37,177 nt of DNA. Source: Gemmatimonadota bacterium. GTDB lineage: Bacteria > Gemmatimonadota > Gemmatimonadetes > Gemmatimonadales > Gemmatimonadaceae. The notes under the pieces were generated by a model. It was not told where the DNA came from. It did no database searches and was given only the letters and a program-made list of their open reading frames with translations. A program made the translations under genes and the position numbers. The stretch is taken from NCBI GenBank assembly GCA_021324635.1, contig JAJPIS010000081.1:1-37177 (forward strand), given 5' to 3'. Below, one piece after another: positions 1 through 37,177 of this stretch (positions are counted from its first letter, which is position 1; each line of letters opens with the position of its first letter).

Positions 1-37
1 CCCGGGGCGCCACCCGGGGCGTCCGCCTCCGGCGGCG
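1..37. other. Short GC-rich edge segment without a gene
   Basis: These bases lie just downstream of the envC stop on the minus strand. They contain two copies of CCCGGGGCG-like sequence and no start codon or T-run that would mark a gene or terminator. The next gene of the minus-strand run, if any, begins outside the window. Confidence 0.5.
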
Positions 38-1390
38 TCACCGGTCCACCCCGCCGCGCAACCAGTCGAGCGGGTCGACGGCACGCCCCTGGTCTCGTCG
101 GATCTCGAAGTGCAGGTGCGCCGGGAGATCGGGATCGGTGCGGCCGACCGTCCCGATCGTCTCCCCGCGGTCCACGTGCGAGCCCTTCCGGACGTCGATC
201 CGTCCGAGGGACCCGTAGACCGAGTAGTCGCCGCCCCCGTGCTGGATGATCACCGTCGGCCCGTAGGTCCCGATCGGCTCGGCCACGACGACCGTGCCGC
301 TCTCGACCGCCCGGACGGGCGTCCCGGCCACGGCCCCGATGCCGATGCCGTTCCAGCGGACGGTCGTGTTGTTGGGGTTGACGACGCGGCCATACCGATA
401 GAGGATGGCACCCTCGACCGGCCAGTCGAGTCGCCCGAAGTCGCGGGTGCTGAGCGTGCTCGCGGCCGGGGTCCGCGCGCTCGAGCGGGCCGCCGCCCGC
501 CGCCGCGCGTCCTCGAGCGAGCCGATCACCGAACTCAGTCGAGCTTCCGCCAGGTCGATCTCGCGCAGCCGGGCCGCCGTGGCCTGCTGGCTGCGCTGCG
601 CACGGACGAGGCTCCGCTCGCGCTCGGTCGCGAGTGCGCGGAGGCGTCCTTCCTCCCCCGCTTTCTCTGCGCGGGTCTCCTTCACTTCACTCTCGAGGGT
701 GACGAGCACGCCCCGCTGCCGGCCGATCTGGTCGCGCAACTGCTCGACCCGGGCGACGAGCGCCTGATCCCGGAGCGCCAGCAGGTGCAGGTACTTGTAC
801 CGGGCAACGAGCGCGCCGAAGGAGTCGGCGGTCAACATCACCTCGACCGCGTACAGGGGCCCGCGCTTGTAGATGTCCACCAGTCGCCGGCGGAGCAGTG
901 CCCGCTTGATCGCCAGCTCGTCTTCGGCGCGGAGCAGGTTCCCGGTCGCGTCCCGTACCTCCGCGTCGATCGCCACCAGTTGCCCGTCGAGTGCGTGCAC
1001 GGCGCGCGCGGTGGTCGCGACCTGACGGTCGAGGTTCTCGACTTCGTCCGACAGGTCGTGCACGCTGCTCCGAAGCTCGGCCATGCGCTGCTCGAGCTGG
1101 GAGCGCTCGGCGCGGATACGCTCGAGCTCCGCCCGGTCGGCGCGGAGCCGCGCCTCCGGCGTCGGTGCCTCCTGCCCGTGCGCACGACCCGCGTCGCCGG
1201 ACGGGGGGAGCGACGTCGACGGAGCGCCCGGCTGCTGTGCGGCCAGCGGTGCGAGCGGCAGCGTCAGCGCCGGTCCGAGGAGACACCCCATGAGCTGCAC
1301 CGCCAGGCGCAGCCTCCGGCACACCGTCCGGCACACCGCCGGGCGCACCACCAATCGTCGCCCCGGGCGCGTGGCGAGCCGGCGGCGCAC
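38..1390 (-). CDS. envC: EnvC-like murein hydrolase activator (degenerate LytM/M23)
   Basis: The 450-residue protein is probably periplasmic and activates cell-wall amidases at the division site. It begins with an Arg-rich stretch and a hydrophobic signal segment ending near LAPLAAQQ (about residues 34-53). A long coiled coil follows (about 75-300), then a C-terminal LytM/M23 domain (about 321-445). Catalytic M23 enzymes carry H-x3-D in the first zinc motif; here it reads WNGIGIGA, so the His is replaced by Asn at about 347 and the Asp is lost, although HLH (425-427) remains. E. coli EnvC is degenerate at the same place, so an activator is more likely than an enzyme. The start is GTG, 2 nt after the ftsX stop; an ATG at 1291 just before the hydrophobic core is an alternative. 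FtsE and FtsX lie directly upstream, matching the known FtsEX-EnvC complex. Confidence 0.88.
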   Translation of the reverse strand: MRRRLATRPGRRLVVRPAVCRTVCRRLRLAVQLMGCLLGPALTLPLAPLAAQQPGAPSTSLPPSGDAGRAHGQEAPTPEARLRADRAELERIRAERSQLEQRMAELRSSVHDLSDEVENLDRQVATTARAVHALDGQLVAIDAEVRDATGNLLRAEDELAIKRALLRRRLVDIYKRGPLYAVEVMLTADSFGALVARYKYLHLLALRDQALVARVEQLRDQIGRQRGVLVTLESEVKETRAEKAGEEGRLRALATERERSLVRAQRSQQATAARLREIDLAEARLSSVIGSLEDARRRAAARSSARTPAASTLSTRDFGRLDWPVEGAILYRYGRVVNPNNTTVRWNGIGIGAVAGTPVRAVESGTVVVAEPIGTYGPTVIIQHGGGDYSVYGSLGRIDVRKGSHVDRGETIGTVGRTDPDLPAHLHFEIRRDQGRAVDPLDWLRGGVDR

Positions 1391-1392
1391 CC

Positions 1393-2244
1393 TCAGACGC
1401 GACGGAGGTGACGGCTGACCGAGACGGCGCTCCCGACGAGACCGATCGCCGCGCCGCCCAGGACGCCGAGCGCCGCGACGCCCGGGGCGAAGAACGCCGT
1501 CGGGAACCCGAGTGCCTGGTCGATCAGGGCGCTCGCGATCCAGGTCAGCAGCAGCGCGAGAAACCCGCCCAGGATGCCCTTCGTGAACCCTTCGATCAGG
1601 AACGGCAGTCGCACGAACGCGTCGGTCGCGCCGACCAGGCGCATGATCGCGATCTCGCGTTCCCGCGCCAGCACGGCCATGCGGATGGTCGTGCCGATGA
1701 TGATCGTCGCCACGGCCGCAAAGGCGACGCCCAGGACTAGCCCGACGATCGTCGCGATCGTGCGGAGCTGGTAGAGCTTCGTGACCCAGTCCTCGCCGTA
1801 TCGGACGTCATCGACGAACGTGTAGCTCGCGACCCGGCCGGCGACCGCCTTGACGGTCCGCGGATCCCGAAAGTCGGGCTTGAGCCGGATGTCGATCGAT
1901 CCCGGGAGCACGCCCGGCTCGAAGACATCGGCGAATTCGCCGAGCTCGCGGCGCGCGCGGGTGAGCGCCGAGTCGGGCGAGACGTAGTCGACGTGCGCGA
2001 CCTCGGGGAAGGCGGCGATATCGCCCATGGCGGCGGCGACGGCCTCGACCGGTGTCGCGTCGGCGATGAAGGCGCGGATCTCCACCCGCTCCTCGACCCG
2101 CCGGAGCGCGTCGCGGATGTTGACCGCGACGAGTCCGAACAGGCCGCAGGCGAAGAGCGAAAAGGCGATCGTCACCACGCCCAGCGCACTGAGGAGCGGC
2201 GCCCGCCGCACGGCCAGGAGCACCTCCCGCAGGGCCAGCTTCAT
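1393..2244 (-). CDS. ftsX: Cell division ABC-type permease FtsX
   Basis: The 283-residue membrane protein has the FtsX layout. One N-terminal transmembrane helix (about residues 17-40) is followed by an extracytoplasmic domain (about 45-160) and three C-terminal helices (about 163-190, 215-240, 250-275). FtsX passes conformational change from the FtsE ATPase to a periplasmic hydrolase activator, here presumably the EnvC-like protein encoded next. Its ATG overlaps the ftsE stop as ATGA at 2241-2244, so translation is likely coupled. The length is close to the usual 290-350 residues. Confidence 0.93.
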   Translation of the reverse strand: MKLALREVLLAVRRAPLLSALGVVTIAFSLFACGLFGLVAVNIRDALRRVEERVEIRAFIADATPVEAVAAAMGDIAAFPEVAHVDYVSPDSALTRARRELGEFADVFEPGVLPGSIDIRLKPDFRDPRTVKAVAGRVASYTFVDDVRYGEDWVTKLYQLRTIATIVGLVLGVAFAAVATIIIGTTIRMAVLAREREIAIMRLVGATDAFVRLPFLIEGFTKGILGGFLALLLTWIASALIDQALGFPTAFFAPGVAALGVLGGAAIGLVGSAVSVSRHLRRV

Positions 2245-2963
2245 GGCGTCACGGTCTCGGCCTCGGCGCGGCGGGCCGCCTCGCGCTCGGCGACCGACGG
2301 GTCGGCGCTGTCGGCCACGATCCGACCGTGCAACATCTCGATCGTACGATAGTCCGACCGGCGCATCAGCTCGAGGTTGTGGGTCGCCATGACGACCGCC
2401 GTCCCGGCCGCGTTGATCTCCCGCAGGAGCTGGAACACCCCCCGCGTCGCCCGGTCGTCCAGGTTGCCCGTCGGCTCGTCGGCCACCAGGACGAACGGGT
2501 CGTTGACGAGGGCGCGCGCGATCGCCACCCGCTGCTGCTCGCCCCCCGAGAGCTCCCGCGGATAGGCCTGCGCCTTGGACGCCAACCCCACCTGGGTGAG
2601 CAGCCGATTGACCTTGCCCGGGATCGCGGCCGTCGGCGCGCCCGTCACCTCGAGCGCGAAGGCGACGTTGGCGTGCGCGGTGCGATCGTCGAGCAGCCGG
2701 AAGTCCTGGAACACCACGCCGAGCTTCCGGCGCACCCGTGCCACGTCGCCACGGCGCAGGCTCGCCGAGTTCGCCCCGCTGACCCGCACCTCGCCGGCAC
2801 TCGGCCGCTCTTCCATGAAGACGAGCTTGAGGAGCGTGCTCTTGCCGGACCCGCTGGGACCGGTCAGGAAGACGAACTCGCCCTTGGCCACGTGGAGCGA
2901 GACATCGTCGAGCACGCGCCCGGTCCGCGGGTACACCTTGGAGACGTGCGTCAACCGGATCAT
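2241..2963 (-). CDS. ftsE: Cell division ATP-binding protein FtsE
   Basis: The 240-residue cytoplasmic ABC ATPase has Walker [10 protein letters not shown] (about 36-44), the signature [15 protein letters not shown] (about 137-151) and Walker [13 protein letters not shown] just after it, with the switch His in MATHN. FtsE drives FtsX and so controls amidase activation at the septum. The frame stays open upstream inside the PLP-enzyme gene, but the family begins at [12 protein letters not shown]. The ATG at 2961-2963 overlaps the upstream stop as ATGA, which fixes the start. The N-terminal extension encoded further upstream is an artefact of GC-rich sequence. Confidence 0.95.
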
Positions 2964-4183
2964 CGCAGCGCCCGCTCCAGATCGGCGATCAGGTCGTCGG
3001 CATCCTCGATCCCGACACTCAGGCGGAGGAACCCGTCGGGCACACCGAGGGCGGCGCGCTCCTCGGGTGACATCTCCGCGTGCGACGTGTAGCGCGGTTC
3101 GCTCACGAGCGAGTCCACCCCGCCGAGGCTGGGCGCGTGCAGCCAGAGCGAGACCCGGCGGACGAACCGGTCCGCCGCCTTCCCCCCGCCGGCCAGCTCG
3201 ATCGCGAGCATGCCGCCGAAGCCGTCGAGCTGCGTGGCCGCGATCGCGTGGTCGGGGTGCGTCTCGAGCCCGGGGTAGTGCACGCGCCGGATCTCGGAGC
3301 GCCCCGCCGCCCACTCGGCGATGCGCATCGCGCTCTCGTTCTGGCGCCGCACCCGCACATCCAGCGTCTTGAGCCCCCGCTCCAGCAACCAGCAGGCGAA
3401 CGGGTCGGGCGCCTGCCCCCACACGGTCATCTTCTCCCGCACTTCCTCGATGTAGGGGGCCGTGCCGACGACCGCGCCACCCAGCGTATCATGATGGCCG
3501 TTGAGGAACTTGGTCGTGGACTGGATCACGACGTCCGCGCCGTGCTCGAGCGGCCGGAAGTTGATCGGCGAGGCGAACGTGGAGTCGACGACGAGCGCCA
3601 GCCCCGCCTCCTTGGTCAGCAGCGTCACCGGTGTGAGATCCAGCACCCGGCAGGTCGGATTGACCGGCGACTCGACGAAGATGGCGCGCGTCTCCCGCCG
3701 CAACCGGCGCCGCCACCCGCGGTGCTCGGTCGGGTCGACGAGGGTCACGTCGATCCCCATGCTCGCGAACTCCTGCGTCAGGAGCCGATGCGTGCCCCCG
3801 TAGAGCCACGCGCTCGCGAGCAGATGATCCCCGGGACGGAGCAGCGCGAGCAGCGCGCACGCCGTTGCGCCCATCCCGCTCCCCAGCACCAGCGCCGCCT
3901 CGCCTCCCTCGAGCTGGGCGAGCCGGCGCTGCACGATCTCGGCGTTGGGGCCGGTCCCGTAGCGCGGGTACCGGAGTCCCTCGGCCGTCCCGAAGGCCTG
4001 AATGTGATTGACCGACTGGTAGATCGGCGTGACCACCGGCGCATCGGTCTCACGCCCCGCGCGCGGCCGATCGGTCCCTCCGTGGACGGCGATCGTCGAC
4101 CGCCCGGGCGAGGGAGCCGCGGTGGGAGGGGATGGCGGGGCGGAGGAGAGGTGCGGAGAGTGCGAGCGCGTCGCGCGGGGCAT
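2960..4183 (-). CDS. Transsulfuration PLP enzyme (cystathionine gamma-synthase/lyase family)
   Basis: The 407-residue protein belongs to the Cys/Met-metabolism PLP family, which makes or cleaves cystathionine, or handles homocysteine and methionine. Visible motifs are YPRYGTGPN (phosphate/tetramer contact, about 72-80), GSGMGAT (101-107), the cofactor-binding VVDSTFASP (Asp200) and the Schiff-base lysine in QSTTKFLNGHHD (Lys225). The C-terminus contains SLGGVDSLVSEP and RLSVGIED, both family hallmarks. The first 25 residues are Ser/Pro-rich and unlike the family, so the true start may be further in; no strong Shine-Dalgarno precedes the ATG. Sequence alone does not separate MetB, CGL, MGL or MetZ. 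It sits directly upstream of ftsE with an ATGA overlap, although no functional link is known. Confidence 0.9.
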   Translation of the reverse strand: MPRATRSHSPHLSSAPPSPPTAAPSPGRSTIAVHGGTDRPRAGRETDAPVVTPIYQSVNHIQAFGTAEGLRYPRYGTGPNAEIVQRRLAQLEGGEAALVLGSGMGATACALLALLRPGDHLLASAWLYGGTHRLLTQEFASMGIDVTLVDPTEHRGWRRRLRRETRAIFVESPVNPTCRVLDLTPVTLLTKEAGLALVVDSTFASPINFRPLEHGADVVIQSTTKFLNGHHDTLGGAVVGTAPYIEEVREKMTVWGQAPDPFACWLLERGLKTLDVRVRRQNESAMRIAEWAAGRSEIRRVHYPGLETHPDHAIAATQLDGFGGMLAIELAGGGKAADRFVRRVSLWLHAPSLGGVDSLVSEPRYTSHAEMSPEERAALGVPDGFLRLSVGIEDADDLIADLERALR

Positions 4184-4207
4184 GACGGTGAGGGTGGACG
4201 GGCGAGG

Positions 4208-4507
4208 TCAGCTCAACGAGCGTCGCGGCTCGCTCGGCTCGAGCTTACGCACCCGCACCACTTCGGACGGCGCGACGCCCGCGACGTCACGGACGACGGC
4301 GGCCCCCCGCGGGAGGGCGTCATCGACGTGCAGGACCGCAAACTCCTGCCGCCGCGGCCCTTCGATGCGGACGAGGTCGCCATCCCGCAACAGGCGCCGC
4401 TCGGCCTCGTCCTGCCGCATCCGGACCTCGGGCCCACGGTCCGGGTCGCCGCGCCGGGTCGCCACGAACCCGACCACCCGGAGCGGCGGACTGTACTCCT
4501 CAGGCAC
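4208..4507 (-). CDS. Small 99-residue protein of unknown function
   Basis: I do not recognise this protein with confidence. It has a short N-terminal segment (MPEEYSPPLRVVGF) and a basic/acidic middle. A beta-rich stretch from LLRDGDLVRIEG through AVLHVDDALPRGAAVV to VRVRK loosely recalls a small double-psi barrel of the molybdopterin-dinucleotide-binding type, but that is a guess. The start is GTG, preceded by a clear Shine-Dalgarno (GGAGGCGAGG immediately 5' of the start), which supports a real gene. It lies 33 nt after the STAS-winged-helix gene and 24 nt before the PLP-enzyme gene, so it is part of the same run. Other frames in this interval read as Arg/Ser-rich noise. Confidence 0.65.
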   Translation of the reverse strand: MPEEYSPPLRVVGFVATRRGDPDRGPEVRMRQDEAERRLLRDGDLVRIEGPRRQEFAVLHVDDALPRGAAVVRDVAGVAPSEVVRVRKLEPSEPRRSLS

Positions 4508-4540
4508 CCTCGCCTCCGTCGACCGTTCCCCGCCGGCGGA

Positions 4541-5104
4541 TCACGGGGCGTGCCCGAGCGTGTCCCCGAGGGTGACATACTGGCGGTCGAGCCGCATCAG
4601 GAGCCGCCGCTCCGTCAGCCCGTCGAGCAGCCGCTCGGCGGCCGGCGGGTCCGCCCCCAGCGACTCGGCGATCGTCGCCGCGTCGGCCCCGCCCAGCCGG
4701 CAGACGGCGTCCCACGCGCGCTGCTCGTCGTCGCCGACCTCACCCACCAGGTGATGCCCGTCGGGGCGCTCGAGGACGAGCGCCAGCCCGTACCGCGCCA
4801 ACGCCGCCTCGATCGCGTCGAGGTGTCCATCGCGCATCCCGCGGAACACGAAGTACGCGTCCGCCGGCGGCGTCCCGGTCGAGTAGCGCAGCAACAGCTT
4901 GGCGACGACCTCGTCGGCACAGGAGTAGTCGAGCAGCCCCACATGGGTGAAGTCGATCACCGTCAGCGTCGGCTCGGACGAGCCGGCCAGGAGCTGCTCG
5001 ATCTCCGTCCGCACGGCCGCCCCGGTCGACCGCGTGACGAGGTTCGAGTAGAGCTCGCAAACCGTGCGGCGCAGCACCGTGCTCAGATCGATGTGACGGA
5101 TCAC
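4541..5104 (-). CDS. STAS-like (DUF4325-type) domain protein with C-terminal winged helix
   Basis: The 187-residue soluble protein has an N-terminal STAS-like half (about 1-110), with strand VIDFTHVGLLDY followed by SCADEVVAKLLLRY. It has a C-terminal half resembling a winged-helix domain (about 125-183: AWDAVCRLGGADAATIAESL... LLDGLTERRLLMRL). By eye Ser61 falls where SpoIIAA-type anti-anti-sigma factors carry the phosphorylated serine. The start is GTG, overlapping the upstream STAS-ATPase stop as GTGA (5101-5104), so the two are probably made together. A partner-switch role, with the ATPase phosphorylating or binding this protein, is an inference. The winged helix could bind DNA or protein. 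Confidence 0.72.
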   Translation of the reverse strand: MIRHIDLSTVLRRTVCELYSNLVTRSTGAAVRTEIEQLLAGSSEPTLTVIDFTHVGLLDYSCADEVVAKLLLRYSTGTPPADAYFVFRGMRDGHLDAIEAALARYGLALVLERPDGHHLVGEVGDDEQRAWDAVCRLGGADAATIAESLGADPPAAERLLDGLTERRLLMRLDRQYVTLGDTLGHAP

Positions 5105-6018
5105 GCGCCCGTTCCCCCGGTCTCACCCGTGGCGCCGGCGACTCGCTCGGGGATCGTGATCTGCACCTGCGAGCCGGGGAAGGGCGCCAGCCCCTCGCGG
5201 AGCGGCACGTCGTCGTCCCACGATGGGACGATGGCGATCCGCGCCGTCCCGCTCCGGACGGACAGCTTCCCGGCCCACTTCCCCAGGAAATTGCGCGCGC
5301 CAGCGAGTCCCTGCCCGCGCCCCCGGTCCCGGAACCGGCTGACGCCGCGGATCACCGCCTCCTCCAGCGCCATCCCGTCGTCCCAGCGGTCGGTCGCCAC
5401 CCGGCCCGGCGTGCTCTCGAGCGAACGCCGGAAGCCGATCCCCGCATCGCACACGGCGATCTGGACGACGCGGCGCCCGCCCAGCCGATGCCGCCATCGA
5501 TAGGTCTGCACGGCGACCCAGCCGCCGCGCCCCGCATGCTCCACCACGTTCTGACACACCTCCGACAATGTCATGATGAACCGCACCGAGACCTGCGCGT
5601 CGATGTTCAGCTCACGCGCGAGGATGTGCTGCGCGCGCTGCTGGATCCGGTCGACGACGTCGTGCACGTCGCCGCTCTTGGCGACCGCCGTGATCTCGAG
5701 CAAGACGTTCGACTCGGTCGCCGGCCGCGTCCGCGGCAGGGAGCCGTGAATGTCGTACAGCTCCTCGGCGAACTGGAAGAAGCCCGTCCGCGACCAGTAG
5801 GAGCCCGTCTCCTCGGCCTCCGGCGGCGTCAGGGCGGGGCGCGTCTCGCGCGTCTGCGCGAGCGTGAGGAGCGCGATCAATCCGTAGGGGGACGCCCAGC
5901 GCGCGTGTCGGGCGTCGACGAGGATCTTGTCGTCGGGAGCGAGCGTGGCGACCCGGTCGAGCACCTGCTCGAACGAGACGTCGTCGAGCGACGGTGGCAC
6001 GGTAATGACGGTGGTCAC
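5101..6018 (-). CDS. STAS-HATPase fusion, anti-sigma/partner-switch type kinase-like protein
   Basis: The 305-residue soluble protein starts with a STAS-like segment (about 1-60, ILVDARHARWASPYGLIALL; Ser43 sits at the phospho-acceptor position of the fold). It continues into a GHKL ATPase domain (about 140-290). The ATPase motifs are the N-box LSEVCQNVVEH (Glu153, Asn157), the G1 box DAGIGF (191-196) and the G2 box GRGQGLAG (233-240). No His phospho-acceptor or transmembrane segment is seen, so it resembles RsbW/SpoIIAB-type serine kinases more than a sensor histidine kinase. The start is GTG in a GTGA overlap with the PfkB gene. The next gene, also overlapping, encodes a second STAS protein, the likely partner. 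Confidence 0.78.
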   Translation of the reverse strand: MTTVITVPPSLDDVSFEQVLDRVATLAPDDKILVDARHARWASPYGLIALLTLAQTRETRPALTPPEAEETGSYWSRTGFFQFAEELYDIHGSLPRTRPATESNVLLEITAVAKSGDVHDVVDRIQQRAQHILARELNIDAQVSVRFIMTLSEVCQNVVEHAGRGGWVAVQTYRWRHRLGGRRVVQIAVCDAGIGFRRSLESTPGRVATDRWDDGMALEEAVIRGVSRFRDRGRGQGLAGARNFLGKWAGKLSVRSGTARIAIVPSWDDDVPLREGLAPFPGSQVQITIPERVAGATGETGGTGA

Positions 6019-7034
6019 CGGGGGCTCAGCTCTCCGCGCAGATGGTGGGCGAGCCCGGTCGCACCCCGGTGCCCGACGTTGCGGGCCGCGGCTACGACCG
6101 CCGCCCGCAACGCCTCGGCTAACTTATCACCCACGAGCAGCCGAGAGAAATAGGTCGCGCCCCAGACGTCGCCACATCCGGTGGGATCGCCCGCGTCGCC
6201 AGGACGGACGGGCGCCGGTGCGGCGGGCACGAGTGCCGTGCGCACCGGGCCGGCGCTGCCCGTGAGACCGCGAGCCAGGGCGCCGGGTCCGCTGCCCGCC
6301 AGTCCGTCGAACCCGGCGCAGGCGAAATAGACCACGCCGCGGCTGCCGAGCGTGACGCTGAGGCAGCGGACCCCGGCGCCCAGCGCCGTCGCCGCGAGCC
6401 CCATGGCATCGGGGGCGAGGAGCGCCATCTCGTCCTCGTTCACCTGGAGGAGATCCGCGCACCGGCACCAGTCGGCGGCGGCCGCGAGCGGCTGCGGTGT
6501 GCGGAGGCCGTTCGGCTGGGTCGCGAGCAGCAGCGAGTGCAGGTCGCAGTAGATCGGCCCGCGGAAGTGCTGCCGCAGCAACTGCATCGTCGGCAGGTCG
6601 AGCTCCGTGCCGCTGATGAAATTCACGTAGAGCGCGTCGAGGTCGCGGAGCAGCGGGACGAGGCCGAGCCAGGTCCAGCCCGGGACGCCGCCGGTCAGCA
6701 CTTCGCTGCGGCGCTCGGCGCTCCGGTAGCGCAGCTCGACCCGGTTGTTGGGGCTCGCCACTTCGACCAGCGCGCCGTCCGGGGCCACTCGCTTGAGCGT
6801 CCGCAGGTATTCGCGCGCGCGAGGGGCGAGGTCGGCGCCGACCTTCATCACGGGCACGACTTCCCAGCAGTCGTCGAGCGCGGCGTCGAAGGCGCTCAGG
6901 GCGTAGGTGATCCCGCCCCACTCTTCGACCGGCCCCGCGCGTGGGTCGCGCCCGTAGATGACGTCCCAGACGAACGTCCCGATCACGCCGAGGCGCCGGC
7001 GCCGCTCAGGCGACACGATCCCCGTCGACCCCAC
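6015..7034 (-). CDS. PfkB-family carbohydrate/nucleoside kinase
   Basis: The 339-residue cytoplasmic kinase has the ribokinase/PfkB fold. It has a Gly-rich N-terminal motif (VEEWGGITYALSAF, about 36-49), a central CLSVTLGSRGVVYF and the C-terminal signature GDPTGCGDVWGATYF, whose second Asp is the catalytic base. Substrate specificity cannot be read from the sequence; ribokinase-, adenosine-kinase- and fructokinase-like members all share these motifs. The start is GTG and overlaps the ROK gene by 29 nt; a GTG at 7016 would shorten the overlap to 11 nt. It is followed by the STAS-ATPase gene with a 4-nt overlap. The Cys in DPTGCGD, usually Ala, is mildly unusual. Confidence 0.85.
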   Translation of the reverse strand: MGSTGIVSPERRRRLGVIGTFVWDVIYGRDPRAGPVEEWGGITYALSAFDAALDDCWEVVPVMKVGADLAPRAREYLRTLKRVAPDGALVEVASPNNRVELRYRSAERRSEVLTGGVPGWTWLGLVPLLRDLDALYVNFISGTELDLPTMQLLRQHFRGPIYCDLHSLLLATQPNGLRTPQPLAAAADWCRCADLLQVNEDEMALLAPDAMGLAATALGAGVRCLSVTLGSRGVVYFACAGFDGLAGSGPGALARGLTGSAGPVRTALVPAAPAPVRPGDAGDPTGCGDVWGATYFSRLLVGDKLAEALRAAVVAAARNVGHRGATGLAHHLRGELSPR

Positions 7035-8025
7035 CCATCACCTGCATCTTGAAGGTGGCGACCGCACCCACGACACCGGCCGATCCGGCGAGCGCGCCCG
7101 GCACGATCCGGCACGCCTCGACCGCCGGGCGGAACGCGCGCCGCCGCACCTCGCCCCGCAACGGCTCGAGCAACGCGTCACCGGCGTCGGTCACCCCGCC
7201 GGCGAGCACCACGACGTCGGGGTTGAAGATGTTGAGCAGGTTGGCGATCCCGGTCCCCAGGAAGCGCGCCGTGTCGCGCACGACCTCGCGCGCGACGAGG
7301 TCGCCGCGGGTCGACGCTTCATAGACCGTCCGCGCCGTGATCCGATCCAGGTCACCGCCCACCAGCTCCCGGAGCAGGGATGCCTCACCGTCGGCGAGCG
7401 CCTCGCGCGCGCGCTCGGCGATCGCCGGCCCGGAGGCGTACGCTTCGAGACATCCATAGTTGCCGCACTTGCAGCGCCGCCCCGTCGAGTCGATCGTCGT
7501 GTGCCCGATCTCGCCCGCGACGTCGGACGCCCCGTGGTAGAGTGTGCCGTCGAGGATGAGACCGCCGCCGATGCCGGTGCCGATCGTCACCCCCACCACG
7601 TTGCGGCCCCCCCGTGCGGCTCCGCACCACCACTCGCCGACGGTCGCGCAGTTGGCGTCGTTGTCGAGCGTCGCCGGGAGCTGGACGCGCGACGACACTT
7701 CATCGCGGAGCGGAAAGTCGCGCCACCCGAGATTGGGGGTCACGATCACGATCCCACGCTCCCGGTCGAGCGGCCCCGGCGCACCGATCCCGACGCCGAC
7801 GAAGTCGGCGCGGCTCGCGCCGGTCTCGGCGGCCGTCAGCTCCATCACTTCCTCGATCATCCCGGCGATCCGGTCGACCACCCGGTCCGCCCCCAGCTCG
7901 GCCCGCGTCGGCTGCGACCGAACGGCATGGTCGCGACTCCCGTCGACCGGCATCACGCCGGCGACGATGTTCGTCCCGCCAAGGTCGACGCCGACGATGT
8001 ACCGCTGCTTCCTCTTTGGTGCCAT
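7006..8025 (-). CDS. ROK-family sugar kinase (glucokinase-like)
   Basis: The 339-residue kinase carries the ROK signatures. The ATP-phosphate motif is VGVDLGGTNIVAGV (about 10-23). DNDANCATVGEWW contains the catalytic Asp. GTGIGGGLILDG is the second phosphate motif. GEIGHTTI has the substrate/zinc His, followed by the zinc cluster CKCGNYGCLEAYASG. Such enzymes phosphorylate glucose or a related hexose in the cytosol; the motif set is that of bacterial glucokinases of this class. The start is ATG, 9 nt after the heptosyltransferase stop. No DNA-binding N-terminal domain is present, so this is a kinase rather than a ROK repressor. Confidence 0.92.
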   Translation of the reverse strand: MAPKRKQRYIVGVDLGGTNIVAGVMPVDGSRDHAVRSQPTRAELGADRVVDRIAGMIEEVMELTAAETGASRADFVGVGIGAPGPLDRERGIVIVTPNLGWRDFPLRDEVSSRVQLPATLDNDANCATVGEWWCGAARGGRNVVGVTIGTGIGGGLILDGTLYHGASDVAGEIGHTTIDSTGRRCKCGNYGCLEAYASGPAIAERAREALADGEASLLRELVGGDLDRITARTVYEASTRGDLVAREVVRDTARFLGTGIANLLNIFNPDVVVLAGGVTDAGDALLEPLRGEVRRRAFRPAVEACRIVPGALAGSAGVVGAVATFKMQVMGGVDGDRVA

Positions 8026-8034
8026 CCGATCCTC

Positions 8035-9129
8035 TCAGCGCGCGGCGGGAGTGCGGGCGAGGTCGCGGGCGAGACCGGCCACCTCGCCCGCCGTGAGGTC
8101 GCGCATGCACCGCCAGTGCCCGAGCGGGCAGCGCATCGGTCCATGCCGGTCGCACGGCCGGCAGGGGAGGGTCGCGACCCCGGCGGTCGCATGGTGGGGA
8201 GCGAGTGGCCCGAACCCGAACGCCGGGACCGTCGGGCCGAAGAGCGTGACCGTCGGCGTCCCCATCGCCGAGGCCAGGTGCTGGGGCGCCGAGTCGTTGG
8301 TGACCACGACCGTACAGCGGCCGATCAGCTCCGCCGTCGCGAGCAGCGACAGGGCGCCGGTGGCGTCGATCGTCGCTCCGCCGCCCGCGGCGCGGATCGC
8401 CTGGGCCGCCGCGCGGTCCGTCGCGTCCCCCACGACCACGATCCGCTGTCCGTCCGCTGCCAGCAGCGCCGCGAGGTCCGGGAAATACGGCCACCGCTTG
8501 GTGCGCCATGCGCTCCCGGGCGCGAGCGCCAGGAGCGGCGCCCCGTCGTGGCCCGCGTCGCGGAGGAGCGCGTCGACCGCCTCGACATCGGCCGGGCCGG
8601 GATAGAGCCGCGGTCGGAGTGCCTCCGGCGGGACGGGCTGGTCGCCGCCAGGCTCGTCGGCCACCGGATCCGCCCTCCCCTGCGGCTCGGCACCGAGCCG
8701 CCAGAGTCGCGCCGCGTGGTGCTCCTCCTCGCGGTAACGGACCGTCCGCGTGTACAGCGCGCGGCCTGCCGATCGGTCGAACCCCACCCGCTCGCGGTAG
8801 CCCGCGAGCAGGGCCAGCGTCGCGCTTCGGAGGGACCCCTGGGCGAGGTAGGCGATGCGTCGGCCCGCCTCGGCCGACGCCCGCCGATCGCGGGCCGCCC
8901 GTGCGCGCAGGCGGCGCGCCGTGCGCCAGAGGCCTCCGACCCCGCTCGCCGCGCCGCGCTTGTCGTAGACCAGCACCTCGCGCACGGCGGGATGCGACAT
9001 GAGGAGCGGGGCGGCGGCCCGCGTCGTCACCACGTCCACGGGGCCACGCTCGGCGAGCCTGGCGAGCAGGGGGGTCGTCAGGATGACATCGCCCAGGTAG
9101 CTCGTCTGGACGACCAGCGAGGCCGCCAT
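8035..9129 (-). CDS. Glycosyltransferase family 9, ADP-heptose:LPS heptosyltransferase-like
   Basis: The 364-residue protein has the GT9 (GT-B fold) layout. It starts SLVVQTSYLGDVILTTPLL, has LALAPGSAWRTKRWP in the middle, and ends with the nucleotide-sugar site VVTNDSAPQHLASAMGTPTV followed by LFGPT and FGFGP. A Cys-rich tail (CRPCDRHGPMRCPLGHWRC) matches heptosyltransferase II (WaaF-type) proteins. It should act at the cytoplasmic face of the inner membrane in LPS core assembly, implying a diderm envelope. The frame is open further upstream inside lepA, but the ATG at 9129, 17 nt after the lepA stop, begins the conserved N-terminus. The exact sugar donor is not certain. Confidence 0.88.
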   Translation of the reverse strand: MAASLVVQTSYLGDVILTTPLLARLAERGPVDVVTTRAAAPLLMSHPAVREVLVYDKRGAASGVGGLWRTARRLRARAARDRRASAEAGRRIAYLAQGSLRSATLALLAGYRERVGFDRSAGRALYTRTVRYREEEHHAARLWRLGAEPQGRADPVADEPGGDQPVPPEALRPRLYPGPADVEAVDALLRDAGHDGAPLLALAPGSAWRTKRWPYFPDLAALLAADGQRIVVVGDATDRAAAQAIRAAGGGATIDATGALSLLATAELIGRCTVVVTNDSAPQHLASAMGTPTVTLFGPTVPAFGFGPLAPHHATAGVATLPCRPCDRHGPMRCPLGHWRCMRDLTAGEVAGLARDLARTPAAR

Positions 9130-9146
9130 CGGCGTCAGCCCGCCGG

Positions 9147-10946
9147 TCAGTCGACTTGCAGGACGGCGAGAAACGCCTCCTGCGGGATCTCGACCGTGCC
9201 GACCTGCTTCATCCGCCGCTTCCCCGCCTTCTGTTTCTCCAGGAGCTTGCGCTTGCGCGTGATGTCGCCGCCGTAGCACTTGGCCAGGACGTTCTTCCGG
9301 AGTGGACGGACGGTCGTGCGGGCGATGACCTTGGTGCCGATCGCCGCCTGAATCACCACCTCGAACAGCTGCCGCGGGATGAGGTCCTTGAGCTTGTCGG
9401 CGATCTTGCGGCCCGACTCGTACGCCTTGTCCCGGTGGATGATCACCGAGAAGGCGTCGACCGGATCGCCGTTGATCACCATGTCGAGCTTCACCAGCTC
9501 GCTCGCGCGGTACTCGAGCATCTCGTAGTCGAGGCTCGCGTACCCGCGGCTGATGGTCTTCAGGCGATCGTAGAAGTCGAGGATGATCTCCGCCAGCGGG
9601 AACTCGAAATCGAACTCCACCCGCTGCGTGTCGACGTAGCTCATGTTCTTGTAGACGCCGCGCCGCTCGCCCGCGAGCGCCATGATCGCCCCGATGTACT
9701 CGGCGGGGGCGACGATGCGCGCCTTGACGAACGGCTCCTCGACCCGGTCGACCTCCGAGCCGTGTGGCATGCGCGAAGGATTCTCGAGCAGCATCACCGT
9801 TCCGTCCTGGCGATACACCATGTACTCGACGTTGGGAACCGTCGTGACGAGGTCGAGGTCGAACTCGCGCTCCAGCCGCTCCTGCACGATCTCCATGTGC
9901 AGCAGGCCGAGGAATCCCGCCCGGAAGCCGAACCCGAGCGCGGTCGATGTCTCCGGCTCGTAGTGGAGCGAGGCATCGTTGAGCTGGAGCTTCTCGAGCG
10001 CGTCGCGCAGATCCTCGTACTCGGCCGTGTCGGTGGGATAGAGGCCCGCGAAGACCATCGAGCGCACGTCCCGATACCCGGGCAGCGGCTCGGCCGCCGG
10101 CTGGTCGGCATCGAAGATGGTGTCGCCGACGCGCGTCTCCTGGACGCGCCGCACATTGGCGACGACGTAGCCGACCTCGCCCGGCCCGAGCGCGTCGGCC
10201 GGCACCTGGCGCAGCCGGTTGTAGCCGACCTCCGTCACCTCGTACCGGTCGCCGCCGGCCCCGAAGGTGATCTGGATCCCGCGCCGGATCGCGCCATCGA
10301 CGACCCGGACCGACGGGATCGCGCCCCGGTAGCGATCGTAGTACGAGTCGAAGATCAACGCCCGGAGCGGCCCCGCGGGATCACCCGTCGGCGGTGGCAC
10401 CCGCGCCACGATCCGCTCCAACAGCTCGGGCACGCCGATCCCTTCCTTGGCGCTCACGAGGAGGATCTCCTCGGGCGCGACGCCCAGGAGCTCGACGAGC
10501 TCCTGACGGCGGCGCGCCGGCTCGGCCCCGGGCAGATCGATCTTGTTGAGGATCGGGATGATCTCGAGCCCGGCGTCGAGGGCGAGGAACAGATTGGAGA
10601 GGGTCTGGGCCTGCACCCCCTGCGAAGCGTCGACGACCAGGATCGCCCCCTCACAGGCGGCCAACGATCGGGAGACCTCGTACGTGAAGTCGACGTGACC
10701 CGGCGTGTCGATCAGGTTCAGCTCGTACGTCTGCCCATCCCGCGCCGCGTAGCTCATCCGCACGGCGTTGAGCTTGATCGTGATGCCGCGCTCGCGCTCG
10801 AGATCGAGCGTGTCGAGCACCTGGTCCTTCATGTCGCGCTTCTCGATCGTGCCCGTGGCCTCGATCAGCCGATCGGCCAGGGTCGACTTCCCGTGGTCGA
10901 TGTGCGCGACGATGCAGAAATTTCTGATGTGGGCGAGCGGCGTCAC
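9147..10946 (-). CDS. lepA: Elongation factor 4 (LepA), translational GTPase
   Basis: The 599-residue GTPase has the full LepA architecture. The G domain shows AHIDHGKST (G1), RERGITI (G2), DTPGH (G3), NKID (G4) and SAKEG (G5). EF-Tu domain-II-like and EF-G domain-III/V-like regions follow ([16 protein letters not shown]). The LepA-specific C-terminal domain includes [20 protein letters not shown] and ends [20 protein letters not shown]. LepA acts on the ribosome during initiation/elongation under stress. The length equals the E. coli protein. The start is GTG (10944-10946), chosen because the family begins only a few residues before [14 protein letters not shown] and no ATG lies near. It is the first gene of an eleven-gene minus-strand run. 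Confidence 0.97.
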
Positions 10947-11006
10947 AATCCGGGAAATATACGGGGTGGCGGCGAGCCACGGCGGACCCCTACGTTTCGC
11001 ATCTTC
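10947..11006. promoter_or_regulatory. 60-bp divergent promoter region (lepA / DUF58 gene)
   Basis: This is the only spacer between two long divergent gene runs, so promoters for both should lie here or in the adjoining coding ends. On the minus strand TATATT (10961-10956) ends 9 nt before the lepA GTG, which would place transcription start at or near the start codon. On the plus strand the overlapping TATACG (10958-10963) is a weaker -10 candidate for the DUF58 gene. I see no convincing -35 hexamer for either. The assignment is inference from position and the AT-rich island. Confidence 0.45.
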
Positions 11007-11930
11007 ATGGAAGGCTCCTCGCGCGCGGACTTGTTCGACCCGGCGACGCTCGCCTCGATGGGACACATCGAGATCGTGGCGCGGTGGGTGGTGGATGGTT
11101 TTCTCACCGGTCTGCATCGGTCCCCACGCAAGGGGTTCTCGGTCGAATTCGCCGAGCATCGCCCGTACCAGCCGGGTGATGACCTTCGCTACGTCGACTG
11201 GAAGATCGCGGCCCGTGCCGATCGGTGGGTCGTCAAGCAGTTCGAGGAGGAGACGAACCTCCGCGCGCTGCTGGTGCTCGACGTCAGCCCGTCGATGGAC
11301 TGGCGCGGTGCGCCGACGCGCCTCACCAAGCTCGCCTACGCCGAGCGGCTGGCGGCCGCGATCGCCCTCCTGCTGCTTCGCCAGCGCGACGCCGTGGGGC
11401 TCGTCTGCTTCGACGAGCGGGTGCGCAGCACGCTCGTGCCCAAGGCTCGGATGACCCAGTGGCGGCGCGTGGTGGCGTCGCTGGAGCGGCTGCGTGACGA
11501 TGGCGCGGACGGTGCGCGGCAGTCCGAGGCGGGTGAAGCGCTCCTGCACGCGGCGCGGCTCGTGCGGCGTCCCGGGATGGTCGTGCTGATCTCCGACCTG
11601 CTGGCCGAGGTCGACGCGGTGGACAGGGCGGTCCGCGCGCTGCGCGCGGCGGGCCACGACGTCGTCGCCCTGCACGTCCTCGATCCCGCGGAGCGCGAGC
11701 TCGCGGTGTCCGGTGACGCCCTGTTCGTGGATCCCGAGAGCGGGCTGACGGTGAGCGCGGCGGTCGCCGAGGTGCGGGAGGCGTATCGTGCCACGGTGGC
11801 CGAGGCCCTGGCCGAGTGGCGCGGGATCTTCGCCCGCGCGGGTGGGCGCTACGAGACCGTGATGACCGATGCGCCGTTCGGCGCCGCGCTTCGCCGGGCC
11901 TTCGCCGCGCGGCAGGATATCGCGCACTGA
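11007..11930 (+). CDS. DUF58 domain protein (vWA-like)
   Basis: The 307-residue cytoplasmic protein has the DUF58 hallmark block (about 43-85) including [29 protein letters not shown] and [11 protein letters not shown] von Willebrand A-like domain follows with a MIDAS-type motif LDVSPSMD (Asp92, Ser94, Ser96) and [12 protein letters not shown] further on. Family members usually accompany MoxR ATPases and BatA-type membrane proteins in poorly understood envelope or stress complexes. The BatA-like partner is encoded 15 nt downstream, but no MoxR gene lies in the window. The start ATG was chosen because it is the first after the divergent spacer; the upstream open frame is antisense to lepA. Confidence 0.9.
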
Positions 11931-11945
11931 CGGGGCGGCGCGCGC

Positions 11946-13925
11946 ATGGGGTTCCTCTCGCCGCTCTTCCTGGCGCTCGGGCTGGGCGCCGCCGTGCCGC
12001 TGCTCATCCACCTGCTGCGGCGGCGGACGGGCGTCCGCATTCAGTTCCCCGCGGTGCGCTATCTCGCCCGCGCCGAGCAGGAGCACAGCCGGCGTCTCAA
12101 GCTCCGCAACCTGCTCCTCATGCTGCTGCGCGTCGCGGCGATCGTCGCCATCGCGCTCGCGGCCGCGCGGCCGGTGAGCCGGGCGCTGGGGCACGTGGTC
12201 GGTGCCGGCCATGCGCCGACGGCCGTCGCGATCGTGCTCGATAACTCGCTCAGCACGTCGGTCATCGTCGATGGGCGGCCGTTGCTGGATGCGTTGAAGG
12301 CCGTCGCCCGCCGGGTCGCCGAGCGCGCCGCGCCCGCGGACCGCGTCTGGCTCGTCACCGCCGATGCCCGCACCCGCGGGGGAACGGCGGGAGCGGTCGG
12401 AAGCGCCATCGCGCGCACGACCCCGCTCGCCGGGGCGGGTGACCTCCCGCGCGCGGTCCTGAGCGCGGCCGCGCTCGTGCGCGTCGCGGGGGTCGTGGAC
12501 CCGGTCGTCGCGCTCGTCACCGATGGGCAGGCGACGGCGTGGCCGGGCGCCACCGACATCGGCGGCGTTCGGCTCGCGATCTATACCCTGGACGGGCCGG
12601 CGCCGGCGAATCGGGCCGTCACGGCGGCGGTCGCGCGGCCGGTCCGGTGGACACCGCGCGGGGAGATCACCGCGACCGTGAGCGGCCGCCCCGGCCCGGG
12701 CGCGGGGGACTCCACGACGTATCGCATCGTGCTCGGGGGCCGAACGCTGGCCCGCGGCGCGGTCGCCGTGGTCCCGCCCGACAGCGGCACCGGGCCCGGT
12801 GGGGGCGGCGGCCCCATCTCGCTGCATGCGGCGCCGCCGGAGCGGGGCTGGATCGGCGGGTCGGTCGAGCTCGAGCCCGACGAGCTCCGGGGGGACGACG
12901 CGCGATACGTGGCGTTCCGGATCGGCGAGCCGCCGGTCGCCGCGGTCGACTCATCGGCGGGCGCGTTCCTGCGGACGGCCGCCGAGGCGCTGGTCGCCAA
13001 CGCGCGCGTATCGCTCGGCGCCGCCCGCCCCCCCGCCCGGACGATCCAGATCGTGGCCGCCGAGCGGCTCACCGCGCTTCCCGCGCTCATCGTGCCGCCG
13101 TCCGATCCGGTGCGCCTCGGGGCCGCCAACCGGGCGCTCGAGCGGGCCGGTGTCCCGTGGCGCTATGGCCCCGCGGCGCGCGGCGACGTCATCGTCGAGG
13201 GACTCGTGGCCGGGGCCGCGACCGCGAGCCGACCGGACAGCGCGAGCACCGCCGGCGCGCCGGTCACGGCACTGCTCCGCTATCCGCTCCAGCCGCAGCC
13301 CGGGGCCGTCGCCGACACGCTGGCGCGCACGGGCGCTGCGCCCTGGGTGGTGGCCGGCCCCGACTACGTGCTCCTGGCGTCGCCGGTGGACCCCGCGGCC
13401 ACCACCTGGCCATTGCGGGCGGGGTTCGTCCCCTGGCTCGGTGACATGCTCGGCCAGCGGCTCTCCGGGACGGCGGCGTCCGGCGCGAGTGCCGCCGTGG
13501 TCGCCGCCGCGCCGGGCGCGACGATCCGGCGACCGACCGGCGTCGAGGAACTGGAGGCTCCGGACGGCAGCTCGCGCGTCCTCGCGGGCGCGACGATCGA
13601 GGCCCCGTCCGTCCCCGGCGTCTACTTTTTCCGGCGCGGTGGGGCGCGTGTCGGCGCGCTCACGGTCAATCCGGAGGCCCGGGAATCGGACCTCGCTCGG
13701 CTCGGCACGCGCGCGCTGGCGGCCCGGTTCCGCGCCCGCGCGGTCGGGGTGTACACGGACCCCGACGGCTGGGAGGCGGCGGTCTTCGACGCCCGTGCGG
13801 CGCGGCCGCTGACCGGCTTCTTCCTGGCCCTGGCGCTGGCGCTGCTGCTCGCCGAGAGTGTCGTGACCCGGACGCGGGCACGCGGCGATGGGGCGGCCTC
13901 CGTGTCCGTCCGTCGCGCGGCCTGA
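11946..13925 (+). CDS. BatA-type membrane protein with vWA domain
   Basis: The 659-residue protein starts with a BatA (aerotolerance N-terminal) module: a transmembrane helix ([18 protein letters not shown], about 7-24), a cytoplasmic linker with IQFPAVRYL and a second helix (about 55-75). A vWA-like domain follows, with [12 protein letters not shown] in place of the classical D-x-S-x-S. A large Ala/Gly/Pro-rich extracytoplasmic region comes next, then a C-terminal helix ([14 protein letters not shown], about 626-640). It probably works with the DUF58 protein 15 nt upstream in a membrane complex. The role is unknown; the 'aerotolerance' label is historical. The mfd gene follows after 27 nt. 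Confidence 0.85.
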
Positions 13926-13952
13926 CGCGGGCGGTGGGCGAGTCGCGATAGC

Positions 13953-16900
13953 GTGGCACTGCCTCTCCTGATCGACGCGGTCGAGCGCCTCCCGGCGTTC
14001 ACGCGGCTGATGAACACGCTTCCGGCCCCCGGAGCGGCGGCGCGCGTGACCGGGCTCCCCGGCTCGTCCGCGGCCGTGCTCGTGGCCGCGCTCGCGCGGC
14101 GGCTTCCGGGTCGCTTCTTCGTCGTCCTCACCCAGGGGTTGCCCGAGGCGGAGCGGTGGCTCGCCGATCTCCAGTCGCTCGCCACCGACGCCGCGGTCGC
14201 CCTGTACCCGCCCCGCGAAGGGTTCGGGGAAGCGGAGCCGCACGCCGAGGTCGCCGGCGAGCGCGTCGAGACGATCGAGCGTGTCGGCCGCGGCGGCGTG
14301 CGGATCCTCCTCACGACCGCCCGCGCCGTGCTCGAGCGCACACGGCTCCCGGCGGCCGTGCGGTCGTCGCGCCTCGAGATCCGTTGCAACGATGTCCGGC
14401 GGCCCGAGGACCTCGCCGCCCATCTCGAAGGGATCGGCTTCGAGCGCGTACCGATGGTCGAAGAGGTCGCGCAGTTCAGCGTCCGGGGCGGCATCGTCGA
14501 CATCTACGGGTTCGGGATGGCCGAGCCCGTACGGCTCGAGTTCTGGGGCGACGAGATCGTCGAGCTCCGGCACTTCGACCTGCTGTCGCAGCGCTCGACC
14601 CGGCCGGCCCCGGTCGCCGTCGTGCTCCCCGTCGACGGCGCGCCCTCGCCGGCGGGCGCGGCCGATGGGACCGAGCGTGTGTCGCTGCTCGACCTCTGGC
14701 CACCGGACACGATCGTCGTCGTGCCCGCCGGCGCGAACCTCGAGCCGGAGCTCCGCCGCACCTGGGATGAGGCCCAGCACCACGTGGAGCTGGCCCGCCG
14801 GCGCGGCGAGGATGCGCCGCCCCGGGACGAGCTGTATCAGCCGCCCGAGGCCGCGCTCCGCGCGCTGGGCCGCCTGGCGACGATCATCGAGACCGCGGCC
14901 GCCGCCGACGGCGCGCTCGCGTTTCCGATCGGGTCGCCGGAGCCGGTCGATCGCGACATCGGCCGACTGGCGCGCATCGTCCGTGACGGGGTGCCGACCC
15001 TCATCCTCTGCGACAACGCCGGCCAGTGCGAGCGGCTCGACGAGCTGCTCGCGAGCCGCACGCGCGACGGCGTCGTCCGCGACGGCTCGCCCGCGACGCT
15101 CGCCGTCGGCGTGCTCGACGGCGGGTTCGTGGTCCCGCCGGTGGGCAGCGACGCCGGGCTTCGCGTCCTCACCGATCATGAGATCTTCCGGCGCGAGCGG
15201 CGGATCCGGCGCGCGCGGCGCTACGCGGGCGGGACGTCACTGGAGTCGATCACCGCCCTCAAGCCCGGCGACTTCGTCGTCCATCTCGAGCACGGGATCG
15301 GCATCTACCGCGGGATCGAGACGATCTTCGTCAAGGAGAGCACGGTCGAGGTGGCGGTCGTCGAGTACGAGGGCGGCGATCGTCTCAACGTCCCGCTCTA
15401 CCGCATCGATCAGCTCGAGCGCTACCGGGCCGCCACCGACGTCTCGCCCGACGCGCCTCCGCCGCGGCTGCACAAGCTGGGCGGCCGACGCTGGACGCGG
15501 CAGCGCGACCGGACCCGGGCGGCCATCGAGGAGATGACCTCGGAGCTCCTCGACCTCTACGCGCGCCGTCAGGTCGCGAGCCGTCCCCCGCATGCGCCCG
15601 ACGGCGCCTGGCAGCGTCAGCTCGAGTCGTCGTTCCTGTTCGAGGACACGCCCGACCAGCGGAAGGCCACGGGCGACGTCAAGTCAGACATGGAGCGGGT
15701 GCGGCCGATGGATCGTCTCCTCGTCGGCGATGTCGGCTACGGGAAGACCGAGATCGCCGTGCGGGCCGCGTTCAAGGCCGTGCAGTCCGGCCGGCAGGTG
15801 GCGGTGCTCGTGCCGACGACGATCCTCGCCGACCAGCACCTCCGCACGTTCGGGGACCGCTACGCGGACTTCCCGGTCCGCGTCGAGGCGCTGAGCCGGT
15901 TTCAGACGCCGGCCGAGCAGCAGGCGATCCGTGCCGACCTGGCCGCCCGGAAGGTCGACGTGATCGTCGGGACCCATCGCCTGCTCAGCCCCGATGTGAC
16001 CTTCGCGGACCTCGGGCTGATCGTGATCGACGAGGAGCATCGATTCGGCGTGCGGCACAAGGAGCGCCTCAAGCAGCTCCGCCTCGAGACGGACGTGCTG
16101 ACCCTGACGGCGACGCCGATCCCGCGGACGCTGCACCTGTCGCTCGCCGGTCTGCGCGACATGACGCTCATGCAGACGCCTCCTCGCGACCGCTCGCCCG
16201 TGCTCACGTTCGTCGAGCCGTGGGACGATGAGTTGATCGAGGAGGGGATCACCCGCGAGCTCGATCGGGGTGGCCAGGTCTTCTTCGTCCACAACCGCAT
16301 CGAGACCATCGTCGCCATCCGGGACCATGTGCACCACCTCGTGCCGCGGGCGCGGGTGGCGATCGGCCACGGGCAGATGCGTGAGCGCGATCTGGAGGAC
16401 GTGATGCGGCGCTTCGTCAACGGCGAGGTGGACGTGCTCGTGTCCACGATGATCGTGGAGTCCGGCCTCGATGTGCCGAACGCCAACACCATGTTCGTCA
16501 ATCGAGCCGACACCTTCGGCCTCGCGCAGCTCTACCAGCTTCGCGGGCGCGTCGGCCGATCCCACCGGCGCGCGTACTGCTATCTGATGGTGCCGGACGC
16601 CGTCGACGACGAAGCCGAGCGGCGGCTCCAGGTGCTCGAGCATCACACCGAGCTGGGGTCCGGCTACCGGGTGGCGCTCCGGGACATGGAGATGCGCGGC
16701 GCCGGGAACATCCTGGGTCCCGAGCAGTCGGGCTTCGTGCAGGCGGTCGGGTTCGACCTCTACCTGCGCATGCTGGACGAGCAGGTGCGGCGGCTCCAGC
16801 ACGCCGGTGGCGCGCCCAAGCCGGCGCCGGCCGATGTCTCGCTCGACGTGCCGGCGTACCTCCCCGACGAGTACGTGCCGCTCCCGGAGGCGAAGCTCGA

Positions 16901-17264
16901 CATCTATCGCCGGCTGACGCGGGTCGCGGAGGCGGCCGAGGTCGACGCGCTCCAGGCCGAAGTTCGCGACCGCTTCGGGGTCCTGCCCCCCCCGGCCGAG
17001 GCGTTCTTCGCGCAGGCGGTCCTCCGGCTCGTCGGCGGGCTGCTGCGTGTCGAAGGGATCCTGGTGCGCGGGGGGGAAGCCCGTATTACCTTTCGCGCCG
17101 ACGCCGTGCCTCGGATGAAGAGCCTGTCGGCCGCGTTCCACGACGTCCAGTTCCAGATCGAAGTTCGCCGCTCGCAGCCGTTGTCCCTCAAGCTGATCCG
17201 CTTGGGTGGGACGGACATCATCGGCGGGTTGGTCACGGCGCTCCGGCACACCGCTGATGTCTGA
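13953..17264 (+). CDS. mfd: Transcription-repair coupling factor Mfd
   Basis: The 1103-residue protein removes stalled RNA polymerase at DNA lesions and recruits UvrA. The N-terminal UvrB-homology region (about 1-320) is followed by the CarD-like RNA polymerase-interacting domain (about 434-500, starting [19 protein letters not shown]). The RecG-like translocase has Walker [10 protein letters not shown] (about 590-600), DEEH box VIDEEHRFG (about 690), [13 protein letters not shown] and QLRGRVGRS. The C-terminal TRCF domain starts near [14 protein letters not shown]. The length is slightly short of the roughly 1150-residue norm. The start is GTG (13953-13955), 27 nt after the preceding gene. 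Its stop is overlapped by one possible start (17257) of the following gene. Confidence 0.96.
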
Positions 17265-17325
17265 GCTGATGTCCGACCCCGGCCCGCGGGTGTTCCGCTC
17301 TGCCGTTTCCCTCATCCAGTCTCCG

Positions 17326-18891
17326 ATGCCACGCACTGCCGTCGTCCTGGCCTGCACCGCCGTGACCGTCTTCGCTGCCGCCGAGGGGTGCAAGGGCTTC
17401 CGGGACGCGATGACCGCGCACGTCGACGTCGTCGCCCGCGCGGGCCCGCAAGAGCTCACGGTCACGCGACTCTCGACCCTCGTCGGCGGGTCCAAGCTGC
17501 CCCTCGACCGCGACTTCGTGCGGCAGCTCGCCGGCATCTGGGTCGACTACCAGTTGCTGGGGCACGCGGCGGCAGAGGGGGACTCGCTCAACGCGCCGGC
17601 CACGGTCGATTCCGCGCTCTGGGGTGTCATCACCAACGCGCGCGCCAAGAAGTGGTTCGACGAGGTGTCCAAGACGTGGGTCGGGGCCGACAGCCTCAAG
17701 TACCCGGAGTCGTACGCGAGCGGTGAGGTGCTCGCCGCGCGCCACATCCTGCTCGTGCCCCCGAACGGCGACACCAGCGCCGCCAAGATGGACTCGCTGC
17801 ACAAGCGGGCCGAGTCGCTACGCGCGCAGGCGACGCCCGCCAACTTCGCCTCGCTCGCCGAGAAGAACAGCCAGGATCCGGGCTCGGCGCGCCGCGGCGG
17901 AGACCTGGGCGTGTTCCAGCGGGGACAGATGGTCGCGCCGTTCGAGCAGGCTCTGCGCGGGCTCAAGCCGGGGGAGATCTCGCAGCCCGTGCGGACGCAG
18001 TTCGGCTGGCACATCATCTATCGCCCGACCTACGCCGAGGTGAAGGACCAGGTCGCGCGGGTCGCCGGCGCGAAGACGATGCAGGCGGCCGAGAGTGCCT
18101 ACATCGCCCACCTCGACGCCAGCTCGCACTACCACTACATCCCGTCGGCCACGTCGACCGTGCGGGCGGTCGCCAAGGATCCCGACGGCCACCGCGCCGA
18201 CCGGACACCGATCGCGACCTATAGCGGCGGCGACTTCACGGCGGCGCGCCTCGCGCGCTGGATGAGTCTCTTCCCGCCCAACATCCGGGCGCAGGTCCAG
18301 AGCGCGCCGGACAGCCAGTTGCCGACCTTCATCCGCAACGTCGTCCGGAACGAGCTGGTCGTCCATCAGGCCGACAGCGCCAAGGTGGTGCTCGACACGG
18401 CGCAGATGAATCAGCTCCGCCGGACATACGAGCAGTTGGTGACGACCGACTGGCAGCAGCTCGGGGTCGATCCCAAGATGCTCGCCGACAGCTCCAAGAC
18501 CGAGTCGGGACGCGATCGGCTCGCCGCCGCGCACGTCGAGGACTACCTCGACCACATGGTGTCGATGACCGCCCGCTACGTCGATGTTCCGCCGCCGCTC
18601 GACCAGGCGCTGCGCTCGAAGTACGAGGCGCAGATCAACGAGGCCGGGGTCGACCGGGCGTTGGCCCGGGCCTCCGACATTCGGAAGACGACCGACTCGA
18701 CGCGGGCGGCCAAGGCCCCGCCGTCGGCGGTCCCGCTCCCAGGGGCGACCCCGGGCCCCGCGTCGTCGAGCGGCCCGTCGAGCAGCCCGTCGAGCAGCCC
18801 GTCGAGCAGCCCGTCGGGCGCCGCCCCCGCGGCACCGTCCTCGGCGAGCCCGGCGGCCCCGACTGGCACCGCACCCAAGGGGAAACCGTAG
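17326..18891 (+). CDS. Parvulin-type peptidyl-prolyl isomerase, probable lipoprotein
   Basis: The 521-residue protein has a hydrophobic signal segment ([16 protein letters not shown]) ending in AAEGC, a plausible lipobox, so it is probably anchored in the periplasm. A parvulin domain spans about residues 130-235: AARHILLV, then [37 protein letters not shown] and [10 protein letters not shown]. The rest is helical without known motifs, ending in a Ser/Pro/Ala tail with a 12-bp tandem repeat. I chose the ATG at 17326 because it gives a clean signal peptide. ATG at 17257 would overlap the mfd stop and add 23 residues; neither has a good Shine-Dalgarno. It probably works with the SurA-like protein encoded 25 nt downstream in outer-membrane protein folding. 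Confidence 0.87.
18774..18816 (+). repeat. 12-bp tandem repeat in the parvulin lipoprotein tail
   Basis: The unit CCCGTCGAGCAG occurs three times in perfect tandem plus a partial fourth copy. It encodes a Pro-Ser-Ser-Ser pattern in the C-terminal tail. The 12-bp unit keeps the frame, so copy number can vary without breaking the protein. Confidence 0.9.
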
Positions 18892-18916
18892 ACCGATCGC
18901 GGGGTATGGCGACGTC

Positions 18917-20752
18917 ATGATGCGGACCCGCATCCATCAGCGACGCGGCCGGGCGCGCCCCGCCGGCCTCGCGCGGAGGCCCGTTGTCAGCTCGGCGGGC
19001 CCGGCCGCGGTCGCATCGGCTCGCGGGTCTGCGTGCGCGGTCGCCGGGTTGCTCGCGCTGGGACTGCTGGCGGGAGTCGCCGCCGGCGCGCACGCGCAGG
19101 GCACGGGCGGTGCCGGTGCCGGCCGCCCCCCTGCTGCGACGGCACCCTCTACAACGGCACCCCCGAGCACGGCACCCGCGACCACGGCGCCGGCGACCAC
19201 GGCGCCGGCGACCACGGCACCGGCGACCGCGGCGGGAGCTGCGCCCGCAGCGTCCCCCGCCCCCACGACGCTCCAGGTGTCGGCGGATACCGGCGGCGCG
19301 GCCCCGGGCGGTACCCCGCGCACGATCTCGGCGACTGCCGCCACCGCCGGCACGATCGCGGCCGACAGCGTCCCGTCGCTGGCCGCCAAGCCCCGCGCGC
19401 CGGCGGGCGGTGGCGCCGGGCCGGCCGGCGGGGCGAGTCCCGCCGCGGCCTCCGATCTTCCCACGACATCGGCGCTCTCGAACGCCTTCCCGAATGGCGC
19501 CTCGGTGCCGCTCGACCGGGTGGTGGCGGTCGTCGGGGACGAGCCGGTCCTCTGGAGCAGCGTGCTCGAGCGCGTGAACGTCGAGCGGGCGCAGGGCCGC
19601 GCCGTGCCGGCCGACTCGGCCGGCCAGATGGAGCTCGCGCGGCAGGTCGCGAACGAGTTGATCAACGAGGAGCTCCTGGTGCAGAAGGCGCAGGAGCTCA
19701 AGGTGGAGGTCAGCGACGACGACGTCGCCCCCGCGGTGGACGCGCAGCTCAAGCGTGTGCGCGCCAACTTCTCGAGCGAGGTCGAGTTCCGGAACGAGCT
19801 GAAGAAGGCCGGCTTCGCGAACCCCGAGGAGTATCGGAAGACGCTCATCGATCAGAACAAGCGCGCGGAGCTTCAGCGAAAGGTCATCCAGAAGCTCAAG
19901 GAGGATGGCAAGCTGATCCCCGTCGGCGTGAGCGAAGCCGACATCACGGCCGCCTTCAACGCCCACAAGGCCGAGCTGCCGCGGCGCCCCGCGACCGTGA
20001 CGTTCCGCCAGATCGTCGTGGCGCCCAAGCCGAGTGCGGCCAGCAAGGCGGCCGCCAAGGCCAAGGCGGACTCGATCCTCGCCGAGCTGCATCGGGTGGG
20101 CGGTGGCGCCGAGCAGTTCGCCCTCATCGCGAAGCGCGAGTCGATGGACCAGAGCACGCGCGAGCAGGGCGGCGACCTGGGATGGAACCGCCGTGGCAAC
20201 ATGGTGCCGGAGTTCGACCGCTGGATGTTCGCGCTGCCGCCCGGACAGTTGAGCCCCGTGATCGAGACGGTGTTCGGCTATCACATCATTCGCGTCGATC
20301 GCGTGAAGCCGTCCGAGGTCAAGGCGAGCCACATCCTGATCCGCTGGAAGATCGACACGGCCCAGGTGCTGGCCGCGAGGGCCGAGGCGGACAGCGTGCT
20401 CGCGAAGTGGAAGAGCGGCACGAACTTCGACACGCTCGTGCTTCACCACCACGACCCCAACGAGGAGAAGGGCAGCCTCCAGCCGTTCCCGCGGGACTCG
20501 CTGCCACCGTCCTATCAGGCGGCGTTCGCCGGGAAGAAGTCGGGAGACTTCGCCGGGCCGTTCGAGATCGCGGACCGGGGGAGCGGGCACGCGAAGTTCG
20601 TCGTCGCGCAGATCCTCGATGCGACCGACGGCGGTGACTACACCGTCGCCGACTGGCGTGACCGGCTCCGCGCGCAGTTGGCGGACGAGCGGGCGATCGC
20701 CCGCCTGCTCGATTCGCTGCGCAAAGAGACCTACGTCGCCCTCCGGATCTAG
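18917..20752 (+). CDS. surA: SurA-like periplasmic chaperone with two parvulin domains
   Basis: The 611-residue exported protein has an Arg-rich start, a hydrophobic signal core (AGLLALGLLAGVAAGAHAQ) and a roughly 110-residue Ala/Thr/Pro/Gly-rich linker. The SurA N-terminal helical domain begins near VPLDRVVAVVGDEPVLWSS (about 195-213). A first parvulin domain follows: VTFRQIVVAP, EQGGDLGWNRRGNMVPEFD, then FGYHIIRVDRV. A second, more degenerate one follows: VKASHILIRW, GSLQPFPRDSLP. SurA carries outer-membrane proteins across the periplasm. The long low-complexity linker is unusual for SurA. The start is ATG-ATG at 18917/18920; the upstream in-frame sequence lies inside the previous gene and is Arg-rich noise. 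pdxA follows 13 nt later, as surA and pdxA are also neighbours in enterobacteria. Confidence 0.87.
   Translation: MMRTRIHQRRGRARPAGLARRPVVSSAGPAAVASARGSACAVAGLLALGLLAGVAAGAHAQGTGGAGAGRPPAATAPSTTAPPSTAPATTAPATTAPATTAPATAAGAAPAASPAPTTLQVSADTGGAAPGGTPRTISATAATAGTIAADSVPSLAAKPRAPAGGGAGPAGGASPAAASDLPTTSALSNAFPNGASVPLDRVVAVVGDEPVLWSSVLERVNVERAQGRAVPADSAGQMELARQVANELINEELLVQKAQELKVEVSDDDVAPAVDAQLKRVRANFSSEVEFRNELKKAGFANPEEYRKTLIDQNKRAELQRKVIQKLKEDGKLIPVGVSEADITAAFNAHKAELPRRPATVTFRQIVVAPKPSAASKAAAKAKADSILAELHRVGGGAEQFALIAKRESMDQSTREQGGDLGWNRRGNMVPEFDRWMFALPPGQLSPVIETVFGYHIIRVDRVKPSEVKASHILIRWKIDTAQVLAARAEADSVLAKWKSGTNFDTLVLHHHDPNEEKGSLQPFPRDSLPPSYQAAFAGKKSGDFAGPFEIADRGSGHAKFVVAQILDATDGGDYTVADWRDRLRAQLADERAIARLLDSLRKETYVALRI
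19169..19228 (+). repeat. 15-bp tandem repeat in the SurA-like linker
   Basis: Four near-identical 15-bp copies of ACGGCGCCGGCGACC (ACGGCACC in the first and last) encode Thr-Ala-Pro-Ala-Thr units. This lies in the low-complexity linker between the signal peptide and the SurA N-domain. Confidence 0.9.
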
Positions 20753-20765
20753 CGCGGCCCGGCGC

Positions 20766-21689
20766 GTGGGTCCACGCGGGTTCCTGCCGCGGCTCGCCCT
20801 CACGCTCGGTGACCCGCGCGGCATCGGTCCCGAGATCGTCCAGGCGGCCCTCCACGACGCGAAGCTCCGCGCGGCCTGTGAGGTCGTCGTGGTCGGCCCC
20901 GAGGGGGCGGGCCCTGCGGTCGACGAGACCGTCGGTGCCTGGCGGGCGGGCGGCAGCCCGGCCGCCGCCGGATCCCTCGCCGGCCGCGCGATCGAGCGGG
21001 CCGTCGCCCTCGCCCGCGCCGGGCAGGTCGCCGGCATCGTCACGGCCCCGATCGACAAGGCGGCGTTGCTCGCGGGCGGATTCGATTTCCCCGGCCACAC
21101 GGAGATGCTGGCGTCGCTCACCGGTCGACGGGTCGCGATGATGCTGGCCTCCGATGTCCTGCGCGTGGTGCTGGCCACGACCCATGTCGCGCTTCGCGAT
21201 GTGCCGCGAGTCCTCTCGGCGGACGCGATCATCGACGCGGCGACGATCACCCGGACGTCCCTCCGCGACTGGTTCGGCATCGCCGATCCCCGCCTGGCCC
21301 TCTGCGCGCTCAACCCGCACGCCGGCGACGGCGGTCGGTTCGGCGACGAGGATCGCGTGCTCCTCGAGCCGGCCGCCCGCGCGGCGGCGATCGCCGGTCC
21401 GTTCGCGGCCGACACGGTCTTCGTGCGAGCGATGCGGGGCGAGTTCGATGCCGTGATCGCGCCGTACCACGACGTGGGCATGACCGCGATCAAGGTCGCC
21501 TCCTTCGGACGCGCCGTGAATGTCACCCTCGGCCTCCCCTTTCCGCGGACGTCGCCGGACCACGGCACCGCCCTCGACATCGCCGGCCGTGGCGTGGCCG
21601 ACCCGGCGAGCTTCATCCTGGCCGTGCACGCGTGTGCCGACATCGCGACCCGGCTGGCGTCGCATCCCGCCGCCGTGGGGGCGCCATGA
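20766..21689 (+). CDS. pdxA: 4-hydroxythreonine-4-phosphate dehydrogenase PdxA
   Basis: The 307-residue cytosolic dehydrogenase oxidises 4-phosphohydroxy-L-threonine in the DXP-dependent vitamin B6 pathway. It shows LALTLGDPRGIGPEIV at the start, VTAPIDKAAL, the metal-site GHTEML, ALNPHAGDGGRFGDE, the metal-site APYHDVGMTAIK and the signature TSPDHGTALDIAGRG. It is about 20 residues shorter than E. coli PdxA, mostly at the N-terminus. The start is GTG at 20766, because the family begins only a few residues before LALTLGDP and the SurA-like gene ends at 20752. Its stop overlaps the next start as ATGA. PdxA supplies PLP, used by enzymes such as the transsulfuration enzyme at 2960-4183; that link is metabolic rather than regulatory. 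Confidence 0.95.
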   Translation: MGPRGFLPRLALTLGDPRGIGPEIVQAALHDAKLRAACEVVVVGPEGAGPAVDETVGAWRAGGSPAAAGSLAGRAIERAVALARAGQVAGIVTAPIDKAALLAGGFDFPGHTEMLASLTGRRVAMMLASDVLRVVLATTHVALRDVPRVLSADAIIDAATITRTSLRDWFGIADPRLALCALNPHAGDGGRFGDEDRVLLEPAARAAAIAGPFAADTVFVRAMRGEFDAVIAPYHDVGMTAIKVASFGRAVNVTLGLPFPRTSPDHGTALDIAGRGVADPASFILAVHACADIATRLASHPAAVGAP

Positions 21690-23314
21690 GGCGCCGTCAC
21701 GGCCGGCTCGTCCTGTCGCTCGTCGGGCTGGGCGGACTCCCCGCGCTCGCCGCCTGCTCGATCCGGCAGGCGGGTGCGGCGGCCACACCGCCCGCCCCGG
21801 CCCCCGCGTCGACGGCTCATGTCGCCACGGGTCGTACCCCGCCACCGCCCACGGCCGGTCCAGCGGCGGGCACCGACAGTGTCCCCGGGGTCGCGCAGGC
21901 CGCGATCGCCATCCAGGCCGACTCGCAGATCGTGCGCGCGATCGTCGCCGAGGGCATGCAGCGGTCGCGCGTCGGGCCGGACCTCGAGTATCTCTCCGAC
22001 GTCATCGGGCCCCGATTGACCGGCTCCCCTGCGCAGCGGCGCGCCAGCGAGTGGGCGGCCGACAAGTTCAGGGAGTACCGAGCCGACAGTGCCTGGACCG
22101 AGCCCTGGTCCTTCGGGCGGCCGTGGGAGCGCGGGCCGATCGCGCTCACGCTCCTCGCGCCGCACGCCCAGCAGTTGATCGGCGCCTCGTGGGCGTGGGC
22201 TCCGGGGACGGCGGGCCCGGTGACGGGCGACGTGGTGTACGTCGATGCCCGCACGCCCGCCGAGTACGACGAGCGGTTCGCGGGGACGGTCAAGGGGAAG
22301 TGGGTGCTCACCCGCCCGCCGCCGGTCGTCTGGAACTCCGACGGTCCCCCGATGTCCGCCGCCGACAGCGCGCTGGCCGACTCCGTCCAGGCCAGCTACC
22401 GGTCACTCGGTGCCTCGCCCGACCTCGTGCAGTTCCGCCAGTCGCTTCCGGGACGCCTCGCCCACGACCACGCGCTCGGCGTACTCGCCGACGGCGGCAA
22501 GGAGTTCGGCCTGCTCACGATGAGCGGCTCGCCGCTGGCTCCCTATCCGCTGCCGTTCGTCGTGCTGCCGCACGAGACCTTCGGCATGCTGCACCGTCTG
22601 CTCGCGCAGGGGCAGCGGGCGACGCTGCGGGCCGACATTGCCAACAGCCTGGGGCCGGATACCACCTCCGCGGTGAACACGGTGGCCGAGCTTCGCGGCA
22701 CGAGCAAGCCCGCCGAAGTCGTGCTGCTCGGCGCCCATCTCGACTCGTGGGATCTGGCGACCGGCACGACCGACAATGCCGCCGGGGCGATCGCCGTGCT
22801 CGAGGCGGCGCGGATCCTGAGCGCGGCGCACGTCCGGCCGGCACGGACGATCCGCTTCGTCCTCTTCACCGGGGAAGAGGAAGGACTCCTCGGCTCCGAG
22901 GCCTACGCCGCCCAGCACGCCGCGGAGCTCAAGCGGTACCAGGCCGTTCTCGTGCTCGACAACGGCACCGGTCGGATCACCGGCGTGTCGCTTCAGGGGC
23001 GGAACGACCTGCACGACGCCTGGCGCGCGCTCTTCGCCCCGGTCGCCGGCCTCGGTCCGTTCACCGTCCGCGCGCGAGACAAGGGCGGGACCGACCACCT
23101 CTCCTTCCTGCCCTACGGCGTCCCCTCCTTCAACTTCGACCAGGAGTCGCGCGGCTACGGCCACACGCATCACTCCCAGGTCGACACCTTCGACCATGCC
23201 GTCCCGGGCGACATCCGCCAGGCCGCGATCGTTCTGGCCGCGACGGCCTACGAGCTGGCGGCCACCCCCGACCTCCTGCCCCGCGGCCCGGCCAGCGTCG
23301 TCGTCGGCCAGTAG
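21686..23314 (+). CDS. M28-family zinc peptidase, lipoprotein
   Basis: The 542-residue protein starts with a lipoprotein signal (LVLSLVGLGGLPALAAC; lipobox LAAC) and is likely anchored in an envelope membrane. A PA-type insert lies in the middle, and the M28 catalytic domain is C-terminal. Zinc ligands and catalytic residues are visible: GAHLDSWD (His351), TDNAAGA (Asp363, bridging), FTGEEEGLLGSEA (catalytic/ligand Glu pair near 397-399), VLDNGTG (Asp) and GHTHHSQVDT (C-terminal His). The arrangement is closest to carboxypeptidase Q-like aminopeptidases. The ATG overlaps the pdxA stop as ATGA. It ends the plus-strand run and faces the CNNM/CorC gene across 43 bp. Confidence 0.9.
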   Translation: MRRRHGRLVLSLVGLGGLPALAACSIRQAGAAATPPAPAPASTAHVATGRTPPPPTAGPAAGTDSVPGVAQAAIAIQADSQIVRAIVAEGMQRSRVGPDLEYLSDVIGPRLTGSPAQRRASEWAADKFREYRADSAWTEPWSFGRPWERGPIALTLLAPHAQQLIGASWAWAPGTAGPVTGDVVYVDARTPAEYDERFAGTVKGKWVLTRPPPVVWNSDGPPMSAADSALADSVQASYRSLGASPDLVQFRQSLPGRLAHDHALGVLADGGKEFGLLTMSGSPLAPYPLPFVVLPHETFGMLHRLLAQGQRATLRADIANSLGPDTTSAVNTVAELRGTSKPAEVVLLGAHLDSWDLATGTTDNAAGAIAVLEAARILSAAHVRPARTIRFVLFTGEEEGLLGSEAYAAQHAAELKRYQAVLVLDNGTGRITGVSLQGRNDLHDAWRALFAPVAGLGPFTVRARDKGGTDHLSFLPYGVPSFNFDQESRGYGHTHHSQVDTFDHAVPGDIRQAAIVLAATAYELAATPDLLPRGPASVVVGQ

Positions 23315-23357
23315 GACAGCCGGGGCGGCCGGCCGTCAGGGCCGGTCGACGGACGGG
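23315..23357. other. 43-bp spacer between convergent genes
   Basis: The M28 peptidase (plus) and the CNNM/CorC protein (minus) converge here. The segment is very GC-rich with the palindrome GGCCGGCC inside imperfect inverted repeats. No T-run follows on either strand, so I cannot call an intrinsic terminator. Confidence 0.4.
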
Positions 23358-24716
23358 CTACGGCGCCAGGTTCCGGCCGGCTGCCTCGTGCTCGACGGCG
23401 CCTCGCGCGCGACCGTTGCTGAGCTCCAGGCCGAGGGTCTCGACCCGACGGCCGTCCATGTCCCGGACAATGAACGTGGCGCCCCCGGCGCTCACCCGAT
23501 CGCCCACCACGGGGAGCCGTCCGAGCGCCCCGAACACGTAGCCGCCGATCGTCGTGTACTCGTCCTCGGGGACGGTGAGCTCGAATCGGCCGTTGAGCTC
23601 ACCGACATTGGTGCTGCCCGACACCAGGAGCTCTCCCTCGCGGGTGGCGCCGGGCACCGGCTCCTCCGACTCGTCATACTCGTCGAGGATCTCGCCCACG
23701 ATCTCCTCCAGCAGATCCTCCATCGTCACGATCCCGGCAGTCCCGCCGTACTCGTCGAGGACGATCGCCATGTGCTCCTTGAGCCGCTTGAAGTCGGCGA
23801 GCACTTCCTCCACCTCCCGCGAGCCCGGGATCACGTGGGCGGGACGCATGAGATCCACCGGCGTGAACGTCGCCTGGTGCTCTCCGGCGCGTGGGAGCAG
23901 GTCCTTGGCGAGCAGGATCCCGACGATGTTGTCGATCGTGTCCGTGTACACCGGATACCGGGAGAACCCGCCGTCGATCACCAGCGCCAGAGTCTGCTCG
24001 AGCGTCGCGTCGCTGGGTAGCGCGACGATGTCCGTCCGGGGCGTCATCACCTCGCGGGCGCTCTTCTCCGAGAACTCGAACACGGCGTCGAGCAGCGCCG
24101 CGTCGTGGCGCTCGAGTGTCCCGCTCTCCTCGGCCTGCTCGACCAGCAGCCGCAGCTCCTCGGGCGAGTGGACGCTGTCGAGGATCCCCTCATCGTCGGG
24201 GCGCCGCCGCACCGCCCGCAGCACGGCCTGGGAGGAGCGGTTCAGCAGGACCGTGAACGGGGTCGTGAGCCAGGCCCAGCCCATGAGCAGGGGCACGAGC
24301 CACCGGGCGAGCCCCTCCGGGTGCCGAAGGGCGGCCGCCTTGGGTGCCAGCTCCCCGAAGACGACGTGGAGGTAGCTGACGATCGCGAGCGCGACCGCAC
24401 CGCCGATCGTCAGCCGGAGGGGGAGCTCCAGGGCGCCCGGCAGCGCGCCGAGCGCGCTACCGATCCCGGCGGCGAGCTCGGACTCTGCCACCCACCCGAG
24501 CCCCAGGCTGGCCAGCGTCACCCCGAGCTGGCTGGCAGACAGGAGCGCAGGGATGTTAGTTGTACCGCGCAGCGCGAGTGCGGACAGTCGGTCTCCGTCC
24601 TCGGCCCGCGCCTCCAGGCGAGTGCGCCGTGATCGAACGAGCGCAAACTCGGCGCCGACGAAGAACCCGTTCAACAGAACGAGCGCAATGACGGCTAGTA
24701 GGCGAACGAGCACCAT
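23358..24716 (-). CDS. CNNM/CorC-HlyC family membrane protein with CBS pair
   Basis: The 452-residue inner-membrane protein has an N-terminal DUF21/CNNM transmembrane domain (about 1-175; opening helix LAVIALVLLNGFFVGAEFAL and family motif VVFGELAPKAAAL). A pair of CBS domains follows (about 215-335; VMTPRTDIVALP, GFSRYPVYTDTIDNIVGIL, then AIVLDEYGGTAGIVTMEDLLEEIVG). A CorC/HlyC C-terminal domain ends the protein (about 350-430). Members are magnesium/cobalt transporters or efflux regulators; 'hemolysin' is a legacy name. The ATG lies 15 bp from the divergent CDF exporter start. No Shine-Dalgarno precedes it, and TAGTAC six nt upstream may be a -10 box of a leaderless transcript. Confidence 0.92.
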   Translation of the reverse strand: MVLVRLLAVIALVLLNGFFVGAEFALVRSRRTRLEARAEDGDRLSALALRGTTNIPALLSASQLGVTLASLGLGWVAESELAAGIGSALGALPGALELPLRLTIGGAVALAIVSYLHVVFGELAPKAAALRHPEGLARWLVPLLMGWAWLTTPFTVLLNRSSQAVLRAVRRRPDDEGILDSVHSPEELRLLVEQAEESGTLERHDAALLDAVFEFSEKSAREVMTPRTDIVALPSDATLEQTLALVIDGGFSRYPVYTDTIDNIVGILLAKDLLPRAGEHQATFTPVDLMRPAHVIPGSREVEEVLADFKRLKEHMAIVLDEYGGTAGIVTMEDLLEEIVGEILDEYDESEEPVPGATREGELLVSGSTNVGELNGRFELTVPEDEYTTIGGYVFGALGRLPVVGDRVSAGGATFIVRDMDGRRVETLGLELSNGRARGAVEHEAAGRNLAP

Positions 24717-24731
24717 CGGAAGGTACTAGCC
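24717..24731. promoter_or_regulatory. 15-bp divergent spacer between two metal-transport genes
   Basis: Only 15 bp separate the ATG codons of the CNNM/CorC gene (minus) and the CDF exporter gene (plus). On the plus strand GGAAGG (24718-24723) is a good Shine-Dalgarno 8 nt before the CDF ATG. Promoters for both genes must lie inside each other's 5' coding sequence, or one transcript is leaderless. Confidence 0.6.
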
Positions 24732-25787
24732 ATGGGGGCGTCCCACCACACCGGACCCGAGCGGGACCGTGCACCGAGCCCGGCGCCCGGCGGCGCGCCC
24801 GACGCCCACGCCCACCCGCATCCCCATGTGCACGGCCACGGGCACGGCCACGGCCACGGCCACAGCCACGGGCACGGCCACGGGCACGGCGGACACGGCC
24901 ACAGCCACGCCGGCGGCGACGGCGCGGGGCATGCCGGCGGCCTTCGCCTGGCGCTCGTGCTCACGGTGGTCTTTCTCGTCGTCGAGATCGTCGGCGGGGT
25001 TCTCGCCAACTCGCTGGCGCTGCTCGCGGACGCGGGCCACATGTTCACGGATGTGGCGGCGCTCTCGCTGTCACTGTTCGTCGCCTGGTTCAGCCGACAG
25101 CCGGAGACGCCGCGCCGGACGTACGGGTACCTGCGGTGGGAGATCCTGGCCGCCTTCCTGAACGGCGCCACGCTGCTGCTCATCTCGGGGTGGATCATCT
25201 CCGAGGCGCTGCTCCGGCTCCGCCACCCCGAGCCGGTGGCGAGCGGACTCATGCTGGTCGTCGCGGCCGCCAGCGTCGGCACCAATCTGGCGTCGGCCTA
25301 CGCGCTCCACGGCGGATCGCGCGAGAGTCTCAACGTGCGCGGTGCCTATATCCACGTGCTGGGGGATCTCCTCGGCTCGGTCGGCACCGTCATCGCCGCG
25401 CTCCTCGTCCGCTACACCGGCTGGCTGGCCGCCGACCCGGTGGCCTCGATCGTCATGACGGTGCTCATCATGCGCGGCGCCTGGCGGCTCGTCCGGGAGT
25501 CGGTCGACATCCTGCTGGAGTCGACGCCGGCCCACATCTCGGCGGGCGCCGTCCGCGCGCAGCTCACGGCGATCCCCGGCATCGAGTCGGTGCACGACCT
25601 GCACGTCTGGACGGTGACCTCGGGCGTGATCGCGATGAGCGCGCACGCGATCGTCCGGGAGCCGGAGCGGCACCAGCATGTGCTCGAGCACATGCACGAC
25701 GCGATGCGACTGTTCGGGATCGACCACGTGACGATCCAGCTCGAGCGGCAGGAGATGTACGAGCGCGAGCGACATCTGCATCAGTGA
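24732..25787 (+). CDS. CDF-family zinc/cation efflux protein (ZitB/CzcD-like)
   Basis: The 351-residue inner-membrane exporter begins with a cytosolic His-rich arm (about 25-59, His-Gly alternation) that can bind metal. Six transmembrane helices follow (about 71-265). The intramembrane metal site is H-x3-D in helix 2 (LADAGHMFTD: His103, Asp107) and again in helix 5 (IHVLGD: His208, Asp212), the His/Asp set typical of zinc-specific members such as ZitB. The C-terminal cytoplasmic domain has VHDLHVWTVTSG and HVTIQLE. It exports Zn(II), perhaps other divalent cations, against protons. A Shine-Dalgarno GGAAGG lies 8 nt upstream. Its divergent neighbour is a CNNM/CorC-type metal transport protein, so co-regulation by metal is plausible but no operator is evident. 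Confidence 0.93.
   Translation: MGASHHTGPERDRAPSPAPGGAPDAHAHPHPHVHGHGHGHGHGHSHGHGHGHGGHGHSHAGGDGAGHAGGLRLALVLTVVFLVVEIVGGVLANSLALLADAGHMFTDVAALSLSLFVAWFSRQPETPRRTYGYLRWEILAAFLNGATLLLISGWIISEALLRLRHPEPVASGLMLVVAAASVGTNLASAYALHGGSRESLNVRGAYIHVLGDLLGSVGTVIAALLVRYTGWLAADPVASIVMTVLIMRGAWRLVRESVDILLESTPAHISAGAVRAQLTAIPGIESVHDLHVWTVTSGVIAMSAHAIVREPERHQHVLEHMHDAMRLFGIDHVTIQLERQEMYERERHLHQ
24804..24911 (+). repeat. His-Gly coding repeat in the CDF exporter
   Basis: An irregular 6-bp repeat of CACGGN and GGCCAC/GGGCAC type encodes alternating His-Gly with a few Ser. It forms the His-rich metal-binding arm at about residues 25-60. Confidence 0.9.
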
Positions 25788-25880
25788 CCGAGTGACCTGA
25801 GCGCGGGCTCACGTTGCCCGCCTCGCGCGCTGCGCGTCTGGATCCTGTACAGTCGCCCATCGCACCCGCCACTCTGTCCC
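25788..25880. promoter_or_regulatory. Intergenic region with hairpin before the PilT-like unit
   Basis: A hairpin with arms GCGGGC and GCCCGC and a 7-nt loop (25803-25821) lies 15 nt after the CDF stop; no T-run follows, so it is at best a weak terminator. TACAGT (25848-25853) could be a -10 for the next two genes, but no -35 sits at the right distance. Both calls are tentative. Confidence 0.35.
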
Positions 25881-26345
25881 ATGAACACCGACCTCCGCAT
25901 CGAGAAGGACCGGCGCCTCGTCTCGTTGCACATGCTCGGGGGCGAGCAGCTACAGGGCGAGATGTTCGTCCAGCGGGTCGCGCGGCGTCACACGGGACAG
26001 GAGGAAGTGCCGGAGGTGCTCAACGCCCCCGAGCCTTTCTTCCCGCTCGTCCGGGCCGGCGACACATTGCTCGTGGCCAAGCATCAGGTGCGCGAGGTCG
26101 AGCTGGCCGACAACGGAGATGCCGAGGCCGGGATGGCGCCCGCGGTGCGGGCGGCCGCGGTCGAGGTCACGCTGCGCGACGGCACGATCCGGACCGGACG
26201 TGTCTACCTGGAGATGCCGGCCGATCGCCCGCGCCTCCTCGATTTTCTCAACCGGTACGCGCAGCGGTTCCTGACGCTGTATTGCGCCGGTGGCATCCGC
26301 CTGATCAACCGCGAGTTGATCGAGCGGGTGCGGACCATGGACTGA
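25881..26345 (+). CDS. 154-residue conserved-looking protein upstream of PilT-like ATPase
   Basis: I do not recognise a named family. The protein is soluble, without signal peptide or transmembrane helix. Its beta-strand-rich pattern (LVSLHMLGGEQLQGEMFV, then PLVRAGDTLLVAKHQVREVEL, VEVTLRDGTIRTGRVYLEMP) ends in a short helix-strand part (LLDFLNRYAQRFLTLYCAGG, IRLINRELIERVR). The last part resembles a small beta-barrel that would place a ligand or a ring subunit, but that is speculation. It ends 7 nt before the PilT-like gene, so the two are almost certainly cotranscribed and may work together. Start ATG at 25881. Confidence 0.75.
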   Translation: MNTDLRIEKDRRLVSLHMLGGEQLQGEMFVQRVARRHTGQEEVPEVLNAPEPFFPLVRAGDTLLVAKHQVREVELADNGDAEAGMAPAVRAAAVEVTLRDGTIRTGRVYLEMPADRPRLLDFLNRYAQRFLTLYCAGGIRLINRELIERVRTMD

Positions 26346-26352
26346 GGCTCGG

Positions 26353-28155
26353 ATGGCGCAGTTGGACCGTTTCCTGACGGTGATGGTGGCGAACCACGCC
26401 GACTCGATCACGCTCGTCGAGAACGACATCGCCACGCTGCATGTGGAGGGCGTCCCCCGCCCGATCACGCGCCAGCCGCTCTCGGGGCCGCAGCTCCTCA
26501 TGCTGCTCCGCGAGATCGCGCCCGAGCCGATGACCGGCCAGCTCACCGAGGGTGCGGCGACGGCGTTCCGGTACGTGCACGCCGACAACACCTTCGCGGT
26601 CACCACAGCGCGCCGCGACGGCAAGTGGATGGCGTCGATCGGCCTCGCCGACGCGCCGGACGCGATCGACGCCGCCGGCGCGACCCTCACGGTCGCCGCG
26701 CCCGCCGTACCCGCTGCACCGGCTGCACCGGCTGCACCGGCCGCACCGGCCGCACCGGCCGCGTCGGCGCTCACCGCCGACCGCGCGGCCACCAACGGCG
26801 CTGCGAGCCACGGCGCCGAGGCCACGCCGGCGACCCCACGCGTGGCGGCTACCGGCTCGGCTGGCGGCCCGATCACTGCCGTTCGCGCGAACGGTGACGC
26901 GAGCGGTGAGCGGCCACCGCTCGATGAGGCACAGGCCCGGGCGGCGCTGGCCGACATCGATGCCCTGCTCGCGATGCTCGTCGAGAAGGGTGGATCGGAT
27001 CTTCACCTCCGCTGCGGCGAGCCCCCCGTGCTGCGACTCCACGGCGAGATCGTGCGGCTCGATGCGCACGCCCCGGTCGATGGACCGCAGCTCGAGGCGA
27101 TGCTCCGCGCGATCATGCCGGAGCGGAACCGCGAGGAGTACGCCGAGGCGAACGACACCGACTTCGCCTACGAGATCGAGGGCCTGGCCCGTTTTCGCGC
27201 CAATGCCCTGCGGGAGCGGCTCGGGCCGGGCGCGGTCTTTCGCGTCATCCCGTCGAAGATCATCTCGGCCAACGACCTCGGCATCTCGCAGGAGGTGCAG
27301 AACCTCTGCTTCCTGAGCAAGGGGCTGGTCCTCGTCACCGGGCCCACGGGATCGGGGAAGTCGACGACGTTGTGCGGCCTGATCGATCTCATCAATCGGG
27401 AGCGGACCGACCACGTCATCACGATCGAGGACCCGATCGAGTTCGTGCACCGGAGCAAGCGCTGCATGATCACGCAACGCCAGGTCGGGCAGCACACGCA
27501 GTCGTTCAAGTCGGCGCTGCGGGCGGCCCTCCGGGAGGACCCGGACATCATCCTGGTGGGGGAGCTCCGCGATCTCGAGACGGTCTCGATCGCGATCGAG
27601 ACGGCCGAGACGGGGCACCTGGTCTTCGGCACCTTGCACACCACGACCGCGGCCAGCACGGTCGACCGCATCATCGATCAGTTCCCGGCCGACCGGCAGG
27701 AGCAGATCCGGGTCATGCTCTCCGAGTCGCTCAAGGGCGTGATCGCGCAGACGCTCTGCAAGAAGATCGGCGGCGGCCGCGTCGCGGCGCGGGAGATCCT
27801 GCTCGCGATCCCGGCGGTCGCCAACCTGATCCGCGAGGGTAAGACGTTCCAGATCCCGTCGGTGATCCAGACGTCCCGCCGGCTCGGCATGATGACGCTC
27901 AACGACGCGCTCGTGGAGTACGTCGACGCGAAGCAGGTGGAGCCCAAGGAGGCCTACATCAAGGCCCAGGACAAGACGGGCATGCTCATGCTGCTCAAGA
28001 GCCATGGGCACGACGTGGGGTTCGCCGAAACGGACGAGGTGAGTCCCGGGGCAGGGAAGCCCCTCGGCGCCACGCCGCCCGCGCGGCCCACGCCCGCCGC
28101 GCCCACCAAGGGCACGCCGACCCCCGCCGCCTCCCGCGGTCCCCTCAAGCGGTAA
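26353..28155 (+). CDS. PilT-like retraction-type ATPase with duplicated N-domain
   Basis: The 600-residue protein carries a PilT-type secretion ATPase core at residues about 195-560. It has the N-domain GGSDLHLRCGEPPVLRLHGE, Walker A GPTGSGKS (330-337), an Asp-box ITIEDPIEFVH, Walker B region ILVGELRDLETVSIAIE and the His box TGHLVFGTLHTT. Residues 1-100 are a degenerate second copy of the PilT N-domain: PLSGPQLLMLLREIAPEP at 42-59 matches PVDGPQLEAMLRAIMPER at 241-258. An Ala/Pro-rich linker (about 113-190) joins the two. PilT ATPases usually drive pilus retraction, and standard PilT is about 350 residues. No other pilus genes lie nearby, so the partner machine is unknown. The only companion is the 154-residue protein 7 nt upstream. 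The tail (560-600) is low complexity. Confidence 0.9.
   Translation: MAQLDRFLTVMVANHADSITLVENDIATLHVEGVPRPITRQPLSGPQLLMLLREIAPEPMTGQLTEGAATAFRYVHADNTFAVTTARRDGKWMASIGLADAPDAIDAAGATLTVAAPAVPAAPAAPAAPAAPAAPAASALTADRAATNGAASHGAEATPATPRVAATGSAGGPITAVRANGDASGERPPLDEAQARAALADIDALLAMLVEKGGSDLHLRCGEPPVLRLHGEIVRLDAHAPVDGPQLEAMLRAIMPERNREEYAEANDTDFAYEIEGLARFRANALRERLGPGAVFRVIPSKIISANDLGISQEVQNLCFLSKGLVLVTGPTGSGKSTTLCGLIDLINRERTDHVITIEDPIEFVHRSKRCMITQRQVGQHTQSFKSALRAALREDPDIILVGELRDLETVSIAIETAETGHLVFGTLHTTTAASTVDRIIDQFPADRQEQIRVMLSESLKGVIAQTLCKKIGGGRVAAREILLAIPAVANLIREGKTFQIPSVIQTSRRLGMMTLNDALVEYVDAKQVEPKEAYIKAQDKTGMLMLLKSHGHDVGFAETDEVSPGAGKPLGATPPARPTPAAPTKGTPTPAASRGPLKR
26705..26766 (+). repeat. 9-bp tandem repeat in the PilT-like linker
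   Basis: Five to six copies of GCACCGGCT/GCACCGGCC encode Ala-Pro-Ala units in the linker that joins the duplicated N-domains. The frame is preserved by the 9-bp period. Confidence 0.85.
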
Positions 28156-28335
28156 GGAACGGCCGGTTGGATGGTGCCGAGGACAATCGCGTCGCGATTG
28201 CGCCCGGCACCGGGAACACCAACGGCGGGCGGGATGATGGTGCCCGTCGCGGCGCGCGGGACCGTGGGCACGCGGGCGTATGGGGGGCCCAACCACCCCC
28301 GACGGGGGGGGCATCGTGATGCCGCGCGTAGGGGC
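28156..28335. other. Gene-free convergent gap, left part
   Basis: No convincing gene is seen between the PilT-like stop and the 47-bp array. The segment holds the hairpin at 28173-28211, a GTGCCC/GGGCAC inverted repeat near 28234-28271, and a G-run/C-run area near 28281-28311 that includes eight consecutive G. Short open frames here are Arg/Pro/Gly-rich and lack Shine-Dalgarno sites. Confidence 0.6.
28173..28211. terminator. Long hairpin after the PilT-like gene
   Basis: An inner perfect stem CAATCGCG/CGCGATTG with a one-base loop (28184-28200) is enclosed by a second stem GGTGCCG/CGGCACC (28173-28179 with 28205-28211). It starts 17 nt after the stop codon. Position suggests a transcript end or RNA-stabilising hairpin, but there is no T-run. 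A mobile REP-like element is an alternative. Confidence 0.5.
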
Positions 28336-28570
28336 GGCATTCATGCCGCCCGCGATTCGCATCCCACACGGATGCCTGGCCCGGCATTCATGCCGCCCGC
28401 GACCCGCATCCCGCACGGACGCCGTGGCGCCATTCATGCCGCCCGCGATTCGCATCCCGCACGGATGCCCCGGCCCGGCATTCATGCCGCCCGCGATTCG
28501 CATCGCGCACGGATGCCCGGCCCGGCATTTCACCGGCCCGCGATTCGCATCCCACGCGGATGGCCGCCCC
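28336..28570. repeat. Five tandem 47-bp units, each with two inverted repeats
   Basis: Units start at 28336, 28383, 28429, 28477 and 28524, a period of 46-48 bp. Each begins GGCATTCATGCC (arms GGCAT/ATGCC; extended to 9-bp arms GGGCGGCAT/ATGCCGCCC in the first unit). It continues through GCCCGCGATTCGCATCC, a 5-nt loop and GGATGC (6-bp arms GCATCC/GGATGC). The last unit is the most diverged. The whole unit is conserved with no unique spacers, so it is not a CRISPR array. It lies between convergent genes and ends about 30 nt before the stop of the minus-strand gene. Confidence 0.93.
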
Positions 28571-28601
28571 TGCCGGGATTCCGCGCCGACCGGCGGGGCG
28601 A

Positions 28602-30542
28602 TCAGCGCCCGAGGGTATGCAGCGCGATGCGCCAGGTCCGCTGGGTCGAGTCGCGGGCGAGACCGTCGCGCAGGAGCGACACGGCGGTCGTGGTGTCGCC
28701 GGCGCGCAGGTCGAGCGCCGCCAGCGCGGCCCGCGCGCGGATGTGTCCGGGGTCGAGCGCAACGGCGCGGGCGAGCAGCGTGTGGGCGAGCGCAGTGTCC
28801 TGCCGGCGGAGCGCGTTCGCGCCGGCCCGGTAGAGGAGCGACGCGTGATGCGGCGCGAGTGCCACCGCGGCGGCATACTCCACGCCGGCGGCCGCCACGT
28901 GCCCGGAGTCGTCGGCCGCCTCGGCGCACATGTAATGCCCGATGAAGCTCGACGGCGAGCGATCGCGGATCGCCGTGAACGCCGCCGCCGAGTCGTGCCA
29001 GGCGCCGATCGCCGACACCGCCGTCACCGCCCCGACGAGCGCCACGCCGGTGAGCGCCACGGCAAACGTCCCGGCGAGCGTCCGGGCGAGCGTCCGGGTG
29101 GGTGCCCGGGTGGGTGCGACCGCCCGCGGAGCGGCCAGGAGCAGTGCGCGGAGCCGGGCGAGTCCCGCCGCCGGCCCGCGACGCGCGCCAACCCACCCCG
29201 TCGCGACCGCCGCCGCGCCGGGCACGCGTCGGCGCAACAGGGGCCAGATCGGCCATGCAGTCCACGCCCCCCGCGTCCCTCGTGCCGGTCGCGCCTCACG
29301 TGTCCCGGTGCACAGCGCGAACGCGGCCCCGGCGGCGGCCGCGACGGCGACGCTCGGTGAGTACAGCGTGCGGTCGGCGAGCACGACCCCGGTGCGGAAG
29401 AGGAGGTTCGAGACCGGCAGATAGGTCAGGAGCGACAGCGAGGCGATGGCGCCCCACGGGGTGGGGCGGCGCGCGTGGCGCGCGAGCGTCAGGACGGCCG
29501 CGATGACGAGCAGGGCGCCGAGCGCGACGAGCGTCGGGTCGGGATGGAGCGCGACCGCGTCGGGCGGGGAATAGTCGAGCCGCGGCGGCTGCGGAAAGGC
29601 GAGGAGCGCCACCGCCCGCGGCACGGTCGCCAGCGCCAGCAGCGTACCGCCCGCGGGACCGGCGAGGCGGAAGGCGTAGTGCGGGTCGTCACCCCCCAGC
29701 CTCCCGAGCACCAGCCAGCGGGCGATGAGCAGCGCCACCACCGCGGCGGCCGCGCCGTGGGCGAGTCGCCAGGCACGACGCCGGCGCTTGCCCTCCTCGC
29801 CCTCCTCGCCTGGCATCGGGGTGATCGCCGCCGCCCAGACGACGGCCGGCGCCACGACCCCCGTCTCCTTGCTCGCCATCGCCGCCGCCGCGAGCGCGAA
29901 CGCCGTCCACCACTCCGCGCGGCCGCTGCCCGGCGCGTCGCCCGGCGCGTCGCCCGGCGCGTCGCCCGACGCGCGACCCGGCCTGCGGTCCGGCGCGTCC
30001 GTCGGCGCGGTGGCTGCGCCTCGGCTGGCGGGTCGGGTCGCCAGGAGCACCAGCATCAGCAACGCCGCCCCGCACACGAGCTCGGAGCGGCCGACGATGT
30101 TGACCACCGCTTCCGCGTGTACCGGCGTGACCGCGAACCAGACCCCCGCGGCGGCAGCCGCCAGCGGCGACCACCACCGTTGGGTGACGCGGGCGACGAG
30201 TCCCGCCACGGTCGCGTGCCAGCCGATGTTGACGGCATGGAAGAGCACCGGCGTGCCCCCGCCGGCGGCCCACTCCAGCGCAAAGGCCAGGGTCGTCAGC
30301 GGCCGATACAGGAGCTGCTTGTCGTACCAGTACGGCCGCGCCAGGACGGCGGCGAGCGCCGGCAGCCGATGCAGCAGTCGGTCGGTCGCGATGATCGGCA
30401 CGTCGTCGAGCGCGAAGCCGTCGCGGAGCGCGGGCAGATAGAGCGCGATCGCGACGACGGCCGGAAGCAGCCAGACCCACGTCTCGCCCCGCTGCGTCCC
30501 GCCCCGCCCCCGGCGGGCGTCCGCGGGTGAAGAGGTCTCCAT
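28602..30542 (-). CDS. TMTC-like polytopic membrane glycosyltransferase with C-terminal TPRs
   Basis: The roughly 646-residue protein has ten or so hydrophobic segments and a C-terminal tetratricopeptide region (about 520-640: HHASLLYRAGANALRRQDTA, LAHTLLARAVALDPGHIRAR). The membrane part shows the GT-C pattern of TMTC proteins: an acidic FALDDVPII loop (Asp46, Asp47) after the first helix, YRPLTTLAFALEW, and VHAEAVVNIVGRSELV. Eukaryotic TMTC enzymes O-mannosylate proteins; bacterial relatives are mostly uncharacterised, so a protein or glycolipid sugar transferase role is inference. I prefer ATG 30542 to GTG 30548, because a GTGACC-17-TTATCG promoter ends 5 nt before it. Two coding repeats interrupt loops. 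It diverges from typA. Confidence 0.78.
   Translation of the reverse strand: METSSPADARRGRGGTQRGETWVWLLPAVVAIALYLPALRDGFALDDVPIIATDRLLHRLPALAAVLARPYWYDKQLLYRPLTTLAFALEWAAGGGTPVLFHAVNIGWHATVAGLVARVTQRWWSPLAAAAAGVWFAVTPVHAEAVVNIVGRSELVCGAALLMLVLLATRPASRGAATAPTDAPDRRPGRASGDAPGDAPGDAPGSGRAEWWTAFALAAAAMASKETGVVAPAVVWAAAITPMPGEEGEEGKRRRRAWRLAHGAAAAVVALLIARWLVLGRLGGDDPHYAFRLAGPAGGTLLALATVPRAVALLAFPQPPRLDYSPPDAVALHPDPTLVALGALLVIAAVLTLARHARRPTPWGAIASLSLLTYLPVSNLLFRTGVVLADRTLYSPSVAVAAAAGAAFALCTGTREARPARGTRGAWTAWPIWPLLRRRVPGAAAVATGWVGARRGPAAGLARLRALLLAAPRAVAPTRAPTRTLARTLAGTFAVALTGVALVGAVTAVSAIGAWHDSAAAFTAIRDRSPSSFIGHYMCAEAADDSGHVAAAGVEYAAAVALAPHHASLLYRAGANALRRQDTALAHTLLARAVALDPGHIRARAALAALDLRAGDTTTAVSLLRDGLARDSTQRTWRIALHTLGR
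29929..29964 (-). repeat. 12-bp tandem repeat in a TMTC-like loop
   Basis: Three perfect copies of CCCGGCGCGTCG (plus strand) encode Gly-Asp-Ala-Pro repeats in a cytoplasmic or periplasmic loop of the membrane protein. A degenerate fourth copy follows at 29965. Confidence 0.9.
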
Positions 30543-30594
30543 CGTCACGATAACGCATCACTCGGATGGAGGTCACCCGGGCCGGCTATATTCC
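30543..30594. promoter_or_regulatory. Divergent promoter region (TMTC-like gene / typA)
   Basis: On the minus strand GTGACC (30576-30571) and TTATCG (30553-30548) are spaced by exactly 17 nt, with four of six bases of TTGACA in the first box. Transcription would start at or next to the ATG at 30542. On the plus strand TATATT (30587-30592) lies 2 nt before ATG 30595, with no recognisable -35 box. If used, the typA transcript would begin between ATG 30595 and ATG 30601. Confidence 0.5.
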
Positions 30595-32436
30595 ATGGCT
30601 ATGCAGATTCGGAACGTCGCCATCATCGCGCACGTCGATCACGGGAAGACGACGCTCGTCGACAAGATGCTGCGGCAGGCGGGAGCCTTCCGCGACAACC
30701 AGGTCGTCGAGGAGCGGGTGATGGATTCCAACCCGCTGGAGCGGGAGCGCGGGATCACGATCCTCGCCAAGAACACGTCCGTCCGCTGGCACGGCACGAA
30801 GATCAACATCGTCGACACCCCCGGCCACGCCGATTTCGGGGGCGAGGTCGAGCGGATCCTGCGGATGGTCGACGGCGTGCTGCTGGTCGTGGATGCGTTC
30901 GATGGGCCGATGCCGCAGACACGCTTCGTGCTGCGCAAGGCACTCGCCCTCGGCCGGGCGCCGATCGTCGTCGTCAACAAGATCGACCGCCCGGGTGCGG
31001 ACCCCCTTCGCGTGCACGACGAGGTGCTGGACCTTCTCATCGAGCTCGAGGCCGACGAGGCGCAGCTCGACGCGCCGGTCGTCTACGCCTCGGCCCGCGA
31101 TGGCGTGGCGACGATGGATCTCGATGTGCCGCCGGTCGACCTGACGCCGCTCTTCGACGCCGTCGTGCGACATGTCCCACCGCCCCCCGGGAACACGGCC
31201 GGCCCCTTTCAGATGCTCATCTCGACGATCGACCACTCCCCCTACCTCGGACGCCTCGGCATCGGACGCATCGAGCGCGGCACGGTGCACGTCGGGGACG
31301 CGGTCGCGCTCCTCCCGCTCGATCCGACCGAACCGGCCGAACGGTCGCGCGTGACCAAGCTCTACATCTTCGAGGGGCTGGAGCGGGTCGAGGTCCCGTC
31401 GGCCCCGGCGGGCGAGATCGTGGCGCTGGCGGGGCTCGAAGGGGTCGAGATCGGGCTCACGGTGACGGATGTCGAGCACGCCGACCGGCTGGCGGGGATC
31501 GCGGTCGAGGAGCCCACGATCTCGGTCGATTTCCTCGTGAACAACTCACCGTTCGCGGGACGCGAGGGGAAGTTCGTGACGTCACGGCAGGTGCGCGAGC
31601 GCCTCTACCGGGAGCTCGAGCGCAACGTCGCGCTGCGTGTGGCCGACACCGACTCGACCGACACGTGGACCGTCTCGGGACGTGGCGAGCTTCACCTGTC
31701 GATTCTCATGGAGACGATGCGGCGCGAGGGCTACGAGTTCCAGGTCTCTCGGCCCCGCGTGATCACGAAGCATGGCCCGAACGGCGAGCGGCTCGAGCCG
31801 TACGAGGAGCTGGCGATCGACGTCCCGGAAGAGTTCCTCGGGGCGGTGATCGAGAAGCTCGGCGTGCGTCGTGCCGAGATGCTGGAGATGAAGAACCCGG
31901 GACAGGGGCTCGTGCGGCTCCTGTACCGGATCCCCGCGCGCGGCCTGTTCGGGTATCGCTCGGAGTTCCTCACGGACACCCGCGGGACCGGGATCATACA
32001 CCACCGGTTCCTGGACTACGGGGCGTGGGCGGGCCCGCTGGCCGGCCGGTCGCGCGGGACGCTCGTCTCGATGGAGGGGGGCACGGTGGTCGCCTTCGCG
32101 CTCGCGAATCTGGCTGAGCGGGCGACGTTGCTGGTCGGGCCGGGGACGCCGGTGTACGAGGGCATGATCGTCGGCGAGAACTCCCGGCCTGGGGACATGG
32201 ATGTCAACCCGACCAAGGAAAAGAAGCTCACCAACATGCGGACCAAGGCGAGCGACGAGAACATCCAGCTCGAGCCCCCGCGGGAGTTGACGTTGGAGGG
32301 CGCCCTTGAGTATATCGAAGACGATGAGTTGATTGAGGTCACGCCGCAGTCCATCCGCCTGCGCAAACGGTTCCTGAGCGCGAACGATCGGAAGAAACTC
32401 TCGCGAGAAGCCAAGCGGGAACGAGCCTCACTGTAA
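30595..32436 (+). CDS. typA: Translational GTPase TypA/BipA
   Basis: The 613-residue ribosome-associated GTPase has G1 [10 protein letters not shown]2 RERGITI, G3 [15 protein letters not shown]4 NKIDRPGA and G5 YASARDG. Domains II, III and V follow ([21 protein letters not shown]), and the TypA-specific C-terminal domain includes [32 protein letters not shown] and [11 protein letters not shown]. BipA assists 50S assembly and growth under stress. The start could be ATG 30595 or ATG 30601; the second begins [15 protein letters not shown] and would fit a leaderless transcript from the TATATT box. The window also holds the relative lepA. No clear terminator is visible after the stop. Confidence 0.97.
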
Positions 32437-32599
32437 GCCGCGGCCCGCCGCCTCCTGTCCTCGCGCCCACCGCTCTCGAGCGCACCCCGTCGACCACCGC
32501 ACCCACCGTCTTCCGCTCGGGCATCCAGCCCTCCGGCTGCGCCGCGGCGCGTGTCCTGCGACCACCCCCAACTCACATCTTGTGACGGAGAGCTCTGCT
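32437..32599. other. Intergenic region after typA
   Basis: This GC-rich stretch holds the self-complementary GCGCCGCGGCGC and a weakly pyrimidine-rich area. No T-run terminator and no convincing -10/-35 pair is seen. GGAG at 32587-32590 is a Shine-Dalgarno candidate 9 nt before the ATG of the Asp-rich protein. Confidence 0.4.
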
Positions 32600-33064
32600 A
32601 TGTCGGACCTGTTCGACGCGTCGCCCTTTGGCGCGCCACGGGCGGGTGTCGTGGATGGATCACACAGGGGCGAGGGGCTCACCGCGTTCCTGCACCCGTC
32701 GACGGCAGACGTCGACACACTGGACGGGGCTGCTCCGCATCCCCGCTCGGGCATCGCCTGGGGCATGGCCGACCCGATCCTGCGGAAACGCGCCCCCGAC
32801 GACGAGCCGGACGAGGATGAGGATGAGGATGACGACCTCGACGAGGAGGACGACGACCTCGACGGCGACGAGCTCGACGACGATGACGACCTGGATGACG
32901 AGGATGAGGACGACGACCTCGATGAGGACGACGAGGATCTCGACGAGGACGACGACCTCGATGACGACGACCTCGACGACGATCTGGTCGACCTCGACGA
33001 CGAGTACGACGACACCGACGAAGCGGACCGGCATCGGGGCGGGACCGAGTACGAGCCGGACTGA
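32600..33064 (+). CDS. Highly acidic Asp/Glu-rich protein
   Basis: The C-terminal 99 residues consist mostly of Asp with Glu and Leu in a D-D-L-D-E/D pattern, then a less acidic tail (DRHRGGTEYEPD). Charge is extreme and no domain is recognisable; it is probably disordered. Two starts are possible. ATG 32600 has a Shine-Dalgarno GGAG 9 nt upstream and gives 154 residues with a nondescript N-terminus; GTG 32582 is a third option. ATG 32765 gives 99 residues starting MADPILRKRAPDDEP but has no Shine-Dalgarno. Acidic proteins of this kind are often nucleic-acid mimics, metal buffers or chaperone-like tails; none of these can be chosen from sequence. The bases are repetitive (GAC/GAT/GAG codons), so artefactual expansion should be kept in mind. 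Confidence 0.55.
   Translation: MSDLFDASPFGAPRAGVVDGSHRGEGLTAFLHPSTADVDTLDGAAPHPRSGIAWGMADPILRKRAPDDEPDEDEDEDDDLDEEDDDLDGDELDDDDDLDDEDEDDDLDEDDEDLDEDDDLDDDDLDDDLVDLDDEYDDTDEADRHRGGTEYEPD
32808..33030 (+). repeat. Asp/Glu codon repeat tract
   Basis: Imperfect 6- to 15-bp repeats of GAC, GAT, GAG and CTC codons make up the acidic segment. Both codons for Asp are mixed, which argues for selection on the protein rather than simple recent slippage. Confidence 0.8.
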
Positions 33065-33251
33065 CCCCCGGCGGCGCTGGTCTCCGTCGCCTGTCACCTC
33101 GACATTTTTCCCTTGCGTCGCGATGTAGCGGTGTCCATTTTCGCGACGGACGCCGTATAGCCGCGTCAGGCACGCTGGCTGCACGGATACGAGCGGACAG
33201 GTGCCGCTCCGGCCCCGAAGCGGCCTCGGCGGTCCCGCGACGGGAGGGAAG
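33065..33251 (+). promoter_or_regulatory. Promoter/operator candidate in front of the XRE-GH39-GH144 genes
   Basis: This spacer has the lowest GC content of its neighbourhood. An 8-bp inverted repeat CGTCGCGA (33116-33123) and TCGCGACG (33141-33148) is spaced by 17 nt. A promoter candidate is TGTCCA (33132-33137), an 18-nt spacer and TATAGC (33156-33161); the right arm of the inverted repeat lies between the two boxes. A leader of about 80 nt would then reach the GTG at 33252. The Shine-Dalgarno GGGAGG lies just before the GTG. Autoregulation by the XRE protein is an inference. Confidence 0.5.
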
Positions 33252-33983
33252 GTGATCGCATTTGGCGACCGGGTGCGCCAGGCGCGCCAGCGGATTCGCA
33301 CGCCTGGCGGCGGACGGTTGACGCAGGGCGACCTGGCCCTCGCTGTGGGCGTGGAGCGCAACACGGTGAGCCGCTGGGAGAACAGCGGCGTCCGCCCCAA
33401 GGATCCGCAGGTGGTCCGCAAGCTCGCCGAGGTGCTCCAGGTGTCCATGGAGTGGCTCTTCGCCGAGTCCGAGCCCGAGCTCGGAACGCTGGACCTGGGC
33501 GTGGCGGGGCGCGGCGGCATGGGCGCCCCGTTCGCCGGCGGCGTCGGGTCCGGCTCGGGTGGCGGCGGGGCGCTCGGTGCGGGGCACTACGCGGAGCTCG
33601 GTCCCGGCGGACCGGTGACGGGGCACGGGGCGGGGGTCGGGCTCGGTGGGGCAGTCGGGCGGGGCGGCGGGATGGCGGACCGGCGCGGGCCGTTCGTTGG
33701 CGACCGGCCGGTCCAGGTGCCCTACTCGACGACCGAGGTGCTGGCCCATCGGCTGCCGCCGCGCGCGTACGAGCGTGTGCACGACTACATCGAGCGCGTC
33801 GAGCGCGCCGGGGCGACGTCGGCGCAGGCCGAGGAGTCGGCGCGGGTGCTTCTCGATGCCGCGACCACGCGGCTCCGCGCGAGCGCGCCGCGCGAGCGGT
33901 CGATCGAGACCGTGCTGGCCGACATCGATGCCGCCTGGCGCTATCTCGCGACCGTGCTGACGGATGAGGGTCGCGACGTCTGA
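33252..33983 (+). CDS. XRE-family transcriptional regulator with Gly-rich linker
   Basis: The 243-residue protein opens with a Cro/C1-type helix-turn-helix (LTQGDLALAVGVERNTVSRW, then ENSGVRPKDPQVVRKLAEVL; about 24-75). A Gly-rich flexible linker follows (about 80-150), then a helical C-terminal domain (about 155-243) that may dimerise or sense a ligand. I chose GTG at 33252 because the strong Shine-Dalgarno GGGAGGGAAG precedes it directly and the N-terminus then starts next to the helix-turn-helix; GTG 33201 would add 17 residues of low-quality sequence. It overlaps the GH39 gene by 4 nt (CTGA) and probably controls this cassette and itself through the inverted repeat upstream. Confidence 0.85.
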   Translation: MIAFGDRVRQARQRIRTPGGGRLTQGDLALAVGVERNTVSRWENSGVRPKDPQVVRKLAEVLQVSMEWLFAESEPELGTLDLGVAGRGGMGAPFAGGVGSGSGGGGALGAGHYAELGPGGPVTGHGAGVGLGGAVGRGGGMADRRGPFVGDRPVQVPYSTTEVLAHRLPPRAYERVHDYIERVERAGATSAQAEESARVLLDAATTRLRASAPRERSIETVLADIDAAWRYLATVLTDEGRDV

Positions 33984-35470
33984 TCCTCGTCGCGTGCGAC
34001 CTGCGCCGCGCCGGCACGCCGCTGCCGCACCTGTGGGAGCACACGGTCGGGAGCGGGCATGCCCCGCTGGCGCTCCGGGCCGACTACCTGCACCAGCTGC
34101 GGCGGTGCCACGACGAGCTCGGGATGCAGCACGTCCGGTTCCACGGGTTGCTGTCCGACGATGTGGGCACCCTGGTCTGCGAGCAGGATCGGCTCCGCTA
34201 CTCGTTCTTCAACGCCGACACGATCTGGGACGCGCTCCTCGCGATCGGCGTGCGCCCGTTCGTCGAGCTGAGCTTCATGCCCAGCACGCTGGCCTCGGGC
34301 GACACCACCGTGTTCCACTACCGCGGCAATGTCACCCCGCCCAGGGACTATGCGGCCTGGGGTGAGCTGATCCGCCGGCTCGCGGCGCACGCCGTCGCGC
34401 GCTACGGCCGAGATGAGGTCGGACGCTGGCTGTTCGAGGTGTGGAACGAGCCGAACCTGTCGGCCTTCTGGACCGGCACGCAGGCGGACTACTTCCACCT
34501 CTACCGGGTGACTGCGGCGGCGCTCAAGGGCGTCGACGCGTCGATCCAGGTCGGCGGGCCGGCGACCGCGAGCAACGGCTGGATCGCCGACTTCCTCGAC
34601 GCGTGCCAGGCGGCGGACAGTCCGGTCGATTTCGTGAGCACGCACCACTATCCGACCGACGCCTTCGGCCGGCCGGGCGACGACACCGAGGCGCAGCTCG
34701 CCGCGAGCGCGCGCAGTGTGCTGCGGGACCGGGCCCGGGCCACGCGCGAGCTCGTGGGCCGACGCCCGCTCTACTACACCGAGTGGAGCACGTCATCGAA
34801 TCCCCGCGATCCGCTGCACGATGAGCCCTACGCCGCCCCGGTGATCGTGAAGACGATGCTCGAAGCCCGCGGGCTCGTCGACGGCTACAGCTGGTGGACG
34901 TTCAGCGACATCTTCGAGGAGAACTACTTCCCGGCCGTAGCCTTCCAGGGCGGCTTCGGGCTGCTCTCGCTCGCCGGCGTGGCCAAGCCGTCCTATCGGG
35001 CCTTCGAGCTGCTCCACCATCTGGGGACGGATCTCGTCCTCGCGGTGGAGGATGTCCATCCCACGGTCGATGCCTGGGTCGTGCGGCAGCCGCGGGGGGC
35101 GGGGGTCACGGTCCTGCTCACCAATCACGCGCTGCCGCGCCATCCGATCGCGACCGAGCGCGTTCACGTGCAGTTGGCCGGCGCGGGGCGGCCACGCGAC
35201 GTCCGGCTCCGCCGGATCGATGGCGACCACGCCAATGCCAGGGCGCGCTGGCTGGCGCTCGGCGCCCCGCAGTACCTGTCGCGGCACGAGGTCGAGGATC
35301 TCGACGATGTCTCGCGACTGACGCCGGCCGTGCATCCCTGGTCGTTCGAGGATGGCGTCCTCCACATCGAGCTCGACATCCCGCCGCACGCGGTCGCCGC
35401 GCTCGCCGTCGACATCGCCCCAACCGGCCGTGCGTCCGCCGACGAGGGACCGCCCGGCTCCTGCTCGTGA
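33980..35470 (+). CDS. Glycoside hydrolase family 39 (beta-xylosidase-like), CTG start
   Basis: The 496-residue enzyme has the GH39 pattern: LPHLWEHTVGSGHAPLALRA, GMQHVRFHGLLSDDVGTL, catalytic acid/base in WNEPN (Glu157), nucleophile in YTEWSTSSN (Glu268) and YSWWTFSDIFEE. GH39 enzymes are retaining beta-glycosidases on xylosides and related sugars. No signal peptide is present, so it should be cytoplasmic. No ATG, GTG or TTG lies in frame between the upstream in-frame stop (33965-33967) and ATG 34124, which would cut off the conserved N-terminus. The best start is CTG 33980, overlapping the XRE stop as CTGA, with GAGGG 9 nt upstream as Shine-Dalgarno. Its stop overlaps the next start as GTGA. 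Confidence 0.85.
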   Translation: MILVACDLRRAGTPLPHLWEHTVGSGHAPLALRADYLHQLRRCHDELGMQHVRFHGLLSDDVGTLVCEQDRLRYSFFNADTIWDALLAIGVRPFVELSFMPSTLASGDTTVFHYRGNVTPPRDYAAWGELIRRLAAHAVARYGRDEVGRWLFEVWNEPNLSAFWTGTQADYFHLYRVTAAALKGVDASIQVGGPATASNGWIADFLDACQAADSPVDFVSTHHYPTDAFGRPGDDTEAQLAASARSVLRDRARATRELVGRRPLYYTEWSTSSNPRDPLHDEPYAAPVIVKTMLEARGLVDGYSWWTFSDIFEENYFPAVAFQGGFGLLSLAGVAKPSYRAFELLHHLGTDLVLAVEDVHPTVDAWVVRQPRGAGVTVLLTNHALPRHPIATERVHVQLAGAGRPRDVRLRRIDGDHANARARWLALGAPQYLSRHEVEDLDDVSRLTPAVHPWSFEDGVLHIELDIPPHAVAALAVDIAPTGRASADEGPPGSCS

Positions 35471-36843
35471 CGCACGGGCGCCAGGAGGAGGCGCTCGACG
35501 AGCTCGAGCGGCTTGCCTTCACCTACTTCAGCAACGAGGTGGACGACCGGACGGGGCTGGTCCGCGACAACACACGTCCCGGGGTCCCGGCCAGCATCGC
35601 GGGGTCGGGGTTCGCGCTCGCGTGCTACGCGGTCGGGGCCGAGCGAGGGTATCTGCGGCGGGACGAGGCGGCGGCGCGCGTCCGCACCACGCTCGACTTC
35701 CTCTGGCGTGCGCCGCAGACCGACGGTGCCGACGCGACCGGGTGGCGCGGGCTCTACTACCATTTCCTCGCGATGGAGACCGGGCGTCGGGTCTGGACGT
35801 CCGAGCTCTCGACCGTCGACTCGGGGATCGCGCTCGCCGGCGCGCTCACGGCGGGGATGTACTTCGACCGCGACACGCCGGTCGAGCGGGACGTGCGCCG
35901 GCTGGCCGACGCTCTCTATCGCCGGGCCGACTGGCGCTGGGCGACGAACGGGGGGCGGACGCTGTCGCAGGGATGGCGTCCCGAGTCCGGCTTCCTTCGC
36001 TGCGGGTGGGAGGGCTACACGGAGGCGCTCTTCCTCTACATCCTGGGGCTCGGCTCGCCCACGCACGCGCTGGACGTCGACAGCTACGCGGCCTGGCGCG
36101 AGAGCTATCGGTGGGTGCGCGTGTACGGGTACGACTATCTCTATGCGGGTCCGCTCTTCATCCATCAGCTGAGTCACTGCTGGATCGACTTCCGTGGCAT
36201 TCAGGACGCGTACATGCGCGACCGGGGGCTCGACTACTTCGAGAACAGCCGCCGTGCGACGTACGTTCATCGTGCGTACGCGCGCCGCAACCCTCGGCGG
36301 TGGCGCTGCTACGCCGCCGACTGTTGGGGAGTGACGGCGAGTGACGGGCCGGGGCCGGCGACGCGAGTCTATGCCGGCGAGCGGCGGCGGTTCTACGGGT
36401 ATCATGCGCGCGGGGTGCCATTCGGGATCGACGACGGCACGCTGTCGCCGTGGGCGATGGCCGCCTCGCTGCCGTTCGCGCCCGAGATCGTGCTCCAGGG
36501 GCTGGCCGCGGTCGATGTCGCGTATCCGGCGGCGCGTCACGGCTACGGCTACTTCGGGAGCTTCAACCCGTCGTTTCCGACCGCGAGCGCATCAGGGGCG
36601 CGTCCGGCGCCGGGCGCGGCCGCCGACGGTGGCGGGTGGACGTCACCGGCGCACTACGCGATCAACCAGGGGCCGATCGTGCTCATGGTCGAGAACTACC
36701 GGTCGGGACTCGTGTGGCGCCTCATGCGCCAGTGTCCCTACGTGGTGGCCGGGCTCCGGCGGGCCGGGTTCGCGGGCGGGTGGCTGGACGCGGCCGGGTC
36801 ACCCTCATCGATGCGCGAGCGGCGTCGGCCCGACCGTCGGTGA
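35467..36843 (+). CDS. GH144-type / glucoamylase-family glycoside hydrolase
   Basis: The 458-residue protein matches the glucoamylase-like (PF10091) family that includes GH144 beta-1,2-glucan-degrading enzymes. Markers are DDRTGLVRDN, YYHFLAMETGRRVW, ELSTVDSGIALAGALTAGMY, GWEGYTEALFLYILGLGSPT, LSHCWIDFRGIQDAYMRDRG, DYFENSRRATYVHRAY, LPFAPEIVL and INQGPIVLMVENYRSGLVWR. The fold is an alpha/alpha toroid. No signal peptide is visible, unusual for polymer-degrading members, so the substrate may be a short or imported glucan. The start is GTG 35467, overlapping the GH39 stop as GTGA, so translation is coupled. The C-terminal 20 residues are Arg/Ser-rich. The pair with GH39 suggests sequential breakdown of one glycan; the actual linkage is not known. 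Confidence 0.88.
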   Translation: MTHGRQEEALDELERLAFTYFSNEVDDRTGLVRDNTRPGVPASIAGSGFALACYAVGAERGYLRRDEAAARVRTTLDFLWRAPQTDGADATGWRGLYYHFLAMETGRRVWTSELSTVDSGIALAGALTAGMYFDRDTPVERDVRRLADALYRRADWRWATNGGRTLSQGWRPESGFLRCGWEGYTEALFLYILGLGSPTHALDVDSYAAWRESYRWVRVYGYDYLYAGPLFIHQLSHCWIDFRGIQDAYMRDRGLDYFENSRRATYVHRAYARRNPRRWRCYAADCWGVTASDGPGPATRVYAGERRRFYGYHARGVPFGIDDGTLSPWAMAASLPFAPEIVLQGLAAVDVAYPAARHGYGYFGSFNPSFPTASASGARPAPGAAADGGGWTSPAHYAINQGPIVLMVENYRSGLVWRLMRQCPYVVAGLRRAGFAGGWLDAAGSPSSMRERRRPDRR

Positions 36844-36973
36844 TGCTCCGCATCGTCGGCGTGCCCTTGCGTGGATGGCGATCGTGCTCCAGAGGATGAC
36901 CCCTGCCGTGCACCCGCGGCGTAATTGATTCGGCCCCCGGCGCCGATTACGTTATCCATCTTCGCCACCGGCA
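36844..36973 (+). promoter_or_regulatory. Promoter candidate for tRNA-Ile
   Basis: The first 80 nt after the GH144 stop hold nothing clear. TTGATT (36925-36930), a 17-nt spacer and TACGTT (36948-36953) form a plausible sigma-70-type promoter about 20 nt before the tRNA 5' end. The second box is weak (three of six bases). Confidence 0.4.
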
Positions 36974-37047
<74 letters not shown>

Positions 37048-37072
37048 TTTTTGGCCGCGGAGCGGCCAAAAA
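37048..37072. terminator. Perfect 11-bp hairpin directly after tRNA-Ile
   Basis: Arms TTTTTGGCCGC and GCGGCCAAAAA flank a 3-nt loop GGA, starting one base after the tRNA discriminator. The T-run is on the 5' side and the A-run on the 3' side of the stem, the same on both strands. It therefore lacks the 3' U-run of a canonical intrinsic terminator, but it may still end or trim the tRNA transcript. Confidence 0.6.
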
Positions 37073-37177
37073 TAAAGAGGAGCGACACGGAAAGGAGAGA
37101 GGAGGCGACGGCAGCAGCATGCTCGGACGGCCGTGGACCGCCGCCAGGCTGCGCTCCTCGGTCTCCTTTCTCCTTTC
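37073..37177. other. Window-edge segment without a gene
   Basis: A purine-rich stretch (GGAAAGGAGAGAGGAG near 37089) is mirrored by a pyrimidine-rich stretch at the very end (CTCCTTTCTCCTTTC), forming an imperfect long-range inverted repeat. No gene is visible. Confidence 0.4.

What the first reader, a model, noticed from the sequence alone, without database searches (positions are those of the whole stretch)
4541..6018. Overlapping STAS-ATPase and STAS-winged-helix genes: a possible unusual partner-switch module
Seen: the 305-residue protein joins a STAS-like segment (Ser43) to a GHKL ATPase (Glu153/Asn157, DAGIGF, GRGQGLAG). The next gene, overlapping by GTGA, encodes a STAS-like domain (Ser61) joined to a winged helix. 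Known: in SpoIIAA/SpoIIAB and RsbV/RsbW modules a GHKL kinase phosphorylates a serine in a separate STAS protein and controls a sigma factor. Inferred: here the kinase carries its own STAS domain, and the second STAS protein carries a DNA- or protein-binding module instead of pairing with a sigma factor. No sigma factor is encoded nearby.
Basis: partly seen in the sequence, partly recalled or inferred. Interest (0 to 1): 0.66.

Follow-up and report, generated by a model that had tools for sequence, protein, structure and literature searches.

The report
Core STAS-ATPase and STAS-winged-helix gene pair
Two coupled genes, present in nearly every sampled genome of one class of soil and water bacteria (Gemmatimonadota), encode an ATP-binding switch protein and its partner that resemble a bacterial "partner switch" but lack the usual phosphorylation site and any nearby sigma factor, so what they switch is open and testable.

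Summary
Gene A (5101-6018, minus) encodes an N-terminal STAS fold fused to a GHKL ATPase whose closest solved fold is SpoIIAB; gene B (4541-5104, minus) encodes a STAS fold plus a winged helix. Both the PfkB-like/A and A/B junctions are 4-base GTGA overlaps. The pair is a single-copy core feature of a Gemmatimonadota class: A in 280/298 sampled genomes of the phylum, B beside it in nearly all. Ser43 of A sits at the Asp of the canonical "D-S*-S/T-G" site and is Asp, Asn or Thr elsewhere; the phosphosite itself is an invariant proline (58/58). Ser61 of B is invariant (58/58) but lies one residue after the canonical phosphosite. The winged helix is poorly conserved and truncated or absent in 19 genomes, so DNA binding cannot be the general output. 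Distant pairs occur on plasmids (Nostoc, Janibacter, Sphingobium) and in a Gordonia phage. The closest described system is SipA/sigma-SsdA of Actinoplanes. Most likely this is an ATP-dependent protein-binding switch in which A's ATPase binds B's STAS domain and A's own inert STAS acts in cis; phosphorylation chemistry and target are unproven.

The parts
5101..6018 (-). Gene A: 305 aa, N-terminal STAS fold fused to a SpoIIAB-like GHKL ATPase
   Evidence: orthologues
5740..6018 (-). A residues 1-93, STAS domain
   Evidence: VIA Z 9.8 to TM1442, Z 9.2 to 4hyl; STAS_2 weakly in 3 of 33 members
5887..5892 (-). A Ser43-Pro44: Ser43 at the Asp position, Pro44 at the phosphoserine position of canonical STAS
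   Evidence: sequence
5137..5715 (-). A residues 102-294, GHKL ATPase (E153, N157, D191-x-G193-x-G195, G235-x-G237)
   Evidence: SpoIIAB Z 14.0; 58/58 invariance
4541..5104 (-). Gene B: 187 aa, STAS-like domain plus winged helix
4742..5104 (-). B residues 1-121, STAS-like domain, motif-related to DUF4325
   Evidence: RsbS Z 9.6; profile match to the Janibacter DUF4325 protein
5009..5041 (-). B residues 22-32, conserved motif LVTRxTGxxVR
   Evidence: invariant T24, R25, T27, G28, R32
4910..4930 (-). B residues 59-65, motif D-[FY]-S-C-A-D-E with invariant Ser61
   Evidence: 58/58; 457 of 465 genome-wide pattern matches encode relatives
4553..4741 (-). B residues 122-184, winged helix, variable and sometimes truncated or absent
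5101..5104 (-). 4-base overlap of A stop and B start
   Evidence: same overlap in most orthologous loci
6015..7034 (-). PfkB-like carbohydrate kinase gene, overlapping A by GTGA (6015-6018)
   Evidence: Pfam PfkB E 4.2e-9; upstream of A in 69/69 loci

Best explanation
A and B form a dedicated two-protein switch of the partner-switching type. Shown by sequence and structure prediction: A is an ATP-binding GHKL protein of the SpoIIAB fold with its own STAS domain; B is a DUF4325-like STAS protein, usually with a winged helix; the two are encoded together and retained as a pair. Inferred: the GHKL domain of A binds the STAS domain of B, as SipA binds sigma-SsdA; the ATP state and A's own STAS domain, which cannot be phosphorylated at the usual site (invariant Pro44) and acts in cis, decide whether B is held or released. 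B's output goes mainly through its invariant STAS surface (LVTRxTG and DxSCADE); the winged helix is an accessory. Whether A also phosphorylates B at Ser61 is open.
For: SpoIIAB/RsbW/UsfX are the best structural matches of A, above histidine kinases (Z 14.0, 11.6, 11.5 versus about 9.5). All ATP-site residues named in the parts list are invariant in 58 sequences. B's STAS fold matches RsbS. The pair is single-copy and adjacent across at least eight families of the class. Very distant pairs keep both genes side by side on plasmids of three phyla and in a phage. In the described system SipA's GHKL domain was shown by two-hybrid to bind both its own STAS domain and that of its partner (PMC10733313).
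Against: No interaction, ATPase or kinase assay exists. No complex could be modelled here. B lacks the canonical phosphosite, so a strict SpoIIAA-type cycle is not supported. A neighbouring PfkB-like kinase is as tightly conserved as B, so the true functional unit may be larger. The order-specific linkage to ftsEX-envC could be hitchhiking.
Confidence: 0.5

Rival explanations
1. Classical partner switch: A is a serine kinase that phosphorylates B on Ser61, and an unlinked PP2C phosphatase reverses it.
For: A has the SpoIIAB fold and an intact ATP site; Ser61 is invariant, also in distant partners; PP2C proteins of the SpoIIE family exist elsewhere in the genome.
Against: Ser61 lies one residue after the canonical phosphoserine. 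The genome's strongest SpoIIE-type phosphatase sits beside its own canonical RsbV/RsbW pair, and none of the SpoIIE matches lies on the window's contig.
Confidence: 0.25
2. B is a DNA-binding repressor or activator and A is its ATP-dependent antagonist, so the pair controls transcription through the winged helix.
For: Winged helix predicted at high confidence (pLDDT above 90 in that region) with MarR-like matches; plasmid relatives have MarR-like helices with an N-R-L-K-R pattern; sigma-SsdA is a DNA-binding partner in the Actinoplanes pair.
Against: The winged-helix half is the least conserved part (mean entropy 2.42 bits against 1.37 for the STAS motif half), its mean net charge is -1.25, and it is truncated or missing in 19 genomes that keep the pair; the phage partner has none.
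Confidence: 0.15
3. The pair is a regulatory attachment of the PfkB-like kinase upstream: A-B senses or tunes a sugar or nucleoside phosphorylation step, rather than forming an independent switch.
For: PfkB overlaps A by GTGA in the window and is upstream of A in 69/69 loci and in 18 of 20 loci of other families of the class.
Against: No PfkB detected beside A in L138 and L153; plasmid and phage pairs have no PfkB annotated beside them.
Confidence: 0.1

Closest known systems
SipA / sigma-SsdA of Actinoplanes missouriensis (PMC10733313)
   Same: One protein with N-terminal STAS and C-terminal RsbW-like ATPase, and a partner in which a STAS domain is fused to a second module; locus tags AMIS_54230 and AMIS_54240 are consecutive.
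   Different: The Actinoplanes partner carries a sigma factor; here B carries a winged helix, is DUF4325-like, and no sigma factor is encoded nearby. Sequence homology with SipA could not be tested here.
SpoIIAB/SpoIIAA and RsbW/RsbV
   Same: GHKL fold of A closest to SpoIIAB; STAS folds in both proteins.
   Different: No sigma factor nearby; A carries its own STAS; the phosphoserine position is Pro in A and Phe/Tyr in most B.
GHKL plus DUF4325 (STAS-like domain of unknown function) gene pairs, e.g. on a Janibacter melonis plasmid
   Same: Same two-gene order, near full-length profile matches for both proteins, conserved xSFxDE/xSCADE motif and winged helix.
   Different: Found there on plasmids and a phage; here chromosomal, single-copy and nearly universal in a Gemmatimonadota class. 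B does not reach the Pfam DUF4325 cut-off.
Rv1364c of Mycobacterium tuberculosis (PMC10950880)
   Same: GHKL kinase and STAS domain in one polypeptide.
   Different: Also has PAS and PP2C domains and a phosphorylated Ser600 in its STAS domain; no STAS-winged-helix partner described there.

Membership tests
SpoIIAB/RsbW anti-sigma kinases (for A) | GHKL fold closest to SpoIIAB/RsbW | tested here: met
   Z 14.0 to 1til/1l0o, 11.6 to RsbW
SpoIIAB/RsbW anti-sigma kinases (for A) | ATP-site residues (N-box Glu/Asn, DxGxG, GxG) | tested here: met
   E153, N157, D191, G193, G195, G235, G237 in 58/58
SpoIIAB/RsbW anti-sigma kinases (for A) | serine kinase activity and sigma factor binding | not testable with these tools
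   no sigma factor on the contig; activity needs experiments
SpoIIAA/RsbV STAS antagonists (for B and for A's N-terminal domain) | STAS fold | tested here: met
SpoIIAA/RsbV STAS antagonists (for B and for A's N-terminal domain) | phosphoacceptor Ser/Thr directly after the conserved Asp | tested here: not met
   Pro44 in A 58/58; position 60 of B is F/Y in 52/58 and never S/T
DUF4325 (for B) | Pfam PF14213 gathering score | tested here: not met
   no match for B itself; only 5 of 33 orthologues at E up to 0.1, best 0.0086
DUF4325 (for B) | profile relationship to a protein that passes the cut-off | tested here: met
   hhalign probability 98.5% to the Janibacter/Nostoc/Sphingobium set over 149 columns
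SipA/sigma-SsdA pair | STAS-GHKL protein plus adjacent STAS-containing partner | tested here: met
   against the description in PMC10733313
SipA/sigma-SsdA pair | partner contains a sigma factor domain | tested here: not met
   B has a winged helix, no sigma domain match

The most novel reading that the evidence does not exclude
A phosphorylation-independent partner switch: a class-wide core regulator in which a GHKL ATPase with a locked, non-phosphorylatable STAS domain in cis controls a DUF4325-type STAS protein by ATP-dependent binding alone, feeding a PfkB-type kinase or the FtsEX-EnvC cell-envelope machinery instead of a sigma factor.
Probability: 0.2. Interest if true: 0.75.

Novelty: new variant of a known kind. 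Interest (0 to 1): 0.5.

Why it matters
The authors of the SipA/sigma-SsdA paper knew of no other proteins with those domain structures. Here the STAS-ATPase architecture with a STAS partner is a near-universal core gene pair of a whole bacterial class and also occurs on plasmids and in a phage. It gives the uncharacterised DUF4325 STAS-like domain an ATPase partner, an invariant motif to mutate, and a conserved gene context, so its function becomes directly testable.

Tried and rejected
Canonical phosphoserines at Ser43/Ser61: rejected by register. Histidine-kinase origin of A: weaker matches (about Z 9.5) than SpoIIAB. Defence-system membership: PADLOC gave only a DrmA match to the ATPase region (34 bits) and a weak CasR match to the winged helix, taken as shared domains. 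Direct sequence searches of the PDB gave nothing usable for A and only weak matches for B. The DUF4325 model found nothing in the own genome. A plasmid search with B, and repeat searches with the distant relatives, added no further pairs; phages with the Janibacter B gave none. Papers on DUF4325, on GHKL/STAS/winged-helix proteins, or on Gemmatimonadota partner switching: none found in the held library. hhalign probabilities between A's or B's STAS and the small canonical STAS set are low (28% and 4%), so the register rests also on the shared D-x7-D spacing, the predicted helix starts and the fold matches.

Full report
Observation. Both genes are at the stated coordinates on the minus strand. 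Gene A (305 aa) begins in the 4 bases GTGA that end a PfkB-like gene (6015-6018), and gene B (187 aa) begins in the 4 bases that end A (5101-5104). Pfam finds only HATPase families in A and weak winged-helix matches in B. Across 33 orthologues each, weak STAS_2 matches appear for A and weak STAS_2 and DUF4325 matches for B. AlphaFold2 models (mean pLDDT 85.7 for A, 95.4 for B) support the folds: A 102-294 is closest to SpoIIAB (Z 14.0), then RsbW and UsfX, ahead of histidine kinases; A 1-93 matches anti-sigma antagonists (Z 9.8, 9.2). B matches RsbS over its STAS part and MarR-type winged helices at its end.

Distribution. A is in 145/149 near relatives and in 280/298 genomes sampled across the phylum; the six sampled genomes of another class of the phylum lack it. 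B is in 145/149 relatives. The A-B overlap of four bases recurs in most loci. A scan of a collection of 84,980 species with the motif D[FYL]SCADE[VIF][VI] gave 465 matches, 457 of them relatives; the best 80 carry Gemmatimonadota names wherever a phylum is named. In those 80, among loci with enough flanking DNA, A is upstream of B in 74/74, PfkB in 69/69, and downstream FtsE is found in 68/68, FtsX in 63/63 and EnvC in 53/53. In twenty loci from other families of the class B follows A in all; in four loci of one family they are 0.5-1.3 kb apart with a cyclophilin-like reading frame between. FtsEX was not detected beside the pair there, while PfkB was in 18 of 20.

The serines. In canonical STAS antagonists the phosphoserine directly follows an Asp: SpoIIAA of 1th8 reads MDSSGLG and the 1til/1tid version reads MDASGLG, and the V. 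fischeri SypA S56A primer changes the residue right after the Asp. The own genome has a canonical set elsewhere (contig C34): an RsbV-like protein with YIDSSGLG, an RsbW-like protein and a SpoIIE-type phosphatase. Aligned to it, A reads W-A-S43-P44-Y-G and B reads L-L-D59-Y60-S61-C. In 58 sequences of each, Pro44 is invariant and position 43 is S 39, D 13, N 3, T 3; in B, D59, S61, C62, A63, D64 and E65 are invariant and position 60 is F or Y in 52. The predicted helix starts at 44 in A and 60 in B, as the register requires. So A's own STAS domain cannot be phosphorylated at that site. Ser61 matters but is displaced by one; its counterpart Ser57 of SypA is needed for full function without being the phosphosite (PMC10120452).

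The winged helix. Its region is the least conserved part of B (mean column entropy 2.42 against 1.37 for residues 20-75), with mean net charge -1.25 in 55 sequences; B is cut to about 143-152 aa in sixteen genomes and to 120 aa in three. DNA binding is therefore not the common output.

Relatives elsewhere. Distant A-like proteins covering both domains occur on plasmids of Nostoc, Phaeobacter and Bradyrhizobium. In Nostoc, Janibacter and Sphingobium a B-like protein with the STAS motif and a winged helix follows directly; Janibacter's passes the DUF4325 cut-off. Profile comparison gives 98.5% for B and 99.8% for A over most of their length. Gordonia phage Phishy has an A-like gp32 followed by a 75-aa gp33 with the SFADE motif and no winged helix.

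Mechanism and known systems. The nearest described system is SipA/sigma-SsdA: SipA has STAS then RsbW-like ATPase, its partner has a sigma factor then STAS, and the ATPase domain binds both STAS domains (PMC10733313). Rv1364c is another single protein with GHKL and STAS (PMC10950880). By analogy A most likely holds and releases B through GHKL-STAS contact under ATP control, with its own STAS as a cis element. Binding, kinase activity, the role of PfkB and any link to FtsEX-EnvC are inferred, not shown. No sigma-70 region 2 match lies on the 37-kb contig, although the genome has 30 elsewhere.

Noticed in passing
window 38-9279: Gene cluster GT9-ROK-PfkB-A-B-(99-aa ORF)-PLP enzyme-FtsE-FtsX-EnvC is kept in nearly the same order across three families of the order.
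   Followed up: partly
window 4208-4507: 99-aa ORF with weak similarity to molybdopterin dinucleotide-binding domains; detected next to B only in family f1, not in f2 or f3 loci.
   Followed up: partly
L158 5542-8134: A canonical RsbV/RsbW/PP2C set elsewhere in the same genome, without a sigma factor recognised among the neighbouring ORFs read.
   Followed up: partly
L265 2414-3553: Gordonia phage Phishy gp32 (annotated histidine kinase) and gp33 look like a minimal phage version of the pair, beside the integrase and immunity repressor.
   Followed up: partly
L165 2505-7747: On a Sphingobium plasmid the pair lies between a Xre/RES toxin-antitoxin-like pair and multiubiquitin/ThiF genes.
   Followed up: no
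window 17206-20752: Two consecutive PpiC/SurA-type peptidyl-prolyl isomerase genes.
   Followed up: no
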